Of a stretch of 64,000 nucleotides of DNA, positions 1 through 64,000 are shown piece after piece. Both the position numbers and the translations under genes were made by a program. The first letter of the stretch is position 1. Each line of letters opens with the position of its first letter. A model generated the notes under the pieces. That model had not been told where the DNA came from. It did not search any database and saw nothing but the letters and a program-made list of their open reading frames with translations. The DNA is from Niabella soli DSM 19437 (lineage in GTDB: Bacteria > Bacteroidota > Bacteroidia > Chitinophagales > Chitinophagaceae): the NCBI RefSeq assembly GCF_000243115.2, contig NZ_CP007035.1, positions 496,001 through 560,000 of the forward strand, written 5' to 3'.

Positions 1-620
1 TCTACTTAATTTATATAATGGCCTACTTTTTTTCCGGTTTTTCCTGTTGGCTTTTTTCTGCTAATAGTTTTTTTCAGATTTTATATAAAAGAAGGCCGTT
101 TAATTTGATTGAAAAAACAACAAATGCCTTTTGATCGAAGGCTGCATCAATGCGGGAAAAATAAATGCTCAGCTTTTGCGGCTTTTCAGGGCGATTAAGA
201 TCCGGATGCCGCTGGGCAATAATTCCTCATCATGAGGAAACGCCTTAGGTAGGGGTGCATAGATTCCCCCAGATCTTACGCAATAAACAGCCGGTTTCAG
301 ATAAATATTGATCAAAAAGTAACCACCAATGCTTTTAGCAGGGGATATCAGGCAATTTTAAGTTTTAACCCAGCCGGGTATAACAGGGTTGTAGTTGTAC
401 CTATTATTTTCTGGCTTAATAATGGTGTTCCCAGGTTGTTGCAAAAAATCTAAAAGATTGTCCCCTGTGAAAACAGGGGACTCAACCAAAACTAACTGCT
501 TATGAGAAATTTGCCTATTCTATTTGATATTCTTCTTAATTCAAACATTGTGCCATTAAATTCATTCTTTAAATAGGTTATGATAAGGAAACTCCTGAAA
601 TTTGCGGCCGATTATCTTAT
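1..620. other. Gene-free left edge with two hairpins
   Basis: I see no convincing coding sequence; open frames are short and lack family resemblance. Two strong inverted repeats are visible: 223-239 (7-bp arms TTCCTCA/TGAGGAA, 3-nt loop) and 460-481 (9-bp perfect arms GTCCCCTGT/ACAGGGGAC around a GAAA loop). The second is followed on the minus strand by T-rich sequence, so it could be a terminator for a minus-strand transcript or part of a small RNA. Confidence 0.5.
460..481. terminator. Perfect 9-bp hairpin with GAAA tetraloop
   Basis: Arms GTCCCCTGT (460-468) and ACAGGGGAC (473-481) pair perfectly around GAAA, a GNRA-type tetraloop. The minus-strand 3' side is T-rich (roughly 435-459), as expected of an intrinsic terminator in that direction. 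No minus-strand gene ends here, so the role is open. Confidence 0.35.
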
Positions 621-857
621 ATGGAGCATTTTTTTGACTTACCGGTATTATATAAAGGGGAGGAGTTGTTGTTAAAAGGCCGTTTAGTGACCTTTGCCTA
701 TTCTTACAAGTTTTTTGTAGTAGTAAATGGAAAGGAGCTAACCTTTGAGCGCGATGATGAGCGTGTCTTTCGGGTATTGAGTGGGGCAGGAGAAGACGTG
801 TCAACGATTGACAGGGAGCTGGTACAACAGATCATATCGGCGCTTAATAAAATATAG
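621..857 (+). CDS. Small conserved hypothetical protein
   Basis: Encodes 78 residues from an ATG. No signal peptide or membrane segment is visible. The sequence is rich in short beta-type segments (LLLKGRLVTFAY, YKFFVVVNGKELTFE), followed by a C-terminal helix (DRELVQQIISALNKI). Such tiny cytosolic proteins are common in Chitinophagaceae genomes, but I do not recognise a named family. The gene stands alone on the plus strand. Codon use and the ordered beta/helix composition make it more likely real than a shadow. Confidence 0.6.
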   Translation: MEHFFDLPVLYKGEELLLKGRLVTFAYSYKFFVVVNGKELTFERDDERVFRVLSGAGEDVSTIDRELVQQIISALNKI

Positions 858-961
858 TTGATATAGGGTTTACAATTTCGGGGCACCTATAAATTCAAAA
901 ATCACTCTTATCGACAAATCAACTGGCAGCAGCGGGAAATCTGCTATTTGTTTCATTTGTC

Positions 962-1528
962 TTAAATTGATTTAATAAATTTTGCGGGTACTCCACCTAC
1001 GATTGTATTATCGGGAACGTCTTTTGAAACCACAGCTCCGGCAGCCACAACCGCATTTTCGCCAATGGTTACTCCCGGCAGGATAGTCGCATTTGCGCCG
1101 ATCCACGCATTTTTTTTGATATGAATGCGTCCCGGAACAAGTGATTGCCTGTTCTCGGGTGCGATGGGATGCCCCTCTGACAGCAAACTGACTTTTGGAG
1201 CAATCAGCACATTATCTTCTATGGTTATACCACCCAAATCCAAAAAAGTGCAATCAAAATTGATAAATACATTTTTGCCTATTTGGGTATGCTTACCGTA
1301 ATTAATATAAAACGGCGTAAATACGGCAACACTTTCATCAATTTCGCTGTCCGTTATTTTACTTAACAGACTTCTTATTTCCGCTGGGTCAGTGGAGTTA
1401 TTCATTTGAACAAGCAGTTCCTTTGTGGCGTAGGAAGCCTCCCGCAGTTTATAGGCTTGCGGGTCATGGGAAGATAGGATTTCTCCGTTTCGTAGCCGTT
1501 CAAAAATAGCTGTTGCATTTGTTTCCAT
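962..1528 (-). CDS. Sugar O-acetyltransferase, left-handed beta-helix (hexapeptide) family
   Basis: A 188-residue cytosolic enzyme of the maltose/galactoside acetyltransferase group (LacA/Maa/NodL-like), which transfers acetyl from acetyl-CoA to a sugar or related hydroxyl. An N-terminal helical region (about 1-60, with [13 protein letters not shown] resembling the Mac domain) precedes hexapeptide repeats. Visible repeats include [30 protein letters not shown] and [15 protein letters not shown]. It ends with the typical [11 protein letters not shown]. The family catalytic His is likely the one in LSEGHPI. It lies 55 nt downstream of the SDR gene on the same strand, so the two are probably co-transcribed. 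The natural substrate cannot be told from sequence. Confidence 0.9.
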
Positions 1529-1583
1529 TATTATTGAGAGCGATTTTAGTTTTTTAATTCAAAGCCATAACAACAGGCTTTTT

Positions 1584-2336
1584 TTATTTTACGGTGTAGC
1601 CGCCATCTACAGCAATTGCCTGACCAACAACCAAACTTGCCAAAGGACTGCAAAGCCATAACACCACATGGGCAACTTCCTCCGGCCGGCCTAATCTTTT
1701 GTTCGGCAATTCATTGATAAGTTCGTTCATCGCCTGGGGTTCGCGCTCTAACATTTCTTCCACCATAGGTGTGGAAATAATACCCGGACATACGGCGTTA
1801 ATGTTAATTCCGCGCGCAGCATATTCAAGCGCAGCACTTTTTGTTAGTCCGATTACACCGTGTTTGGATGCATGATAAACGCCCCTTTCGGCAATACCTA
1901 TCAATCCGCCAATAGAGGAGCAATTGACAATAGCCCCGTTGCCTTGTTTCCGCATTTGCTGCAGCTCATATTTCATACAGTTCCATACACCCCGTAAATT
2001 AATGGCCATCACCCGATCGAATTCTTCGCCGCTTGCATCTGCCGTTTCTGCTACCGGGCTATTGATGCCTGCATTATTAAAAGCGGCATCCAAACGTCCA
2101 AAAGAAGATACGATGTATGCTATCATTTCTTTCACTGCTTTTTCGTTTGTTACGTCACAACGCAGTGCCGTAACGCTATAGCCCTCATTTTTCAATTGTT
2201 GGGTTTGTTCTTTTGGCTCCCTAATATCTGTTAAAATGACATGCGCCCCTGCTTGGGCAAAAGCTCGTGCCGAAGCCAGACCAATTCCTTGTGCTGCACC
2301 TGTAACCAATGCAACTTTTTCTTTCATTGAAATCAT
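1584..2336 (-). CDS. SDR family NAD(P)-dependent oxidoreductase
   Basis: A classical short-chain dehydrogenase of 250 residues. The Rossmann glycine motif TGAAQGIG is near residue 13, NNAG near 88, the active-site Ser in CSSIGG near 140, and YHASK (Tyr/Lys of the catalytic tetrad) near 153. The C-terminus has PGIISTPM and the usual VDGGYTVK ending. An alternative in-frame ATG at 2327 gives MKEKVALVTG, which fits family starts equally well. It is first in a minus-strand operon with the acetyltransferase and divergent from an AraC regulator whose promoter shares the 2337-2542 gap, making the pair plausible targets of that regulator. Substrate unknown. Confidence 0.92.
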   Translation of the reverse strand: MISMKEKVALVTGAAQGIGLASARAFAQAGAHVILTDIREPKEQTQQLKNEGYSVTALRCDVTNEKAVKEMIAYIVSSFGRLDAAFNNAGINSPVAETADASGEEFDRVMAINLRGVWNCMKYELQQMRKQGNGAIVNCSSIGGLIGIAERGVYHASKHGVIGLTKSAALEYAARGININAVCPGIISTPMVEEMLEREPQAMNELINELPNKRLGRPEEVAHVVLWLCSPLASLVVGQAIAVDGGYTVK

Positions 2337-2515
2337 AGTTTCTATTTTTAAAAATGCTTAAAAGAAGGTGCCACTACAATAAGTGACATCTGATTTCCAA
2401 AAGGATGGTACAAATTTCATCTCTTAATCAGGTTGACTTTTTATGCAGGATACAGATTTATTTACCAGTTTTACGGATTTTGCTTTAACAGTGTAAATAG
2501 GGCATTTAGGTTTAG

Positions 2516-2523
2516 TAAATTTG
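2516..2523 (+). promoter_or_regulatory. Probable -7 promoter element for the AraC gene
   Basis: TAAATTTG matches the Bacteroidota -7 consensus TAnnTTTG and lies 19 nt before the ATG at 2543, giving a short leader. I see no good -33 TTG at the usual spacing, so activation may need a regulator. Confidence 0.5.
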
Positions 2524-2542
2524 TAGCATAATTTTTTGGATT

Positions 2543-3439
2543 ATGGAACAGGTAGAAAGAATAGATACGGTTAAACAGTATAACAATAACATGGGAGTTG
2601 ATACGCTGCACCCCCTGGTAAGTGTAATTAATTTTAACGAGGTTCCTGCTGTTCAGTATTTCAGGCGGTATATGGGTATTTATGCGGTATTTCTGAAAAA
2701 TATAAAATGCGGTGATATGCTGTATGGCTGCCAGCCCTACGACTATGAGGATGGAACGCTGGTCTTTGTTTCGCCCGGTCAGGTATATGGCGTTGACAGC
2801 AAAGGGGTGGCTATGAAACCTTCGGGCTACGCGTTGGTGTTTCATCCCGATTTGATTAAAGGAACAAATTTGGGAAAGACGATCAAGGAGTACACTTTTT
2901 TTTCTTATGAAGTGAACGAAGCGCTGCATTTATCCAAAAAAGAGCGAAAAACAATTATAGCCTGCTTTGAAAAAATAGAAGAAGAAATAGAGCAGAATAT
3001 TGACAAACACAGCAAAACACTGATAGTGTCTAACATAGAATTATTTTTAAATTACTGCCAGCGGTTTTATGACCGCCAGTTTATTACACGCAGCAATGTT
3101 AATAGCAATATCCTGGTGAGGTTTGAGAAGCTGTTGAACGACTATTTTAAATCTGACAACGCCTTTATGCTGGGGCTTCCATCCGTGGCGTATTGCGCTA
3201 AGGAACTGCATCTTTCTGCAAATTACTTCGGCGACCTGATCAAAAAGGAAACGGGCAATACCGCGCTGGATTATATACAATCGAAATTGATTGATGAAGC
3301 AAAGGGACGTATTTTCGATCACTCCAAAACTATCAATGAAATAGCTGCGGAGCTGGGCTTTAAGTATCAGCAACATTTTACCCGGCTATTTAAACAAAAA
3401 ACGGGAATAACGCCTAACGAATATCGTAATTTAAATTAG
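2543..3439 (+). CDS. AraC family transcriptional regulator
   Basis: A 298-residue DNA-binding regulator. The C-terminal ~100 residues hold the paired helix-turn-helix of AraC/XylS: AKELHLSANYFGDLIKKETG (about 220-240) and TINEIAAELGFKYQQHFTRLFKQKTGITPNEYR at the end. The N-terminal ~190 residues are a cupin-like sensor region (VFVSPGQVYGVDS). It is divergent from the SDR/acetyltransferase operon, an arrangement in which such regulators usually act on their neighbours. The ligand is unknown. Confidence 0.92.
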   Translation: MEQVERIDTVKQYNNNMGVDTLHPLVSVINFNEVPAVQYFRRYMGIYAVFLKNIKCGDMLYGCQPYDYEDGTLVFVSPGQVYGVDSKGVAMKPSGYALVFHPDLIKGTNLGKTIKEYTFFSYEVNEALHLSKKERKTIIACFEKIEEEIEQNIDKHSKTLIVSNIELFLNYCQRFYDRQFITRSNVNSNILVRFEKLLNDYFKSDNAFMLGLPSVAYCAKELHLSANYFGDLIKKETGNTALDYIQSKLIDEAKGRIFDHSKTINEIAAELGFKYQQHFTRLFKQKTGITPNEYRNLN

Positions 3440-3670
3440 TTAAACCCGTCCTGGTAAATTGCTCGGAATTTAAAGGCATCCTCAATTTGTGTATCTGTTT
3501 GTGAGAAGATTATTAATTCAAATGAACGGGGATGACGTTATCCGGTTCGCAAATAGTAAAACCGTCTAAATAAAATCAGTTCGTTTTCATGCACGGTACG
3601 CATGTCATTTATTTTTGATATTCTAAGCTGTAGGCATGGATATTGCGTAGATAGAGTAAAAACTAAAGAT
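3440..3670. other. Gap before a frameshifted gene
   Basis: No gene, RNA or clear repeat is seen between the AraC gene and the frameshifted membrane protein gene. Confidence 0.4.
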
Positions 3671-3857
3671 ATGAACGTTAAACGCATTTTTGGAGCGGTA
3701 CTTTCTATTTTTAGGTATCCTTGGATTAATATATACCGGATATGAGATAATTAATAAGAGTGCCAGTTATAGATCGCTTATTGTCATAGGCGTTATTGGA
3801 TTAATCTTTTTTTTCTCTGGAATAAGCCTGGTGAGAAATACAAAGGACGAGGCCTGA
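3671..3857 (+). pseudogene. Small two-helix membrane protein gene with a single-base frameshift
   Basis: From the ATG at 3671 the frame reads MNVKRIFGAVLSIF and then runs into a stop. One nucleotide over, the sequence continues GILGLIYTGYEIINKS, then a second hydrophobic helix (LIVIGVIGLIFFFSGISLV) and a polar end RNTKDEA with a stop at 3855-3857. Joining the frames gives a ~61-residue two-helix protein of a kind common in Bacteroidota. The junction is a T homopolymer (about 3707-3711, five T); four T would restore the frame. The gene is therefore either a real frameshift or a homopolymer sequencing error. Function of the intact family is unknown to me. Confidence 0.7.
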
Positions 3858-4154
3858 AAAGGTTATCAATAATAGCTTTAAGACGTTGCTCATCAATATA
3901 AAAGTCGAACTACCCATTGCATTCGAAAATCGGTTGTTGAACTTATTATCCATTATTTTTTTGTTGTTATATACAGGTCTTCCCCTTCATCTTGCGAAAT
4001 AAAGGAAGAAACCAAATTGATCCCAAAATTTAAGAAAAGAAGGTTGATAATGCCCCGGTTTATCAAAAAAAAGCAATCATGCCGCAATGTTTTCAAATGT
4101 ATAATAGTGGTCTGCCGCATTATATTTACCTTTCAGTAGTGCAACCGATGCGTT
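3858..4154. other. Gap upstream of the DoxX gene
   Basis: No gene is evident. An AT-rich stretch around 4120-4135 (TATATTTAC) may serve as a -7-like element for the DoxX gene starting at 4155. Confidence 0.35.
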
Positions 4155-4571
4155 ATGAATGCAAAAGCTCAAAATTCAGTGTGGGTCGTTCGCCTTATAC
4201 CGGGCCTTGTTTTCTTTCTTGAAGGGATACAGAAGTTTTTATATGCAGATACATTAGGCGTTGGAAGATTTATTAAGATCGGGATTCCTTATGCCGGTTT
4301 TTGGGCGCCATTCGTTGGCGCAACAGAAATTGTATGTGGATTACTCCTCATTATCGGCCTTTTCACCCGTCTGGCAGCTATCCCATTGTTAATCGTTATG
4401 ATGGTTGCTTTTGCATATACAAAGTGGCCGCTGCTATTAAGTAAAGGATTCCTGCCTATGTTTCATGAATACAGGACCGATTTTGCAATGACGCTGAGTT
4501 TGATTTTTTTGTTAATATCCGGCGGTGGCCGCTATTCAATTGACTGGATCCGGTTCAATAAAAGAATATAA
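4155..4571 (+). CDS. DoxX family membrane protein
   Basis: A 138-residue inner-membrane protein with four predicted helices: about 10-28 (RLIPGLVFFLEGIQKFL), 48-68, 70-90 (RLAAIPLLIVMMVAFAY) and 110-125 (AMTLSLIFLLISGGG). The RLIPGLVFFLEGIQKF start and the FVGATEIVCGLLLIIGLFTRLAAIPL core are characteristic of DoxX/SURF4-like proteins. Family members have been linked to thiosulfate oxidation or redox balance in a few organisms, but most are uncharacterised. No operon partner survives downstream, where only an MFS fragment follows. Confidence 0.9.
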   Translation: MNAKAQNSVWVVRLIPGLVFFLEGIQKFLYADTLGVGRFIKIGIPYAGFWAPFVGATEIVCGLLLIIGLFTRLAAIPLLIVMMVAFAYTKWPLLLSKGFLPMFHEYRTDFAMTLSLIFLLISGGGRYSIDWIRFNKRI

Positions 4572-4608
4572 TAATATCAAAGATATACCTGGCTTCATCC
4601 AAGACAAT

Positions 4609-4759
4609 TTTAGGCAGCCGGAAAAAAATAAACTATTCTCCGGTCTGAGAAGCAACTCTTTCTTGTTAGCTTTAACGAGTTTGTTCGCTGATATCTCTTC
4701 TGAAGGTACTTTTGTGTTGCTGTTTTCTGTACAAGAGGTTAAGGCGAGACCTTGTCCAT
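4609..4759 (+). pseudogene. 5' fragment of an MFS transporter gene
   Basis: In one frame (4645-4704) the translation LRSNSFLLALTSLFADISSE matches the usual start of a class of MFS permeases, which normally continue with MLYPVLP-type residues and some 380 more. Here the similarity stops abruptly after ADISSE, and a stop follows at about 4757. No further MFS sequence is found before era. I read this as the stump of a deleted transporter. The open frame from 4525 that covers it begins inside the DoxX gene in another frame and is unlikely to be a functional gene. Confidence 0.65.
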
Positions 4760-4905
4760 AAACTTGTCAACTTTTTCAATTAAGGGTTTATTTTCCATTC
4801 CATCATCTCTATAGAGGGCCCATCCCTTGTATTGGCGTTACTAATATCAACCGAGGTGGAAAATGCATTTCCGGCGCTGGTTCTTTACATCTAAAAAATT
4901 AGGTT

Positions 4906-4913
4906 TATTTTTG
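4906..4913 (+). promoter_or_regulatory. Probable -7 element directly before era
   Basis: TATTTTTG fits TAnnTTTG and ends only 5 nt before the era ATG at 4919. Transcription would start about at the start codon, implying a leaderless or nearly leaderless mRNA. Confidence 0.5.
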
Positions 4914-4918
4914 CGCCA

Positions 4919-5791
4919 ATGAAATCTGGTTTTGTAAATATTTTTGGAAAGCCCAATGCAGGGAAAAGCACTTTGCTGAATGCACTGATGGGAGAGAAGC
5001 TGGCCATTGTATCGTCCAAAGTACAAACGACCCGTCATCGTATTAAAGCAATCCTGACGGAAAAGGATTACCAGATCATTTTTTCGGATACGCCGGGTAT
5101 TATTGAACCCCGGTATAAGCTGCACGAAAAAATGATGCAGTCGGTAAAAAGCGCGCTGGAAGATGCGGATGTGGCACTCCTGCTAATGGATGTGAACGAT
5201 AACTGGGAAGAGAACGACCAGCTCTTTTCCGGTTTGAAATTGCGGGTGCCGGGCGTGCTGGTGCTCAACAAAATTGATAAGGCCCCCCCCACTAAAATTG
5301 AAGAGGCCATCGCTTATTTTACCAATAAGCCCTATGCAAAAAAGATCGTGGCGATATCGGCAATAGCCGGCGTTAATTATACTGATTTTTTAAAACCCAT
5401 CGTAGCGCTGCTGCCGGAAGGGGCGCCTTTTTATGATACAGACGAGATCAGTGATTTACCCACTAAATTTTTTGTGAGTGAGCTGATCAGGGAAAAGATC
5501 TATGAACTGGCGCAGGATGAGATCCCGTATCATACCGCGGTGCTGATTAGGGAGTTTAAAGAAAAACAGACCCTGGTGAAGATCATTGCGGATATTATTG
5601 TGCACCGGGAAACGCAAAAAATGATCCTGATCGGGGAGAAGGGAAGTATGGTAAAGAAGATAGGAACGGCGGCGCGAAAAGATATTGAAGCCTTTCTGGA
5701 ACAAAAAGTGTTCCTGGAGCTTTTTATAAAAGTGAAACCCAAATGGCGGGATAATGATCTTTATCTGAAAGAATATGGGTATGGCACCTGA
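4919..5791 (+). CDS. era: GTPase Era
   Basis: A 290-residue essential GTPase that binds 16S rRNA and assists 30S ribosome maturation. The G domain carries G1 GKPNAGKST (10-18), the G2 region SSKVQTTRHR, G3 DTPG (57-60), G4 NKID (117-120) and a G5-like AISAIAG. The C-terminal part (about 195-280) contains the type II KH domain: EIPYHTAVLIREFKE, HRETQKMILIGEKGSMVKKIG and a VKPKWRDN ending. Length and motif order match the family. It stands alone, with a -7 element almost touching the start codon. Confidence 0.98.
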   Translation: MKSGFVNIFGKPNAGKSTLLNALMGEKLAIVSSKVQTTRHRIKAILTEKDYQIIFSDTPGIIEPRYKLHEKMMQSVKSALEDADVALLLMDVNDNWEENDQLFSGLKLRVPGVLVLNKIDKAPPTKIEEAIAYFTNKPYAKKIVAISAIAGVNYTDFLKPIVALLPEGAPFYDTDEISDLPTKFFVSELIREKIYELAQDEIPYHTAVLIREFKEKQTLVKIIADIIVHRETQKMILIGEKGSMVKKIGTAARKDIEAFLEQKVFLELFIKVKPKWRDNDLYLKEYGYGT

Positions 5792-6065
5792 TGTGCCGGT
5801 TAAAAGCCGGGAGCAAATCAATGCCACGAAGCCGGAAATGCGGGAAGATTTTTTTTTCAATGGTCTTTAGCTTACCGGTTCACCGTCTTGCCAGTCAACT
5901 ATTTTGGAGTGCGGAGCACCCGCTCTGGAAAATAAAATTGCCGGACTGGTGATATTTCACCATTTTTGCTAAAATTATTATTTTGCCTTGCCCGAAAGGC
6001 GTATAAAAAAGAAATTTACATTGGTTTCCCCGGGCAGAAACAATGAGGAGAATTTATAAAATTAA

Positions 6066-6683
6066 ATGGCAGTACCACAAAAACCAGCTTACAAACCACA
6101 GGGCGCCTTTAAACCCGGTGGCAACAGACCAAAAGGAAATTTTCGGGGAAGATTTCAACCACAAAAAGAAGCAGAACACCGCATTAATCAATTTATCCGC
6201 GTTCCACAGGTGCGCCTGGTCGGCGATAATGTAGAACAAGGCATTTATACTACCCAGGAAGCGCTTAAAATGGCGCAGGACCAGGAGTTAGACCTGGTGG
6301 AGATCTCACCAAAGGTGGACCCGCCCGTATGCCGTATTATCGATTACAATAAGTTTTTATACGATAAAAAGAAAAAGGAGAAGGAGTTAAAAGCCAAAAG
6401 CAAAACTACGGAGATCAAAGAGATCCGTTTTACACCGAACACCGATGATCACGATTTTGATTTTAAATCCAAACACGCGGAAGGATTCCTTAAAGAGGGC
6501 AATAAAGTAAAAGCTTATGTGCAATTTAAGGGAAGGGCGATCCAGTTTCAGGACCGCGGGCAGTTATTATTGCTGAAATTTGCAGAGCGCCTGGCCGATT
6601 TTGGTACGCTGGAAAGCATGCCGAAACTGGAAGGACGCCGGATGCTGGCGATGATCGCTCCAAAAGCGGCGAAAAAGAAATAA
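6066..6683 (+). CDS. infC: Translation initiation factor IF-3
   Basis: A 205-residue initiation factor that binds the 30S subunit, keeps it from joining 50S too early and checks initiator tRNA and start codon. The N-domain begins at about 40 (INQFIRVPQVRLVGDN) and runs through DLVEISPKVDPPVCRIIDYNKFLYD. The C-domain is KEIRFTPNTDDHDFDFKSKHAEGFL, then VKAYVQFKGRAIQFQDRG and the end LEGRRMLAMIAPK. Ahead of it lies a ~37-residue extension rich in Pro, Gly, Lys and Arg, longer than in E. coli but of a type seen in Bacteroidota. The start is an ordinary ATG, unlike the AUU of E. coli infC. rpmI/rplT do not follow; a terminator does. Confidence 0.97.
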   Translation: MAVPQKPAYKPQGAFKPGGNRPKGNFRGRFQPQKEAEHRINQFIRVPQVRLVGDNVEQGIYTTQEALKMAQDQELDLVEISPKVDPPVCRIIDYNKFLYDKKKKEKELKAKSKTTEIKEIRFTPNTDDHDFDFKSKHAEGFLKEGNKVKAYVQFKGRAIQFQDRGQLLLLKFAERLADFGTLESMPKLEGRRMLAMIAPKAAKKK

Positions 6684-6702
6684 ACGTTTTTAATTGTTTT
6701 AG

Positions 6703-6738
6703 AAAAAAGGGCCGTCTCAAAAAGACGGTCCTTTTTTA
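6703..6738 (+). terminator. Intrinsic terminator of infC
   Basis: A stem with arms GGGCCGTCT / AGACGGTCC (one G-T pair) is flanked by an A-run upstream and a T-run downstream, 20 nt after the infC stop. The symmetric A/T tracts allow it to work in both directions. Confidence 0.85.
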
Positions 6739-6760
6739 TTGACAGATATACCGGTCAGCA

Positions 6761-6797
6761 AAAAGGCTGCCTCAAAAAATTGAGACAGCCTTTTTTA
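6761..6797. terminator. Second bidirectional terminator between infC and the DUF4382 gene
   Basis: Arms GGCTGCCTCAA and TTGAGACAGCC pair with one mismatch and are flanked by A- and T-runs. It lies just 3' of the convergent minus-strand lipoprotein gene ending at 6817 and probably terminates that gene. Confidence 0.8.
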
Positions 6798-6816
6798 TAT
6801 CTGCAAGTTGCTTATT

Positions 6817-7650
6817 TTACTGATGCAGCGTAACGGTAGTTACATTAGTAACCGTGCCGCTGGTAACAGCTATATTGTTTACGGTAGAATCCATGTATTT
6901 GGTACTGTCTGTAGCATTGAAAGAAAGGCTGTACGTGCCGGGAGCAAGGTTAATGAATTTATAGTATCCTTCACCAAAAGTAGAACCTGCTTTTTCAGGT
7001 AAAGTACTTCCGATGGTATCTGCCCCGTTCAACAGGTAAACAGTAGTGCCTGCCACAGAAGGCAAAACAGTACCTCGGATCGCGCCAAAGGTAGCGGCTT
7101 CTGTATTGGCTCTGATAACGGGTTTCAGCAAGTATTTTCCACTGTTACCGGCTTTCACGATTGACCGGGCTACATCAAAATCCAGCCATATCTTATAAAT
7201 ACCATTTGGTTCCAGGGTTTGATGAAAGTTGATCTTGAGACCACTTTCCTGTGCTGACGGTGTAGTTAGGTCATGTGTAACGCCGCCTGTTACAATCGTA
7301 TTGCCATCTCCCAACACCAATCGTATCTGTGAGATGGATCCGGCAGGCAGGGAAAACGGATCGCCCATGTACATAGAACCTCCGTTTTTCAGGGTGAGCA
7401 GGTTTACCGGACCGGTCAACTGGGGAGCCAGCGGATAGTTAACCACGCTGTCGCCGCTTTTACCATTCATAATGATATTTATTTCTTTGATGTTGATATT
7501 CACCGCGTCATAAGGGGCCGGGGCGTCTGTAAGAACAAACTGCACTTTGGAGGCTCCATTAGGATTGCCGTCGGAATTGCTGCTGTTTTTCGAACAAGAA
7601 GCAAACAATAACGCAGTAACCGTAGTAAGGATAATAAAAGTCCGTTTCAT
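6817..7650 (-). CDS. DUF4382 domain lipoprotein
   Basis: A 277-residue exported lipoprotein. The signal peptide MKRTFIILTTVTALLFASC ends in a clear lipobox with Cys19. Residues about 35-180 match DUF4382: KVQFVLTDAPAPYDAVNINIKEI is the characteristic opening. The C-terminal ~80 residues (IRGTVLPSVAGTTVYLLN to NLAPGTYSLSFNA) look like a carboxypeptidase-regulatory-like beta-sandwich. The protein probably sits on the periplasmic or outer face of an envelope membrane. No enzymatic residues are evident and the function is unknown. It is a single gene convergent with infC. Confidence 0.88.
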   Translation of the reverse strand: MKRTFIILTTVTALLFASCSKNSSNSDGNPNGASKVQFVLTDAPAPYDAVNINIKEINIIMNGKSGDSVVNYPLAPQLTGPVNLLTLKNGGSMYMGDPFSLPAGSISQIRLVLGDGNTIVTGGVTHDLTTPSAQESGLKINFHQTLEPNGIYKIWLDFDVARSIVKAGNSGKYLLKPVIRANTEAATFGAIRGTVLPSVAGTTVYLLNGADTIGSTLPEKAGSTFGEGYYKFINLAPGTYSLSFNATDSTKYMDSTVNNIAVTSGTVTNVTTVTLHQ

Positions 7651-8080
7651 CGTTTAATTTTTTTAAAGGTTTAGTAGAAGGTTTATATAAGATTATATAT
7701 GCTTCTTTCAGCAAACATAGGGGCAGAACATGAAGGAAACATGAAGGGATATTTTAATAAGTGCCTCGTTAAAAGAGGAGAGCATTTTTGTCAGGAATAG
7801 CGAATTTTTGCGCTTCACGGGAACATCGTGTTTGTAGCGTTTATATCATTTTCCACCGGGATTCCTGCAGCGTCCTGTGTTCATTTGATTGCCAGGCAGC
7901 CTTTTTTACGCGGCTCCTATCCGGAGCCTCATATCGTAAAACCACATTTTTTATAAACACGCAGCACCTTCGGCGCTAATTACCCTGCAAAAAGGGCATT
8001 GTTTATTGCACCGGAAGAATCAATAAAAAAAATGTTATACAGCCCCGTTACATTCAGCGTGTCAATCAATACAATATCTG
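7651..8080. repeat. Gap with one copy of a dispersed palindromic element
   Basis: No gene is supported. About 7890-7980 holds an element with short hairpins (GGCTCCTATCCGGAGCC, 7910-7926) ending in a 29-nt unit at 7952-7980. That unit recurs at 42049-42077 with three differences (core TATAAACACGC then GGCGCTAAT). A third degenerate copy lies near 50711-50735. The shared TTTTTTACGCGGC upstream in the first two copies suggests a longer mobile or REP-like unit. Confidence 0.6.
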
Positions 8081-8113
8081 TAAAACAAAAGGCTGCCTGA
8101 AATTGGCAGCCTT
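8081..8113 (-). terminator. Intrinsic terminator of gcvP
   Basis: Perfect arms AAGGCTGCC (8089-8097) and GGCAGCCTT (8105-8113) around a 7-nt loop. On the minus strand the stem is followed by a T-rich tract (8081-8088), 24 nt beyond the gcvP stop. Confidence 0.88.
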
Positions 8114-8136
8114 AAAAACAGGGGCTGATTTTTTTA

Positions 8137-11049
8137 CTACACTTCCATATAGGCCTCGGTTGGCTCACAGGTACAGATCAGGTTGCGGTCTCCCAATGTA
8201 TTGTTTACCCTTGCCACAGACGGCCAGAATTTGTTATGTGCTATATAGGGCAGAGGAAAGGCGGCTTCTTCCCTGGTATAACGATGCTCCCATGCGCTGG
8301 TAATTACCGATTGTTGCGTATGAGGTGCATTTTTTAACGGGTTGTCTTTCCCATCCCATGTAGCGGTTTCTATTTTCTGAATTTCCTTACGGATGCTTTG
8401 TAAGGCATCGCAAAAACGATCCAGTTCACCTTTGTCTTCACTTTCCGTTGGTTCGATCATGATCGTTCCCGGAACGGGGAAGCTCATGGTGGGGGCGTGG
8501 AACCCATAATCCATCAGCCTTTTGGCGATGTCTTCCGCTTCCACCTGCGCGGTCTTTTTAAACGGACGAAGGTCTACAATAAATTCATGCGCGCATAAAT
8601 TATTGCTGTTGGTGTACAGGATATCAAAATCTTCTTCCAGGCGTGCCCGCATATAATTGGCGTTAAGGATGGCATATTGTGTGGCTGCCTTTAACCCTTC
8701 GGCGCCCAGCATGCGTATATAAGCGTAGGAGATCAGGAGAATAGATGCCGATCCATAAGGGGCTGCTGATACGGCCCCTTCGTGATTTTGATGATTCCCG
8801 GTTCCGTTACCGTTGATCGATATTGTTTTTGCTTTATGCAGGAAAACGTGGCCGGGCAAATGTTGGGCCAGATGCTCTTTCACGCAAATGGGTCCCATGC
8901 CGGGACCGCCGCCGCCGTGCGGGATAGCAAAGGTCTTGTGCAGGTTCAGGTGACAAACATCGGCGCCAATCAACCCGGGTGCAGTAAGTCCTACCTGCGC
9001 GTTCATATTGGCGCCGTCCATGTATACCTGGCCGCCATTGTCGTGGATGATCTGGTTGATCTCTTTTACCGTTTCCTCGTAAATTCCGTATGTGCTCGGG
9101 TAGGTGATCATAATGCCGGCCAGTACATCTTTATATTGTGCTGCCTTTGCTTTCAGATCCTCCATATCAATGTATCCATTCTCCAGAGCTTTCACCACAA
9201 CCACTTTCATGCCCGCCATTACCGCAGAAGCCGGATTGGTACCATGCGCTGAGATGGGGATCAGCATCACATTACGTTGGGGGTTTCCCTGGGCTTCATG
9301 ATAGGCTTTGATCGTAAGTAAGCCCGCATATTCTCCCTGTGCACCGCTGTTGGGTTGCAGGCTGCAGGCATCAAACGCCGTGATGGCGCACAGATATTGG
9401 CTGAGCTCTTCAACGATTTGTTTATAGCCGCCTGCCTGGTTTACCGGGGCAAAGGGATGAATATTCGCCCAATGCGCCCAGCTCAGCGGGATCATTTCCG
9501 TGGCGGCATTCAGCTTCATCGTACAGCTCCCCAAAGAGATCATGGAAGTGTTCAGAGAGAGATCCTTATTCTCCAGGTATTTGATGTAGCGCATCATCTT
9601 GCTTTCGCTATGATAGGTATTAAACACCTGTTGGGTAAGAAATGCAGATTGGCGCACCAGTGATTCAGGGATATGACGCAATTCCTCTTCCGTACTTAAC
9701 TCAAATGAAACGGGATTCACATCATTTTCAAAACAATTGATCAGGTCATAAAGGTCTTCAACGATCACGGTTTCATCAAGGGAAACGCCAATATGCTGAT
9801 GATCGATCTGCCGCAGGTTTATTTTTTGTTGCGCTGCTTTTCCAATAATCCCGGCGGCATTGTTTGTTTTGATAACAAGGGTATCAAAATAATGATCGCT
9901 CACCAGCTCAAACCCACGCGCTTCAATAGCTTCCCCTACGATCTGGGTGAAAACTGCAATCCGTTCTGCAATTTTTTTCAGTCCATCGGGCCCGTGATAC
10001 ACGGCATACATTGCGGCCATATTAGCAAGCAATGCCTGCGCTGTGCAAATATTTGAAGTGGCTTTTTCCCGTTTGATATGTTGCTCCCGGGTCTGCAAGG
10101 CCATGCGGAGCGCGCGGTTCCCGTTGGCGTCTTCACTGATGCCGATGATCCGGCCCGGTATGGTGCGTTTGAATTCATCGGTAGCCGTCATGAAGGCGGC
10201 ATGAGGACCGCCATAACCCAAAGGTACCCCAAAACGTTGCGCAGATCCGATCGCCACATCGGCGCCCAGTTCACCCGGAGGGGTTAAAATGGCTAAAGCC
10301 AGCAGGTCGGTTGCCATGGCTACATAGGCTTCGTTGCGGTGTACGGTTTCAATAAAAGAACGGTAGTCTTCAATACTTCCCTTGTTATTAGGGTACTGTA
10401 TCAGTGCGCCAAAGTATTCTTTGGTGATGCCGGCTGTTTTATAGTCGCCTTCCACCAGTTCAATCCCGAAGGGCTTTGCGCGGGTGTACAGAACGTCTTT
10501 TGTTTGGGGGAAGAGCTCAGCGTCAATAAAAAATCTGGGCTTTTCCGCAACGGTGGCCTTGTTCTTTGAATGGTAAAACATGATCATGGCTTCTGCGGCG
10601 GCCGTTGCTTCATCCAGTAAGGAGGCATTGGCCAAAGGCAGACTCGTAAGGTCGCAGATCACCGTCTGGAAATTCAGCAGGCTTTCCAGGCGTCCCTGGG
10701 ATATTTCGGCCTGGTAAGGCGTATATTGGGTATACCAACCCGGATTTTCAAAAATATTGCGCAGGATGACTGACGGCGTAAGGGTGCCGTAATACCCCTG
10801 ACCGATATAATTATGAAAAATTTTATTTTTGAGCGATACATTTTTGATATGGCGGAGGTATTCGTTCTCGCTCATAGGTTTGGGAATATCAAGGGCTTCC
10901 GCCATGCGGATCGCCGATGGAACGGTTTGCTCCATTAAGGCGTCCAGGTTGTTGAACCCCACTTTATCCAGCATTTTTCCGGTTTCGGTTGCATCGGGCC
11001 CAATATGCCGTTGTAAAAATTCTTTTGATTGCGCTTCTAAAATATTCAT
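8137..11049 (-). CDS. gcvP: Glycine dehydrogenase (decarboxylating), P-protein
   Basis: A full-length fused P-protein of 970 residues. It is the PLP-dependent component of the glycine cleavage system that decarboxylates glycine and passes the aminomethyl group to lipoylated H-protein. The start RHIGPDATETGKMLDKVGF and the N-terminal half (PYQAEISQGRLESLLNFQ, LLDEATAAAEAM) are characteristic. The PLP lysine is Lys705 in LHKTFAIPHGGGGPG. The closing PVARVNNTLGDRNLICTCEP is also typical. gcvH and gcvT are not adjacent, as is usual in Bacteroidota. A -7 element (TAACTTTG on the minus strand, 11085-11092) precedes it and a strong terminator follows. Confidence 0.98.
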   Translation of the reverse strand: MNILEAQSKEFLQRHIGPDATETGKMLDKVGFNNLDALMEQTVPSAIRMAEALDIPKPMSENEYLRHIKNVSLKNKIFHNYIGQGYYGTLTPSVILRNIFENPGWYTQYTPYQAEISQGRLESLLNFQTVICDLTSLPLANASLLDEATAAAEAMIMFYHSKNKATVAEKPRFFIDAELFPQTKDVLYTRAKPFGIELVEGDYKTAGITKEYFGALIQYPNNKGSIEDYRSFIETVHRNEAYVAMATDLLALAILTPPGELGADVAIGSAQRFGVPLGYGGPHAAFMTATDEFKRTIPGRIIGISEDANGNRALRMALQTREQHIKREKATSNICTAQALLANMAAMYAVYHGPDGLKKIAERIAVFTQIVGEAIEARGFELVSDHYFDTLVIKTNNAAGIIGKAAQQKINLRQIDHQHIGVSLDETVIVEDLYDLINCFENDVNPVSFELSTEEELRHIPESLVRQSAFLTQQVFNTYHSESKMMRYIKYLENKDLSLNTSMISLGSCTMKLNAATEMIPLSWAHWANIHPFAPVNQAGGYKQIVEELSQYLCAITAFDACSLQPNSGAQGEYAGLLTIKAYHEAQGNPQRNVMLIPISAHGTNPASAVMAGMKVVVVKALENGYIDMEDLKAKAAQYKDVLAGIMITYPSTYGIYEETVKEINQIIHDNGGQVYMDGANMNAQVGLTAPGLIGADVCHLNLHKTFAIPHGGGGPGMGPICVKEHLAQHLPGHVFLHKAKTISINGNGTGNHQNHEGAVSAAPYGSASILLISYAYIRMLGAEGLKAATQYAILNANYMRARLEEDFDILYTNSNNLCAHEFIVDLRPFKKTAQVEAEDIAKRLMDYGFHAPTMSFPVPGTIMIEPTESEDKGELDRFCDALQSIRKEIQKIETATWDGKDNPLKNAPHTQQSVITSAWEHRYTREEAAFPLPYIAHNKFWPSVARVNNTLGDRNLICTCEPTEAYMEV

Positions 11050-11084
11050 ATAACTATTGAAGTGTTGAGTATAAATAAGGTGTG

Positions 11085-11092
11085 CAAAGTTA
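11085..11092 (-). promoter_or_regulatory. Probable -7 promoter element of gcvP
   Basis: Reads TAACTTTG on the minus strand, a match to TAnnTTTG, about 36 nt upstream of the gcvP ATG. I found no clear -33 box and no recognisable glycine riboswitch in the 11050-11261 gap. Confidence 0.5.
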
Positions 11093-11261
11093 CGTTCAAT
11101 TTACGAGAAAAAGTAAGGATCGCCCGTCTGGGGAAAACCAGTGAATATAAGCGCTTAGGCCCGTTTTTAAATTTCAGGGAACTGCATAATTCTTGTAAGT
11201 GATTTAAGCGGATGAATCATTATTTTTGATTTTTAAATGGAATCGTTGAATTTATTAGAGA

Positions 11262-11750
11262 ATGTCGAAAGAACTTTTGCATAACTGGGAGAAGAAATCA
11301 AAAGAGCACCGGAAAAATTATCAGCAGTTTTTGAAACGGGCCGATAAAAATAAGGTCCTGCGCCAGCTTCCGGAGTTGCATGAAGCCGCTTTTGAAGCGG
11401 TGGATTGCCTTTCCTGTGCCAATTGCTGTAAAAATTATTCTCCCCGGTTTAAAACGCCGGATATAAAACGCATCGCCAAAGGATTGGGAATGAAAGAGAG
11501 TGTTTTTATAGACACCTACCTGCGGGTGGATGAAGACGGGGATTTTGTGGTACAACAGTCGCCCTGTCCTTTTTTAAATACTGATAACACCTGCAATATC
11601 TATGAGATTCGGCCGTCTGATTGCGCGCGCTTTCCCTACACTGATGAAGATGTGCTTATAAAACGCCCTGCATTAACGCTCAAGAATAGTGAGTTTTGCC
11701 CGATCACCTATTATGTGCTGGAGCGGCTGGTAAACGCGACAACAAAATAA
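11262..11750 (+). CDS. YkgJ family cysteine cluster protein
   Basis: A 162-residue cytosolic protein of the YkgJ/UPF0153 zinc- or iron-binding group. The cysteine cluster has CLSCANCCKNYSPRF (about 49-63), CPFLNTDNTCNIYEIRPSDCARFP (about 104-127) and a later FCPITYY (about 147). This is the family pattern CxxCxxCC...CPxL...CxIYxxRPxxCRxFP. The N-terminal 40 residues form a charged helix. The biochemical role is not established. It is a single gene, convergent with nothing and followed by a repeat-rich gap. Confidence 0.92.
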   Translation: MSKELLHNWEKKSKEHRKNYQQFLKRADKNKVLRQLPELHEAAFEAVDCLSCANCCKNYSPRFKTPDIKRIAKGLGMKESVFIDTYLRVDEDGDFVVQQSPCPFLNTDNTCNIYEIRPSDCARFPYTDEDVLIKRPALTLKNSEFCPITYYVLERLVNATTK

Positions 11751-12430
11751 CGGGCTTGCTCCTTTGCGATTTAACCGCAAAGACGCCAGGACGCTATGAT
11801 TTCTACTGTGTCTATGTTGTTAAAAATCAGTTCGAACGGCTTCGTTATACAGAATGCTACAGCTTTTAAGTACTCACTGCAACACCCGCGTAGTTCTTGA
11901 GCCTCATTAATTCTTTTGAAAATAATTCGCTGGGTCTTTGCTCCCCTGGGTCGCTGTGTAAAATTTATAATAAACCGGTATCCATTTTATTAAAATACCT
12001 GTGATGCTGATTGACGGATGGGGTATCGCTGCAGGATCAACTTATAGGCCGAGCCGATGGCTCTCTATTTTTAGTTGCGCGCTTTTAACAAGAAACTAAA
12101 GTTCCTTGTTAACCCATTAAACCGAGGCTACGCCTCTTCAACGTTCACTGTCTGGAGGTTTCAACAAGTTTAATCATATGCTCAATGTGACAGAAAGCCA
12201 GAGGCTTGCGTTCTTCAGGTAACTTCGGAATTTATTCCGAAGTAATGAGCCAAATATAGGGGATTGAGTGCCATCGGCACGATCCATTTCGAAAGCAACG
12301 CCAGGCCTGCTATTGCTCTTAGCTAACGAGCACCCCGCCTGCTTTGATCACAATGAAGGAGAATCCATAAGTCCATTATGATAATTTTGATACGGGTTCA
12401 TTATTAGCCGCATTATTCTTTAGACTAAAT
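11751..12430. repeat. Gene-free region with degenerate palindromic repeats
   Basis: No coding sequence is supported. The segment contains repeat material related to 15250-15350. Both places have a hairpin block (ATAGGCCGAGCCGATGGCT near 12046; ATAAGCCGAACCTGCAGTT near 15305) followed by TCTTTATCTATTTT-like sequence. Both also have GTGCCATYGGCA (GTGCCATCGGCAC at 12268-12280). Other short palindromes occur around 12110-12250. Confidence 0.55.
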
Positions 12431-12471
12431 TTTGTTTTTGGTCGAATATTCGTATTTTTGCATAACGAATA
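12431..12471 (+). promoter_or_regulatory. Promoter and probable autoregulatory operator of the TetR gene
   Basis: A -33-like TTTG (12431-12434) and -7 TATTTTTG (12453-12460) are 18 nt apart, matching Bacteroidota promoters. Inverted arms TATTCGT (12447-12453) and ACGAATA (12465-12471) straddle the -7 box. A second perfect palindrome CGAATATTCG (12443-12452) overlaps the left arm. A repressor bound here would cover the promoter, the usual layout for TetR self-repression. Confidence 0.65.
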
Positions 12472-12479
12472 ACGTATCA

Positions 12480-13067
12480 TTGGATAAACGGACAAAAATA
12501 GTAGTAGCGGCGCAAAAGCTTTTTCAGGAGCAGGGGCTGGGATTTTCTACGATGGAAGATGTGGCAAAAGCGGTGGGAATGGGCAAGAGCTCCCTGTACT
12601 ATTATTTTAAAAGCAAGGAGGAGATCTTTGATGCGGTACTGGATGCCGAAATAAACGAAGTGATCCTGGAAACAACCCGGCAGCTAAGCCGGCAGCAAGG
12701 CCTGGTGGAAAAACTGGTTGCTTTTGCTTCAGTAAAACTTGCCATGGCCCGGAAGCGGAAGTCCTTGTTTCGGGCCATGGAGGCCGGTATGGATGCGGAG
12801 CTGTTTTCTAAGTACACAGAGCAGAAAAAGGCGCTGCACCGGCGTTACCTCGAAAAGGAAACCTTGTTATTGCAGCAATTATTGCTGGAAGGAGCCAACC
12901 GCCACGAAATCAATCTCTCCAATAATAAGCAATTGGGAGAGGCAATATTTATTTTCCTTTCTGCGCTCCGGGGAATGAACAGGGAATTTATTGTTCATGA
13001 TTCGGATGCAGATCCTTACAAGATGCTATCCGCTTTTTGCTCAGTATTTTGTAAAGGTCTTGAATAA
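12480..13067 (+). CDS. TetR/AcrR family transcriptional regulator
   Basis: A ~195-residue repressor whose N-terminal helix-turn-helix reads KIVVAAQKLFQEQGLGFSTMEDVAKAVGMGKSSLYYYFKSKEEIFDAVL. I place the start at TTG 12480 (then DKRTKIVV). An open frame reaches back to 12432, but that start would lie upstream of the predicted transcription start; no ATG occurs before 12552, which would cut into the first DNA-binding helix. The C-terminal ligand domain is unassigned. The MFS exporter gene follows after 27 nt, so the regulator very likely controls itself and the exporter in response to an exported compound. Confidence 0.88.
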   Translation: MDKRTKIVVAAQKLFQEQGLGFSTMEDVAKAVGMGKSSLYYYFKSKEEIFDAVLDAEINEVILETTRQLSRQQGLVEKLVAFASVKLAMARKRKSLFRAMEAGMDAELFSKYTEQKKALHRRYLEKETLLLQQLLLEGANRHEINLSNNKQLGEAIFIFLSALRGMNREFIVHDSDADPYKMLSAFCSVFCKGLE

Positions 13068-13094
13068 TTTTTTTGAAGATAATTCGACTAAAAT

Positions 13095-14327
13095 ATGAAA
13101 TTGGTCCAAAGTGTGGCATTGGGTAATGCGTTCAGGGTTTTTCATTCGCGTAATTACAGTTTGTTTTTCACCGGTCAGTTAATTTCCCGGATAGGTACCT
13201 GGATGCAGCGTACGGCAGTGATCTGGGTAATGTATACAATGACCCATTCTGTTGTTTGGGTAGGATTGACAACATTTGCGGAGCAGTTCCCTTCTTTTAT
13301 ACTATCGCCATGGGGCGGTATTGTTGCAGACCGGTACGACCGGTATAAAATATTACTGTGCACCCAGGTAACAGCGGCCGTCCAGGCAGTTGCGCTGACC
13401 CTGCTGTATATTTTTGGCGCGCATTGGTGGGGAATTCTTTTACTTAGCGGGTTACTGGGGGTGGCTAATGCCTTTGATGTACCTGCCCGGCAGGCGATGG
13501 TAAATGATATTATCGATGATAAGGACGACCTGCCCAGTGCCATTGCAATGAATTCTTCCCTGAATAATCTTACGCGCTTAGCTGGTCCGGCCCTGTCGGG
13601 GATTATATTGGCTGCATATAGCGCTACAGCTTGTTTTGCTACAAATGCGGTGAGCTTTATAGCGGTGATTATTTGTTTAAACCTGATGCAGTTTCCCGTG
13701 AGACAGGCCCCGGGAAACAAAAGCAACGCCTGGGGCGCTTTTCGTGATGGGTTGCAGTATACGCGTTCTCAAAAAGAGATCAGCAAAACCTTATTGCTGC
13801 TGGCGTCCGTATGTTTACTGGTTGCCACTTATAACACGTTACAGCCTTATTTCGCAAGGGATATCTTCGGCGGCAACTCGGCTACTTATGGTTATATTAA
13901 TGCAGCTACGGGTTTGGGAGCGTTGGTGAGCACTTTATACCTGGCGGCACAAAAATATAGCGGCCGGTTAAAGCAGATACTTTTTTTTAACCTTGTAGTA
14001 TTAGGAGTGGGGCTTATTGTAATGGCGTATACGCCTGTGTTCTCCCTGTTCCTCTTGCTTTCATTTGTTTGCGGCTTCGGAACCATGTCGGTATTGCCTG
14101 TTTGCAATACGATCGTACAAACGGTTTCCATACCACAGATGCGGGGCCGTGTGGTTGGTTTTTTTGCCATGGCGGCTTTTGGCACGCTACCCCTGGGTGC
14201 TGTATTGATCGGTTGGGTGGCAAAAGTGGTACAACCGCAACATTGCCTGATCGGGCAAGGGGTGATCTGTTTGGTTATAGCCACAGTATTTTATCGTTTT
14301 TTACACACAAAACCCCGTATGAGCTGA
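13095..14327 (+). CDS. MFS transporter, EntS/MFS_3-like exporter
   Basis: A 410-residue inner-membrane permease with about 12 hydrophobic segments. The start NYSLFFTGQLISRIGTWMQRTAVIWVMY and the loop GGIVADRYDRYKILL (motif A type, about 75-90) are typical of the MFS_3/EntS group. ANAFDVPARQAMVNDIIDDKDDLPSAIAMNSS is a family signature. Members export siderophores or drugs; substrate here is unknown. It is co-transcribed with the upstream TetR gene (27-nt gap). The gap ends with AATTCGAC, the complement of the GTCGAAT half-site in the TetR operator, which could be a second binding site. Confidence 0.92.
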   Translation: MKLVQSVALGNAFRVFHSRNYSLFFTGQLISRIGTWMQRTAVIWVMYTMTHSVVWVGLTTFAEQFPSFILSPWGGIVADRYDRYKILLCTQVTAAVQAVALTLLYIFGAHWWGILLLSGLLGVANAFDVPARQAMVNDIIDDKDDLPSAIAMNSSLNNLTRLAGPALSGIILAAYSATACFATNAVSFIAVIICLNLMQFPVRQAPGNKSNAWGAFRDGLQYTRSQKEISKTLLLLASVCLLVATYNTLQPYFARDIFGGNSATYGYINAATGLGALVSTLYLAAQKYSGRLKQILFFNLVVLGVGLIVMAYTPVFSLFLLLSFVCGFGTMSVLPVCNTIVQTVSIPQMRGRVVGFFAMAAFGTLPLGAVLIGWVAKVVQPQHCLIGQGVICLVIATVFYRFLHTKPRMS

Positions 14328-14404
14328 TCTGTATTTATCATTAAGTTGTTTAGACTTTCAGATTCCTTTGCATTGCCGGCATTCCTATAAACCGGAAGCA
14401 TATT

Positions 14405-14460
14405 TTTCGCGCAGATCCCGGATAGCTATCGGGATCGCCGAAAATCAATCTGCGGATGGA
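14405..14460. repeat. Palindromic intergenic element (CGCAGAT type)
   Basis: CGCAGAT and ATCTGCG flank an inner hairpin (ATCCCG...CGGGAT), forming nested inverted repeats in the gap between the MFS gene and the convergent ubiX-like gene. A related arrangement, with CGCAGAT and CCGATAAATCGG hairpins, lies at 52085-52195. Confidence 0.55.
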
Positions 14461-14536
14461 AAAAGTATTTCGCCGCGCTGCGGAAGTACGCTGTTGCGAA
14501 GCATGGGTCAGTTAATACAACTAAAGAAGCAGGGCA

Positions 14537-15118
14537 TTATTTTTTTAATGAGTTCCGGTAGGCATGGTCCCATCGTTTTACATCAATATCAATCCCAAAC
14601 AGATCCAGAGCCCTGGCTACGGAATGTGTGATCATTTCGTCTACAGATTCGGGTTTTAAATACAAAGCCGGTACGGGAGGCATCAGGACGCCGCCCATTT
14701 CCGTAATGGCCGTCATGCTTCTTAAGTGCCCAAGGTGCAAAGGCGTTTCGCGCAGCAGCAATACCAGTCTTCTTCTTTCTTTCAAAACCACATCTGCTGC
14801 TCTCGACATCAGTGTGCTTGTAACGCCGGTGGCGATCTCAGACATGGTTTTAATACTGCAGGGGGCTATTAGCATTCCCGCAGTCTTAAAAGAGCCACTT
14901 GCCAGCACGGAGCCAATATCCTGTGCCAGGTGGATCTCGTGCGCCAGGGAAACAAGTTGTTCATGAGTGATCGTCGTTTCGTAACTCCTCACCATTTCGG
15001 CGGGCTTACTTACAATAAGGTGTGTTTCGTAATGCTGTTCTTTTAATAATTCCAACGCCCGGATACCATACTGAATGCCCGTTGCGCCGCTGATACCCAC
15101 AATGATCCGTTTGTTCAT
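14537..15118 (-). CDS. ubiX: UbiX family flavin prenyltransferase
   Basis: A 193-residue enzyme that prenylates FMN with dimethylallyl phosphate to make the prenyl-FMN cofactor of UbiD-type decarboxylases. Visible signatures are RIIVGISGATGIQYGIRALELL (FMN-binding start), the APCSIKTMSEIATGVTSTLMSRAADVVLKERRRLVLLLRETPLHLGHLRSM stretch and PPVPALYLKPESVDEMI near the end. Length is standard. No ubiD is nearby. In organisms using menaquinone, UbiX usually serves a menaquinone or other UbiD pathway, so the symbol marks family rather than proven pathway. Confidence 0.94.
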   Translation of the reverse strand: MNKRIIVGISGATGIQYGIRALELLKEQHYETHLIVSKPAEMVRSYETTITHEQLVSLAHEIHLAQDIGSVLASGSFKTAGMLIAPCSIKTMSEIATGVTSTLMSRAADVVLKERRRLVLLLRETPLHLGHLRSMTAITEMGGVLMPPVPALYLKPESVDEMITHSVARALDLFGIDIDVKRWDHAYRNSLKK

Positions 15119-15505
15119 GTTGTTCTTTTATCGCGGATAAAGATAGCTCTTTATTCCGAGCTACAAGTGAACGATGGGCAGCTCAGCAACGCAAACGCAT
15201 CTGATTTTTTCAGAGCCTTTTGCTCGTTTTGGATACATAAAGCTGTGCTTTAGCGCGGCCTTATATGCAATGCGGTGGGTGGAGTGCCATTGGCAAGGTA
15301 CATTATAAGCCGAACCTGCAGTTCTTTATCTATTTTGCCAGCTCTTCAAACGGGTTGAAATCCATTTTTGAAATGTTTTTCGAGGCTATGTCTCCTTGTC
15401 TATGCCTTTATAATTTAGATGCGTTTGCCCGCTGCCATATCCCGATCCTGTAAACAAGAAAAAAATAAAGATGTATTTTTAAAAAATGGTCCTGCTATTT
15501 ATCAT
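15119..15505. repeat. Gap with a dispersed repeat copy
   Basis: No gene is supported before the DUF488 start. About 15250-15350 holds GTGCCATTGGCA and a hairpin block followed by TCTTTATCTATTTT, related to 12000-12280. The frame open from 15419 runs through low-quality sequence and is not needed for the DUF488 fold. Confidence 0.5.
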
Positions 15506-16054
15506 ATGAATCATCCGGGCAATAAAATCATCTATACTATCGGGCATTCCACCCATAGCTTCGCGGAATTGCTGGAGATGCTGCAATCCTTTGAGGTGAG
15601 GGTTTTGGCTGATATCCGGCGTTTCCCGGGCTCCCGAAAGTATCCTCAATTTAATAAAGACAATCTGGCTCCCGCCCTGGAAAAGAATGGAATAAGTTAT
15701 ATACACCTGGAGGAACTGGGTGGCAGAAGAAAAGTACAAACGGATTCCCCCAACAACCGTTGGAAAAATGCATCGTTCAGGGGGTATGCCGATTATATGG
15801 AGACAAAAGAGTTTGCAACTGCGATAGCAAGACTGGAAGCCATAGCGCTGAAACAACGAACAGCCTGTATGTGCTCGGAAGCCGTGTGGTGGCGCTGTCA
15901 CCGGTCGATGGTGTCCGACTATTTGAAAGCAAAAGGATGGATGGTACTGCACATCATGGCAACAGGGAAAACTACGGAGCATCCCTACACTTCACCGGCA
16001 AGGGTTGTAGGGGATTGTGTTTTTTATTCAGATAAAAATTTATTTGATCAGTAA
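15506..16054 (+). CDS. DUF488 family protein
   Basis: A 182-residue cytosolic protein. I choose the ATG at 15506 (MNHPGNKIIYTIGHSTHSF) because IYTIGHS is the canonical DUF488 opening; the open frame extends to 15419 without family similarity. Further family motifs are LADIRRFPGSRKYPQFN, YIHLEELGGRR, FRGYADYM and the conserved cysteine segment CMCSEAVWWRCHRSMVSDYL. The Cys/His residues suggest metal binding, but function is not established. The small DUF2945-like gene follows after 11 nt; DUF488 genes often sit among stress genes. Confidence 0.93.
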   Translation: MNHPGNKIIYTIGHSTHSFAELLEMLQSFEVRVLADIRRFPGSRKYPQFNKDNLAPALEKNGISYIHLEELGGRRKVQTDSPNNRWKNASFRGYADYMETKEFATAIARLEAIALKQRTACMCSEAVWWRCHRSMVSDYLKAKGWMVLHIMATGKTTEHPYTSPARVVGDCVFYSDKNLFDQ

Positions 16055-16065
16055 AATAGTATTTT

Positions 16066-16284
16066 ATGTCAGCAAAATTCAAAGTGGGAGATACTGTCAG
16101 TTGGAACTCAGAAGCCGGAAGGGTTTCCGGTACTATTATTAAAGTGCATACAACCGATTTTGATTATAAAGGGTATACCCATCATGCAACGGAAGATGAT
16201 CCGCAGTATGAAATTAAAAGCAGTAAATCCGATCATATTGCCGCACATAAAGGGGCGGCGCTCACTAAGATGCCTAATGGGTAA
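16066..16284 (+). CDS. DUF2945 / HVA1-like Tudor-fold protein
   Basis: A 72-residue protein with the family pattern FKVGDTVSWNSEAGRVSGTIIKVHT and, near the end, DPQYEIKSSKSDHIAAHKGAAL. The fold is a small beta-barrel. Homologues are called hypervirulence-associated or DUF2945 proteins and their role in bacteria is unclear. It is translated just after the DUF488 gene and probably shares its mRNA. Confidence 0.88.
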   Translation: MSAKFKVGDTVSWNSEAGRVSGTIIKVHTTDFDYKGYTHHATEDDPQYEIKSSKSDHIAAHKGAALTKMPNG

Positions 16285-16463
16285 ATTGTTTAAAGTAATG
16301 GAGAAAATTACTTTTTGAACAGGAGAACTGTTGAAAAAACTAATTTTAAAAACGTGAATGCTGAATCCCTGAACTATTTAGGTCTTACGATTGATCTGAT
16401 TGTCCGGCTTAGAAAATATTTAGTGTTGGAGACAGAAATGGACCCGGATTTAAAATTGAAAAT

Positions 16464-17621
16464 GTGAGTACTATCCAGAATAATCTTACTGTTTTTTTCC
16501 CTGGCAAGCTCGTTTTTGCAAACGGATGCATGGAACAATTGCCTGATGAAATAAAAGCGTTGCAGCCGGCAAAAGTGTTTATTGTTACTATAAAACCGCT
16601 GGAGCCTGCCGTCAGCCGCCTGAAGACCCAATTAAACAAAAACGGGATCGGGGTACAGACCGATACCACAATTGTACAGGAGCCTTCTTTTAGTGATTTT
16701 GAACAACTGATGGTGCAGGTGAGCGCTTTTGATCCGGACCTGGTGATCGGTATTGGGGGCGGTAGTGTGCTGGATGTGGCAAAACTGGCGGCAGCACAGT
16801 TGGGGAACGAACAACAATTAAGTGATTATGTAGGTATTGGTTTACTGAAGGGAAGAGAACGGAAACTGATATGTGTGCCCGCTACTTCCGGCACGGGTAG
16901 CGAAGCTTCACCTAATGCCATATTGGTAGATGGCGCCGGTCAGAAAAAAGGGATCATTAGCCCGTACCTGGTGCCCGATATTGTATATGTGGATCCCCTG
17001 CTTACAATATCGGTGCCACCGGCGATAACCGCAGCAACCGGTATTGATGCATTGACGCATTGTATGGAAGCCTATACCAACAAATTTGCCCAGCCTTTTA
17101 TTGATATGATGGCGTTTGAAGGAATGCGCCTGATAGCCCAGTATATTGAAACCGCGGTAAAAGACGGAAGTAATGCGGAAGCGCGGGAAAAAGTGGCCAT
17201 GGGGAGCCTGCTGGGCGGGATCTGCCTTGGACCGGTGAACACAGCAGGGGTACATGCCTTATCTTATCCTTTGGGTAGCTTGTTTCACCTGGCACATGGT
17301 TTGTCCAATGCTTTATTGCTGCCCTATATAATGGAATATAATATTCCCGCAGCCACGAAGAAATACGCGGAAGTGGCCATAGCGCTTGGATGTGAGCGGC
17401 AAAGTACGGATGCAGCCACCGCGGCCCGGGGCGTAAAAAAAATACGGGAGTTGATCAGTGCCTGCGGTATCCCTCAAACATTAAAGGAAGTAAACGTGCC
17501 CGAAGAAGCTATTGCCGGGATGGCGGCGGATGCTATGAAAGTACAACGGTTGCTGAAGAATAACCCGAGAGAAATAACAGAACAGGACGCTATTGCTATT
17601 TACAAAGCGGCAATGGGCTGA
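16464..17621 (+). CDS. Iron-containing alcohol dehydrogenase
   Basis: A 385-residue group III (Fe-type) dehydrogenase, NAD(P)-dependent. The NAD-binding loop is IGIGGGSVLDVAKLAA (about 95-110) and PATSGTGSEASPNAI follows. Metal ligands are in GIDALTHCMEAYTNK (Asp and His) and in HALSYPLGSLFHLAHGLSNALLLPYIMEYN (two His). The start is GTG at 16464, giving STIQNNLTVFFPGKLVFANG, which fits the family. It begins a plus-strand operon with an aldolase-type DHDPS protein, PdxA, DUF1537 kinase and a symporter. It may oxidise or reduce a hydroxy acid or aldehyde intermediate; exact substrate unknown. Confidence 0.93.
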   Translation: MSTIQNNLTVFFPGKLVFANGCMEQLPDEIKALQPAKVFIVTIKPLEPAVSRLKTQLNKNGIGVQTDTTIVQEPSFSDFEQLMVQVSAFDPDLVIGIGGGSVLDVAKLAAAQLGNEQQLSDYVGIGLLKGRERKLICVPATSGTGSEASPNAILVDGAGQKKGIISPYLVPDIVYVDPLLTISVPPAITAATGIDALTHCMEAYTNKFAQPFIDMMAFEGMRLIAQYIETAVKDGSNAEAREKVAMGSLLGGICLGPVNTAGVHALSYPLGSLFHLAHGLSNALLLPYIMEYNIPAATKKYAEVAIALGCERQSTDAATAARGVKKIRELISACGIPQTLKEVNVPEEAIAGMAADAMKVQRLLKNNPREITEQDAIAIYKAAMG

Positions 17622-17650
17622 TTCATTAAGAATTATATCCTTTAAGTAAG

Positions 17651-18559
17651 ATGAAACTGGATAAAACCAAAAAAAAAATAATAATACCGGCGGTCACGCC
17701 ACTTACCCCTTCTTATCAAATAGATAGTACAGCGGTGGAAAAGATCCTCGCTTATTTTTATGCACACGATGCAGTCCCCTTTATTCTGGGCACCACAGGT
17801 GAGGCGCCTTCGCTGCCGTTGCAGCAAAAAAGGGATTATGTAGCCGCTGCCTCCAAATATAAAAAAACAGTTACCGCATTGTATGCGGGTATATCGTCAA
17901 ATATTATTGATGAGTCTGTCGAATTGGCCAAATTTTGTGCGGATCATGGGGTAGATGCCGTAGCGGCCACTTTGCCTGCTTATTATAGGCTTACCGAAGA
18001 CCAAATGAAGCGGTATTTTGAGCAGTTGGCAGACGCTATACCACTGCCCCTGATCATTTATAATATACCGGCTACCACCCATATGAGTATACCGCTGCCC
18101 GTTATTGATGCCTTAAGCCATCATCCCAACATCATTGCTACTAAAGATTCTGAACGTAGCGATGAGCGGCTACAGGAATCTTTACAGTTGTGGAAGAACC
18201 GCGATGATTTTGCGCATTACCTGGGCTGGGCTGCCCGGTCGGCTGCTGCATTAACAGGAGGAAGCGATGGATTGATACCAAGCACAGGGAATATTTTCCC
18301 GGGGATTTATCAAAAAATGGTTCAGGCAATTGAAGCCGGCGATGAGGCGCTTGTTTACGCAATGCAGCAGCATAGTGATACTGGCGGGGCGCTTTACCAG
18401 TCGGGCAGAACATTGGGGGAAAGTCTGTGGGCGCTGAAGGTGCTGATGCACGAAAAAGGGCTGTGCCAGCCGGTAGTGATGCCGCCATTGCTGCCACAGG
18501 ATGAAAACCAGGCGAAGGAATTAAAAGAAACGTTGAGCAAAATACCATTTACAGAATGA
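17651..18559 (+). CDS. Dihydrodipicolinate synthase family (DapA/NanA-type) aldolase or lyase
   Basis: A 302-residue TIM-barrel class I aldolase. GTTGE (47-51) is the carboxylate-binding motif, Tyr137 lies in LIIYNIPATT, and the Schiff-base Lys165 lies in ATKDS. The family makes or breaks C-C bonds next to pyruvate or dehydrates sugar acids. Because it is embedded between an Fe-dehydrogenase and PdxA/DUF1537 genes, a catabolic role on an acid-sugar intermediate is more likely than lysine biosynthesis. It starts 29 nt after the dehydrogenase gene and its stop overlaps the pdxA start by 4 nt (ATGA). Confidence 0.93.
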   Translation: MKLDKTKKKIIIPAVTPLTPSYQIDSTAVEKILAYFYAHDAVPFILGTTGEAPSLPLQQKRDYVAAASKYKKTVTALYAGISSNIIDESVELAKFCADHGVDAVAATLPAYYRLTEDQMKRYFEQLADAIPLPLIIYNIPATTHMSIPLPVIDALSHHPNIIATKDSERSDERLQESLQLWKNRDDFAHYLGWAARSAAALTGGSDGLIPSTGNIFPGIYQKMVQAIEAGDEALVYAMQQHSDTGGALYQSGRTLGESLWALKVLMHEKGLCQPVVMPPLLPQDENQAKELKETLSKIPFTE

Positions 18560-19590
18560 CGCATTTACCCATAATAGCCATTACCATGGGCGATCCGGCG
18601 AGTATCGGACCGGAGATAGCCGTGAAAGCTTTAAAAGATAAAAAAATATATGAAATATGCCGGCCATTGATTGCCGGCGATGCCCGTGTATTTGAAAAGA
18701 TCATCAGTGAGCTGGGCCTTGGGGTTACCATAAACCGGATACAGGAGCCAGCAGAAGCAGCATTTAAATATGGGGCCATTGATGTAATAGACCTTGCGAA
18801 TGTGGATATTTCAAAATTAGCCTATGGAAAGATCGACGCTCTATGCGGCGAAGCAAGTTTCCGTTCGGTCGAAAAGGTGATTCAGTTGGCCCTTGCGGGA
18901 ACCGTTAATGCTACCGTAACGGGACCGATTAATAAAAAATCGATCAACGATGCAGGGCATCATTTTGCAGGACATACCGAGATCTATGCAGAGCTTACAG
19001 GTACAAAAAAATATGCCATGCTCCTGGTAGAAGATAAGATCAATGTGATCCATGTAAGCACGCACGTCTCTTTACGCCAGGCCTGCGACCTGGTAAAAAA
19101 AGACCGGATACTGGAAGTGATTGCGTTACTGCGTAACGGGCTCATAAGCCTGGGTAAAACCAATCTGAAGATCGGGGTTGCCGGCCTCAATCCTCATGCA
19201 GGAGATAATGGATTATTTGGTACGGAAGAAGCGTTGGAGATTTTGCCCGCTATAGAAGCCGCACGCAGCCAGGGCTACGACGTGGAAGGCCCGGTTCCGC
19301 CGGATACCCTGTTTGCTAAAGCTGCCACGGGCGCTTACGGCGGCGTGGTGGCCATGTATCACGACCAGGGGCACATACCTTTTAAACTGGCAGGTTTTAA
19401 ATGGAATGCCGAAAAACAGCAAATGGAAAGTGTTAAAGGCGTAAATATTACCATGGGACTTCCGATTATACGGACTTCGGTTGACCACGGCACGGCTTTT
19501 GAAATTGCCGGTAAAGGCATCGCCAGTCCTGATGCGATGGTATTAGCTATTGAGAGCGCGGTGCAGTTAAGTAATAATAAAAAAGTTTGA
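18556..19590 (+). CDS. PdxA-family 4-phospho-(hydroxy)acid dehydrogenase
   Basis: A 344-residue NAD-dependent, metal-dependent oxidative decarboxylase of the PdxA family. Visible are TMGDPASIGPEI at the start and metal-binding His in FAGHTE, LNPHAGD and MYHDQGH. GLPIIRTSVDHGTAFEIAGKG lies near the end. Classical PdxA acts in vitamin B6 synthesis. The PdxA2 branch, encoded beside DUF1537 kinases, oxidises 4-phospho-D-threonate or -erythronate to DHAP and CO2. The overlap with its neighbours on both sides (ATGA upstream, TGATG downstream) favours the PdxA2-type catabolic role here. Assignment to one or the other is an inference from context. Confidence 0.92.
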   Translation: MTHLPIIAITMGDPASIGPEIAVKALKDKKIYEICRPLIAGDARVFEKIISELGLGVTINRIQEPAEAAFKYGAIDVIDLANVDISKLAYGKIDALCGEASFRSVEKVIQLALAGTVNATVTGPINKKSINDAGHHFAGHTEIYAELTGTKKYAMLLVEDKINVIHVSTHVSLRQACDLVKKDRILEVIALLRNGLISLGKTNLKIGVAGLNPHAGDNGLFGTEEALEILPAIEAARSQGYDVEGPVPPDTLFAKAATGAYGGVVAMYHDQGHIPFKLAGFKWNAEKQQMESVKGVNITMGLPIIRTSVDHGTAFEIAGKGIASPDAMVLAIESAVQLSNNKKV

Positions 19591-20711
19591 TGATTTTAGT
19601 AATAGCGGATGATTTTACGGGTGCGGCGGAAATGGCAGGGATCTGCCTCGGGTATGGCCTGAGGGTTATGATTTGTACGGAGGATTGGATACCGGCAGAC
19701 ACCGATGTATTAATTATTTCGACAGACAGCAGGTCGATGGATAGAACGGCGGCGTTGGAACGGGTAAGCCAGGTAACACGCGAAGCCGTTAAAATGCAGC
19801 CGGGTTGTGTATATAAAAAAATCGATTCCGTATTGCGGGGATTTGTGGCGGATGAGTTGTTGGTGCAATTGGAGCTATTGGGGCTGCATAAAGCTGTGAT
19901 TGCCCCCGCTAATCCTTCCCTGGGGCGCATTATAAGCGGGGGGAAATATTTTATAAATGGAATTGAAATCGCAGCGAGTGATTTTGCCAAAGATCCCGAG
20001 TTTGCAATAGGGTCGTCGGATGTAAAAGAGATGCTCGGGGGAGCAAAAATCAATCTCCTGCAAAAAGGAAGCCCTGTAGTAGAGGGATTAAATATTGCGG
20101 AATCAGAAACGGTTGCCGATGCCGGATATTGGGCGTCACAAGTGGACCGGGATTGTTTGCCCGCCGGTTCGGGAGATTTTTTTGATGCCTTGTTGCAGCG
20201 CAAGTATATAAAAGTGAACCAGCAGAACCAGCCAGCCCTGCATACACCACATTTGTATGTGAGCGGAACTTCGTTCACTGTCAGTAAAAACAGGATCCGG
20301 GAACAGGGCGGTGCCTGTGTTGCCTATATTGCTGCCGGATTGATCACCGGTGCTTTGCCGGATGAAGACTGGCTTACTAAAGCAGGTATTGTTTTACAGC
20401 AATATCAAAGACTGATTATCGCCTTCGATGATTCAATAGATACCCGCAATTTTGACGCAGTAGTATTGCGGAATAAAATGGCGGAATATGTAAAAGCAGT
20501 CGTGGATCGGTTCGGGATTCAGGAGCTGCTGATTGAAGGAGGCGCGACTGCCGCCGCTGTTTTCCAGGCACTGGGCGCCCGCTGTTTTGAGCCGCTGTAT
20601 GAATGGGAGCGTGGAATTGTACAAATGAAAACAGGCCACCTTACCTGTATCGTAAAGCCCGGAAGTTATGAGTTGCCTCCTGTTGTAAAAGAGTTGTATG
20701 GAATGCTGTAA
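19590..20711 (+). CDS. Four-carbon acid sugar kinase (DUF1537 family)
   Basis: A 373-residue kinase of the OtnK/DtnK/LtnK family, which phosphorylates C4 acid sugars such as threonate, erythronate or their 3-keto forms with ATP. The N-terminal substrate domain shows IADDFTGAAEMAG (5-17) and KKIDSVLRG (about 79-87). The C-terminal nucleotide domain has LIEGGATAAAVFQALGA. I use ATG 19590, which overlaps the pdxA stop by one base; a TTG just before it is also open. Length is slightly below the ~420 common in proteobacteria. With PdxA2-type dehydrogenase next door, it likely supplies the phosphorylated substrate. Confidence 0.93.
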   Translation: MILVIADDFTGAAEMAGICLGYGLRVMICTEDWIPADTDVLIISTDSRSMDRTAALERVSQVTREAVKMQPGCVYKKIDSVLRGFVADELLVQLELLGLHKAVIAPANPSLGRIISGGKYFINGIEIAASDFAKDPEFAIGSSDVKEMLGGAKINLLQKGSPVVEGLNIAESETVADAGYWASQVDRDCLPAGSGDFFDALLQRKYIKVNQQNQPALHTPHLYVSGTSFTVSKNRIREQGGACVAYIAAGLITGALPDEDWLTKAGIVLQQYQRLIIAFDDSIDTRNFDAVVLRNKMAEYVKAVVDRFGIQELLIEGGATAAAVFQALGARCFEPLYEWERGIVQMKTGHLTCIVKPGSYELPPVVKELYGML

Positions 20712-20756
20712 CGGCGCCGCAACAGGTCCTTCTTATTAGTAATCAAAAATAGTATA

Positions 20757-22310
20757 ATGGCGCGCTTGCATTTTATTGATTTTGCCATAATTGTTCTGGT
20801 TTTAGGTGTGACGGTATTTCTGGGATTCCGGTTTTCCAGGAAACAAAATTCAACACAGAACTTTTTTTTATCAAAAGGAAATATTCCCTCCTGGGCACTG
20901 GGCTTGTCCCTGCTGGCAACCCTTATCAGCAGCGTTACGTTTTTGGGTTACCCGGCCCAGGGGTATACGGGCAACTGGATCCTGTTGGTACAGGGGTTAA
21001 TGGTACCTGTGGTCTTACTGGGTTGTATATGGTTTATTGTACCCCTGTTCAGGAAGTCGATTGGATTAAGCACTTATGAGTATTTTGAGAAACGATTTGG
21101 AAGTTTTGCGCGCTATTACAGCTCTTTATCTTTTGTAGTGCGGCAGTTTGCGGGAATGGGAACCGTATTGTTTTTAATTGCCGTTGCCATCAGGGAAATG
21201 ATACATGTTAATCCCTTTATGGTGCTGGCGGTGGTAGCATTGCTCCTGATCATCGTTAACCTTAAGGGAGGCATACAGGCCGTTATCTGGCTGGATGTAT
21301 TTCAGGGCTTCATGCTGTTCTTTAGCGGTATTGTTTGCCTGGTAGTATTGTTAAATTCCATAAAGGGCGGTGTTCCGGAGGCAATCAGGATCGCAACGGA
21401 AAATCAGCGTGCCGGCTTTGGTCCTTATGATTTCAGTTTTAAGCACCTGACGTTTATTGTTATGGTCGTGAACGGCGCCTTTTATGCCGTTCAGAAATAT
21501 GCGACCGATCAAACGGTAGTGCAGCGGTATTTAACGGCAAAATCCGACAGGGATGCGATCAGGGCATCCTTTCTTGGTATATCACTTACCGTTCCTATAT
21601 GGACGCTTTTCATGCTTATTGGTACTGCGCTCTTTGTTTATTATAAACAACAGGGAGCGCCGGAAGGAATGAAAGCTGAAGGAATATTCCCGCATTTTAT
21701 TATGACGCAGTTGCCACCGGGCATTATTGGTTTTATTATTGCTGCGCTTTTATCTGCCGCGATCTGTAGTTTAAGCGCCGACCTGAACTCGCTGGCGGCC
21801 GTAGGGGTGGAGGATTATTATAAAAAGATAGTACCGGGTAAGGGAGATCAACATTACCTGCAGGTAAGTAAATTATTGGTGATGTGCTCCGGCCTTCTGG
21901 CCGCCGGTATCGGCGCCTTATACATACTATCGGGCGATGAGGGAGTGCTCGGGATTATTTTTACGGTATACGCTATTTTTTCAGGAGGTATTGTGGGGGT
22001 CTTTTTATTGGGCTTGTTCAGCTCCCGGGCCAACAGGCAGGGCGTTAACATCGCTATTGTGGTATGCATTATTTTTACAGCTTATGCCTTTCTTACTTCC
22101 ACACCGGTAGGGCTTAAAAACCCAAAGCTGCTTCTTGACCTGGGACCGTTTAATTTTACACATAACAAACTTATGCTGGGGGTCTACAGCCACCTGGTAG
22201 TGATTATCGTAGGGTATATTGCCAGCTTGTTTTTCCCAAAGCCCGCTATTGAGCCCAATCTTTTGTATTCCAATTGGAAGAAGAACCGGAAAACGGTGAA
22301 TCGGGTATAA
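20757..22310 (+). CDS. Sodium:solute symporter (SSS family)
   Basis: A 517-residue inner-membrane transporter with about 13 hydrophobic segments. Family features include the N-terminal FRFSRKQNSTQNFFLSKGNIPSWALGLSLLATLISSVTFLG (the Na+-binding first helix after the loop) and DQTVVQRYLTAKSDRDA. AALLSAAICSLSADLNSLAAV with its sodium-site serines is also typical. It ends the acid-sugar operon after a 45-nt gap and is the obvious candidate for uptake of the substrate with sodium. Substrate identity is inferred only from the neighbours. Confidence 0.93.
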   Translation: MARLHFIDFAIIVLVLGVTVFLGFRFSRKQNSTQNFFLSKGNIPSWALGLSLLATLISSVTFLGYPAQGYTGNWILLVQGLMVPVVLLGCIWFIVPLFRKSIGLSTYEYFEKRFGSFARYYSSLSFVVRQFAGMGTVLFLIAVAIREMIHVNPFMVLAVVALLLIIVNLKGGIQAVIWLDVFQGFMLFFSGIVCLVVLLNSIKGGVPEAIRIATENQRAGFGPYDFSFKHLTFIVMVVNGAFYAVQKYATDQTVVQRYLTAKSDRDAIRASFLGISLTVPIWTLFMLIGTALFVYYKQQGAPEGMKAEGIFPHFIMTQLPPGIIGFIIAALLSAAICSLSADLNSLAAVGVEDYYKKIVPGKGDQHYLQVSKLLVMCSGLLAAGIGALYILSGDEGVLGIIFTVYAIFSGGIVGVFLLGLFSSRANRQGVNIAIVVCIIFTAYAFLTSTPVGLKNPKLLLDLGPFNFTHNKLMLGVYSHLVVIIVGYIASLFFPKPAIEPNLLYSNWKKNRKTVNRV

Positions 22311-22372
22311 GAAAGTGCCGGCAGTTTGTTTTTTTGATATAATTTCAATGTTCAAAAACAAATCGCCTTTCT

Positions 22373-22981
22373 ATGAAACCGGAGCAAAAAACACTCGCTT
22401 TAATTTTTGCCTTATTGGGATGGTTCGCTATCATAGCACAGTTTGTGCTCATGCTCCAAAACAGGGTCACTTTTTTGCCGGAAACCATTACTCGTTTTTT
22501 TAGTTTTTTTACGATCCTTACCAATATTATGACGGCTGTTTTTTTCACCACACAGGCCCTGGGAAAAAGAAAATACAAAGCCGGCGCCCTTACTGCTATA
22601 ACTGTTTACATTACGATAGTGGGGCTGGTGTACCAGGTATTGCTCAGGCATTTATGGGCGCCCACAGGCCTGCAAAAAATGGTGGATGAACTACTACACT
22701 CGGTAATACCGGTTTTGGCCATATTTTATTGGTACCGGTATGAAGACCGGCATCATGTCTTATACCGGCAGATTGCCGGATGGCTGCTATACCCGCTTGC
22801 TTACCTTGTCTACATTTTAATCCGCGGCCATTTTTCCGGATTTTATCCTTACCCGTTTGTTGATGTTGTGCAATTGGGGCTGGGCCAGGTATTGATCAAC
22901 GCTTTCTTTTTATTTATACTTTTCGGCGTTATAGCCGTCCTTTTTATTTTTATTGGAAAACGCGTAAAAAAAATTGATTAA
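22373..22981 (+). CDS. Pr6Pr family membrane protein
   Basis: A 202-residue protein with six hydrophobic segments. It shows the family features ALLGWFAIIAQFVLML, RFFSFFTILTNIMTAVFF, the loop HLWAPTGLQKMVDELLHSVIPVLAIFYWY and WLLYPLAYLVYILIRGHFSGFYPYPFVDV. This pattern is the Pr6Pr (FAR-17a/AIG1-related) group. Function in bacteria is unknown; eukaryotic relatives act on fatty acid esters. It follows the symporter by 62 nt on the same strand, but is probably not part of the sugar pathway. Confidence 0.85.
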   Translation: MKPEQKTLALIFALLGWFAIIAQFVLMLQNRVTFLPETITRFFSFFTILTNIMTAVFFTTQALGKRKYKAGALTAITVYITIVGLVYQVLLRHLWAPTGLQKMVDELLHSVIPVLAIFYWYRYEDRHHVLYRQIAGWLLYPLAYLVYILIRGHFSGFYPYPFVDVVQLGLGQVLINAFFLFILFGVIAVLFIFIGKRVKKID

Positions 22982-23440
22982 GCTTCTTAGACAGAGGTTG
23001 CTTAAACTAATTTTACCCCCCTCCGTACCGGCGCATACATTCCCTTCCATGGCCTCTCGTGTGGACACATATCTTGAAGATGATTAAAATATCCTGCTAT
23101 TTTTTCATTACCGGAGAAGCAACAATTTAATAAAGAATATTTATTGAAATAAAACAGATGTAGCCCGGAGGGCGTAATGTGAATAACTCCGGGCTAAAGC
23201 CCCGGGTGGGAGATGTGTAGAGCAGGCGGCCCCGGAAGGGGTCGAATGTAATGAGAACGGGTTGAAATTTTTAAAATTCAATGTACATTAAAGTTGTCAG
23301 AACTGTATTCTATAACCTATGGAATGAATATCATGAGCTACCGCCAGATTTTCTACCAGATTATTTTGGATGCGATTAGAACGTGTAGTGTATAAGAATA
23401 AATGCAGAGAGGTGATGGCAGAAAAATAGCCCCTGCTTTA
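22982..23440. repeat. Gap with an intergenic repeat (CCCGGAG/CTCCGGG)
   Basis: Between 23160 and 23250 several GC-rich palindromes follow each other: GCCCGGAGGGC, CTCCGGGCTAAAGCCCCGGG and GGCCCCGGAAGGGGTC. Repeats of this sort are scattered in intergenic DNA of many Bacteroidota. No coding sequence is supported in the rest of the gap. Confidence 0.6.
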
Positions 23441-24352
23441 TCAGGAGGCCCAATTGTTTTTATGACGTTCTTTTAATTGCAGCCGGTAGGTTTTGGGGGT
23501 GATACCGGTGGTCTTATGAAAGATCCGGGTAAAATAGGAGGCCGACTGATAGTTTAATTCGTATGCCACTTCCGAAATTTCCTTGGCCAGGTCCTGCAAA
23601 AGGATCTGGCTGTGCAGGATGCTGATCTCCTGTATCCACTGCTTGGGTGGTTTGCCGGTGGTCTTTTTAACGCATTTGTTCAGATAGGTTTCTGAAAGCT
23701 GCATTCTTTTGGCGTAGAAGCTGACATCCTTATGAGCAAGATGATGTCGCTGTACTTCGGTCCGGAACTGATAGGTTATTTTAAGCTCTCTTGTTAAGGT
23801 ATGAGCACCCCGGTTGCCGGATTGCATAATCTTAAGAAGCGTGGCTGAAAACAGCGCCAGGCATATGTCCTGGGTACTGTTAGGAGTGATGCCGTCCAGT
23901 TCTTCTTTTAACAGGAAAAATGATTGCTCCAGCCATTTTATTTCCCTGGGAGAAAGCTGAACATAGGGCGCTGTGAAAAAAAAGTCTACTTCGTTATTAT
24001 TCAAAAATAGATTCGTAATTACATCATTCTCGTAGATCAGGTAAAAACCCTGCAGGTCAGGAGAAAGCTCCAGGGTACGGGTGATACAGCCTTGTTTGAT
24101 ATTGATCGCCTGTCCTGCCGTTACAATATAATTCTGAGTCTCCAGTTGTTGCTGAATATATCCTTTTGTGACCACCAAAAGAAAATTAAAAGAAGTCCGG
24201 TAGGGCGGAACAGGAATAAGGATGTCTTTCAGATAAGATTCTATTTTATAAAGCTGGATCTTTGAATGATCGTGTAATACATTTTCCGGAATTTCCGGAA
24301 GGAATTGTTTTTTGTATTCATAATTACTGATCATTTTTATGGAATACGCCAT
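23441..24352 (-). CDS. AraC family transcriptional regulator
   Basis: A 303-residue regulator. The C-terminal region holds the tandem helix-turn-helix: DVSFYAKRMQLSETYLNKCVKKTTGKPPKQWIQ and EISEVAYELNYQSASYFTRIFHKTTGITPKTYR. The N-terminal ~180 residues are a cupin-like sensor. A second ATG at 24334 would remove six residues. It lies downstream of the urease locus in the same direction (137-nt gap after the urea transporter gene). Linkage suggests, but does not show, that it regulates urea use. Confidence 0.92.
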   Translation of the reverse strand: MAYSIKMISNYEYKKQFLPEIPENVLHDHSKIQLYKIESYLKDILIPVPPYRTSFNFLLVVTKGYIQQQLETQNYIVTAGQAINIKQGCITRTLELSPDLQGFYLIYENDVITNLFLNNNEVDFFFTAPYVQLSPREIKWLEQSFFLLKEELDGITPNSTQDICLALFSATLLKIMQSGNRGAHTLTRELKITYQFRTEVQRHHLAHKDVSFYAKRMQLSETYLNKCVKKTTGKPPKQWIQEISILHSQILLQDLAKEISEVAYELNYQSASYFTRIFHKTTGITPKTYRLQLKERHKNNWAS

Positions 24353-24489
24353 ACATGTCTATTGGGGTACTTAATATTGCATGTTAAAGGTACTCATAAT
24401 GATACAGGTTGGGTTAAAATATTTGCATACGTACTACTCAGAGAAACTGATACTGTTGCGGGCAACAAGATACCGGGGGTGCCAATCTG

Positions 24490-25368
24490 CTATTCAACCG
24501 GTGCGACCGCTTTTTGGGGTACAGGGATCCATTTTTTTAACAACAGGGTGACCCAGCTCGCTGCTACAAACGGGAAGGTGAGCACCGACCAATGCACGCG
24601 GATCATGGCAATGTCAATAGCTACGGCCAACACTACTGAGAATAGAACAAAAATGCCGTCAACAGGATCTTCGCCCGCAAAGGTGATGGCGCATAGTAAA
24701 GCGTTAAAACTGAACAACCCCATTTCAATGTCGGGTGTTGGCTCTGCTAAATGAATAGCAATATACGCGCTAAGCATCGCCCCTGCCAGGCCGTATAAAG
24801 CCGCAAGGGGCTTATTGATAAATACGCCCAGGAAGAACAGGAGCCCGCCCACGACGCTGTCCTGGAAAATAACTTCTCCAAATCCGTGCAAACTGGTGGC
24901 AAAGTCGTCTTTTTCGGCCAGTTCATTCGCCAGCGTAACAGAGTGGGGCTCGGGAATCACCTGGTGGAACAGGTAAAGCAATATCCAGGTTACCACAATA
25001 AAGGGGAAAGTAAAGCCCGGTAATTTTTTTTCGATAAAAAAATGTTGCAGCATAGCCGCCAGTGCGGAGCCTACAATAACGGCGATCCATATTATTGGAG
25101 CCGGTCTGAAGTAAAAAATCAGGGCCACACCCACCAGGGTAGCGCTAAAACCATACAGTCCCCGTTCAATTTCCTGCTGGTCATATTTTAGCAGACAGGC
25201 GGTAAGCGTACCCACAAGAGTAGAGAGTAACGCAGCGAGGCCTCCTAAAAGAGAACCATAGAAAATGCCGGCCAGGAATAAAAGCCCGGTCCATGCATTT
25301 TCCTGCAGCATGATCTGGCCAACGCCTCTGAACAGGGTACGGATAAAAATGAATGATTTTGATTGCAT
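24490..25368 (-). CDS. Urea transporter
   Basis: A 292-residue integral membrane channel of the UT/Yut family, passing urea through the inner membrane. About ten hydrophobic segments are arranged as an internal duplication. Characteristic elements are LFRGVGQIMLQENAWTGLLFLAGIFYGS in the first half and GFGEVIFQDSVVGGLLFFLGVFINKPLAALYGLAGAMLSA in the second. Each includes the conserved start of a urea-binding repeat. It is the last gene of the urease cluster, 30 nt after the nickel-permease-like gene, supporting the substrate call. Confidence 0.93.
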   Translation of the reverse strand: MQSKSFIFIRTLFRGVGQIMLQENAWTGLLFLAGIFYGSLLGGLAALLSTLVGTLTACLLKYDQQEIERGLYGFSATLVGVALIFYFRPAPIIWIAVIVGSALAAMLQHFFIEKKLPGFTFPFIVVTWILLYLFHQVIPEPHSVTLANELAEKDDFATSLHGFGEVIFQDSVVGGLLFFLGVFINKPLAALYGLAGAMLSAYIAIHLAEPTPDIEMGLFSFNALLCAITFAGEDPVDGIFVLFSVVLAVAIDIAMIRVHWSVLTFPFVAASWVTLLLKKWIPVPQKAVAPVE

Positions 25369-25398
25369 AGTTTTTTTAAATTTATAGCCAATATCTGA

Positions 25399-26100
25399 TT
25401 ACCATCCTAAGAATACAATGCCAATACCGCAGAGCGTCACCACACCGCCGCCGATGGCATGCATATACCGTTCCAGCCTGCTGGTATTAAAAAAAGAATA
25501 TCCATAAATGCCGATAAGCACCATAGCCAGCATAGTGATAACGGTACTGATGGTGAATACGGTAATGAGCACGACAATCTCTGTTATCGACCGCTGGGTG
25601 CCGGAGTAAAACAGCAACGGTACCAAAGGCTCACTGGGCCCCATCACAAAAATGGCGAAAAGCACCAGTGGCGTTACTTTTACGCGGCCCCCGGGCATAA
25701 CGGTTTGCCCGTGCGTATGCTCATAAACATACACATCGCCACCCATAACGTCAAAATGCTTATGCGGCTTATTGAGATAGGCCTGGCGGATGCCATATAA
25801 CAGGTACAGGACACCAAAGAGCAATAGCGCCCATCCAGAAAAGTGGCCTCTTACATCCTGCAGCCAGGTAATTTTAGTCAATTGCCATCCCAGGAAAACG
25901 CCCACAAATCCGATCAGCACGGAACTGAGGATATGCCCGATGCCGCAAATAATGGTCAGGAAAATAGTCCGGGAGCGGCTCCATTTCCGCGACCGGGAAA
26001 GTACTACAAATGGCAGGTAATGATCCGGGCCGGACGCAGTATGCAGGCAACTGATGGTAATGGCGGTCAACGCCAACGCTATTAATTGGGAATGTTCCAT
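25399..26100 (-). CDS. UreH/NicO-like nickel permease
   Basis: A 233-residue membrane protein with about six helices. HTASGPDHYLPFVVLSR near the N-terminus resembles the HxxxxDH metal-recognition motif of NicO/HoxN nickel-cobalt permeases. GPSEPLVPLLFY and the loop rich in His (HKHFDVMGGDVYVYEHTHGQT) fit a nickel role. Similar genes sit in urease clusters as ureH or ureJ. It overlaps the end of ureD by 19 nt, so expression is coupled. It probably imports Ni2+ for the urease active site. Confidence 0.85.
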   Translation of the reverse strand: MEHSQLIALALTAITISCLHTASGPDHYLPFVVLSRSRKWSRSRTIFLTIICGIGHILSSVLIGFVGVFLGWQLTKITWLQDVRGHFSGWALLLFGVLYLLYGIRQAYLNKPHKHFDVMGGDVYVYEHTHGQTVMPGGRVKVTPLVLFAIFVMGPSEPLVPLLFYSGTQRSITEIVVLITVFTISTVITMLAMVLIGIYGYSFFNTSRLERYMHAIGGGVVTLCGIGIVFLGW

Positions 26101-26870
26101 AGAAGCTCCTGTATGTTTTGAAAAAGCGTAAATAATTGTTCGCCGCCATGCCCCAGCACGCGCACCACGAAACCCTTATGATGGAGTTGAGATACCCCGC
26201 CAAGAATGTCTTCCTCCCGCTCCAGCAGTTCATTTATTTTGTCTACAAGCTCAGGAACAGGCAGGGCATCAGTTGTGGCGGAATAAATAAGCGTGCCCTG
26301 GTGGGTGAAATTTTCCAGCAGGCCCATTGCCTGCAGCGGGTTTTCTTTGGGCTGCAACAGGATGTTATCTTTAAGCACCAGCCTGTCGTTATGGAACACC
26401 TCAAAAAGATTGTGGAATTTGGTAAACTCAAAAACCTCTCCATGATGTTTGCGCCCGCAGGTGATGATCTCGCTCATCAGCAGTTCACAATGCTCCGCCA
26501 TATGAATGCGGCTACGACTGATAAAAGTGGAATTTTTATGCGGCACAATGGGGTGGGGCACATAGAAAAAGGAACTTCCTTTTTCCATAATAACCTCCAT
26601 TTGCTGTCGGGCACTGGCTTCCATATTATACAACCGCTGGTAGGATTGCGATTGCAATTGAAGGCGGGCGTTTTCCTTTACCCGTATTGAAAGCTCGTGT
26701 TCATCTCCGCTGAGGATGCCGGGCGATGAGCTCATGATCATCAGGTAGGCATGGTCATCCGGTTTATGCTGTCCAACAGGGATCACCCGGAACGGCTGTG
26801 TAACATACACATCCCTCAGGAACGATCTTTTCTCGTTTTTTTCAACCGTGATATTTAGTGTATTGATCAT
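26082..26870 (-). CDS. ureD: Urease accessory protein UreD
   Basis: A 262-residue accessory protein that binds apo-urease and, with UreF and UreG, forms the nickel-insertion complex. Family features: RDVYVTQPFRVIPVG, the stretch GILSGDEHELSIRVKENARLQLQSQSYQRLY, and FYVPHPIVPHKNSTFISRSRIHMAEHCELLMSEIITCGRKHHGEVF. Length is standard. The start is one base after the ureG stop. No transmembrane or signal sequence is visible, in keeping with a cytosolic protein. Confidence 0.95.
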   Translation of the reverse strand: MINTLNITVEKNEKRSFLRDVYVTQPFRVIPVGQHKPDDHAYLMIMSSSPGILSGDEHELSIRVKENARLQLQSQSYQRLYNMEASARQQMEVIMEKGSSFFYVPHPIVPHKNSTFISRSRIHMAEHCELLMSEIITCGRKHHGEVFEFTKFHNLFEVFHNDRLVLKDNILLQPKENPLQAMGLLENFTHQGTLIYSATTDALPVPELVDKINELLEREEDILGGVSQLHHKGFVVRVLGHGGEQLFTLFQNIQELLWNIPN

Positions 26871-26871
26871 G

Positions 26872-27507
26872 CTACCTAACTAATGCAGGTTCTTCAACCG
26901 CTTCTAACAATGCATATTTTTTGATCCAGCCGATCACCGCATCTAAGCCTTGCATAGACATTAAATTCGTGAACACAAAGGGCGCGCCCTTGCGCATGCG
27001 CCGGGCGTCGTTTTCCATTACTTCAAGACTGGCGCCCACATAGGGGGCCAGGTCGATCTTGTTGATCAGTAAAAGATCGGAACGGGTAATGCCGGGCCCG
27101 CCTTTCCGGGGGATCTTTTCTCCTTCAGCCACATCAATTACAAAGATGGTCACATCGGCCAGGTCCGGACTAAAAGTGGCAGAAAGGTTGTCGCCGCCGC
27201 TTTCAATAAGGATCAGCTCAATATCAGGAAAACGGCTCACCAGTTCATCCACCGCTTCCAGGTTCATGCTGGCATCTTCCCGGATGGCGGTGTGCGGGCA
27301 GCCCCCCGTTTCCACGCCAATGATCCTGGTCTGTGGTAATAAACTGTTCTTGGCCATAAACTCGGCATCTTCTTTTGTATAGATGTCATTGGTGATTACG
27401 GCCAGGTTATATTCGTGCAGCAACCGGCGGCTCAACCGCTCCAGCAGGGCCGTTTTTCCCGATCCTACCGGGCCGGCTACGCCTATTTTTACATATTTTC
27501 TTTCCAT
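26872..27507 (-). CDS. ureG: Urease accessory GTPase UreG
   Basis: A 211-residue GTPase that carries Ni2+ and powers its insertion into urease. The P-loop GPVGSGKT is at 12-19, [18 protein letters not shown] carries the conserved Cys-Pro-His nickel site, [15 protein letters not shown] follows, and [11 protein letters not shown] is the guanine-specificity motif. Length and motifs are typical. It is separated from ureF by a repeat-filled 191-nt gap. Confidence 0.98.
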
Positions 27508-27698
27508 TTGTTTTTGTTTATATTTTATTTTTTATGTTCCCGGCGGAAGAACAGGTCTCAGCCAAGTTGCGTCGCACTCTTCAGCTATAGTGCTACTATC
27601 ATCGCCGTCACCCCGAGTGAAGTGTAACGGAACCGAGGGGCCTCGCGCTAGCAGCAGATGGTTCGGCTTCGCTGCGCTCACCATGGTGTAGCGGCGAC
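27508..27698. repeat. Palindromic repeat inside the urease operon (ureF-ureG gap)
   Basis: Around 27607-27690 is a CGTCACCCCGAGTGAAG...TTCGGCTTCGCTGCGCTCACC-type element. The same class (GTCACCCTGAGCGCAACG ... CTGCGCTCGGCATGACG) sits at 29058-29156 and a degenerate copy lies near 50316. Such TCATCCTGAGC repeats are scattered through many Bacteroidota genomes. Here it separates co-oriented urease genes and could affect mRNA processing. Confidence 0.7.
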
Positions 27699-28388
27699 TT
27701 ACGACATATACAACCTCGAATACAACCGCTCGTGCCGCATACACCGGATGTCAAATGCTACGGCACAAAGGCCCAGCATTTCATCCGGAATATCGACAGT
27801 CGTTTCGCTTAACTCTTTTAGCAAAGGCTGGATCTGGAACAGGATGTCCTGCCCGTCCAGTTGCCCCAGCGGCACCAGTTTCACGCTATTGGTGATCATG
27901 CCCACAGCGGCATTGTAATAGAATGCAAACAGGGCCTCGGGTAATGGAATATCCAATAGCCGGGCATAGCATCCAAATACGATGCAATAGTGCGGATCGG
28001 CTTCTTTTTCCCGTATCGCCCGCTCAAACTGCGTTACCAGCTCAAAGGGCTGCTGGCGCTTAAATATTTTGATCAGCCGCAGTCCCAGTTTAATGCTGGC
28101 CTGGCGAATCTCCATCGGCGATTTCAACGCCGTGCATTCCCCGCTCAGTCGTTGCAGTTCCGGGAGGTCCTGCTGCGCGGCGGCCCGGTAGGCGCTTACC
28201 ATAAAAGCGGCATCGTTGTACAGGATGTTTTGCTGCAGCATATTAACCACAAATGCCTTTGCTGTAACTGCGTTGTTTACGATGCCTTCCTGCACATAGG
28301 TTTCCAGCCCGTTGCTGTGGGTGTACCCGCCAATGGGGAGGGTGGGATCGGAAAGATGAAGCAGGGCGCCTAAAAAATAAGATTGCAT
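27699..28388 (-). CDS. ureF: Urease accessory protein UreF
   Basis: A 229-residue all-helical accessory protein that acts as a GTPase-regulating partner of UreG in nickel insertion. The start LGALLHLSDPTLPIGGYTHSNGLETYVQEG is the family signature (DPTLPIGGFSHSxGLE). AAVGMITNSVKLVPLGQLDGQDILF and the C-terminal MRHERLYSRLYMS are also typical and show the gene is complete. It follows ureE after 76 nt. Confidence 0.96.
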   Translation of the reverse strand: MQSYFLGALLHLSDPTLPIGGYTHSNGLETYVQEGIVNNAVTAKAFVVNMLQQNILYNDAAFMVSAYRAAAQQDLPELQRLSGECTALKSPMEIRQASIKLGLRLIKIFKRQQPFELVTQFERAIREKEADPHYCIVFGCYARLLDIPLPEALFAFYYNAAVGMITNSVKLVPLGQLDGQDILFQIQPLLKELSETTVDIPDEMLGLCAVAFDIRCMRHERLYSRLYMS

Positions 28389-28464
28389 GAAGTGTTGTTT
28401 TTGTTGATCGGCAAAGCCGATAAAATAAGGGTATGAAGCGTGGACGCTTCATACAGTCCATACG

Positions 28465-28968
28465 TTATTCTTTTGATGCCAGGTTTAAAATTTTTGAGAA
28501 AAGCGAATTGTTGTTGCCGTGACTATGCGGCTCTACATTTGATTTAAGTATGCTGAGCAGACGGACCACTTGCTTTTCGGGCCGGTAGCCGCTGCTTTCC
28601 AGCCACCGGAACATGGGCATTTCAAAAGGCATCATTACTTTATCATCCTGGATAAAAAGCGGCAGATGCTTGTTGCCGATCTCATAACAGATCGTCCCCA
28701 TCTCTAAAAGTGTTTGCGGCGCAAGTACAATCGCCTCGCAGGGCTTAATGTCTACGGTTACAATGGAGTTCCCTTCCCTAAACAAGATGTCTCCCTGATG
28801 GAGCCGCTGCCCTTCGCGCAAAAATTTTATGGCAATCTCCCTTCCGGCACGGGTATGTTTCCGCTGGATGCGCTTGGTGGTTTCATACCACTCCAGTTCC
28901 AGCAGATCCTGCTCCAGGCCGTCCGCGGGCATGTCGGAACTATTACCGATGATTTCTCTTACGATCAT
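28465..28968 (-). CDS. ureE: Urease accessory protein UreE
   Basis: A 167-residue nickel metallochaperone. The N-terminal domain includes KRIQRKHTRAGREIAIKF; the C-terminal domain has GTICYEIGNKHLPLFIQDDKVMMPFEMPM with the conserved nickel-binding His in GNKH. The C-terminal tail is poor in His compared with Klebsiella UreE (only PHSHGNNNS), so storage capacity is likely low. The upstream His-rich exported protein and the NicO-like permease may matter more for nickel supply. Confidence 0.95.
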   Translation of the reverse strand: MIVREIIGNSSDMPADGLEQDLLELEWYETTKRIQRKHTRAGREIAIKFLREGQRLHQGDILFREGNSIVTVDIKPCEAIVLAPQTLLEMGTICYEIGNKHLPLFIQDDKVMMPFEMPMFRWLESSGYRPEKQVVRLLSILKSNVEPHSHGNNNSLFSKILNLASKE

Positions 28969-29238
28969 GAACTGTGTTTTTTGAAAAGAAATGTTTTATT
29001 GAAGATGTTATGCTGTTGCTGTCTGCTCTGCAAAATCAATGTGATGATGAAATCTTTATGTCGTCACCCTGAGCGCAACGAAATGGAGCCGAAGGGTCTC
29101 TCGATTATAGAAAAGTTCGATATTACAGAGATGCCTCGGCTGCGCTCGGCATGACGAAAGTATAGTTGACTTCCAATGCATTGATAATTATGAAAGCTAT
29201 GTGCCTATGTGGTTTTTTATTGAATATTGACGTGATCA
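28969..29238. repeat. Palindromic repeat inside the urease operon (ureC-ureE gap)
   Basis: The gap holds a GTCACCCTGAGCGCAACG ... CTGCGCTCGGCATGACG element (29058-29156), a full inverted-repeat copy of the class also found in the ureF-ureG gap. No gene is seen. Confidence 0.7.
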
Positions 29239-30960
29239 TTAAAACAGGAAATACCGCTGCCCGAGCGCTACTTCTGCTATTGGTTCGCAGGTGATCTTTT
29301 TGCCATCCACCCGTACTTCGTAGTTTTCCGGGTTTACGGTGATCTCGGGCAACCCGTTGTTGTGCACCATATCTCTTTTGGAAATATTGCGGCAGTTCAT
29401 CACCGGCAACAATGTTTTTTCCAGTCCGTATTCCTCTTTGATATTCTTTTCCAGAGATGCTTTCGACACAAAGGTGAACGCGGAGCGGGTTACGGCCTTG
29501 CCATACGCCGCAAACATATTACGGATGATGATGGGCTGCGGGGTAGGGATGGAGGCGTTGGCATCGCCCATTTTACTGGCGATGATCATACCTGCCTTGA
29601 TGATCATTTCCGGCTTGGCCCCGAAAAGTGCGGGCTTCCAAAGAACCAGGTCCGCAATTTTACCGGTTTCTATCGATCCTACATAGCTGGAAATACCATG
29701 GGCAATGGCGGGGTTGATGGTGTATTTGGATACATACCGCTTTGCGCGGAAGTTGTCGTTATTATTCTTCTCGTCCTCCTGCAAATGTCCCTTTTGTTTT
29801 TTCATTTTATCGGCGGTCTGCCAGGTGCGGGTGATCACTTCACCCACACGGCCCATTGCCTGCGAGTCGGAGCTCATAATGCTGAATACGCCCATGTCCT
29901 GCAGAATGTCTTCTGCCGCGATGGTCTCCGGCCGGATCCGGGAATCAGCGAAGGCCACATCCTCTGGAATGTCCTTGCTCAGGTGGTGGCATACCATCAG
30001 CATATCCAGGTGCTCATCAATCGTATTTTTTGTATAGGGGCGGGTAGGGTTGGTGGAAGCCGGCAGCACATTAGGATACATGGCCGCTTTAATAATATCC
30101 GGAGCGTGTCCGCCGCCAGCGCCTTCTGTGTGGAAGGTATGGATCACCCTTCCGTTGATGGCGTTGATGGTATCTTCCAGGTAACCTGCTTCATTCAGGG
30201 TATCCGTATGGATCGCCACCTGCACGTCATAGGCATCGGCTACTTTTAAGGAAGCGTCAATCACTGCGGGGGTGGCGCCCCAGTCTTCGTGGATCTTTAC
30301 GCCCAACGCGCCGGCTTCAATCTGCTCGGCTATAGGTGCTTCTGTAGCACAGTTCCCTTTGCCAAAGAAACCAAGGTTCATTGGAAAGGCTTCTGCTGCC
30401 TGCAGCATCCGCTGGATATTCCATTTACCCGGGGTTACCGTAGTGGCATTGGTGCCATCGGCGGGGCCGGTGCCACCACCGATCATGGTAGTGATGCCGC
30501 TGTACAGCGCTGTTTCTATCTGGGTAGGGCTTATAAAATGAATATGGGTGTCGATACCGCCGGCGGTAAGAATATACCCCGCGCCGCCATGTACTTCCGT
30601 AGAAGCGCCAATGATCATATTGGGTGAAATGTTATCGGAAGTATCCGGGTTGCCGGCACAGCCCACCCCCACAATTTTTCCGTCCTTAATGCCCACATCA
30701 CCCTTTACGATACCCCAGTGGTCAATCACAATTACATCGGTAATAACCAGGTCCAGCACGCCCTGATCGCGCACCGCGGTAGACGATTGGCACATGCCAT
30801 CCCGGATGGTTTTACCGCCACCGAATTTCGCTTCATCACCGGCGTGTGTAAAATCTTTTTCAATTTCGATGATGATCTCGGTATCCCCCAGGCGTACTTT
30901 ATCGCCTTCAGTGGGGCCGAATATATTGCTATGCGTTTTTCTGCTTATTTTAAGACTCAT
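29239..30960 (-). CDS. ureC: Urease subunit alpha
   Basis: The 573-residue catalytic subunit that hydrolyses urea to ammonia and carbamate with two nickel ions. Nickel ligands and active-site residues are visible: THIH (His139/His141), carbamylated Lys222 in VKIHEDWG, His in [11 protein letters not shown] and [20 protein letters not shown] in the mobile flap region and Asp in SSDSQAMGR follow. It opens [24 protein letters not shown] as expected and ends QRYFLF. Length matches single-alpha bacterial ureases with separate beta and gamma subunits. Confidence 0.99.
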
Positions 30961-30992
30961 AGTGAATCGATTTTTAAATGATAATAGAATGA

Positions 30993-31370
30993 TTATTTCA
31001 CTTCTTTGTTTTTAAACTGAAGCGTTTCCACTTTCTGCAGGGCCGCCAGTTTGTTTTTGGGCAGGGTGGTATCTCCGTTTACCAGGTTGTTATGCCCGTA
31101 TACGCGGCGCATGCCTCCAAGTTCCACCAGCTCCACTTCCTTGGTTTCGCCGGGCTCAAAGCGCACAGCGGTACTGGCAATGATGTTTAGCCGCATGCCA
31201 AACGTCTTTTCACGGATGAAGGACAGGGCGCGGTTTACTTCAAAAAAATGAAAATGGGAACCTACCTGTATCGGCCGGTCGCCGGTATTCGTTACTTTGA
31301 TCTTTGTGGTTTTGCGGTCTTTGTTGGCGATAATGTCGCCTTTTTTTATAAAATATTCTCCTGGGATCAT
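30993..31370 (-). CDS. ureB: Urease subunit beta
   Basis: A 125-residue non-catalytic subunit. [37 protein letters not shown] and [27 protein letters not shown] are diagnostic. It lies between ureA (18-nt gap) and ureC (32-nt gap). Confidence 0.98.
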
Positions 31371-31388
31371 GAGTTCAGATTTATATGT

Positions 31389-31691
31389 TTAACGAATGGG
31401 ATCATGTACGGTTACCAGTTTGGTCCCGTCAGGAAAGGTGGCTTCGATCTGGATGTCGTGGATCATTTCAGGAATGCCCTCCATAACATCCTTCCGGCCA
31501 AGGAGCGTAGCCCCGTACTGCATCAGTTCGGCAACGGTTCTACCATCCCTGGCGGCTTCCAGCAGTTCACTGCTGATATAGGCGATGGCTTCGGGGTAAT
31601 TGAGTTTCAGGCCACGGGCCTTTCTTTTCGCAGCTAATTCTCCGGCCAGATGGAGCATTAGTTTTTCCGTTTCGCGAGGCGTTAAGTGCAT
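31389..31691 (-). CDS. ureA: Urease subunit gamma
   Basis: A 100-residue non-catalytic subunit beginning [20 protein letters not shown] and continuing [33 protein letters not shown], then [22 protein letters not shown] use the ATG at 31691 because all UreA proteins begin there; the open frame extends to 31751. First structural gene of the urease cluster. Confidence 0.98.
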
Positions 31692-31812
31692 AATAAAAGA
31701 TTTATGTAATGGTGATTGAAAACCGATAAGGATACCTGTGGTTGTACCCATAGGAGCAGGGCTGATCCGAAGGGAATAACAACAACAGGGTTGATACTAC
31801 TGCAGCAGTTGC

Positions 31813-32196
31813 TTAAATGTAGGGTATACGAAGGGTGTGGTGCAATAAATAGATCGGCAGTTTTCGAGTGATTAATTCCGAAAGACGGATCTGGCTTTCA
31901 TCCGGCTGGACAGCTTGTTGCTGTAGCCGGTAATCCTGATGCAGGCTCCTTAAAAATAAGGCAGGGAAATAAAGGTATTTGTCAATTGAGAAATCATCCT
32001 CTGCCAGAAAAAGAAGTGCATCGTCTTCCGCGGGAGCGGCTTTGCTAAAGCCTGCGTTAGCCGGGGCGGTACCTAAAGGGGGATGGTTGTGGATTTTGTT
32101 AATGGGCCTGTTGTTGGTCGCCGGATGATGACCTGCAGCATGCGCCGTCAGGATAAAGGAAAAGAAAACAACAAAAATCCACACTAAACGTTTCAT
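31813..32196 (-). CDS. Small exported His-rich protein preceding ureA
   Basis: A 127-residue protein with a signal peptide (MKRLVWIFVVFFSFILTAHAA). The mature N-terminus is His-rich: GHHP, KIHNHPP, with further HH near the C-terminus (YLLHHTLRIPYI). It is otherwise unlike any family I know. Transcribed in the same direction 121 nt before ureA and after a -7-like element, it could be the first gene of the urease operon. The His residues suggest metal (perhaps nickel) binding in the periplasm. That is inference; the gene could equally be unrelated. Confidence 0.65.
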   Translation of the reverse strand: MKRLVWIFVVFFSFILTAHAAGHHPATNNRPINKIHNHPPLGTAPANAGFSKAAPAEDDALLFLAEDDFSIDKYLYFPALFLRSLHQDYRLQQQAVQPDESQIRLSELITRKLPIYLLHHTLRIPYI

Positions 32197-32212
32197 ACCA
32201 ATGTTTACACAT

Positions 32213-32220
32213 CAAAATTA
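32213..32220 (-). promoter_or_regulatory. Probable -7 element upstream of the His-rich gene and urease cluster
   Basis: Reads TAATTTTG on the minus strand, matching TAnnTTTG, 17 nt upstream of the ATG at 32196. A perfect palindrome lies 10 nt further upstream (32230-32245). Confidence 0.5.
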
Positions 32221-32229
32221 CTATCATCT

Positions 32230-32245
32230 GCTATTTAAAAATAGC
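32230..32245. promoter_or_regulatory. 16-bp palindrome upstream of the urease locus
   Basis: GCTATTT and AAATAGC arms around two bases form a perfect inverted repeat in the -33 region of the putative promoter. This position suits a repressor or activator site (for example a nickel- or nitrogen-responsive regulator). No regulator is identified. Confidence 0.45.
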
Positions 32246-32562
32246 ACAAATCAGGACAAAATTGTTACGTATCTGGTTTTTGTTTTTTGATAACAGGTTT
32301 CCGGGAAACAGCGCTTACTTTTTTACAAAGACCAGTGGTGGTAACGGGGTTAAAAAAATAACTGAAATGAAAAGAGGCAACAAATTTAGCGTTTGGAGTA
32401 AACGCAATGGCATCCGCAGGAGCCTTCGTTCTCTAAATAGGAAGGGTTTCAAATTGAGTCTTCTTCTAGCTATACGGCCAGCGATTTGTTTGAAATGTAA
32501 GCTGATCTGTTGCGATGGTGGGAAGCATACGGTGCAAAATAAATGAGGACCGAGGTACTCTT
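32246..32562. other. Gap between the urease leader gene and the TPR gene
   Basis: No gene, RNA or repeat is recognised. The sequence is moderately AT-rich and probably holds only regulatory DNA. Confidence 0.4.
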
Positions 32563-34302
32563 TTAAAACACGGAGCCACTGATCGACACATCGCTGTTTT
32601 CAAATGCTTTTGCTGCCTGCTGTTGCATTTTTGCGGCGCCGCTTTTTTGTCCTTGCTTTTGAAACGCCATAGCCAATCCCAGTAGCGACCATCCATTTTT
32701 GGGATTTATTTCCAGGTCGCGTTCGTATACCCGCTGCGCGTCCCCGTAACGTTTGGCTTTCAAAAGGGCCGCACCAAGGTATTGTCGCGCCGGCAGTGCC
32801 CAGTCTTTCGGTTCACTGTAAGCCATGTTGTCTTCCTTCTTTACCGCCTGCTCCAGCAGCACTATGGCTTGTTCCAGGTCATTTTGCTCTTCAGCAATAA
32901 CGCTTGCTAAGATCTTCTCTGCAATTTGTGCACCGTGAATGGCGGGGTTGTTTCCCGGTGAAGCGGGTGCAGTTAATTGCGGATCCGACAGATTTTTTCT
33001 GAGTAGCTCCAGTTCACGGCTTGCCATCCGGGTTTGGTATGTTCTGGCATAAGCCATTCCGCGCCCGTAATGGGCTATTATACTGGCATAAATATAAGTA
33101 TCGGGTACTTCAGGGGCAGAAAGAATGGTTTCCCATTTACCAAAACGGATCATCGTAAGCATTGGGGTCATGTAGATATATTGCGCGAAAACGCCATCGA
33201 ACCCTGGTTGCTTCAGCGCACTGCTGTCAAAACTTTCCCTGCATTCTTTTGCAATCCGCAAGGCGTCCCCGAACCGGCCGGCCATGTTGGCACAGGCAGC
33301 CTGCATATGCAGGGTATGAACCAGGTAAAGGGGACTGGCTTCTTTTACGGCTGCAAACGTATGGGCATAGGTATAATAGCTTTTAACTGCAGCTTCATTC
33401 ACCCGGTCGCCCTTATCATAATAGCCGGTGCGTATATAAATGTGAGAGGGCATATGTACTAAATGTGCGATACCGGGCATCAGCGCCGGCAATTGGTTGG
33501 CGGCCATAAGTCCCCTTTCGGGATGCGTTGAAGCTTCTACTGCATGTATATAATAATGTAGCGCCCCGGGGTGGCGGGGTTCGTTCTTTAAGGCCTTTTC
33601 CAATACGTCAATAAGTTCCGGCGTCCAGGGCCGGGGCTGGTAATCTGCGGTGTACAAATCCCAGGGGTGGAGTTGCATCAGCGCATCGGCATATAAAACG
33701 CGGACATCAGTTTGCCGGGGATAACGCGTCATTATTTTTTTTAACGCCGTGGCGTAAGCCTGATAAAGTTGTTGCTGTCCGCCCGTTGGGTCTGGCGTAT
33801 ACCGCTGCAGCATGGAGGCGATCAACTCCTTTTCGACAGGGGTGCAATGAGTGCCTAATGCCCTGGCTTTTTGCGCGGCAATGAGCGCATCGGCCGGTGT
33901 ATTGTAATTTGCCCCGTTTATATTAGGCCCCATAGCCAGTGCCTGCCCCCAGTAACCCATTGCAAAAGAACTGTCAAACAAAGTAGCTTTTGCGAAGGAT
34001 GCCAGCGCTTCTATGATATGAAATCCATAATACATATTAATGCCCTGGTTAAAATAAATACGGGCGCTGTCATTGGCTGTTGTCACGGGCATACGATAGT
34101 TGCCCCAACCTTTCAGCAATGGGATAGCAGAAGCATTGGCGGACCCTTCATTAAAAGACGGCGGAGCACAGCGCAACACCACCCGTTTTTGATGCTGTGC
34201 AGAACGGCCACTGGTTTGTGTAACGGACATGCCCGTTATTTTTTTATAAGCCAGACTGGTGGTAATAAGTGCAGCAAAGATTAAAGTGATAAACAGTTTC
34301 AT
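32563..34302 (-). CDS. Exported tetratricopeptide-repeat protein with conserved histidines
   Basis: A 579-residue protein, starting from the ATG at 34302 (MKLFITLIFAALITTSLAY, a signal peptide). The open frame goes back to 34326 but adds residues before the signal. TPR-like helical pairs run through the chain, clearest in SFAKATLFDSSFAMGYWGQALAMG and in DAQRVYERDLEINPKNGWSLLGLAMAFQKQG near the C-terminus. Two HxxxH motifs (HYYIH; HMPSH in the middle) are unusual for plain TPRs and may bind a metal. Function is unknown. It is single, between the urease locus and a two-component system. Confidence 0.8.
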   Translation of the reverse strand: MKLFITLIFAALITTSLAYKKITGMSVTQTSGRSAQHQKRVVLRCAPPSFNEGSANASAIPLLKGWGNYRMPVTTANDSARIYFNQGINMYYGFHIIEALASFAKATLFDSSFAMGYWGQALAMGPNINGANYNTPADALIAAQKARALGTHCTPVEKELIASMLQRYTPDPTGGQQQLYQAYATALKKIMTRYPRQTDVRVLYADALMQLHPWDLYTADYQPRPWTPELIDVLEKALKNEPRHPGALHYYIHAVEASTHPERGLMAANQLPALMPGIAHLVHMPSHIYIRTGYYDKGDRVNEAAVKSYYTYAHTFAAVKEASPLYLVHTLHMQAACANMAGRFGDALRIAKECRESFDSSALKQPGFDGVFAQYIYMTPMLTMIRFGKWETILSAPEVPDTYIYASIIAHYGRGMAYARTYQTRMASRELELLRKNLSDPQLTAPASPGNNPAIHGAQIAEKILASVIAEEQNDLEQAIVLLEQAVKKEDNMAYSEPKDWALPARQYLGAALLKAKRYGDAQRVYERDLEINPKNGWSLLGLAMAFQKQGQKSGAAKMQQQAAKAFENSDVSISGSVF

Positions 34303-34484
34303 AGCACATAGTTTAGTTGTGTTCATTTTCTAAAGCACTGTTAGGAAAAAGTGATAGACGAAGAACCCCGTTAGTATACCTGTGTAAAGTAAGTATAAAT
34401 GCATGCACCGGCTATCCCTAATTTGAGGTATATAGGTAGGATCGTCCGGATGTATGTGCTGCTCCTGTTATAAAATCCAGTACC

Positions 34485-35108
34485 CTAAACAAGTTTATTT
34501 TCCACGGCAAAGCGGATCAGCATAGCGGTGTTGTTCACTCCGAATTTGGTAAGCAGGTTTTTGCGGTGCGAATCTACGGTTAGCGGGCTTATATAAAGCT
34601 GGTCGGCAATCTGGTTATTGGTCAGTCCCGCGGCAATGAGGCCCAGGACTTCTTTTTCACGCCGGGTGAGCACCGGGATCATACCGGGTGCGGCGGCGTT
34701 AGGGTGAAGCAGCAGTTGCTCCATAGACAAACTAAGATAAAGCCGTCCGCTCATCACCGTATGGATCGCTTCTTTTATTTCTTCTGCTGAAGCGCTTTTG
34801 ATCAGGTAGCCCGAAGCGCCATTGTCGATCATGCGGGTGATATAGCCCCGGTCGCTGAAGGTGCTGATGGCAATCACTTTCAGGGCAGGGAATTCTTTTT
34901 TAACTTTTTTGCAGAGCTCAATGCCGCTGATGTCTGGCAGGTTGATGTCCATTAAGACCAGGTCGACCGGATTTTTTTTCAGAAAGGGCAGGGCGTCGAT
35001 GGCGTTGCCGCAGGACCCTGCCACGTTTACTTCGTCTATTTCTTCCAGCAGGCTGCGTAATCCTGCAACGATCACGGGGTGGTCATCAACAATAAAAATA
35101 GTGGTCAT
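34485..35108 (-). CDS. NarL/LuxR-type response regulator
   Basis: A 207-residue two-component regulator. The receiver domain has acidic DD (8-9) and the phosphoacceptor Asp54 in LVLMDINLP; Lys in LIKSASAEE is the conserved receiver lysine. The C-terminal LuxR helix-turn-helix is LTRREKEVLGLIAAGLTNNQIADQLYISPLTVDSHRKNLLTKFG. Its start overlaps the sensor kinase stop (ATGA), so kinase and regulator are translationally coupled. Confidence 0.96.
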   Translation of the reverse strand: MTTIFIVDDHPVIVAGLRSLLEEIDEVNVAGSCGNAIDALPFLKKNPVDLVLMDINLPDISGIELCKKVKKEFPALKVIAISTFSDRGYITRMIDNGASGYLIKSASAEEIKEAIHTVMSGRLYLSLSMEQLLLHPNAAAPGMIPVLTRREKEVLGLIAAGLTNNQIADQLYISPLTVDSHRKNLLTKFGVNNTAMLIRFAVENKLV

Positions 35109-37102
35109 GTTAATGGTATTTCAATATGAATAGATGTGCCCTGACCGGGTGCTGTATGGATATCCAGCTTGCCACCCAGGTAGGCTGCCCGCGACCGGAT
35201 ATTGGATAAACCCGCGCCGTTGCCGGCCATTGCGGCATCGAGGATAAAACCTTTGCCATCATCTTCTACAGTGAGGTCAAAGCGTTTCGCCTCGCGGATC
35301 AGTTGCACCAGCACTTCACGGGCACCCGCATGCTTCAGGATATTGTTGAGCAGTTCCTGGAGGATCCGGTAAATGATGATCTCGCTGCTTTCATCCAGGC
35401 GCTGCTCCAGTCCGTACGATTGAAAACGGATCCGGAGCGGACCATTTTGATTGATCTGCGCGCAATAATTTTCAATGGTTTCGCCCAGTCCGAATTTGAT
35501 CAGCGATTCGGGCATCATATTATGTGACACCCGTCGCAGCTCGGTAATGGACTGATCCAGTTGCTCCAGCACCCGTTCCACTGCCATTGCATTTTTCTCA
35601 GATAAAAATACGTTTCCTTTCATGGTGGATAATGATAATTTAACGCCCGATAATAAACCGCCCACCCCATCGTGCAGGTCTTTAGCCAGCCGCCCCCGTT
35701 CTTCTTCCTGGCCCTTTAATACAGACTGCATGGCAACCAGTTGGTGCTCTTTTTCCAGCTCGCTGATGCGCCGGGTATGTAATAATTCATTTTGCTTCAG
35801 GATATAATGCCGGTGCCGGCTGTTACAGTAGAGGAGGGCACCCATAAGTCCTGACAGTAACAGGCCAGTCAATAAGACAATATTTAAATTTCTTTTTTTG
35901 TGCAGGGCCAGTTGCTGTATGTCGTTATCCTTTTGAAGCACCAGAATACTGTCCTGCCTTTGTTTAGCCTGGTATTTGTTCTCAATTTCATTGACCTTTT
36001 TTTGTATGTCCGATTCATTCAGGCTGTCACTCAGTTGCACATATCGCTGGTAATATCGTGCCGCCTCATGATCGTTATGTAGGTTCGTTTCCACCCATGC
36101 CAGTTTTTTTAATAACTCGGCCTCCAGCCTGTAATTTTTTAATGCTTTAGTCAGTTCCAAAGCGTTTTTTAAGGCAATAGCGCTTTTGGCATAATCCTTC
36201 ATATCGCGGTAAGCAAATCCCAGCATCCGGTAAGCATTCATGATATCAAACCTGCTGCCTTTCTCTTTTGCATACTGCAGGGATTGTTTAAAATTAGCAA
36301 CGGCTTTTGGCCGCTGGGCGGATTTTTGATAAAATCTTCCCCACTCATTATACAGGCTGTAATAAAAGCCGGAGGAATGCAATGCTGTTGCTATGGATTC
36401 CGCCTGCACCAGGTGCGAGCGGGCCGCTTCCTTTTTTTTTAAACTGGTATAATCGCTGGCTACGTACAGTTCAAGCATGCCCGTGAGTAATAAATTGTCC
36501 GGTTGTTTTTTATGCGCTGCCAGCGCTTTTAAATCATAATCGAGCGCTTTTTCAAACTGCGCCATGTCGTGATAAACATTTGCAATATCTGCATAAAAAT
36601 TACCTATTACCTTCCATTTGTTACCGGCATTGCTTTGGGTCATAATACGGACCCCTTCCATAAAATAACGCATGGCCGTTTCATAATTATTTTGCATCAC
36701 TGCTATATTGCCCATACTGGCTTTATTGGATGCTTTTGATTCCCTCGCGTTTTCAGAGGGATCCGTTGCATAAAGACTGTCTGCCCGCTGGTAATAATAC
36801 AGCGCGCTGTCATAGTTGCTTTTTTCGTAGTAGCTGTTGCCTAATCCGCTCAATGCTTCCCCTTTGTAATAATTGCTTTTATTAATTTGCCCGATCCGGT
36901 ACACTTCCAAAAAGTATTGTGCTGCGGCCGACTGGTCGGAGAGGTAAAGGGTATTTCCCAATTCAAGCAGGAGTTCCACGCGACTGCTATCCGGCAGCGT
37001 ATTTCTTTGCAATGCTTTCTTCAGGCTGTCTGTATAGCTGTTTTGCGCCTGTGCGAGAGCGGTCGCGCTCCAAAACAAGATCGTTATATAAAAACTGCGC
37101 AT
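35105..37102 (-). CDS. TPR-containing sensor histidine kinase (NarX/LiaS-like catalytic core)
   Basis: A 665-residue membrane sensor. I prefer ATG 37102 (MRSFYITILFWSATALAQA, signal peptide) to the ATG seven residues earlier. The periplasmic region (about 25-380) consists of TPR repeats (for example GEALSGLGNSYYEKSNYDSALYYYQRAD). One membrane helix (LNIVLLTGLLLSGLMGALLYC) follows. The cytoplasmic HisKA_3 box has the phosphorylated His in EEERGRLAKDLHDGVGGLL. The HATPase domain shows LQELLNNILKHAGA and VEDDGKGF. This architecture is common in Bacteroidota. The signal is unknown. Confidence 0.95.
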   Translation of the reverse strand: MRSFYITILFWSATALAQAQNSYTDSLKKALQRNTLPDSSRVELLLELGNTLYLSDQSAAAQYFLEVYRIGQINKSNYYKGEALSGLGNSYYEKSNYDSALYYYQRADSLYATDPSENARESKASNKASMGNIAVMQNNYETAMRYFMEGVRIMTQSNAGNKWKVIGNFYADIANVYHDMAQFEKALDYDLKALAAHKKQPDNLLLTGMLELYVASDYTSLKKKEAARSHLVQAESIATALHSSGFYYSLYNEWGRFYQKSAQRPKAVANFKQSLQYAKEKGSRFDIMNAYRMLGFAYRDMKDYAKSAIALKNALELTKALKNYRLEAELLKKLAWVETNLHNDHEAARYYQRYVQLSDSLNESDIQKKVNEIENKYQAKQRQDSILVLQKDNDIQQLALHKKRNLNIVLLTGLLLSGLMGALLYCNSRHRHYILKQNELLHTRRISELEKEHQLVAMQSVLKGQEEERGRLAKDLHDGVGGLLSGVKLSLSTMKGNVFLSEKNAMAVERVLEQLDQSITELRRVSHNMMPESLIKFGLGETIENYCAQINQNGPLRIRFQSYGLEQRLDESSEIIIYRILQELLNNILKHAGAREVLVQLIREAKRFDLTVEDDGKGFILDAAMAGNGAGLSNIRSRAAYLGGKLDIHTAPGQGTSIHIEIPLT

Positions 37103-37326
37103 GCAAAAAGGATAGCCGTTCAAGGTGATAAATTTTTAAACAGTTTGATGATAAAATTCATCAAAAAAAAAGATCCGGCCAAGCCGCTGGTAAAAATTCC
37201 CCTTTTTCGGGGATTTTTAAAAAACCCTGTCAGAGCGGGATTGACTCTGATGGTAAGCTGGCAGAACTTTGTAGCCTGGTTATGCCCATCTGAATGCTAT
37301 TTATAAATCATTAATTCTTATTTGAG

Positions 37327-38550
37327 ATGAAACAACGGTTACTGATACTGCTATTCTTTTTTATTTCGGCTTCCTTACACGCCCAGTTATGGAAGCGGAT
37401 CGGCAGTGAAGTAAAAAACAGGGTAGCGGACAAAATAGTGCGGCAAAGCGGCAACGCCGCGGAAAAAGCAGTTGACAAGGCGGAAAATAGCGCCGCGGAT
37501 GCTGTAAAAAATAGCGGCACCGAAAAACGGGCATCCCCCGTTGCGGAGAGCGATGTTGTTACGGCAAGTGGAAGTCCTGCTCCTGCAAATTATAAAAACT
37601 ATGATTTTGTGCCGGGCGATAAAATTATCTTCCAGCCCGATCTGAGCGGCGAAGCGGATGCCGAGCTGCCGGCGCGGTTTACCATAAAAGCGGGTACGGC
37701 CGAAATACAATCTTTTGAAGGGGAGAAGGTGCTGCACCTGGAGCCCAACGCCAGAACGGCAGTGGAGCCGTTAATGCGTTCAGATAAATACCTCCCGGAG
37801 CAGTTTACCCTGGAGTTTGATGTGCTCTATGAAAACAGCGAGGCGTATTTTAAGTATGTGAGCAGCTTCAGGGTGGGCTTTAGCAATCAGCATGATCAGA
37901 ATTATTACAACGGCGGGCTGTACGCATTTGTTATTGACGGCGTTTCCAGGTGCTCTTTTGGTACAGCAAAGGGACAAGATCTTCCCGGAGCCTTGCAGCA
38001 ATCATTTGGCACCGGCAATACCTGGCACCATATAGCTATTTACGTGCGTAAAAATATTGGCAAGGCCTATATAGATGGTTACCGGGTATGCGCTACCAAT
38101 GCGCTGCCGGAGGGCGCTGACAAGTTTTATATTAAGGCTGACCGCTACGGTGTCCGGATCAAAAACCTGCGCCTGGCGGCCGGTGGTGATGATAAATACC
38201 AGAAGCTGGTTACCGATGGAAAAATCATTACCCATATTTTATTTGACGTGAATAAATCAACGATCAAACCCGAATCCATGGGCACCTTAAATGAGTTGGT
38301 TAAACTGATGAAAGCGCACAGCGACCTGAAATTTGAAATAGATGGTCATACGGACAGCGATGGCAATGACGATGCCAATATGAAATTATCACAGGCCCGT
38401 GCAGATGCCGTAAGGGCACAACTGGTGGAAATGGGAATTGAGGGAAGCCGTCTGACGGCAAAAGGATTTGGCGAAACAAAACCGATCGACAGCAATGCCA
38501 CCTCCGAAGGGAAAGCCAATAACCGCCGCGTAGAATTTATAAAAATGTAA
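37327..38550 (+). CDS. OmpA-family protein with LamG-like middle domain
   Basis: A 407-residue exported protein with signal peptide MKQRLLILLFFFISASLHA. A short Ala/Lys-rich helical segment (to about 60) is followed by a LamG/concanavalin-like beta-sandwich (about 90-290, with FTLEFDVLYE and TWHHIAIYVRKNIGKAYIDG). The C-terminus is an OmpA peptidoglycan-binding domain: ILFDVNKSTIKPES, KFEIDGHTDSDGND, LSQARADAVRAQLVEMGI and ANNRRVEFIKM. It probably links a bound ligand or sugar-coated surface to peptidoglycan. It begins a three-gene operon of exported proteins. Confidence 0.9.
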   Translation: MKQRLLILLFFFISASLHAQLWKRIGSEVKNRVADKIVRQSGNAAEKAVDKAENSAADAVKNSGTEKRASPVAESDVVTASGSPAPANYKNYDFVPGDKIIFQPDLSGEADAELPARFTIKAGTAEIQSFEGEKVLHLEPNARTAVEPLMRSDKYLPEQFTLEFDVLYENSEAYFKYVSSFRVGFSNQHDQNYYNGGLYAFVIDGVSRCSFGTAKGQDLPGALQQSFGTGNTWHHIAIYVRKNIGKAYIDGYRVCATNALPEGADKFYIKADRYGVRIKNLRLAAGGDDKYQKLVTDGKIITHILFDVNKSTIKPESMGTLNELVKLMKAHSDLKFEIDGHTDSDGNDDANMKLSQARADAVRAQLVEMGIEGSRLTAKGFGETKPIDSNATSEGKANNRRVEFIKM

Positions 38551-38555
38551 AATCG

Positions 38556-39689
38556 ATGAAAGCTTGTTACAGGAATCTATGGATGGCCGCCTGTGTGCTG
38601 CTGTTTTGTACGCCCGCCCGTGCACAGGGAAAAATTGAAAACGTACCTGATGCATGGGGTATATTGAAACGGAGCGATAATGTCCGGCAATTTATCAGCA
38701 ATTTTAAGGCGTTGCCGGCAACAAAAGTCGCCTCGCTGGCACGCACAGCTAATGCGGTAATGGATATTATCTGCCGTTTGCCGCAGGTTAATGCCCCTAC
38801 AGGATACAATACGCATGTAAATGTCAGTGCGGCAGACCAGGGTATGAAAGAGCGGGCGCCTTCGCTGAATGTGTTTTGTTATTTGCGCAACCTGACCCAT
38901 GATCCCCGGTATACCGGAATAAAAGAATCGATGGACGGTGCCGACCTTTATTTTAACATAAATGGATTTGACTTTTTTAACCAGTTCGGCAATTTCTGGC
39001 AGGATTGTGATAAAGCTAAGGTCCCTTTGTTCTTTGAAGCACCGCTTATAACCGATTCCACCGGTGATTACCTGGAGATCAGGCGTGACGGCACACCGGT
39101 TCGTTTTGTTTGCGCCGGCAAAAAGCCTTTGCTGATCCCGCTGACCCGGCGTGAATATGTACAGTTTCTTATCGCCCGGGAGAAATTCTATATCACTGAT
39201 GATGAAAAAAGTATCCGGGAGCTGGAAAATAATCAGAAAGAAACACAACAAACGCTTGCGCATCCGCCATCCTATCTTACGGCTGATGTACGGACTGCGT
39301 TGGCTGCAGGGGCAAAAACACAGGAGCAACAGGAACGCCAGTTTCAGGACCGGGTAAAAAAGGGACAGGAAAAACTGAACCGGTACCAGGAATACCTGAA
39401 GAACCTGCAACCCCCTGAGGCGGCAGCTCCCGCGCGACTGGACAAGAACTGGAAAAGCGATGAATTTGGAGGGCTGGAACAACTGTTGCCGGCGGGGCGC
39501 AAAGAGGGGATTTTGCTCAATAAGATCAACCCGGACTATTATACCGGGGCACCCGCGGCCCGGATGATCCTGGTCTACTACGCCTGGCCCACGGCAGGAT
39601 TTGAAAAAGATCCGGATTATGTGCAGCAGGCCGCCCTGGATATTTTTAAAGGCCTGGATTATCATGCGCTGAAACTGAGTATGCAGTAA
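38556..39689 (+). CDS. Exported hypothetical protein
   Basis: A 377-residue protein with signal peptide (MKACYRNLWMAACVLLFCTPARAQ). It contains a conserved-looking central domain (LNVFCYLRNLTHDPRYTGIKESMDGADLYFNINGFDFF) and a Gln/Lys-rich helical stretch (about 225-285, DRVKKGQEKLNRYQEYLKNL) likely to form a coiled coil. I do not recognise the family. It starts 5 nt after the OmpA-family gene and is followed after 31 nt by another exported protein, so the three are probably one transcription unit. A long antisense frame covers the gene but has no family features. Confidence 0.8.
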   Translation: MKACYRNLWMAACVLLFCTPARAQGKIENVPDAWGILKRSDNVRQFISNFKALPATKVASLARTANAVMDIICRLPQVNAPTGYNTHVNVSAADQGMKERAPSLNVFCYLRNLTHDPRYTGIKESMDGADLYFNINGFDFFNQFGNFWQDCDKAKVPLFFEAPLITDSTGDYLEIRRDGTPVRFVCAGKKPLLIPLTRREYVQFLIAREKFYITDDEKSIRELENNQKETQQTLAHPPSYLTADVRTALAAGAKTQEQQERQFQDRVKKGQEKLNRYQEYLKNLQPPEAAAPARLDKNWKSDEFGGLEQLLPAGRKEGILLNKINPDYYTGAPAARMILVYYAWPTAGFEKDPDYVQQAALDIFKGLDYHALKLSMQ

Positions 39690-39720
39690 GTGAAAATAAA
39701 CCGTTAGAATCTTGTTTGCT

Positions 39721-41790
39721 ATGGTAAGGAATAAATTTTTTAAGGCTTGTATTTTTCTGCTGCTATTGCATACGGCCATACAGGCGCAGCAACCCGGCAG
39801 CGTTCATAAATTGCTGGAGCAACAAAAGAAAGAAATTGAAAACGACCCGGACATGGATCCTGCAATGAAAGCGAAGTTCCTTAAAATGATGAACAGCAAA
39901 ACCACGAAAAATGCAGAAAACTGGATGGATAAGCACCCGGAGGAAATGCAGGCAGCCGCGCAGCGCGATGAAAAAATGACCGGATTGCCGGCGCCGGATC
40001 TGAAGCGCCTGGCGGCGTTGCCGGCCAAACCCTTTACCAAAGCACAGATGCTGCAGTACGTACAGACGCTTAACGGAAAGCTTAAAGCGGCTGTCAAAAC
40101 TGAAGACCGGGATCAGGCAGACGGGATCATAGGGCAGGCACAGGGCAACAGTGGGAACCTGAATGCAGCTTCCGTTGCAGCCTGGTATAACGGCAATCCC
40201 CAAGCGGGGCTGCTGTTGTCCGCAAAAGCAGTGGCCCTATCGGCCGATGCCAACGCGATCAATAATCTCAGCGCCATGCTGAACCTCAGCGGGTACCCGG
40301 AAAAAGCGATCCCGCTGCTGCAATATGCGCTACAGGTTGATTCGCTAAACACTTCCCTGTACAATAACCTGGGGGAGGCCTGGCTGCAGTTGGGCGAAAA
40401 AAAGAAAGCCCGCCAAATGTTCTTAAGCAGTGTTCATTATGCGCCCCATAACCCCGAAGCCAATAATGCACTGGGCTGTTTGTACGAAGCGGAAGGGGAT
40501 ACAAAGCATGCGGTTTCCAGTTTTGAAAATTCCCTGAAAGGCGCGTACAATCAAAATGCAGACGAGCAGTTATCGAAACTGAAACCGGATTATGATCTGC
40601 CCAAACTGATGCAATTCCATTATAAAGCGCCGAAATATTTTGATCAATGGCATATTGAAGTGCCGGGGGAATGTATGGAGGTACTGCAGCAGGACTCAAT
40701 GGGGAAAATACACGATGCCTTCCGGGAAGGACTGGTAAAGCTATCTGATGAATATGTGGCAATGCGGCGGCAGGCAGAGGAAGAACTGGATAAGGAGCGA
40801 AACGCGTTGGGAGATGCGCTGGTGGACGCAATGGACAAAGTGCATCCTGTAAAAATTGCGATCGCCCCTTTCCAGTTAATAGCCATGAAGATGCAGATGA
40901 AACTGGGTTATAATTATCGAAGCAGTAAGGATCTTATCATTAAGGAGTATAAAAAAAATTATGACCAGTTGATTGCAGGTTTTAACGCCGCAAAAAAAAT
41001 GCTGGATGATCAATTCAATGCGGCAAAATCAAAATTGGTATCTGATGGAGAAGGCGGCAGGAACGATGAAGCAGAGCTGGAGCGGCTTCGTAAAAAATAT
41101 TGCGGGGATAGCAAGAAGCTTGCCGATAAAACACAGTACGAAGCGGGGCAATTGCATATCGAATTTAAAAAGAAATACCGCCGCCTGGTGCTTGATTATT
41201 TTAATGACCGTGTTTATTGGGCGCAGCAGATGTCTACCTTTCCCGCAACCGTAAATGTAGAAATTTACAATGCCATTGATGATTTTATTAGTGAGCTTAA
41301 GTATATGTCTGCTACTACTCCCTATATCGACGGCGGCTTGTGCGAATTGTCTTTTGCTGACGGCAAACGGCTGCCACCGGATGCATTTGATCTGAAGCAA
41401 AAACCGGATTGTCCGCTGTCTGTAAATATCGCTTTCCTGGTGGGTAAGCTCAGCCTCGATTGTACGTCCTTCAGCATCAGCGGCGGGGAAGGCATCAAAC
41501 TGGGCTATAAAAAAGATTTTTCAAACGGGCAATCAACCCTGTCGGTTGGCGCAGGCGTATCAACCCAGATAGGTGCCGGCAATGTGAATGCGGGCATAAG
41601 CGCCGATCAAAGTATTTTTATAACGTTTAACGGCGATGGGCAGCCTTGTGATGTGGGAATGAAAACGGGGATAAGCGCGGGGCTGAATGCCGGGGCGGTC
41701 AGCGCAGGTGATGAAGCAGGGTATACCGTAAGCATGAATTCCGGGTTTAATTTCACCCATAGCGGATTGGGCGGTAGTCTGAATTTATAA
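39721..41790 (+). CDS. Exported protein with TPR region and Gly-rich C-terminus
   Basis: A 689-residue protein; ATG 39721 (MVRNKFFKACIFLLLLHTAIQAQ, signal peptide) is preferred to the TTG three codons earlier. TPR repeats occupy about 195-280 (NNLSAMLNLSGYPEKAIPLLQYALQVDSLNTSLYNNLGEAWLQLGEKKKARQMF). A charged helical, coiled-coil-like region follows (about 340-500). The last ~120 residues are beta-rich and glycine-rich (GINAG-type repeats such as NVNAGISADQS). I do not know the family. It completes the operon begun by the OmpA/LamG gene. Confidence 0.8.
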   Translation: MVRNKFFKACIFLLLLHTAIQAQQPGSVHKLLEQQKKEIENDPDMDPAMKAKFLKMMNSKTTKNAENWMDKHPEEMQAAAQRDEKMTGLPAPDLKRLAALPAKPFTKAQMLQYVQTLNGKLKAAVKTEDRDQADGIIGQAQGNSGNLNAASVAAWYNGNPQAGLLLSAKAVALSADANAINNLSAMLNLSGYPEKAIPLLQYALQVDSLNTSLYNNLGEAWLQLGEKKKARQMFLSSVHYAPHNPEANNALGCLYEAEGDTKHAVSSFENSLKGAYNQNADEQLSKLKPDYDLPKLMQFHYKAPKYFDQWHIEVPGECMEVLQQDSMGKIHDAFREGLVKLSDEYVAMRRQAEEELDKERNALGDALVDAMDKVHPVKIAIAPFQLIAMKMQMKLGYNYRSSKDLIIKEYKKNYDQLIAGFNAAKKMLDDQFNAAKSKLVSDGEGGRNDEAELERLRKKYCGDSKKLADKTQYEAGQLHIEFKKKYRRLVLDYFNDRVYWAQQMSTFPATVNVEIYNAIDDFISELKYMSATTPYIDGGLCELSFADGKRLPPDAFDLKQKPDCPLSVNIAFLVGKLSLDCTSFSISGGEGIKLGYKKDFSNGQSTLSVGAGVSTQIGAGNVNAGISADQSIFITFNGDGQPCDVGMKTGISAGLNAGAVSAGDEAGYTVSMNSGFNFTHSGLGGSLNL

Positions 41791-42238
41791 AAGGAACGGC
41801 CCATAAACCCACACGCGGAGTGCATAATATTTTTACTGGGAGCAGGGCGCCGTGGCAAAAGCGAATGCATTTTTGCGCTCCGTTTTCATTTTGAACGTCA
41901 GGCATCCCGCAATCTTTTTTACGCGGCGCCATACCGGCTAATAATAAATCGGCATTAAGATTATTTTTATGGGGTGTACCTATGGCACGCCAAATGATCT
42001 GCGGCTGTAACCAGTCTGCCAACAGGTTTAGTATAAAACCAAATTTTCTATAAACACGCGGCACCACCGGCGCTAATCGTTTGACCGATGATCTGGCCGG
42101 ACGGACCGCCATTTTGTTACCGGTGCGAATTAAGCTTTGTTTATTTACAAAAAAAATAAATAAAAGAAAAAATGCTATTTCTCCTGCTTCTTTTGACCCT
42201 GAATATTTCTTATATTTAGGGAACTAATTGCAGTAAGT
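41791..42238. repeat. Gap with second copy of the dispersed element
   Basis: About 41918-42077 contains TTTTTTACGCGGCGCC hairpin sequence and the 29-nt terminal unit (42049-42077), matching 7952-7980 at 26 of 29 positions. No gene is supported. TATATTTAGG (about 42211) may be a -7-like element for the cupin gene. Confidence 0.6.
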
Positions 42239-42805
42239 ATGAAACGGGGGAAATTTATAGCAGGTATATTCGCATCAATACCCTTACTGTCATTTGCAAA
42301 GCGCAAAGCAACAGTTCGTATGCGTACCGGCAACCCGTTTAAAGTAAACGCGGGTGCGGCCCGGTTTGGCACGCACTATAAAATGAAGGGGGTAACCCTT
42401 AACACACTTGATATCAAAATTTCAGGAAAAGATACAGACAATGACCTTGCCGTTTTTGAACAAACGGGCCAAACCCGTGATGGCGGACCGCCCCTGCATA
42501 TACATATCGACCAGGATGAATGGTTTTTTGTGACTGAAGGTGAATATCTATTTCAGTGCGGCGATGAAAAATTTTATTTGAAGACGGGCGATACTATTTT
42601 CCTGCCCCGGAATATTCCTCATGCATTTGTACAGCTTACGGAGAAAGCCAGGACCCTCGTATCTTATATGCCTGCGGGAAAAATGGAAGCTTTCTTTGCT
42701 GCCACGGATCAATGGATTACTCCGCCCTCGAAAGCAGAGATTGCCAAAGTGTTTGCTGAGCATGGAATGCAGGTTGTTGGCGGGCCGCTGAAGGCGGACC
42801 GGTAA
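42239..42805 (+). CDS. Cupin-domain protein
   Basis: A 188-residue protein starting MKRGKFIAGIFASIPLLSFAK, a probable signal peptide. The cupin core shows GGPPLHIHIDQDEWFFVTEGEYLFQCGDEKFYLKTGD (motif 1, with HxHxxxxE metal ligands) and FLPRNIPHAFVQ (motif 2, with the second His). It resembles quercetin-dioxygenase-like single cupins. Substrate unknown. A small hypothetical gene follows after 38 nt. Confidence 0.9.
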   Translation: MKRGKFIAGIFASIPLLSFAKRKATVRMRTGNPFKVNAGAARFGTHYKMKGVTLNTLDIKISGKDTDNDLAVFEQTGQTRDGGPPLHIHIDQDEWFFVTEGEYLFQCGDEKFYLKTGDTIFLPRNIPHAFVQLTEKARTLVSYMPAGKMEAFFAATDQWITPPSKAEIAKVFAEHGMQVVGGPLKADR

Positions 42806-42843
42806 GGTGCCGGAATGAATTATTTTTAATAAAAAATATACAA

Positions 42844-43092
42844 ATGGCCACCTATACTGTTAAGCCCCTTGAATGGGAACATATCGATAATGCCTATTGG
42901 AATTGTTCAGCGCTTGATACCGTATTTGTTATTACCCCTGAAGGAGACCGGTTCAACCTTGCCTTCTATTTACAATTAAATACTCCCGGATCCAGCGCTG
43001 AAGGGATCTTTCCGACCCTCACTGCGGCACAGGAAAAAGCGGATCAATTATGGGAGAAGCATTTACAAAAATACCTGGAGGCTGTTAAATAA
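42844..43092 (+). CDS. Small conserved hypothetical protein
   Basis: An 82-residue acidic protein (pattern ATYTVKPLEWEHIDNAYWNC...) without signal or membrane segment. It has aromatic-rich beta sequence followed by an amphipathic helix (AAQEKADQLWEKHLQKYLEAV). Similar short proteins recur in Bacteroidota. No function known. A strong terminator follows. Confidence 0.72.
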   Translation: MATYTVKPLEWEHIDNAYWNCSALDTVFVITPEGDRFNLAFYLQLNTPGSSAEGIFPTLTAAQEKADQLWEKHLQKYLEAVK

Positions 43093-43157
43093 AGGACTTT
43101 TCAGAAAAAAAATCCTTTGTGAATATAATTGTGGAGCGACAAATCAGGAACAACAAA

Positions 43158-43190
43158 AAAGGCGGAACTATAACCGGCAGTTCCGCCTTT
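43158..43190. terminator. Bidirectional intrinsic terminator
   Basis: Arms AAAGGCGGAACT and AGTTCCGCCTTT pair perfectly around a 9-nt loop with A-runs upstream and T-rich sequence downstream. It lies between the convergent small gene (ending 43092) and the cupredoxin gene (ending 43244) and can serve both. Confidence 0.85.
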
Positions 43191-43243
43191 ATAATCGAAT
43201 GGCGCCCGTGATTTGCAGCATTCACCGCCACTGCCCACCCGGT

Positions 43244-43636
43244 CTATTGCACTTTTATCCGTCCCTTCATAACCACATGAATGCTGCAAAAATAATTCTC
43301 ATCCTTTTGCGGCGCAAAACGCCAGGAGCTCCCGGGATCCAATTTCCCGGATTTCCAGCCTTCGGTTGCCTCTGTAATATCATGAGGCACTATATCCTTA
43401 TTAATAAATGTAATGGTATCGCCCTTCTTAACCGTAATGTTATCAGGCACAAATTTCATCTGTTCAATTACCACTACCGGTGCCTGCTTAACAGGGGATG
43501 CCGTATTTATTGTTTCTGATTTTGAAGCACTGTCGGCGCCATGGTCCTGCATCTTATCCGGGTTGGAATTACAACCGGGAACAATGGCAAACAGCAGAAC
43601 AACTGCCCATACATATGATAAAACCTTCTTCAGCAT
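43244..43636 (-). CDS. Cupredoxin (plastocyanin-like) lipoprotein
   Basis: A 130-residue exported protein. The signal peptide ends in a lipobox-like VPGC. The cupredoxin domain (about 55-130) has the copper-site pattern DIVPHDIT for the first His and ENYFCSIHVVMKG for Cys, His and Met, typical of type 1 copper. I start at ATG 43636 (MLKKVLSYVW); an earlier ATG at 43645 overlaps the upstream stop. It shares a minus-strand operon with a DUF4142 gene. It may carry electrons in the periplasm. Confidence 0.88.
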   Translation of the reverse strand: MLKKVLSYVWAVVLLFAIVPGCNSNPDKMQDHGADSASKSETINTASPVKQAPVVVIEQMKFVPDNITVKKGDTITFINKDIVPHDITEATEGWKSGKLDPGSSWRFAPQKDENYFCSIHVVMKGRIKVQ

Positions 43637-43641
43637 GGAGA

Positions 43642-44181
43642 TCATTTTAATTCTTTTTGAACCATTTTGGCATGCTCCAGGTGTGTTCTTAATGCTGGCA
43701 GTATATTGGTAAGTAAAGCCTTGAGTTCTGCATTTTGTGCCTGTGGAATTAAGACGTTTTCCACCGCGTTTATTACCGCTTCATGATAGACTACTTCATT
43801 ATCAATATACGCCTTGTTAAAAGCCTTGCCAGCCTTGCTGTTTAAGGTAGCTTTGGTCTTCTTTTCACCTTCCAGCAAGGATTTTGTAACCGCATTGGTC
43901 CTGGGCGTAACGTGTAACTTTTGTACCAGCTTGGTGGCCATGGCAATTACCCCAAGGTGATCTGTCTTCATGGTTTTGGCAAAATTGAGAACGGCGGCAT
44001 CCTTGGATTTTCGTTGTGCAATGGTTGCGTAGTTTACATCAATCTGGTTGGCAGTTACCGCTACTGACGCTATTTCCGGGTCGGTGAGCTTCGGCGCATT
44101 TTGCGCAAAACTGCTCAGGGGTAATAATAATGCGCTCATCAGCGCCGCTGATAGCCATTTTAGGGTTGTTATTGTTTTCAT
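43642..44181 (-). CDS. DUF4142 family exported protein
   Basis: A 179-residue exported protein with signal peptide MKTITTLKWLSAALMSALLLPLSSFAQ. The ferritin-like four-helix DUF4142 domain follows: EIASVAVTANQIDVNYATIAQRKSKDAAVLNFAKTMKTDH, then AFNKAYIDNEVVYHEAVINAVENVLIPQAQNAELKALLTNILPALRTHLEHAKMVQ. Family members are stress-linked but without a settled function. It precedes the cupredoxin gene. A second, lipoprotein-type DUF4142 lies at 61624. Confidence 0.9.
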   Translation of the reverse strand: MKTITTLKWLSAALMSALLLPLSSFAQNAPKLTDPEIASVAVTANQIDVNYATIAQRKSKDAAVLNFAKTMKTDHLGVIAMATKLVQKLHVTPRTNAVTKSLLEGEKKTKATLNSKAGKAFNKAYIDNEVVYHEAVINAVENVLIPQAQNAELKALLTNILPALRTHLEHAKMVQKELK

Positions 44182-44463
44182 TTTTTATTGTTTAAATTTT
44201 AGTAGGCTCCTTTTTGTGATGCAGGCTGTTAGTAAGCCCGGCGGCACCATCCCTGCGCCGATAAGACCGGCATTGCTATAATGCCGCTGTTTCTGCAGGT
44301 CTTTATATTGTTAGAGTAAATGAGTAACCCAAAGGTTACAAAACAATCAAAGTGTATTGGTGCAAGGATGTGGAACGGGGAAAGTGATAAAAGAACATTA
44401 TTACTGTAGGTCCCTATAAGAGGAACGAGGCCAGGTGTCGGAAAATTTTGTTAAAACCATGAT
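44182..44463. other. Gap upstream of the MarR promoter
   Basis: No gene. A short inverted repeat GTAACC/GGTTAC (44324-44339, 4-nt loop) is the only structure noted before the palindromes of the MarR operator. Confidence 0.45.
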
Positions 44464-44508
44464 AATATAATTGATATATCAATTATATTCATATATTTGA
44501 CATATCAA
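44464..44508 (+). promoter_or_regulatory. MarR promoter with two palindromic operator sites
   Basis: A perfect 26-bp palindrome (44464-44489) with core TTGATATATCAA (44471-44482) and a second TTGACATATCAA (44497-44508) are spaced 26 bp centre to centre. The -7 box TATATTTG (44492-44499) sits between and partly overlaps the second site, and a -33 TTG (44471-44473) lies in the first. A dimer on each site would block the promoter, the standard MarR autorepression layout. Confidence 0.75.
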
Positions 44509-44531
44509 TTATAGATAAATCAAATTTTTGT

Positions 44532-44963
44532 GTGGAAGTACTGAATAATATTGTTTTCTATAGCCTTGATAAGGCAATAAAAAGTTATCGCCAATTTGCT
44601 CAAAAACAGTTAAAAGCTGCGGGATTTACGATTACTATCGACCAATGGCTGGTATTGAAAGCGATTGAAGAAGACAATAGCATCAGCCAGCAGGAGATTG
44701 CCGCGCGGGTGTTTAAGGATGTGGCTTCTATTACGCGTATCATAGAATTGCTCGTAACGAATAATTTATTGTCCAGGCACTTTCATCCTGCAGACAGAAG
44801 ACGTTTTGAATTGAAGCTTACCCCCGAAGGAAAGAAAACGATGGAAAATTTAAAACCTTATATACAGGCCAACCGGAAGAAAGCGTTAAAAGGCATCGCT
44901 GCCGGTGACATCAGCCGGCTTCAAAAAACGCTTGACCAGATCATCAAAAACGTATCATCATAA
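44532..44963 (+). CDS. MarR family transcriptional regulator
   Basis: A 143-residue winged-helix regulator starting at GTG 44532; no ATG lies at a suitable position upstream. The DNA-binding core is GFTITIDQWLVLKAIEEDNSISQQEIAARVFKDVASITRIIELLVTNNLLSRHFHPADRRRFELKLTPEGKK, the MarR pattern including the wing DRRRF. It probably represses itself and the S41 peptidase gene 37 nt downstream. Its ligand is unknown. Confidence 0.92.
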   Translation: MEVLNNIVFYSLDKAIKSYRQFAQKQLKAAGFTITIDQWLVLKAIEEDNSISQQEIAARVFKDVASITRIIELLVTNNLLSRHFHPADRRRFELKLTPEGKKTMENLKPYIQANRKKALKGIAAGDISRLQKTLDQIIKNVSS

Positions 44964-45000
44964 TATTAATCATTGTTCACATTCCGATCACTATTTGCTT

Positions 45001-46035
45001 ATGAAACCTTTTATTTTTTTAATAGCGTGGTTTTTTTCGACCCTAATTTCGTTTGGCCAGGGGGCCGGGTTGGCCGGCAGGGACAAAGACAGGGTTGTTG
45101 ACAGCCTGACAAAAAAACTGTACGACAATTATATATTTGCGGATGTTGCGCAGGCAGCGGGGCAGCACCTTCGTAAACTTCAAAAAACCGGAAGCTATAA
45201 GAACGTCGGCAACCCGCAACAACTGGCGGCATTGCTTACGAATGAGTTGCGTGGAGTGGCGCACGACAAACACCTGAACCTTTGGTATTCGAAAGAAAAA
45301 GCTGCGGCTGCGCCCATGGATCCGGCGGCGGCAGCGGCGCAGGAGGCTGCATTTATGCGGCACATGCAGCGCATGAACCTTGGATTTCCCAAACTGGATA
45401 TACTGGAAGGTAATGTGGGCTATTTTAAGATAGATGGCTTTGGCCCGGTTAACAAAGTAGGGGAAACCTGTACCGGAGCAATGTTGTTTCTTGCCAATAC
45501 CGATGCGCTGATCCTGGACCTGCGCGGTAACCAGGGCGGGGAGCCCGAAATGGTGCAGTACCTGGCCAGTTATTTTTTTGATACGGTACCGGTACATCTG
45601 AACGATCTGTATTACCGTAATAAAAATAAAACGGATGCGTACTGGACGATTCCGGTAAAGGGAAGCCGATATCTGAATAAACCGATATACCTCCTTACTT
45701 CGAGTGCCACATTTTCGGCGGGTGAAGAGCTGGCTTACGACCTGCAGACCCAAAAACGAGGAACGGTGGTGGGTGCTACCACCGGTGGCGGGGCAAATGA
45801 TGGTGTAGTAATGGACCTGGGTGACGGCTTCTTTGTTTACATGCCAGAGGGCAGGGCTATAAATCCTATAACTAAAACCAATTGGGAAGGAACCGGTGTT
45901 CAGCCCGATGTAGCGGTGCCGGCGGAAACCGCCCTGGCCGCAGCCCACAAAATGGCACTGAAGGCTATTATTGACAAAACGCCGGAAAAAGAAAAACAGT
46001 TTTATACCAAAGCACTGGAAACAATTAAAAAGTAA
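45001..46035 (+). CDS. S41 family peptidase (IRBP-like)
   Basis: A 344-residue exported serine peptidase. ATG 45001 opens a signal peptide (MKPFIFLIAWFFSTLISFGQ); the frame is open earlier but codes inside the MarR gene. The domain order follows the tail-specific/IRBP-like group: an N-terminal helical cap and then GNVGYFKIDGFGPV. DALILDLRGNQGG leads to the catalytic Ser in LLTSSATFSAGEELAYDLQ, and GATTGGGANDGVV follows. No PDZ domain is evident. It follows the MarR gene after 37 nt and may be under its control. Confidence 0.9.
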   Translation: MKPFIFLIAWFFSTLISFGQGAGLAGRDKDRVVDSLTKKLYDNYIFADVAQAAGQHLRKLQKTGSYKNVGNPQQLAALLTNELRGVAHDKHLNLWYSKEKAAAAPMDPAAAAAQEAAFMRHMQRMNLGFPKLDILEGNVGYFKIDGFGPVNKVGETCTGAMLFLANTDALILDLRGNQGGEPEMVQYLASYFFDTVPVHLNDLYYRNKNKTDAYWTIPVKGSRYLNKPIYLLTSSATFSAGEELAYDLQTQKRGTVVGATTGGGANDGVVMDLGDGFFVYMPEGRAINPITKTNWEGTGVQPDVAVPAETALAAAHKMALKAIIDKTPEKEKQFYTKALETIKK

Positions 46036-46189
46036 AGACTAGTTGCGCGATTCTCCTGATGCTCCGGCATTTTCTCCGATTTTATAGGCTCGGGGCAGCC
46101 TCTGATGCGGTAAAGGTAATGTATGCTTGTACGATGCCTTACTATCATAAGACCAAAACATATTCATTTTAAAAAAATAGTTGAAGAAC

Positions 46190-46408
46190 ATGAAAAGAAA
46201 GAGCACTTATTCAGGATGGAGTTTATTAACAGTTGCCGTTTGCACCCTGCTACTGGCATCCTGCCAGAAAAATAACGTAACCATTACCCAGTTTTCCGGC
46301 AACAGGGTAGCGGGAACGTTTTCTGTTGTAAATGCCGGCTATGGCCCCAGAATGACCGATAAAACTACCATTCAGGGAAAATTTAAAGCAAAAGTATTTG
46401 CGCAATAA
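46190..46408 (+). CDS. Small lipoprotein
   Basis: A 72-residue protein (ATG 46190) with a type II signal peptide ending LLLASC. The mature part is about 45 residues (QKNNVTITQFSGNRVAGTFSVV...). No family recognised. It is the first of three small exported-protein genes before the GH116 gene. Confidence 0.6.
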   Translation: MKRKSTYSGWSLLTVAVCTLLLASCQKNNVTITQFSGNRVAGTFSVVNAGYGPRMTDKTTIQGKFKAKVFAQ

Positions 46409-46448
46409 AATCGGCAATCAGTATTCCACAATTTAATAAAAATAAAAA

Positions 46449-46685
46449 ATGAAAAAGTTCCTTGCAGCACTTTGTTTCGGTTGCCTGTTTTTTGCAGTGC
46501 GGGCAGATGTTTATTCAAACAACCCGGCACTTTACCGGAAGCTGGTGCTGGAAAATATACAATTAAAAATAGCCATGAAAAAAGTGTTCCGGCAATTCAA
46601 CCGCCTGACGGATCATGCCTTTGGCAAACTGCTCGCACAGGCCGGGGGCAACTATTATTATAAAACCCAACAATCAGTAGTATGA
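46449..46685 (+). CDS. Small exported hypothetical protein
   Basis: A 78-residue protein with signal peptide MKKFLAALCFGCLFFAVRA. The mature part is basic and helical (LYRKLVLENIQLKIAMKKVFRQFNRL). No family known. Its stop overlaps the next start by 4 nt (ATGA), indicating translational coupling. Confidence 0.65.
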   Translation: MKKFLAALCFGCLFFAVRADVYSNNPALYRKLVLENIQLKIAMKKVFRQFNRLTDHAFGKLLAQAGGNYYYKTQQSVV

Positions 46686-47236
46686 AGCAATTGCTTATTT
46701 ATGCAGTAGGGTTGCCCCTTTTAACGGGCGTTATTTCCGGTTGCAGCAAGCCCGCGGCAGAAACCCCTGCTACCAGTAAAATTGCCTGGAACCGCCCTGT
46801 AGTGTATGATACGCCCTTTACTGTAGATATAGATGCTAATGGCGAAGCGGATTTCAGGTTGGTGGTGGTGCTTGTGGTACAGGACGGCTTGCCGCGTAAA
46901 CAATTTAAAGTTACCACGGTGAAGTTGAGCAGGGTGGGTTGTGATACAAGCAGGACGCCATTGTTGTGGGAGAAAACTGCAATCCCTCCCTCAATGGAAA
47001 GCACTGGTTTTAAATGGACCGAAGGCGGGGTTGTTTTGCTGGAACAAATTGAGGGCAACGTTTCCTATTGGCAGGGGCCCTTAAAGGATAAACAATCAGC
47101 GGCCGTTGCCATCCGTCTTATAAAAAACGGGAAGCCTTATTATGGGCATCTTTATTTTTCAGGTGGCGGAGAAACGTTGTTGTTGGATAAATCAGTTGTG
47201 GCGGCAAATCCGTATGTGACGTTTTCTGTAGAATAG
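46682..47236 (+). CDS. Exported lipoprotein of unknown function
   Basis: A 184-residue protein with a type II signal peptide (LLTGVISGCSKPAA). The mature part is beta-rich, with DVDANGEADFRLVVVLVV near the N-terminus and PYYGHLYFSGGGETLLLDKS near the end. I do not recognise the family. It is coupled to the upstream 78-residue gene. Confidence 0.7.
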   Translation: MKQLLIYAVGLPLLTGVISGCSKPAAETPATSKIAWNRPVVYDTPFTVDIDANGEADFRLVVVLVVQDGLPRKQFKVTTVKLSRVGCDTSRTPLLWEKTAIPPSMESTGFKWTEGGVVLLEQIEGNVSYWQGPLKDKQSAAVAIRLIKNGKPYYGHLYFSGGGETLLLDKSVVAANPYVTFSVE

Positions 47237-47426
47237 GTGTTCTTGCTTTCTCCGAAACAAAAAGATCAGTAACCTTGCCAAGGCTGAAGAGTGCGACGCA
47301 ACGATGCTGAACCATGTACTGAAGCCGAATCTATAATAAAGGATAACAGATAAGTTGAATTCATTTCAAAAGGATCCAATTTATAAAGTATTTTTAGCAA
47401 ATAATACCAATGTTAAGGGGTCATAA

Positions 47427-50120
47427 ATGAAACAAAGAAATAAAAAGATCTCCCGCCGCGCATTTATCCGGAAAGGGGGCTTGGCCGGTGCCGGATTAAC
47501 CCTGGCGGCGCAACTGCCTGTATTGGCCGGTTCTTCATCAGCCGGTAAAAAAGCACTGCCGGTACGGGCCTTATATGAAAGGGGCGCGGCAACTGTTTAT
47601 CTCAAATCAAAAAACGAATTACAATATATCGGTATGCCGGTAGGCGGCATCAATGCCGGCGGTATGTACCTGAGCGGCGATGGCCGGCTTTGGCTGTGGG
47701 ATGTATTCAATTTGAACCAGGAAGGGATTAACCCCGTGGATATTCCCTGGAAGACTTCCGTGCAGGGCGAACTGCGAAAAGTTCGCTCGCGGGATGGAGG
47801 TAGTTATATTGCCCCTCCGAAAGCAAAGGAGCTGCGCCCGCTGGATCAGGGTTTTGCTCTAAAGCTGGAATATGAGGGCAAAGAACAAACCCGCCAATTG
47901 AGGGAAGAAGATTGGGACGAAGTGCGTTTTGAAGCTACTTATCCGGTAGCTACCATCACGTACAGCAGTAAGGATATTCCCGTGCAGGCGGTGCTACAGG
48001 CGTATAGCCCCTTTATCCCGCTGGATACCGATCGTTCGGGCTTGCCGGTATCGGTTTTTACGATAACCATCAAAAATGCCGGGAAGCATCCCGTTAAAGC
48101 CACGCTTGCGGGCTGGTTAGAAAATAAAGCGGCCCTACACACGGCGGCGGTCAACCGGCTGGGGCGAAAAAATACCACCTTTAAAGAAGAACAAATAACA
48201 GGCGTGTACAGTACCTTGGAAAAAACGGCGTTTGGTAATCAGCAGGCAGACAAAAGCTTTGACTATGGCACGCTTTGCCTTGCCGCCCTGGACAGGGATG
48301 CTGTAGCTATCGCGGATATTGAAGCTATAGATAATGCCCGGTTGTTTACTTCAACAACAAAGGTGGATCAGGCGGTGAAGGCCGCACAGCAAACACTGAC
48401 GGGGAGCGTGATAACTACGGTAACCGCAGCGGCGAATGAATCAGCCACTGTATCGTATATTATAAGCTGGCATACGCCCAACCTGATGATCGGTGACGGT
48501 AAAGTATTGCCCGAAAAAGACCGCGGGCAATATTATGACAACCAATTTAAGAACGCCAAAGAAGTGGCCAGTTATGTGGCGGCAAATTTTAAAGAGCTGT
48601 CAGGTACGACGTTGCTTTGGAGGGATACCTGGTATGATGCAACGTTGCCCTATTGGTTTTTAGACCGCACCTTCGTAAATATCGGTAACCTTGCCTCCAC
48701 CACCTCGCACCGCTTTAAATCGGGGCGTTACTGGGCCTGGGAAGGCGTGGGCGCCTGTCATGGGAATTGTACGCATGTCTGGCACTATGCGCAGGGAACG
48801 GGAAGGATTTTTCCGGCCATGGAACGGGATAACCGGGAGCGGGTAGACCTGGGCCTCTCTTTACAGGAAAACGGCGGCATCTGGTTTCGCGGAGAATATG
48901 AAAAACGCCCGGCCATCGACGGGCAGGCGGGGCGGGTGCTGGGCTGCTATCGCGAGCACCAGATGAGCGCTGATGATGGCTTTTTGAAAAGGAACTGGGA
49001 TAAGATAAAACGGGCTACACAATTTATTATCAACCAGGACCGGAACAAAGATGGCATGGAGGATACGCCGCTTGAAAATACGCTGGACGCCATCTGGGAC
49101 GGGGAAATAGCCTGGCTGGTGGGCCTTTGCATTGCAGCGGTAAAAGCGGGGCAGGCAATGGCGGAAGAGATGAATGATACTGCTTTTGCCGCGGTTTGTA
49201 AAGATTATGTACAGAAGGGAAGCAGGCATATGAGCGACCAATTATTTAATGGAGAATATTTTATTCATCGCCCCGATCCGGTAAAAGGAAGGAAAGGATT
49301 GGGGTCTTACAATACCTGTCATATCGACCAGGTATTGGGACAAAGCTGGGCTTTCCAGGTAGGACTGGGCCGCGTTATAGATCAACAGCAAACCCTTTCG
49401 GCATTAAAAGCTTTATGGAAATATAATTTTATTAAAGACATGGGCATATATGCTGAAACCCATACGGATGGCAGACCCTATGCGTTGTATGGGGAGTCGG
49501 GATTGGTAATGAACACCAACCCGAAGAATGAACCCAAACCTTTTGGTGACGGCGCCGCCTGGCAAATAGGTTATTTTAATGAATGTATGACGGGTTTTGA
49601 GCACCAGGTAGCCAGTCATATGATGGCCGAGGGAATGACCGATGAAGCATTGACTATAACCAAAGCGATACATGATCGCTACCATGCCTTCAAGCGTAAT
49701 CCTTTTAATGAGATTGAATGTAGTGATCATTACGGGCGGGCCCTGGCCAGCTATGGAACCTTTATTGCTGCCTGTGGATTTGAATACCATGGCCCCAAAG
49801 GATATATTCGTTTTGCTCCAAAACTGAACAGAGAAAATTTTAAAGCGCCTTTTACGGCAGCAGAGGGCTGGGGGAGTTACGCGCAACAATTAAAAGGGAA
49901 TAAACTGGACGCTGCACTAACGGTGAAATATGGAAAGTTGTCGCTTCGTCAGGTCAGCGTTGAGCGGAGCACGGCTAAAGAAATAGGAAAAGTAAGCGTA
50001 ATACTTGGTGATAGCCCGGTGGCTGTAACGGTGCAAACCCGCGGTGCTTTTGTAGATATACGGTTCTCTGAAAAGCTAAAGATTCAACCCGGCACACCAT
50101 TAAAAATTTCTATTGTGTGA
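47427..50120 (+). CDS. GH116-family glycoside hydrolase (glucosylceramidase-like), Tat-exported
   Basis: An 897-residue enzyme. The N-terminus has a twin-arginine signal (SRRAFIRKGGLAGAGLTLAA). MPVGGINAGGMYLSGDGRLWLWDVFN is the GH116 N-domain signature (GxPxGGIGAG). Glu439 in YWAWEGVGACHGNC aligns by position with the family nucleophile (LEG motif) and Asp554 in NTLDAIWDGEIAW with the acid/base (TYD motif); both are judged by eye. Relatives include beta-glucosidases and human GBA2. The substrate is unknown; the export signal suggests periplasmic action on a glycoside from outside. It stands alone. Confidence 0.9.
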   Translation: MKQRNKKISRRAFIRKGGLAGAGLTLAAQLPVLAGSSSAGKKALPVRALYERGAATVYLKSKNELQYIGMPVGGINAGGMYLSGDGRLWLWDVFNLNQEGINPVDIPWKTSVQGELRKVRSRDGGSYIAPPKAKELRPLDQGFALKLEYEGKEQTRQLREEDWDEVRFEATYPVATITYSSKDIPVQAVLQAYSPFIPLDTDRSGLPVSVFTITIKNAGKHPVKATLAGWLENKAALHTAAVNRLGRKNTTFKEEQITGVYSTLEKTAFGNQQADKSFDYGTLCLAALDRDAVAIADIEAIDNARLFTSTTKVDQAVKAAQQTLTGSVITTVTAAANESATVSYIISWHTPNLMIGDGKVLPEKDRGQYYDNQFKNAKEVASYVAANFKELSGTTLLWRDTWYDATLPYWFLDRTFVNIGNLASTTSHRFKSGRYWAWEGVGACHGNCTHVWHYAQGTGRIFPAMERDNRERVDLGLSLQENGGIWFRGEYEKRPAIDGQAGRVLGCYREHQMSADDGFLKRNWDKIKRATQFIINQDRNKDGMEDTPLENTLDAIWDGEIAWLVGLCIAAVKAGQAMAEEMNDTAFAAVCKDYVQKGSRHMSDQLFNGEYFIHRPDPVKGRKGLGSYNTCHIDQVLGQSWAFQVGLGRVIDQQQTLSALKALWKYNFIKDMGIYAETHTDGRPYALYGESGLVMNTNPKNEPKPFGDGAAWQIGYFNECMTGFEHQVASHMMAEGMTDEALTITKAIHDRYHAFKRNPFNEIECSDHYGRALASYGTFIAACGFEYHGPKGYIRFAPKLNRENFKAPFTAAEGWGSYAQQLKGNKLDAALTVKYGKLSLRQVSVERSTAKEIGKVSVILGDSPVAVTVQTRGAFVDIRFSEKLKIQPGTPLKISIV

Positions 50121-50972
50121 GATAAGTGTGCCGAAGTTTTGTGAAGGTGTAGTTCCTGCCGTCCAATGTCGTTAAATTAGTTGTGTTGCTCCGTCAGGAG
50201 CAGCGCGTTTATAGTGCGTATTGGGTGTAGAAGATTTGGGCTCCATCGGAGCCTCATGTTTACGCCGCGGCTAACGGAGCTACGCTCTTATACCAATTGG
50301 ACATAAAAAACACTGTCATCCTGAGCCTGACGAAGGGTGAATAGGCTTCGTCAAGCTGTTAATGACAAGCGCTGCAAGTTGTTGAAAATGAATCTATATA
50401 AGGAGCGTCATCCGATAGTTATCGGATCTGACCGAAGTTTTGTCCCTAAAGCAAAACGAGCGGAGGATTCTCTGCAAAAGTCAGAGACCTCTCGGTTCCG
50501 TCCCGAAAGTGTTCGCATGTGCGTCAAGCTAAGCGCGACATTCAATCTGCTGAAACTGCAACTACACCAGCATTTGAGCCATTTTCGCTCCGTTAGGAGC
50601 GTTGTGTTTATAGCAATCGCAATGGTATTTGCTCGGGCTGTTTACGCGGCATCCCGCTAGGCGGGACAGGCTCTGACGGAGCCGATGCGTTGCGTAGATG
50701 ATCATGAATACTATAAACACGCGGCGCTTACAGCGCCTGAGTCGCTTCCCTTAGCTTGACGCGCATGCGAAAGTGTTCGGAACTCCACTCGAGGTGACGG
50801 CGCAAATAATAATTTGTCACTCCAAAGAACTTAATTTCCTTTATTTGTGCCTCAGCCTGACCTATCTTTCTTTGGATGTAATTTAAAAGACTGATTGGTA
50901 TAACAATCATTCTACAATCGCAATGCTTCTGCCGGAGCCAAATGGAAAGGGAATAGCGAAGTTTTCATTCGC
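50121..50972. repeat. 850-nt repeat-rich intergenic region
   Basis: Three GCTCC...GGAGC hairpins (50188-50201, 50239-50253, 50586-50601) and a TCATCCTGAGC-type element (about 50316-50500) are packed here. A degenerate copy of the 7952/42049 unit lies at 50711-50735. TTCGCATGTGCGTCAAGCTAA at 50512-50532 returns inverted at 50751-50771 (20 of 21 identical). No gene is supported; the open frame on the minus strand at 50728-50910 is made of repeat sequence. Confidence 0.7.
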
Positions 50973-51494
50973 TTACTTGCTGGCAATGCCCGCTGCCAGA
51001 TAGTGCTGAATAAAATCTTCCAGTTCCTTTCCGTGTATATTGATCGCCAGGATCTTTTTTTGTCCGTCGATCAGTACATTAAAAGGCAGCTCCTCAATAC
51101 CGTAATCCTTTGCTACCGGGCTTTTCCAAAACCGGAGATCGCTTATTTGTATCCAGTTTATTTTAAGACGGGCGACTAGCTGCTGCCAATTCTTTTTTTC
51201 CTTGTCGAGCGATACGCCTACTATTTCAAATTTTCCTTCTTTAACAGCAGCGTCAAATTTTTTATACAGGGCTTTTAATTGCGGCTGCTCTTCCACGCAG
51301 GGAGCGCACCAGCTTGCCCAGAAGTCGATCAGTACTAACCCGGTTTTTAATGAAGCAAGCGAAACGGTGTCGCCCCTGCTGTCAGGAAGCCTTATTTCCG
51401 GGGCGGTCTGGCCCACTTTAAGCAGGGTGTCCTGGGCGCAAACAGAATTTGCGACAAGAGCACTTATCAGCAGTATGTACAGTAGCTTACCCAT
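50973..51494 (-). CDS. TlpA-like thioredoxin (exported)
   Basis: A 173-residue periplasmic thiol-disulfide protein. The signal peptide is MGKLLYILLISALVANSVCAQ and the redox motif WCAPC is at 62-66 within LIDFWASWCAPCVEEQPQLKALYKKF. YGIEELPFNVLID carries the cis-Pro. It is reading downstream of the rhodanese gene with a 2-nt gap, so the two are co-translated. It probably reduces or resolves a periplasmic sulfur or cytochrome disulfide. Confidence 0.94.
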   Translation of the reverse strand: MGKLLYILLISALVANSVCAQDTLLKVGQTAPEIRLPDSRGDTVSLASLKTGLVLIDFWASWCAPCVEEQPQLKALYKKFDAAVKEGKFEIVGVSLDKEKKNWQQLVARLKINWIQISDLRFWKSPVAKDYGIEELPFNVLIDGQKKILAINIHGKELEDFIQHYLAAGIASK

Positions 51495-51496
51495 CT

Positions 51497-51931
51497 TTAA
51501 TCGTTGGTGGGATAGTTCTTATCCAGCCAGTCCGTTTTAATATTTTTTGCGAGATTCAATAACCGCACATTTTTGAATCCCATAGCGGTGATTGTTGTAA
51601 ATGCCGGGCGAATATTGGGGCAGCGGTCAAAAGGACAGCAGCCGCAATAAATAATGATCTCCTTATTTTTCGGAGTGTTTTTCAGTATGCTTTTTAGTTG
51701 CTTTAAATGTTCCGCTTCATGGGCCGGGCCTGCATTCACCGATCCTTTTATAACGGCATCCGGACCAACCGCCACAATCAGGGCATTACCGGCCTGGTCA
51801 TTGGTGATGCGTTTTGCAAGAATATCCGGGGCGACTAATTGCTTTTCATTCCAAGGATTTACGGTGTTTTGCGCCCGGAGCGGGGCCTTGGTTGCACACA
51901 GCAAGGTCAGCAGGAAAATTAAATACTTCAT
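51497..51931 (-). CDS. Exported rhodanese-like protein
   Basis: A 144-residue exported protein with signal peptide MKYLIFLLTLLCATKAPLRA. The rhodanese domain shows the catalytic Cys in IIYCGCCPFDRC, an unusually cysteine-rich loop compared with the CxxxxR of sulfurtransferases. FKNVRLLNLAKNIKTDW follows. It forms an operon with the TlpA-like gene, pointing to periplasmic sulfur or thiol chemistry. Confidence 0.85.
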   Translation of the reverse strand: MKYLIFLLTLLCATKAPLRAQNTVNPWNEKQLVAPDILAKRITNDQAGNALIVAVGPDAVIKGSVNAGPAHEAEHLKQLKSILKNTPKNKEIIIYCGCCPFDRCPNIRPAFTTITAMGFKNVRLLNLAKNIKTDWLDKNYPTND

Positions 51932-52407
51932 AATCTGTTTTTACGAAGATACGGCGGATGCGTGTTTTTTATAAAAAATATGCCGTATTCGCGCATTCTG
52001 TACAACAAAGCCGTTCAAGCTATGGACGCAGTAAAAATTATTGCATTTAAGGCAGCATGGATTAAGAATGATTAAGAATTTTTTTGGCCCGCAGATTCAC
52101 GCATGCGATAAATCGGGGGCCGGTAGCGCGGCGCGGATTTACCTTTCCTCCTTCTGCGAAAGTCTGCTTCCGATAAATCGGAATGCGGAAGACATTTTGG
52201 CTGCTGATTTGTGGGAATCACTTTCGTTGTATTCTTAAATCATACCGCAACGCAGAGCGATGGAATTCGTAACGGTATCTGTTTCCTTGTTTATAAGCGT
52301 CGGGCATCCGTTCGCGAATAGCCCTGCGGAATGTCGCATACAGCCTCCTTTAAAACCAGATATTAGGCGCATCTTTGTTGTATAATTTTAAACACAAAAC
52401 CTTTTTT
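51932..52407. repeat. Gap with palindromic element (CGCAGAT / CCGATAAATCGG type)
   Basis: Around 52085-52195 are CGCAGAT, a CGATAAATCGGG segment and a perfect hairpin TTCCGAT/ATCGGAA (52168-52183), related to the element at 14405-14460. No coding sequence is supported. Confidence 0.55.
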
Positions 52408-52857
52408 ATGTCAGACAACAAAGTTTCATTCCACCGGGTGCTTAAAGCATCCCCCGAAAAAGTATACCGCGCTTTTACCGACGCGCTGGCGATCGCCTCC
52501 TGGCTGCCGCCTTATGGTTTCCTTTGCACCGTGCACGAAATGAATGCGCAGGTGGGCGGAACCTATAAAATGTCGTTCCAGAATTTTACAACGGGCCATA
52601 GTCATTCCTTTGGTGGAACGTATTTGGAACTCAAACCCAATGAGTTTTTAAAATATACCGACCAGTTTGACGATCCTAATATGCCCGGAGTGATGACGAC
52701 TACTGTTTGGCTGCAGAAAACATCAGTGGGCACAGACCTGAAAGTGGAGCAGGAAGGTATACCTGCCATGATACCTGTGGAAATGTGTTACCTGGGTTGG
52801 CAGGAATCATTAGAAAAGCTCACCAAGCTGGTGGAGCCCGAAATACCGGACGCTTAA
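52408..52857 (+). CDS. SRPBCC (AHSA1-like) family protein
   Basis: A 149-residue protein with the START/Bet v1-like fold. ATG 52408 begins SDNKVSFHRVLKASPEKVYRAFTDALAIASWLPPYGFLCTVHEM, the AHSA1 pattern; the open frame goes back to a TTG at 52375. The end WQESLEKLTKLVEPEIPDA is also typical. It may bind a hydrophobic ligand. It converges on ligD with only 11 nt between the stops. Confidence 0.92.
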   Translation: MSDNKVSFHRVLKASPEKVYRAFTDALAIASWLPPYGFLCTVHEMNAQVGGTYKMSFQNFTTGHSHSFGGTYLELKPNEFLKYTDQFDDPNMPGVMTTTVWLQKTSVGTDLKVEQEGIPAMIPVEMCYLGWQESLEKLTKLVEPEIPDA

Positions 52858-52868
52858 AAATACAGGGT

Positions 52869-55406
52869 TTATCCGCTGATCTTTTTAAGGCATTTGAGCA
52901 TATCGATGCCCTTGCCCAGTACCGGGGCAAACAGATCGCCCGTTTTAGCGAGCCGGTGCTGCATGGTTTGTAGGGTAAATTGCTGCGGCATAAGCCCGGG
53001 CTTTACCTCCTTCCAGTGTAAAGGGGCCGATACCGTTGCTCCCGGCCGGGGCCGCACGCTGTAAGCGCTTGCAACGGTTTGCCCTCTCCGGTTTTGAAGA
53101 TGGTCGATATATATTTTTTGCGTACCTCTTTTCTTAAGATTCCGTTCAAGGGTTGTACTATCCGGTAGTAGTTCGGTTACATGCAAAGCAACCAGATGCG
53201 CAAAGTCTTTCACCTGTTCATAAGTATACTTATTGCCCAGCGGTACATATATATGCAGACCGGTGGCTCCGGATGTTTTGCAAAAGGCCGGCGCTCCGCA
53301 ATCATCTAAAATTTGTTTAGTGGCAAGTGCGGCATCAATAACCTGGTCAAAGGTATTATCTTTTGAAGGGTCGATATCAATGATCATATAAGTGGGAGTA
53401 TCCGGTTTTTTTGCCGTGCTGTTCCAGGGGTTTAATTCTATACAGCCGAGGTTGGCAAGGTACAGGAGCGCAGCCCGGTCATTACATATAATATAATCGA
53501 TCTCTTTTTTTGTGCTTTCAGAGTAGATCTGAATGGTTTTGATCCACTCCGGAACAGCATCCCCCGCATCTTTCTGATAAAAACTTTCGCCGGTGATGCC
53601 GTTGGGATAACGGTTCAGGCTTTCGGGCCTGTCTTTAAGATAAGGCAGTATAACGGGCGCTGTTACATTGTAATAAGCGATAAGATCGCCTTTTGTAAAA
53701 CCATCTTCGGGCCAGTAAATTTTATGCTGGTTAGTGAGCTTTATCGTTTTCCGGCCTTCTTTAATGTTATATTCGTTTTGTGCCGGTGACCCGGGCTGCG
53801 CCGTTTTTTTATCCGCCATAACTACTTCGTTTTTAGGGATGACAATTTCTGTTGCCGCTTTGTCTTCTCTGAGCCCCTGGAAGACCGGTTGCCTGAAGAT
53901 ATGATCTTTGGTCAGTTGGGAAAATTTAATGTTGCAGACCAGGCTGGGGCGCAGCCATACAGCGGGCATATTGGTTTGGGGAGTGTGGGCAAACGGCGAC
54001 CGCTCCGTTACCAGCGGCTGCATTTTTTCATATAATTCGGTTAGCGATCGCTCGTCAAAACCTGTTCCGGTGTGACCGGCATACACCAGTTTCCCCTCGT
54101 CATATCTGCCGAGAATTAAGGCTCCGAATTTTTTCCGGGAGCCCCTGGGGGCCGTATAACCCGCAATAACAACTTCCTCGGTATGATGGTGTTTTATTTT
54201 TAGCCAGGAAGTAGTTCTTATTCCCTCCGCGTAAACGCTGGTTGCGCTCTTGGCGATCATTCCTTCCAGGTTTTTCTTTTGAATGGCCCTGAAGAATTTT
54301 TCACCGTCTTTTACCACATGATCGCAATACTTAATGACGGCATTTTCGTTAAGGGCCTCTTTAAGCAGCTCCTTGCGTTGCAGGAGCGGCAGCGCTTCTG
54401 TACTATGCCCGTTGAGGTGTAGCAGATCAAATACCTGGTAGGTTAGCGGCATATCCGGTGCTTCTTCAAAATGCTGCAAGGTTTGAAAATCGGGCATTCC
54501 TTCTTTGTTGTAGGCAACAATTTCTCCATCTAATATCATTTCATGTTGCTGTTGCGCCAGGGCCTGTGCCAGTACTCCGTACCGGTTGGCAAAGTTGAGA
54601 CCGTTGCGCGAGTAAAGCCTGAGTTTTTTACCTGTTTCGGCTATCGCCCGGTAGCCATCCCATTTAATTTCAAATACCCAATCTTTATCTGTAAAGGGTT
54701 TATCTGCAATGGTCGCCAACATAGGTTTTATATAATGGCGGTGTTTTTTCTCAGTGGAGACGGGTAGGGGCGTTGCTTTTTTTTTTACGAGCGGCCCTTG
54801 TGGTGCTGGTTGTTTTTTTGGGGCCGGAATATTGCTGCTTGCTTTTACTGTTCTGGCCGCCTGTTTTCTGGGCGAACGCTCCGCGTCGTACGCTCCGTTA
54901 ACGGCAAAGGCATCCTTATGCTTTATCAATAGCCAGGCGTTGTCTTCCGTCGCGTTTTTCATGCGGACCAACGCAAATTCCCCGTTTAATTTTTTCCCAT
55001 GCAGAACGAATTTCAGGGACCCGTTTTTAAGCTCCTGCAATAAAACCGCCTCATCATTTTTCCCCGGTTGCTGCTCCAGCGCGGTATAAGTTCCTTCGTC
55101 CCATATTTCAACGTTTCCTGCGCCATAATTACCCTTTGGAATAGTGCCTTCAAATTTCCGGTAGGCATACGGGTGGTCTTCAACCATTACCGCCAACCTT
55201 TTGTCGGCCGGATTCAGGGAAGGTCCTTTGGGTACGGCCCAGCTTTTAAGCACACCAGCCATTTCCAGCCGGAAATCGTAATGCAGCCGGGTGGCATCAT
55301 GACGCTGTACTACAAAATGCAGTTTCCTGCCCCCGGTTTTTTTTATTCCTCTGGGTTCGGCGGTTTGGGAAAAATCCCTTTTGGTATTATATTTTTTTAG
55401 CGGCAT
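52869..55406 (-). CDS. ligD: DNA ligase D (multidomain)
   Basis: An 845-residue ATP-dependent NHEJ ligase with all three modules. The N-terminal 3'-phosphoesterase (about 20-150, RHDATRLHYDFRLEMAGVLKSWAVPKGPS) comes first. The central ligase (about 225-510) has nucleophile Lys248 in EIKWDGYRA, RNG motif and LKIKHHHTEEVVIAGY. The C-terminal primase/polymerase (about 550-840) shows KIYWPEDGFTKGDLIAYYN and a putative metal site YMIIDIDPS. With Ku it repairs double-strand breaks without a homologous template. It is last in the operon after Ku and a monooxygenase-fold gene. Confidence 0.97.
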   Translation of the reverse strand: MPLKKYNTKRDFSQTAEPRGIKKTGGRKLHFVVQRHDATRLHYDFRLEMAGVLKSWAVPKGPSLNPADKRLAVMVEDHPYAYRKFEGTIPKGNYGAGNVEIWDEGTYTALEQQPGKNDEAVLLQELKNGSLKFVLHGKKLNGEFALVRMKNATEDNAWLLIKHKDAFAVNGAYDAERSPRKQAARTVKASSNIPAPKKQPAPQGPLVKKKATPLPVSTEKKHRHYIKPMLATIADKPFTDKDWVFEIKWDGYRAIAETGKKLRLYSRNGLNFANRYGVLAQALAQQQHEMILDGEIVAYNKEGMPDFQTLQHFEEAPDMPLTYQVFDLLHLNGHSTEALPLLQRKELLKEALNENAVIKYCDHVVKDGEKFFRAIQKKNLEGMIAKSATSVYAEGIRTTSWLKIKHHHTEEVVIAGYTAPRGSRKKFGALILGRYDEGKLVYAGHTGTGFDERSLTELYEKMQPLVTERSPFAHTPQTNMPAVWLRPSLVCNIKFSQLTKDHIFRQPVFQGLREDKAATEIVIPKNEVVMADKKTAQPGSPAQNEYNIKEGRKTIKLTNQHKIYWPEDGFTKGDLIAYYNVTAPVILPYLKDRPESLNRYPNGITGESFYQKDAGDAVPEWIKTIQIYSESTKKEIDYIICNDRAALLYLANLGCIELNPWNSTAKKPDTPTYMIIDIDPSKDNTFDQVIDAALATKQILDDCGAPAFCKTSGATGLHIYVPLGNKYTYEQVKDFAHLVALHVTELLPDSTTLERNLKKRGTQKIYIDHLQNRRGQTVASAYSVRPRPGATVSAPLHWKEVKPGLMPQQFTLQTMQHRLAKTGDLFAPVLGKGIDMLKCLKKISG

Positions 55407-55458
55407 AACCTCTTACGGGGTATATAATTAAGTGGCCCGATGGCAGTATCGGTTGCTT

Positions 55459-55758
55459 TTAATAAAAGGTTTCAAAGAGCCCTACATTCTTTTCCAAGCG
55501 GAGCAGGTATTCTTTGTCTTTTTCAAAATAGCGGGCTTTCTCAAAATCATTTCCCGCAAAGTTGATGACGCTCTCTTTATTCATCCATTCGCTTATCGTA
55601 AAAAAATGACAGATATCGCCCTCCACCTTCCGGAGGATCTTATCCGAAACGTTGCCGATGGTTGATATACAGGCCGTGTGACCGGTGTGAATAATATAAT
55701 TCAGGTAGGCATCTGCCTGATCGGCTTTTGTTTGGCCATGCCAGATTCTTGTTATCAT
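55459..55758 (-). CDS. Antibiotic biosynthesis monooxygenase (ABM)-fold protein
   Basis: A 99-residue dimeric alpha-beta-barrel protein (RIWHGQTKADQADAYLNYI at the start, GDICHFFTISEWMNKESVINFAG in the middle). Such proteins can be quinone or haem monooxygenases, but many have no known activity. It lies between Ku (18-nt gap) and ligD (52-nt gap) in the same direction, an unusual partner for DNA repair genes. Confidence 0.85.
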   Translation of the reverse strand: MITRIWHGQTKADQADAYLNYIIHTGHTACISTIGNVSDKILRKVEGDICHFFTISEWMNKESVINFAGNDFEKARYFEKDKEYLLRLEKNVGLFETFY

Positions 55759-55776
55759 GATTAATTGTTTTATCCG

Positions 55777-56547
55777 TTACGAAACTTTTTTCTTTGCAGA
55801 AAGACTGGCTTTTAACTGTTCCATCAGGTCCTGGGATTTGTTGTATACGATCTTCATTTCCGGAACGTTTATCTTCCTGCCTTTTGCTTTTGATTCAATG
55901 ATCTTCATAAGCTTTTCAGAATAAGTATCTTTATAGGCGGCTATGTTCAATTTTTGCGACAACTGTTCTATGAGCGTTACCGCCATTTTTAACTCCGCTG
56001 GTTTTACGTTTCGCTTGGGAATAGCGAGGTCATCGGCTTTTCGCAATTCCTCCGCAAACCGGAGACGTTGAAAAATGATCAGGTCCGTATAGGGTTTTAG
56101 CAGGCCCAGCACTTCTTTGTTCCGCATTACAAAAGTACCTAAACCCACCATCCCCGTTTTTACCAAAGCATCCCTCAGTAACGCATAGGCGGCTTCCCCG
56201 TTCTTCTGGGGCTCCACAAAATAGGGCGTTTCATAATAAACGCTGTCAATCTCTTCTGCTTTTACAAACTGGTCTATGGAAATGATTTTTGTTTTTTCAG
56301 GCTGAGCTTTTTCAAAATCTTTATCATCCAGCACTACATACTTTCCCTTATAGTTAAACCCTTTTATAATATCCGTCCACGCTACTTCTTTCCCGGTTTT
56401 TTCATTAACCCGTTTGAATTTGATATGACTGTGGTCTTTTTTATCCAGCATATCCAGATCCAGGCTGCTTTCTTCAGTGGCCGAATACAGTTTTACCGGA
56501 ATATTAACCAGGCCAAAACCAATGGCGCCCGTCCAGATTGCTTTCAT
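55777..56547 (-). CDS. ku: DNA end-binding protein Ku
   Basis: A 256-residue homodimeric ring protein that binds double-strand DNA ends and recruits LigD. The family start MKAIWTGAIGFGLVNIPVKLYSATEESSLDLDMLDKKDHSHIKFKRVNEKTGKEV is plain, as are EIDSVYYETPYFVEPQKNGEAAYALL and RNKEVLGLLKPY. The short basic C-terminus (SLSAKKKVS) fits the usual minimal bacterial Ku. First gene of the NHEJ operon. Confidence 0.98.
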   Translation of the reverse strand: MKAIWTGAIGFGLVNIPVKLYSATEESSLDLDMLDKKDHSHIKFKRVNEKTGKEVAWTDIIKGFNYKGKYVVLDDKDFEKAQPEKTKIISIDQFVKAEEIDSVYYETPYFVEPQKNGEAAYALLRDALVKTGMVGLGTFVMRNKEVLGLLKPYTDLIIFQRLRFAEELRKADDLAIPKRNVKPAELKMAVTLIEQLSQKLNIAAYKDTYSEKLMKIIESKAKGRKINVPEMKIVYNKSQDLMEQLKASLSAKKKVS

Positions 56548-56798
56548 ATTCGATTAAGGTTTTCCTGTGAAAAAAGCTGAGAAATCATTTTATACTAAAA
56601 AGTAGTAAAAATGATCTGTTGTATTATATCAAAAATCGTGCGTAGCGTGCGTTAGATCAATGCTTCTTAACAATATTTTTCTGTTTTTCCTTTTTGATGG
56701 AATAATGGGGAGCAAAAACAACCCATACCAGCGTCCGGGTAATTTTTTCCCCATCCGGGTGGGTTAGTATTTCCCCGTTTGACGCTGCTACCCTAAAA
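56548..56798. other. Gap between the NHEJ operon and the DUF892 gene
   Basis: No gene is seen. The minus-strand promoter of ku must lie here, but I could not place a -7 motif with confidence. Confidence 0.4.
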
Positions 56799-56833
56799 GG
56801 AAGCGCCTGCCCCTAACGGGCAGGCGGTTTCCT
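56799..56833 (-). terminator. Probable terminator of the DUF892 gene
   Basis: Arms CGCCTGCCC and GGGCAGGCG around CTAAC, extended by GGAA/TTCC with a small bulge. On the minus strand it is followed by a short T-rich stretch, about 40 nt after the DUF892 stop. Confidence 0.65.
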
Positions 56834-56873
56834 CATTTTGATGTATATGACCCATGCTTTCCCTTCGGCGATT

Positions 56874-57422
56874 TTATTCAGCCATTGCCTGTTCATTTAC
56901 AAAATTTTCCGCTATTTCCGTCAGGGCAGTGTCCGTCTCCTTTTCATTATCCAGTGTCTGCTGCAATAGTTTCGCAACTTCTGTATGTTCCATTTGTTCC
57001 GCAAAAGCCCGCAGCGTGCCATAGGTGGCTATTTCATAGTGCTCTATTTTTTGCGCCGCCAGAATAAGCCCTGCATCGCGCGTAGCGGTTTCGCTTTCCG
57101 TATCAGACATAATTTCATTTGCTTCTTCCACCAGCCCTTCCATTGCTTCGCATTTTTTGGCTACCGCTTTTTCATCCAGCAGGGAAAAGACCTTTTCGAG
57201 CGTGGCTGCATGCTCCTCTGTTTCGTGCGTATGCTTTTCAAATGCCGCTGCCAGATCCTCGCTGTGACTGGCTTTTTGCATTCTGGGAAGCGCCTTTATC
57301 AAATGTTTTTCTGCCCAGTAAATATCTTTTAACTCGTCAACGAAAAACCGGTGAAACTCACTGCTTTTCATTTCCGGGGACAGATGGTTTGTTGTAGATT
57401 TTCCTGATTTGTTTGTTGTCAT
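56874..57422 (-). CDS. DUF892 (YciE/YciF-like) ferritin-like protein
   Basis: A 182-residue four-helix protein of the YciE/YciF group, with FFVDELKDIYWAEKHLIKALPRMQKAS as the characteristic first helix and KIEHYEIATYGTLRAFAEQMEH later. Conserved Glu/His (HTHETEEHAATLEKVF; KIEHYE) form a likely di-iron site. Relatives are stress-induced in enterobacteria and other bacteria. A possible alternative start at the internal ATG (MKSSEFHRFF) would remove 17 residues. It fits the stress-oriented gene group here. Confidence 0.92.
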   Translation of the reverse strand: MTTNKSGKSTTNHLSPEMKSSEFHRFFVDELKDIYWAEKHLIKALPRMQKASHSEDLAAAFEKHTHETEEHAATLEKVFSLLDEKAVAKKCEAMEGLVEEANEIMSDTESETATRDAGLILAAQKIEHYEIATYGTLRAFAEQMEHTEVAKLLQQTLDNEKETDTALTEIAENFVNEQAMAE

Positions 57423-57560
57423 AACTTTAATTTTTTTGTATCGGTTTAGAAATAGTTAAAGCTCAATAGTGTTTTTTTTTTGAACATTGCTTCCATATTG
57501 TCTTCAAAAAAATCAGGCCAAAAAACAGGAAGTTGGCTATAAATTTGTTTTAAAAATAGT

Positions 57561-58031
57561 ATGAAAAAAAATCGGGTTGGCGTTTTTGAAAGGGTTGCGA
57601 CAAAAATTACGTACTGGACCGGGAGCTTTACTGCATTTGGATTAGCGGTGGCGCTGGTACTGTTGTGGCTGATAACCGGACCGCTTTTTCATTATTCAAA
57701 TACCTGGCAGCTAGTGATCAATACCGGCACTACCATTATTACTTTTTTGATGGTATTCCTGATTCAGAAAAGCCAAAACAAAGATTCAAAGGCCATTCAG
57801 CTTAAATTAAATGAATTGATCGCTTCCAGCCAACTCGCCAGCAACCGCATGGTTGATATTGAGGGACTGAGTGAAGAAGAGCTGGAAATATTGCACAGGT
57901 TTTATAAATTATTATCAGACAAAACAAAAGAAGCCCGCAATATTCATGATTCGCATTCTATTGATGCGGCTACCCGGTTGCATAATGAAAAAGAAGTTGC
58001 TGAAAAGATGAAAGGCCAACCGGAAATTTAA
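57561..58031 (+). CDS. Low-affinity iron permease family protein
   Basis: A 156-residue membrane protein (DUF: low-affinity iron permease, Fet4-related). Two hydrophobic helices, about 20-43 (FTAFGLAVALVLLWLITGPLF) and 50-68 (VINTGTTIITFLMVFLIQKSQN), are followed by a polar helical tail with conserved NKDSKAIQLKLNELI and LSEEELEILHRFYK. The homology to yeast Fet4 is limited and transport in bacteria is not shown. Confidence 0.88.
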   Translation: MKKNRVGVFERVATKITYWTGSFTAFGLAVALVLLWLITGPLFHYSNTWQLVINTGTTIITFLMVFLIQKSQNKDSKAIQLKLNELIASSQLASNRMVDIEGLSEEELEILHRFYKLLSDKTKEARNIHDSHSIDAATRLHNEKEVAEKMKGQPEI

Positions 58032-58288
58032 TCCGGCCAATTTTCGCTATTCTTATGCCGTTCCCTTCCGGATGGCAGAAGGCCGTTCGTTAAAAGTTGC
58101 AAAGGTTGCCGGTTGGCACGCAAAAGTGATATGTTAAAATGGAGCCGGATGCCCCGGCGAAAATCTGAATGGCACAGATATCGGTTGTCAAAAATATTCG
58201 TATCTTGAAAGTCCTTTTAAATCATTTCGGGGGAGGCCTTTACGACGGCCTGCTGAATTATTGGTTACTTATATAACTTTTACCGTCG

Positions 58289-59683
58289 ATGATGCTATCA
58301 TTAAATAAGATCCGGTTGGGTTATGCGCTTTCCTCTTTGTTGCTATTGGTTTCTTACGTCCTCATTTTTTATACCAACCGCCGGTTGCAGCAGGAAAAGG
58401 ATTGGGTGGTTACCAATTATACATTAATCAATAAACTGGGCGATATAAAAATGGCGATGAGTGAGGCCGAATCGAATGTGCGGGGTTATGTTATCAACAG
58501 ATCGCCCCAGTTTGTGACCGGTTTTGATAAAGCCCGCTCCAATATTACGCTACTGCATACCCAGGTGAAAAAGCTTATTGGAAAGGATGCGGCCCAATTG
58601 GTCAATGAAGATCAGTTGCGGTTGATGACGAACACAAGTCTGTCGGAACTTTCTGCAACACTCGATTTATTCCGGGCCCGGCCGGAGTCATTAAAAGCAT
58701 CCACCATTCAACCGGCCAACCTGGAACTTTCAGATAATATAAATGCGTTGATCCGGAAAATGATCGGGAATGAGCAGTTGCTGATGCAAAAACGAATGTT
58801 AAAGCTGAATCATTTTTATTCCAGCACGGAAGCCATGACGATACTATCGCTGTTTATGGCCCTGATTGCTGTATTGTACGCAGTTATTACGTTTAACAGT
58901 CAGTATAAACAAAAAAAGAGAGCTAATAAAATTGCGGATCTATATAGGATTACGCTGGAGGGTAATGTGAAGGAGTTAAGCGAAAAGAATGTGGAGCTTA
59001 ACGAATTAAAAGGAGTGGAAAAATTAGCTTCGATCGGCCGGGTGTCAAGGGTGATGGCGCATGAGGTGCGTAACCCCTTAACCAACATTGCACTGGCAGC
59101 CGAACAATTGCGGGATGTTCCCGGTTTTGCAAAAGAGGAAGAGGCCGAACTGCTGATCAATATTATCAACAGGAATTCGGCCCGTATCAGCCAGATGGTG
59201 GCTGATCTTTTGAATGCAACGAAATTTATGGAGCTCGACAGGCAAAAAGAAAATATTAACCAGTTGCTGGACGAAAGTCTTTTAATGGCGAGAGACCGGT
59301 TATTGCTCCGGAAAATACAGGTTATAAAAAATTATTCAACGGATTTGTGCGATGTAATGGTTGATAAAGAACGGATTCGCCTGGCTTTTCTGAATATTAT
59401 TGTAAACGCTATTGAAGCAATGGATGAAGGCGGAGGTATTCTTGAACTAACCACACTGAAGCAGGAAGACAAGTGTATCGTTGAGGTCCGGGACAATGGG
59501 AAGGGGATGGACGAGGATACGCTGCAAAATCTTTTTGAGCCTTATTTTACTTCAAAAAGTAAAGGCAACGGACTGGGGCTTACCCATACACAAAATATTA
59601 TATTGAATCATAAGGGAAGCATAAAAGTACTGAGCGAGCCGGAGCGGGGCAGCCGCTTTATTATTTCGCTGAACCTTGTATAA
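58289..59683 (+). CDS. Sensor histidine kinase with CHASE3-like domain
   Basis: A 464-residue membrane kinase. Helices about 9-27 and 180-200 flank a CHASE3-like extracytoplasmic helical domain (AMSEAESNVRGYVINRSPQFVTGFDKARS). The kinase core has His258 in RVMAHEVRNPLTNIALAAEQL, N-box AFLNIIVNAIEAM, VRDNGKGM and GNGLGLTHTQNIILNHKG. The NtrC-type regulator at 60233 is probably a partner, with a single-domain receiver between them on the other strand. Confidence 0.95.
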   Translation: MMLSLNKIRLGYALSSLLLLVSYVLIFYTNRRLQQEKDWVVTNYTLINKLGDIKMAMSEAESNVRGYVINRSPQFVTGFDKARSNITLLHTQVKKLIGKDAAQLVNEDQLRLMTNTSLSELSATLDLFRARPESLKASTIQPANLELSDNINALIRKMIGNEQLLMQKRMLKLNHFYSSTEAMTILSLFMALIAVLYAVITFNSQYKQKKRANKIADLYRITLEGNVKELSEKNVELNELKGVEKLASIGRVSRVMAHEVRNPLTNIALAAEQLRDVPGFAKEEEAELLINIINRNSARISQMVADLLNATKFMELDRQKENINQLLDESLLMARDRLLLRKIQVIKNYSTDLCDVMVDKERIRLAFLNIIVNAIEAMDEGGGILELTTLKQEDKCIVEVRDNGKGMDEDTLQNLFEPYFTSKSKGNGLGLTHTQNIILNHKGSIKVLSEPERGSRFIISLNLV

Positions 59684-59698
59684 GGCAACACATAGGTT

Positions 59699-60118
59699 TC
59701 AGGAAGTGCGTTGTAGAAGTGTTTGATCAATCATCTTTAATATGGTTTCCTTTGTAAAAGGCTTGCCAATAAAATCATCGGCGCCGTTGTTCAACGCCAT
59801 TTTCCGGTCGTAACTGGTGTCGTAAGCCGTCATCATTACAACGGTAACGGCGGTTATTTCTTTTAACAAAGATATACATTGAAATCCCAGCCCATCGGGC
59901 AGCCGGTTATCAAGGAAAACCAGGAAAGTGTCCGGGTTTGCTTCCAATACCTGTAACCCTTCCTCAATCGATCCCGCAAACAGGGCTTCTATACCTCGCT
60001 GTTTCAGTATGTTACGTAAAAGATAATACATATCACTTTCATCGTCAATGACCAACGTTTTTAACGGACGAGTAGGAGACGGAGATGCAGAATTGTATTC
60101 GAAAAAACTACTTTTCAC
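59699..60118 (-). CDS. Single-domain response regulator
   Basis: A 139-residue receiver-only protein. Acidic DDE at 25-27, phosphoacceptor Asp70 in FLDNRLPDG and the conserved Lys in GKPFTKET identify it. The start is GTG at 60118; the first internal Met (residue 30) would delete essential acidic residues. It lies antisense between the kinase and the NtrC-type gene, 15 nt after the kinase stop. It may act as phosphate sink or output partner of the kinase. Confidence 0.9.
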   Translation of the reverse strand: MKSSFFEYNSASPSPTRPLKTLVIDDESDMYYLLRNILKQRGIEALFAGSIEEGLQVLEANPDTFLVFLDNRLPDGLGFQCISLLKEITAVTVVMMTAYDTSYDRKMALNNGADDFIGKPFTKETILKMIDQTLLQRTS

Positions 60119-60232
60119 TGTGAAAAAACGGGCAATTATATTGCCAAAACAGAGAGGCAGATGCGGAATATTTTATGTGACTAAAAGCCGGCACGATTTG
60201 AGCAGTACAATGGGTAAGAAAAACCTCAATAT

Positions 60233-61615
60233 ATGCCCCAAAAATTGCTCATAATCGACGACGATGCTGATCTATGTCAACTGTTGTCCCGTTATCTTAA
60301 AAAAAATGGCTACCAGGTAGAAACCGCTTATTCCGGCAATAAGGGAGTAGCCCGGTATAAAGCTGAAAATTTTGACGCCGTTATTGCCGATTACCGGCTG
60401 GGCGATATGGATGGAACTGCATTGGTTAAAGAACTGAAACAATTAAATGCTAATGCTGCTATTTTAATTATTACGGGTTATTCAGACATCCGGCCGGCGA
60501 TTGAAGTAACCCGGCTGGGCGCGTTTGATTATATTCCTAAACCGCTCGTTCCTGAAGAGGTGTTAAAACTGCTTAAAAAAATGACAGATCCTGATTTTGC
60601 AACAGGGCAGGCCGCCCGGAATGTGCAAACCGATACCGCCTCTTTTTTACAGCAATATTATGTAGGTAAGTCAAAGACCGTCCAGGATGTATACCATCAG
60701 GTATCGGTAGTAGCCCCCACAAACTACAGTGTTATTTTATATGGAGAGAGCGGCACAGGTAAAGAGGTTATAGCGCGAACCATACATCATAGCAGTACCC
60801 GGTCCGATCAACCTTTTGTGGCCCTGGATTGTGGAACGCTTTCGCGGGAACTGGCGGCCAGCGAGCTTTTCGGTCATGTAAAAGGCGCTTTTACCGGGGC
60901 GCTGCAGGACAAGGAAGGTCATTTTGAAATGGCAAACGGGGGTACGCTTTTCCTGGATGAAATAGGGAACCTGACGCCCGATATCCAGGCGATCCTGTTG
61001 CGCATCATCCAGGAGCGGAAATTTAAACGCGTGGGTGGAACTAAAGAAATTTCCATTGATATCCGGATCATTGTAGCATCAAATGAGAACCTGAAAGCTG
61101 CCTGCAGCAATGGTAAATTCCGGGAAGACCTGTTTCACCGCCTTAACGAATTTGCTATCCACCTTCCGGCGTTGCGCCACCGCAAGGACGACATTGGCCC
61201 CCTTGCCGAATTTTTTCTAAAAAAATCCTGCGAAGAAAGTGCAAAAACGATCACGGGATTTTCCGAAGCGGCTTTTGCTGCCTTTCTGCGTTACGATTGG
61301 CCGGGCAACCTCAGGGAATTGCGGAACGCCGTTCGCCGGGCTGTATTATTAACGGAAGATAATGGAACCGTAAATGAAGAAGCACTGTTAATTGAGGGGG
61401 CTGATCCAAAGGAAATAACTGACAACCCCGCGGAGAACGGGCAGCAGCCCGATTCCGAGAAAGACCTTTTAAAAGAAGTTGCGGGACGTGCGGAATATAA
61501 CGCTATCATGACTGTTTTAAAGAAAGTGAACTTCAATAAGAAAAAGGCTGCCGAAGTACTGAACATCGACCGGAAGACCCTGTATAATAAGTTGAAATTA
61601 TTTTCAGGGAACTAA
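60233..61615 (+). CDS. Sigma-54-dependent (NtrC-type) response regulator
   Basis: A 460-residue regulator. The receiver (1-120) has Asp53 in VIADYRLGD. The AAA+ domain has Walker A GESGTGKE (171-178), the GAFTGA loop (218-223) that contacts sigma-54, Walker B GGTLFLDEIGNL and the arginine-rich FREDLFHRLNEF. The C-terminal Fis-like helix-turn-helix is VNFNKKKAAEVLNIDRKTLYNKLKLF. It activates sigma-54 promoters on phosphorylation, most likely by the kinase at 58289. Confidence 0.96.
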   Translation: MPQKLLIIDDDADLCQLLSRYLKKNGYQVETAYSGNKGVARYKAENFDAVIADYRLGDMDGTALVKELKQLNANAAILIITGYSDIRPAIEVTRLGAFDYIPKPLVPEEVLKLLKKMTDPDFATGQAARNVQTDTASFLQQYYVGKSKTVQDVYHQVSVVAPTNYSVILYGESGTGKEVIARTIHHSSTRSDQPFVALDCGTLSRELAASELFGHVKGAFTGALQDKEGHFEMANGGTLFLDEIGNLTPDIQAILLRIIQERKFKRVGGTKEISIDIRIIVASNENLKAACSNGKFREDLFHRLNEFAIHLPALRHRKDDIGPLAEFFLKKSCEESAKTITGFSEAAFAAFLRYDWPGNLRELRNAVRRAVLLTEDNGTVNEEALLIEGADPKEITDNPAENGQQPDSEKDLLKEVAGRAEYNAIMTVLKKVNFNKKKAAEVLNIDRKTLYNKLKLFSGN

Positions 61616-61623
61616 GGAGCCTT

Positions 61624-62193
61624 TTATTTCCAATATTTTGCCTTTATGCTTTTAGCCGAATCCAGGTGCTCCTGCAAATGAGGCAGCGTCTTATCGGCAA
61701 ACGCCTTTATGTCCGGGTCCTGCGCGTATTTGACCGCATCTTCAAATCGCTTAACCGCATCTTTGTGACCATCGATCACTTCGTTAATATAATCTTTGTC
61801 AAATGTGCTTCCCTGCCGGGTAGATAATTTGTTCATTGTCTTTTGATCATCAGACATGGGCGGGATGGTGATATTCTTTTTTCCTGCCAGCTCTTTTACA
61901 GATTCATTGAGCTGTTGGTGCTCCTGAGCTAACATTTTTGCAAAACTTTTTACAGTGGGTATCGTAGCCTTTTGTTCGGCCAGCGTTGCCAGATCCGCTT
62001 CGCGGAGCTCGTTGTCTGCGGCTCTTACCAGGAAGGCGGCGCTCATGCTGTCGACTGTAACGGTAAGATTGTTAGCAGCGCTGTCCTGCTTAACATTGTT
62101 GGCGGAGTCCGCTTCGGCTACCGGGGTCTTAGGCTGCTGATTACAGGACCAAAAAAATATAGTTGTCAAAAGGAATATGCTTACTGTTTTCAT
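61624..62193 (-). CDS. DUF4142 family lipoprotein
   Basis: A 189-residue exported protein with a type II signal (MKTVSIFLLTTIFFWSC). The DUF4142 helical domain follows: AAFLVRAADNELREADLATLAEQKATIPTVKSFAKMLAQEHQQLN, and FDKDYINEVIDGHKDAVKRFEDAVKYAQDPDIKAFADKTLPHLQEHLDSAKSI. A paralogue without a lipobox lies at 43642. Its stop is 8 nt from the NtrC-type gene's stop on the other strand. Confidence 0.93.
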   Translation of the reverse strand: MKTVSIFLLTTIFFWSCNQQPKTPVAEADSANNVKQDSAANNLTVTVDSMSAAFLVRAADNELREADLATLAEQKATIPTVKSFAKMLAQEHQQLNESVKELAGKKNITIPPMSDDQKTMNKLSTRQGSTFDKDYINEVIDGHKDAVKRFEDAVKYAQDPDIKAFADKTLPHLQEHLDSAKSIKAKYWK

Positions 62194-62338
62194 TTTTTAT
62201 ATTTTAGAATTAGCTAATGGATATAACATCTATCAATAGCTAAAAAAATGATGCCGGTTTGGGTTCTGTTTATCCCGGGGTTTGCATTCGCTGATACGGA
62301 GCATTTAATTCCTTTTAGCGGGGTATTATTTCCACACA

Positions 62339-62800
62339 TCAACCGGATGAAGCGTTTCTTAACGCTCTTATCTGGTGCTCCGATTCGGTGAGGGTAGCTT
62401 CCTGTGCGATCAGGAGGTTAGAAAGTTCGTCTGGTAGCCCGGGCTCATTTAAAGCCTCTTTATAGGCATTGCGTGCGGCGCTCTCCACTTTTTCGGCAAC
62501 TTCAAGGACCGTTCTTTTGTCGGTAATACCGGTGAATATTGTTTTAACGTCCAGCCATAAGCGGTACAATTTTCCTGCGCCGGTAGTGCCGGTAGTGGCT
62601 TCGCCTCCAAGGAAATCGACCAGCCGTGCAAGGTCGGTATTATGGTCATGGCTGATAATTATCATTTTGCCAAAAATAGATTTCAGGTAATTATCCTGCT
62701 CTTCTTTTAGTTCAGCCACTGCCTTTTCATAACCTGCAATGCGGTCGTTATTGATCCGTATCAGGTCATTTAACAAATCAATAAAGTTATGATAAACCAT
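62339..62800 (-). CDS. DUF2383 (PA2169-like) four-helix-bundle protein
   Basis: A 153-residue ferritin-like protein. The start HNFIDLLNDLIRINNDRIAGYEKAVAEL is the family pattern; SHDHNTDLARLVDFLGGEATTG and LTESEHQIRALR also fit. A second member starts at 63924 (or 63915) and runs off the window. Relatives are general-stress proteins without a settled activity. Confidence 0.9.
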   Translation of the reverse strand: MVYHNFIDLLNDLIRINNDRIAGYEKAVAELKEEQDNYLKSIFGKMIIISHDHNTDLARLVDFLGGEATTGTTGAGKLYRLWLDVKTIFTGITDKRTVLEVAEKVESAARNAYKEALNEPGLPDELSNLLIAQEATLTESEHQIRALRNASSG

Positions 62801-62815
62801 GACGCTGTTTTTATC

Positions 62816-62965
62816 CTAATGGTGCTTAAAATAATGGATCTCCCTTTCGTGATTTTTGGCCGCCTCCAGTGTGTCGAAAGTGCCCAGGTTCCTGCGCTTG
62901 TTTGTTTTCTTGTCCGGCATTCGGGAGTATAAGCGGTACTTGCCGGATTTTAATTTTCGGATCAT
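62816..62965 (-). CDS. 49-residue basic protein (small conserved ORF)
   Basis: From ATG 62965 the translation begins MIRKLKSGKYRLYSRMPDKK and continues with NLGTFDTLEAAKNHEREIHYFKHH before a TAG at 62816. It is very basic and has the GTFDT..AA..HE pattern I associate with short proteins of many stress loci, in which a beta segment is followed by a helix. It lies between the DUF2383 gene and the DUF6496 gene, co-oriented with both, and is too short for routine gene calling. Confidence 0.72.
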   Translation of the reverse strand: MIRKLKSGKYRLYSRMPDKKTNKRRNLGTFDTLEAAKNHEREIHYFKHH

Positions 62966-62990
62966 TGTTTATTTTTTTATTAAAGAAAGA

Positions 62991-63494
62991 TTACATCGCT
63001 GTCTGCTGCATTTTCCTGCTGCGCGCAGCTTTTTTTGCGGCCATTGATCTGCCGGTTGTTCCTTTTGTTCTTGCCGCTTTTTTTGCTGCGGCAGTACGTG
63101 CTGCAGCGGTTCTTTTTTGTGCCGCTGTTTTCGCCTGGCGCGATAAGGCTTCATGAGATACTGTGGTGGTAGGTTCTTTTTGCAGCGCCTTTTCCCTGGC
63201 GGCTGACCGGGTGCGTGAAACAGGCTCATGCGCCTGCCCTTTTTTATAGGCACTTTCCGCGCTTTTCCTTGTTTTTTCAGAGACCGTACCTTTCTTTGGC
63301 GGTTTTAAGTCAACACCGGCCCTCCGGGCTTGTGATAATCCAATGGCAATAGCCTGTTTGGCAGAGCGTGCGCCATGTTTCCCTTTTCTGATTTTTTCTA
63401 TCTCTTCCTGAACGAATGCGCCGGCCTGGGTAGAGGGGGCTTCCCCTTTTCTTTTAGCGGCGGCTGCTTTTTTAATGGTACTTTTTAAAGGCAT
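62991..63494 (-). CDS. DUF6496 protein with histone-H1-like tail
   Basis: A 167-residue basic protein beginning MPLKSTIKKAAAAKRKGEA (ATG 63494; the open frame extends to 63527). The DUF6496 core is EEIEKIRKGKHGARSAKQAIAIGLSQARRAGV. The C-terminal ~70 residues are low-complexity Ala/Lys/Arg (KTAAQKRTAAARTAAAKKAAR), resembling histone H1 tails. It probably binds DNA non-specifically and belongs with the stress genes here. Confidence 0.88.
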   Translation of the reverse strand: MPLKSTIKKAAAAKRKGEAPSTQAGAFVQEEIEKIRKGKHGARSAKQAIAIGLSQARRAGVDLKPPKKGTVSEKTRKSAESAYKKGQAHEPVSRTRSAAREKALQKEPTTTVSHEALSRQAKTAAQKRTAAARTAAAKKAARTKGTTGRSMAAKKAARSRKMQQTAM

Positions 63495-63659
63495 AAAAAA
63501 TGTTTTTGTTACTGATAAGGAGCACAAGAAATAAGCCGAAAAAGAAAGATCTTACGGATGGGTACGTCCGGCCGTCGGAATTTTAACGAATAACCTGCGA
63601 TACGGGCGGGGCGGCAGCCAGGTTTGGCCTGATCTTGGCATCCTTAGTAAATAAAAGCT

Positions 63660-63914
63660 ATGGAAGATAGTAATAACATATTCACAATAGCGGTTACCAT
63701 TAACGGCAAGAGCCAGCAGGTAGAAGTAGTTACGGCCGAAACGACGGATGGCGTTGCATTTTATAAATGTAATATAGCCAGTGAAGAAATAACCCAGGTA
63801 CGAAAAGATACCGATCGCTGGAAACAATTATGGGGGTCGTTAACTGAAATGGAAATTGAAAGTATTGGCGCCGCTATTGACGCTTATTTCGAAAAAAATA
63901 AGATCACCTCATAA
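63660..63914 (+). CDS. Small hypothetical protein
   Basis: An 84-residue acidic protein with beta-rich start (IFTIAVTINGKSQQVEVV) and a C-terminal helix (LTEMEIESIGAAIDAYFEKN). No signal or membrane segment. Family unknown. It is divergent from the DUF6496 gene and precedes the partial DUF2383 gene closely. Confidence 0.7.
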   Translation: MEDSNNIFTIAVTINGKSQQVEVVTAETTDGVAFYKCNIASEEITQVRKDTDRWKQLWGSLTEMEIESIGAAIDAYFEKNKITS

Positions 63915-63923
63915 ATGACTTTT

Positions 63924-64000
63924 ATGTCTTATACACTTGATGGTGAAATATTGAACGACCTGTTGCTTATTAATAATGACCGCATCGCCGGCTATAACAG
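63924..64000 (+). CDS. DUF2383 (PA2169-like) protein, cut by the window edge
   Basis: ATG 63924 gives MSYTLDGEILNDLLLINNDR, with IAGYN to the end of the window; an in-frame ATG at 63915 is also possible. INNDRIAGY is shared with the complete DUF2383 protein at 62339. It is in tandem with the small gene at 63660 (10-nt gap). Confidence 0.8.
   Translation, partial: MSYTLDGEILNDLLLINNDRIAGYN

What the first reader, a model, noticed from the sequence alone, without database searches (positions are those of the whole stretch)
16464..22310. Five-gene operon for a four-carbon acid sugar with an unusual enzyme set
DUF1537 kinase and PdxA-type dehydrogenase are the known threonate/erythronate pair, but here they are coupled by 1-4 nt overlaps to a class I DHDPS-family aldolase. 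An Fe-alcohol dehydrogenase and a sodium symporter complete the set. The role of the aldolase and dehydrogenase in such a route is not obvious and may define a new variant pathway.
Basis: partly seen in the sequence, partly recalled or inferred. Interest (0 to 1): 0.75.

Follow-up and report, generated by a model that had tools for sequence, protein, structure and literature searches.

The report
Predicted pathway for pectin sugar Dha
A five-gene bacterial operon looks like a complete route for eating Dha, a rare seven-carbon acid sugar of plant pectin, and it would explain where the four-carbon acid D-threonate comes from.

Summary
The operon is real: five co-directional genes (Fe-ADH, DHDPS-family aldolase, PdxA paralogue, DUF1537 kinase, SSS symporter) with 4-nt and 1-nt overlaps. 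The complete order recurs in 64 of 80 Bacteroidota loci.

[quoted passage not shown] The symporter imports Dha; the aldolase splits it into pyruvate and a C4 semialdehyde; Fe-ADH reduces that to D-threonate; kinase and PdxA paralogue yield DHAP and CO2. Fischer projections give exactly D-threonate, the known substrate type of such a pair.

This predicted a link to GH143, the Dha-releasing hydrolase. A GH143-domain gene is in 9 of 9 aldolase carriers among 298 genomes of the order (21 of 298 overall) and in 50 of 50 carrier genomes from a wider scan (3 of them repeats), within 60 kb in 42. Outside Bacteroidota, ADH, aldolase and PdxA2 lie with a sialidase-fold gene in 6 of 14 picked stretches.

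Nothing was assayed, and co-occurrence cannot separate Dha from other RG-II acids; aceric acid is the main in-context rival.

The parts
16464..17621 (+). iron-containing alcohol dehydrogenase; proposed reduction of the C4 semialdehyde (2,3-dihydroxy-4-oxobutanoate) to D-threonate
   Evidence: ORF; Pfam Fe-ADH/ADH_Fe_C; direction and substrate inferred
17651..18559 (+). DHDPS/NAL-family class I aldolase; proposed Dha -> pyruvate + C4 semialdehyde
   Evidence: Pfam DHDPS; Tyr137, Lys165 and the GTTGE loop invariant in 30 aligned sequences, window included; AlphaFold2 pLDDT 94; PDB folds closest by E-value are sialate lyases, by a small margin over DHDPS entries
18556..18559 (+). 4-nt ATGA overlap, aldolase stop / PdxA start
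   Evidence: sequence
18556..19590 (+). PdxA2-like 4-phosphotetronate dehydrogenase (oxidative decarboxylation to DHAP)
   Evidence: best PDB matches 2hi1, 4jqp, 6e85 at 280-284 bits, next 1ps7 at 184; tree
19590..20711 (+). DUF1537 four-carbon acid sugar kinase, short form with EGGATA in place of GGDT
   Evidence: Pfam; AlphaFold2 pLDDT 93; 8 PDB chains with E <= 0.001, six titled DUF1537 and two (3dqq) titled putative tRNA synthase
20757..22310 (+). SSS-family Na+ symporter; proposed Dha importer
   Evidence: best PDB match 5nv9, 245.9 bits against 132.1 for the next; that 5nv9 is the sialic acid transporter SiaT is recalled

Best explanation
[quoted passage not shown] Steps: (1) GH143, encoded elsewhere in the genome, releases Dha from RG-II; (2) the SSS symporter imports Dha with Na+; (3) the DHDPS/NAL-family aldolase forms a Schiff base on Lys165 and cleaves C3-C4, giving pyruvate and the C4 uronate 2,3-dihydroxy-4-oxobutanoate; (4) Fe-ADH reduces its aldehyde with NADH to D-threonate; (5) the DUF1537 kinase makes D-threonate 4-phosphate; (6) the PdxA paralogue oxidises C3 with NAD+ and CO2 is lost, giving DHAP. 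Net: Dha + ATP -> pyruvate + DHAP + CO2 + ADP, redox-neutral. Shown here: gene content, order, conservation, fold families, co-occurrence and co-localisation with a GH143-domain gene. Inferred: every catalytic step and the substrate.
For: (a) A GH143-domain protein (N-terminal half of BT_1020; PDB 5mqr, E 1e-225; Pfam Beta-prop_BT_1020) is present in all 9 aldolase carriers of 298 genomes of the order, the window's own included, against 21 of 298 overall (hypergeometric 6.5e-12, kinship not corrected); 6 of the 9 have it within 26 kb. It is in 50 of 50 carrier genomes, 3 of which are also in the order sample; in one (G638) the close copy is split. Of the 50, 44 have both genes on one contig, 42 within 60 kb, 25 within 20 kb. 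The class sample (aldolase 2, GH143 11 of 315) adds background only: its two carriers are again G000 and G020. [quoted passage not shown] (c) Chemistry: retro-aldol of a D-lyxo C7 ulosarate and aldehyde reduction gives D-threonate (Fischer projections by hand). (d) The symporter's best solved relative is 5nv9; the PdxA lies on the PdxA2 side of the tree, 97/99. (e) Outside Bacteroidota, ADH + aldolase + PdxA2 lie with a sialidase-fold gene in 6 of 14 stretches picked for PdxA2 and, partly split, in a Klebsiella record picked for the aldolase; YhcH-family genes are in four of these seven. In Pantoea vagans the kinase beside ADH and aldolase passes the curated D-threonate kinase model (520.4 against 450). 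(f) The window genome has an RG-II-type locus at 4.42-4.51 Mb with GH143, GH95, GH28, GH78 and GH141-type genes.
Against: No assay or expression data. In the window genome the operon is not near GH143 (513,651 against 4,462,964; about 750 kb apart if the contig is circular), nor in G020 and G214. Co-occurrence with GH143 cannot separate Dha from other RG-II sugars: RG-II hydrolase families co-occur strongly (PMC7922503, passages). The window's kinase and PdxA fall below the curated D-threonate cut-offs (127.1 against 450; 327.1 against 583). The kinase lacks the acidic residue of the GGDT-type motif. By sequence the aldolase's best solved relative is an annotated DHDPS (4xky, 112.6 bits), with sialate lyases at about 80; the fold lead of the sialate lyases is under tenfold in E-value and rests on few distinct proteins. 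20 of 20 GH143-positive, operon-negative genomes show only a 33-39% identical PdxA, one each, so GH143 does not require this operon. Of the 14 plasmid stretches, four have neither ADH, aldolase nor sialidase-fold gene, L116 and L122 lack the aldolase, and four of the six with all three show no DUF1537 kinase within the stretch.
Confidence: 0.74

Rival explanations
1. Aceric acid, another RG-II acid, is the substrate: Fe-ADH reduces its aldehyde, the kinase phosphorylates the new primary alcohol, PdxA oxidises the beta-hydroxyl with loss of CO2, and the aldolase splits the resulting 5-deoxyketopentose 1-phosphate into DHAP and acetaldehyde.
For: RG-II-type context. Reduced, phosphorylated aceric acid would be an alpha-substituted tetronate 4-phosphate, a plausible PdxA substrate (own reasoning; structure of aceric acid recalled).
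Against: The DHDPS/NAL family uses pyruvate as nucleophile, and the GTTGE loop that holds the pyruvate carboxylate is invariant in the 30 sequences aligned; a DHAP aldolase of this family is not known to me. It does not explain the 5nv9-like symporter or the sialidase-fold neighbours in other phyla.
Confidence: 0.09
2. Kdo, the eight-carbon acid of RG-II side chain C, is the substrate of the aldolase.
For: Kdo occurs with Dha in RG-II (PMC12282258, PMC12168206; passages); the aldolase fold is close to sialate lyases.
Against: Cleavage would give D-arabinose, for which a tetronate kinase and PdxA make no sense. The window genome has a second DHDPS-family gene, a second SSS and GH78 and BNR_2 genes together in the RG-II-type locus, a better Kdo candidate.
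Confidence: 0.04
3. Plain import and oxidation of a free four-carbon acid (threonate, erythronate), with ADH and aldolase serving an unrelated side reaction.
For: Kinase + PdxA2 without ADH or aldolase, next to a transporter gene, occur in other bacteria (L115, L118), which fits direct uptake.
Against: ADH and aldolase are tightly coupled to the pair (median gaps 3 and -4 nt), and an ADH/aldolase/PdxA2 set recurs with aldolases only 24-29% identical to the window's. Plain uptake does not predict GH143 in every carrier examined.
Confidence: 0.1
4. The pdxA gene serves vitamin B6 synthesis and the neighbours are incidental.
For: The protein passes the broad TIGR00557 PdxA model (340.5 against 290.35).
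Against: A canonical pdxA lies at C1:3131546 and groups with E. coli PdxA apart from this protein; operon conservation.
Confidence: 0.02

Closest known systems
D-threonate pathway (DtnK kinase + PdxA2), DUF1537 family (Zhang et al. 2016, not held, recalled; DtnK named in PMC10971088, passages)
   Same: kinase + PdxA-type dehydrogenase giving DHAP + CO2 from a tetronate (reaction recalled)
   Different: here joined to an aldolase and an alcohol dehydrogenase, so the tetronate would be made inside the cell from a C7 acid; kinase short (374 aa) and without GGDT
Sialic acid (Neu5Ac) catabolism: NanT, NanA, NanQ (E. coli nan operon)
   Same: transport of a 2-keto-3-deoxy acid and retro-aldol by a DHDPS-fold lyase to pyruvate + an aldehyde; sialidase-fold and YhcH-family partners in some relatives
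   Different: no ManNAc kinase/epimerase arm; instead ADH, tetronate kinase and PdxA; Ala-Ala-Arg where NanA has Asp-Glu-Ile (residues 191-193 by recalled numbering)
RG-II degradation locus of Bacteroides thetaiotaomicron (Ndeh et al. 2017, not held; described in PMC7939467 and PMC12282258, passages)
   Same: GH143, GH95, GH78, GH28 and GH141-type genes near the operon in relatives or in the window genome; that B. thetaiotaomicron uses these families on RG-II is in part recalled
   Different: those papers concern hydrolysis of the polysaccharide; I saw no intracellular fate of Dha in the passages read
OtnK/OtnC/LtnD erythronate and L-threonate pathway (E. coli ygbJKLM; Brucella, PMC10580937, passages)
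   Same: DUF1537 kinase
   Different: a dehydrogenase acts before the kinase and a decarboxylase of the class II aldolase family (recalled) after it; no PdxA

Membership tests
D-threonate 4-phosphate dehydrogenase (PdxA2) | groups with PdxA2, not with B6 PdxA | tested here: met
   tree of 18, branch 97/99, with long branches for the two canonical rows and L118; PDB bits 280-284 against 184
D-threonate 4-phosphate dehydrogenase (PdxA2) | passes curated model NF002891 | tested here: not met
   327.1 against 583 bits; described as PdxA2-like, not filed as this equivalog
D-threonate kinase DtnK | passes curated model NF047819 | tested here: not met
   127.1 against 450; the Pantoea vagans kinase beside a like set does pass, 520.4; the Enterococcus one does not, 220.3
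DUF1537 kinase | SBD_N and NBD_C domains and the fold | tested here: met
   108.3 against 25 and 28.4 against 28.3 bits; best PDB folds are DUF1537 entries
DUF1537 kinase | acidic residue in the GGDT-type motif | tested here: not met
   GG[AS]T in 71 of 74 kinase ORFs of the 80 loci, motif not found in 3; two short rhizobial kinases also GGAT; three solved members show GGD or GGE
DHDPS/NAL class I pyruvate aldolase | Schiff-base Lys, catalytic Tyr, pyruvate-binding Thr loop | tested here: met
   Lys165, Tyr137, GTTGE invariant in 30 sequences; aligned with NanA and YagE
DapA (lysine biosynthesis) | passes TIGR00674 | tested here: not met
   147.8 against 206.15
N-acetylneuraminate lyase NanA | passes TIGR00683 | tested here: not met
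   86.2 against 382
RG-II Dha utilisation | GH143-domain gene in the same genome | tested here: met
   C1:4462928-4464793; 50 of 50 carrier genomes searched
RG-II Dha utilisation | activity on Dha | not testable with these tools
   needs assay

The most novel reading that the evidence does not exclude
A general, previously undescribed 'ulosarate' pathway for the seven-carbon sialic-acid analogue Dha exists in soil and plant-associated bacteria of at least three phyla. It couples a class I pyruvate aldolase to the D-threonate arm (ADH, DUF1537 kinase, PdxA2), making D-threonate an intermediate of pectin breakdown rather than a free nutrient.
Probability: 0.63. Interest if true: 0.82.

Novelty: new variant of a known kind. 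Interest (0 to 1): 0.75.

Why it matters
RG-II is among the most complex plant polysaccharides, and its enzymatic dismantling is known in detail in B. thetaiotaomicron. What cells do with Dha after its release was not found in the literature I could search (calls listed under Tried and rejected). A five-gene answer with matching carbon, redox and stereochemical bookkeeping is directly testable with four purified enzymes. It also offers a natural origin for D-threonate, and a functional name for PdxA, DHDPS, Fe-ADH and 'exo-alpha-sialidase' genes that are annotated only by family.

Tried and rejected
Rejected: B6 role of the window pdxA; lysine-type DapA and NanA proper (both below cut-off); Kdo as substrate (chemistry; another candidate module in the same genome). 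Tried without result: locating contacts for the second carboxylate of Dha in the aldolase. The AlphaFold2 coordinates were not in the Python box, so only the sequence alignment was used (window Ala194-Ala195-Arg196 where NanA has Asp-Glu-Ile); suggestive only. A promoter/terminator scan found 22 and 16 consensus sites against means of 14.2 and 9.3 in shuffles, nothing decisive. No regulator gene lies within the operon.

Literature. Ten searches of the held CC-licensed PMC library listed no paper whose title or abstract start describes Dha catabolism or this gene set; some listings were capped (30 of 49; 40 of 54; 12 of 29). I saw passages of nine papers (PMC7263609, PMC12282258, PMC7939467, PMC6811678, PMC12168206, PMC7922503, PMC10971088, PMC10580937, PMC9997740) and none in full. 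Ndeh 2017 and Zhang 2016 are not held; what they say is recalled. Absence from print is therefore not established.

Limits of the counts. GH143 was sought in the genomes of 50 of the 80 operon loci, chosen by me with a leaning to longer contigs; 30 were not searched. Three of the 50 repeat genomes of the order sample, and the two class-sample carriers repeat it wholly. The aldolase model used the window and 29 of the 80 loci, the kinase model the window and 28 of 74 kinase ORFs. The 14 plasmid loci (L109-L122) were picked from the top and the spread of a PdxA2 search, not at random; L110 and L121 were left out of the tree. L136 was picked through an aldolase search. Relatedness was not corrected for. 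On re-checking, the fold resemblance to sialate lyases proved weaker than first written and the class sample not independent, so I lowered the main confidence from 0.76 to 0.74 and the novel case from 0.65 to 0.63, and raised the aceric acid rival from 0.08 to 0.09.
Full report
WHAT IS THERE. The five ORFs are present as described, with Pfam assignments Fe-ADH, DHDPS, PdxA, DUF1537 (SBD_N/NBD_C) and SSF. The aldolase/PdxA junction is a 4-nt ATGA overlap, the PdxA/kinase junction a 1-nt TGATG overlap if the ATG at 19590 is used. The window is C1:496001-560000 of a 4.70-Mb single-contig genome. The genus is Niabella by inference: two same-genus genomes hold contigs of 18,313 and 47,716 bases, the lengths of two contigs titled Niabella.

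CONSERVATION. Relatives found by kinase similarity (9 of 59 genomes, own included) keep the order ADH-DHDPS-PdxA-kinase-SSS in the eight loci read; in L019 a transposase pair lies between PdxA and kinase (Pfam) and several loci have split frames. A scan of one genome per species found 99 aldolase relatives and returned the best 80, all Bacteroidota by title. The complete ordered set was recovered in 64 of 80, with median gaps of 3, -4, -1 and 23 nt. This is one functional unit, including the aldolase, the ADH and the symporter.

WHICH ENZYMES. The PdxA is closest to PDB 2hi1, 4jqp and 6e85 (280-284 bits), the last named D-threonate 4-phosphate dehydrogenase, with 184 bits for the next, 1ps7. 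In a tree of 18 it lies with the PdxA2 proteins and apart from the genome's own canonical PdxA and E. coli PdxA (97/99; the canonical rows and L118 have long branches). It passes the general PdxA model but not the curated D-threonate model. The aldolase keeps Tyr137, Lys165 and the GTTGE loop in all 30 sequences aligned. By sequence its best solved relative is an annotated DHDPS (4xky, 112.6 bits; sialate lyases about 80). By fold (AlphaFold2, pLDDT 94) the 18 best PDB chains are sialate lyases, but these are few distinct proteins with many mutants, and DHDPS and YagE entries follow within tenfold in E-value with similar TM-scores. So it is a pyruvate-type class I aldolase near both groups. 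The symporter's best solved relative is 5nv9 at 245.9 bits, next 132.1; that 5nv9 is the sialic acid transporter SiaT is recalled. The kinase has the DUF1537 fold (pLDDT 93) but is short and has GG[AS]T (71 of 74 kinase ORFs, motif not found in 3) where three solved members have GGD or GGE.

THE IDEA. A pyruvate-type aldolase, a 5nv9-like importer and a D-threonate-type arm fit one substrate: a C7 2-keto-3-deoxy aldarate. [quoted passage not shown] In plants, Kdo and Dha are reported only from RG-II (PMC12168206, passage); Dha sits in chain D, capped by beta-1,5-Araf (PMC12282258, passage). Fischer bookkeeping by hand: C4, C5, C6 of Dha are left, left, right. Cleavage of C3-C4 leaves CHO(C4)-C5(left)-C6(right)-COOH. 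Reduction of the CHO and reading from the carboxylate gives C2 left, C3 right: D-threonate, the substrate of DtnK (named in PMC10971088, passage; the PdxA2 step is recalled). ADH uses the NADH that PdxA regenerates. The hypothesis, with GH143 as its test, was noted, before any GH143 search, though after the flanking rhamnosidase and BNR genes had been seen.

THE TEST. GH143 is described as a B. thetaiotaomicron bi-modular enzyme with a Dha-hydrolase site (five-fold propeller) and an arabinofuranosidase site (PMC6811678, passages). PMC7263609 (passages) places the arabinofuranosidase of BT_1020 (5mqr) around residues such as Glu694. A flanking gene cluster in 9 of the 80 loci encodes, in its full-length member tested, only residues 23-610 of that protein (E 1e-225; Pfam BT_1020 N-terminal propeller); equating this half with GH143 is an inference from the two papers. 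Among 298 genomes of the order, the aldolase is in 9 and the GH143-like protein in 21 (E <= 1e-60 each), with all 9 among the 21 (hypergeometric 6.5e-12, kinship not corrected); 6 of the 9 have the two within 26 kb, and G000, G020 and G214 do not. In the class sample the counts are 2 and 11 of 315, but both carriers are G000 and G020 again, so it adds only background. In 50 carrier genomes, 50 of 50 have it (3 repeat the order sample; G638 has the close copy only in pieces, G628 with one stop inside). In these, 44 have both genes on one contig, 42 within 60 kb, 25 within 20 kb, median 15.5 kb over the 44. Conversely, in 20 GH143-positive genomes without the operon there is one PdxA each, 33-39% identical to the window's, and DUF1537 is over cut-off in 5 of 20. 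In every case examined the operon implies GH143; GH143 does not imply the operon.

SURROUNDINGS. Flanking genes of the 80 loci include a merged GH78/BNR_2 cluster (50 loci; it joins two families through fused proteins and holds a few doubtful ORFs), an esterase-like protein (42), GH2 (33), a second DHDPS-family protein (23), a second SSS (19) and a GH141-type protein with a rhaM domain (16). The window genome carries an RG-II-type locus at about 4.42-4.51 Mb with GH143, GH95, GH28, GH78, BNR_2 and GH141-type genes, a second SSS and a second DHDPS-family gene, and a DUF1537/RuBisCO-like pair whose best NCBIfam matches are OiaK and OiaX, both below cut-off, pointing to apiose-type metabolism. 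The window operon lies about 750 kb from that GH143 if the contig is circular, which was not checked.

OUTSIDE BACTEROIDOTA. Of 14 plasmid stretches picked for PdxA2 (L109-L122), 10 carry Fe-ADH, 8 a DHDPS-family protein, 8 a BNR_2-like protein and 6 all three: Subdoligranulum, Enterococcus raffinosus, Pantoea stewartii, P. ananatis, Rhizobium leguminosarum, Aminobacter. The DUF1537 kinase was detected in 10 of 14, and not within L113, L114, L117 and L120, so in four of these six the kinase is absent from the stretch or was missed. Pantoea vagans (L109) and Niallia (L121) have ADH, aldolase and kinase but no sialidase-fold gene. L116 and L122 have ADH, kinase and sialidase-fold genes but no aldolase. 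Natronococcus, Caballeronia, Salmonella and Haladaptatus have none of the three. YhcH-family genes accompany L111, L113 and L114; E. coli NanQ is annotated N-acetylneuraminate anomerase, and its kinship to YhcH is recalled. A Klebsiella pneumoniae record picked through the Pantoea aldolase shows the set too, with ADH found only as a 256-aa ORF and the sialidase-fold gene as two ORFs. In Pantoea vagans the kinase beside ADH and aldolase passes the curated D-threonate kinase model (520.4 against 450). The three compared aldolases (L109, L111, L117) are only 24-29% identical to the window's, so the association is either old or arose more than once.

CONFIDENCE. Link to RG-II use: very likely. Kinase/PdxA arm ending in DHAP: likely. 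Dha as the substrate: about three in four. The strongest rival inside RG-II is aceric acid, which would need a DHAP-type reaction from a pyruvate-type aldolase. Everything catalytic is inferred.

Noticed in passing
window genome C1:4480231-4491815 (L127): GH78, BNR_2 sialidase-fold, a second SSS, an FMN-dependent dehydrogenase, an esterase-like gene and a second DHDPS-family gene lie together: a candidate Kdo module for the Rha-Kdo side chain C.
   Followed up: partly
window genome C1:4504145-4506742 (L016/L128): RuBisCO-like protein next to a full-length DUF1537 kinase, best NCBIfam matches OiaX and OiaK (both below cut-off), about 40 kb from the GH143-domain gene.
   Followed up: partly
window genome C1:4466622-4474302 (L126): Split transketolase, ABC transporter genes and an FGGY kinase near the GH143-domain gene; resembles a D-apiose (apulose 4-phosphate) route from memory, but NCBIfam places the FGGY kinase with GlpK.
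   Followed up: partly
L019:8184-9385: Two ORFs with integrase-core and transposase HTH domains lie between pdxA and the kinase in a same-genus genome (G004).
   Followed up: partly
L020/L059, L021/L035, L022/L092: Some operon genes are split into two frames in three Niabella genomes (each seen as two loci); sequencing error or decay not distinguished.
   Followed up: no
G214, G641, G649: The aldolase match in these genomes has one TAA inside the matched stretch.
   Followed up: no
window:19590-20711; L025-L104; L116, L122: Kinases of this clade and two short rhizobial ones have GG[AS]T instead of GGDT; Glu317 just before GG is invariant in the 29 kinases aligned. Functional meaning unknown.
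   Followed up: partly
L023:12128-15900: In genome G020 an FGGY kinase and ABC transporter genes lie just upstream of the operon on the same strand.
   Followed up: partly
L136:6219-6986 and 9375-10540: In a Klebsiella pneumoniae record (labelled plasmid, 5.37 Mb, so probably the chromosome) the ADH is found only as a 256-aa ORF and the sialidase-fold gene as two ORFs.
   Followed up: no
window:22373-22981: A Pr6Pr-family membrane protein gene follows the symporter by 62 nt on the same strand; among the loci compared a relative was seen only in L017/L025, one genome.
   Followed up: partly
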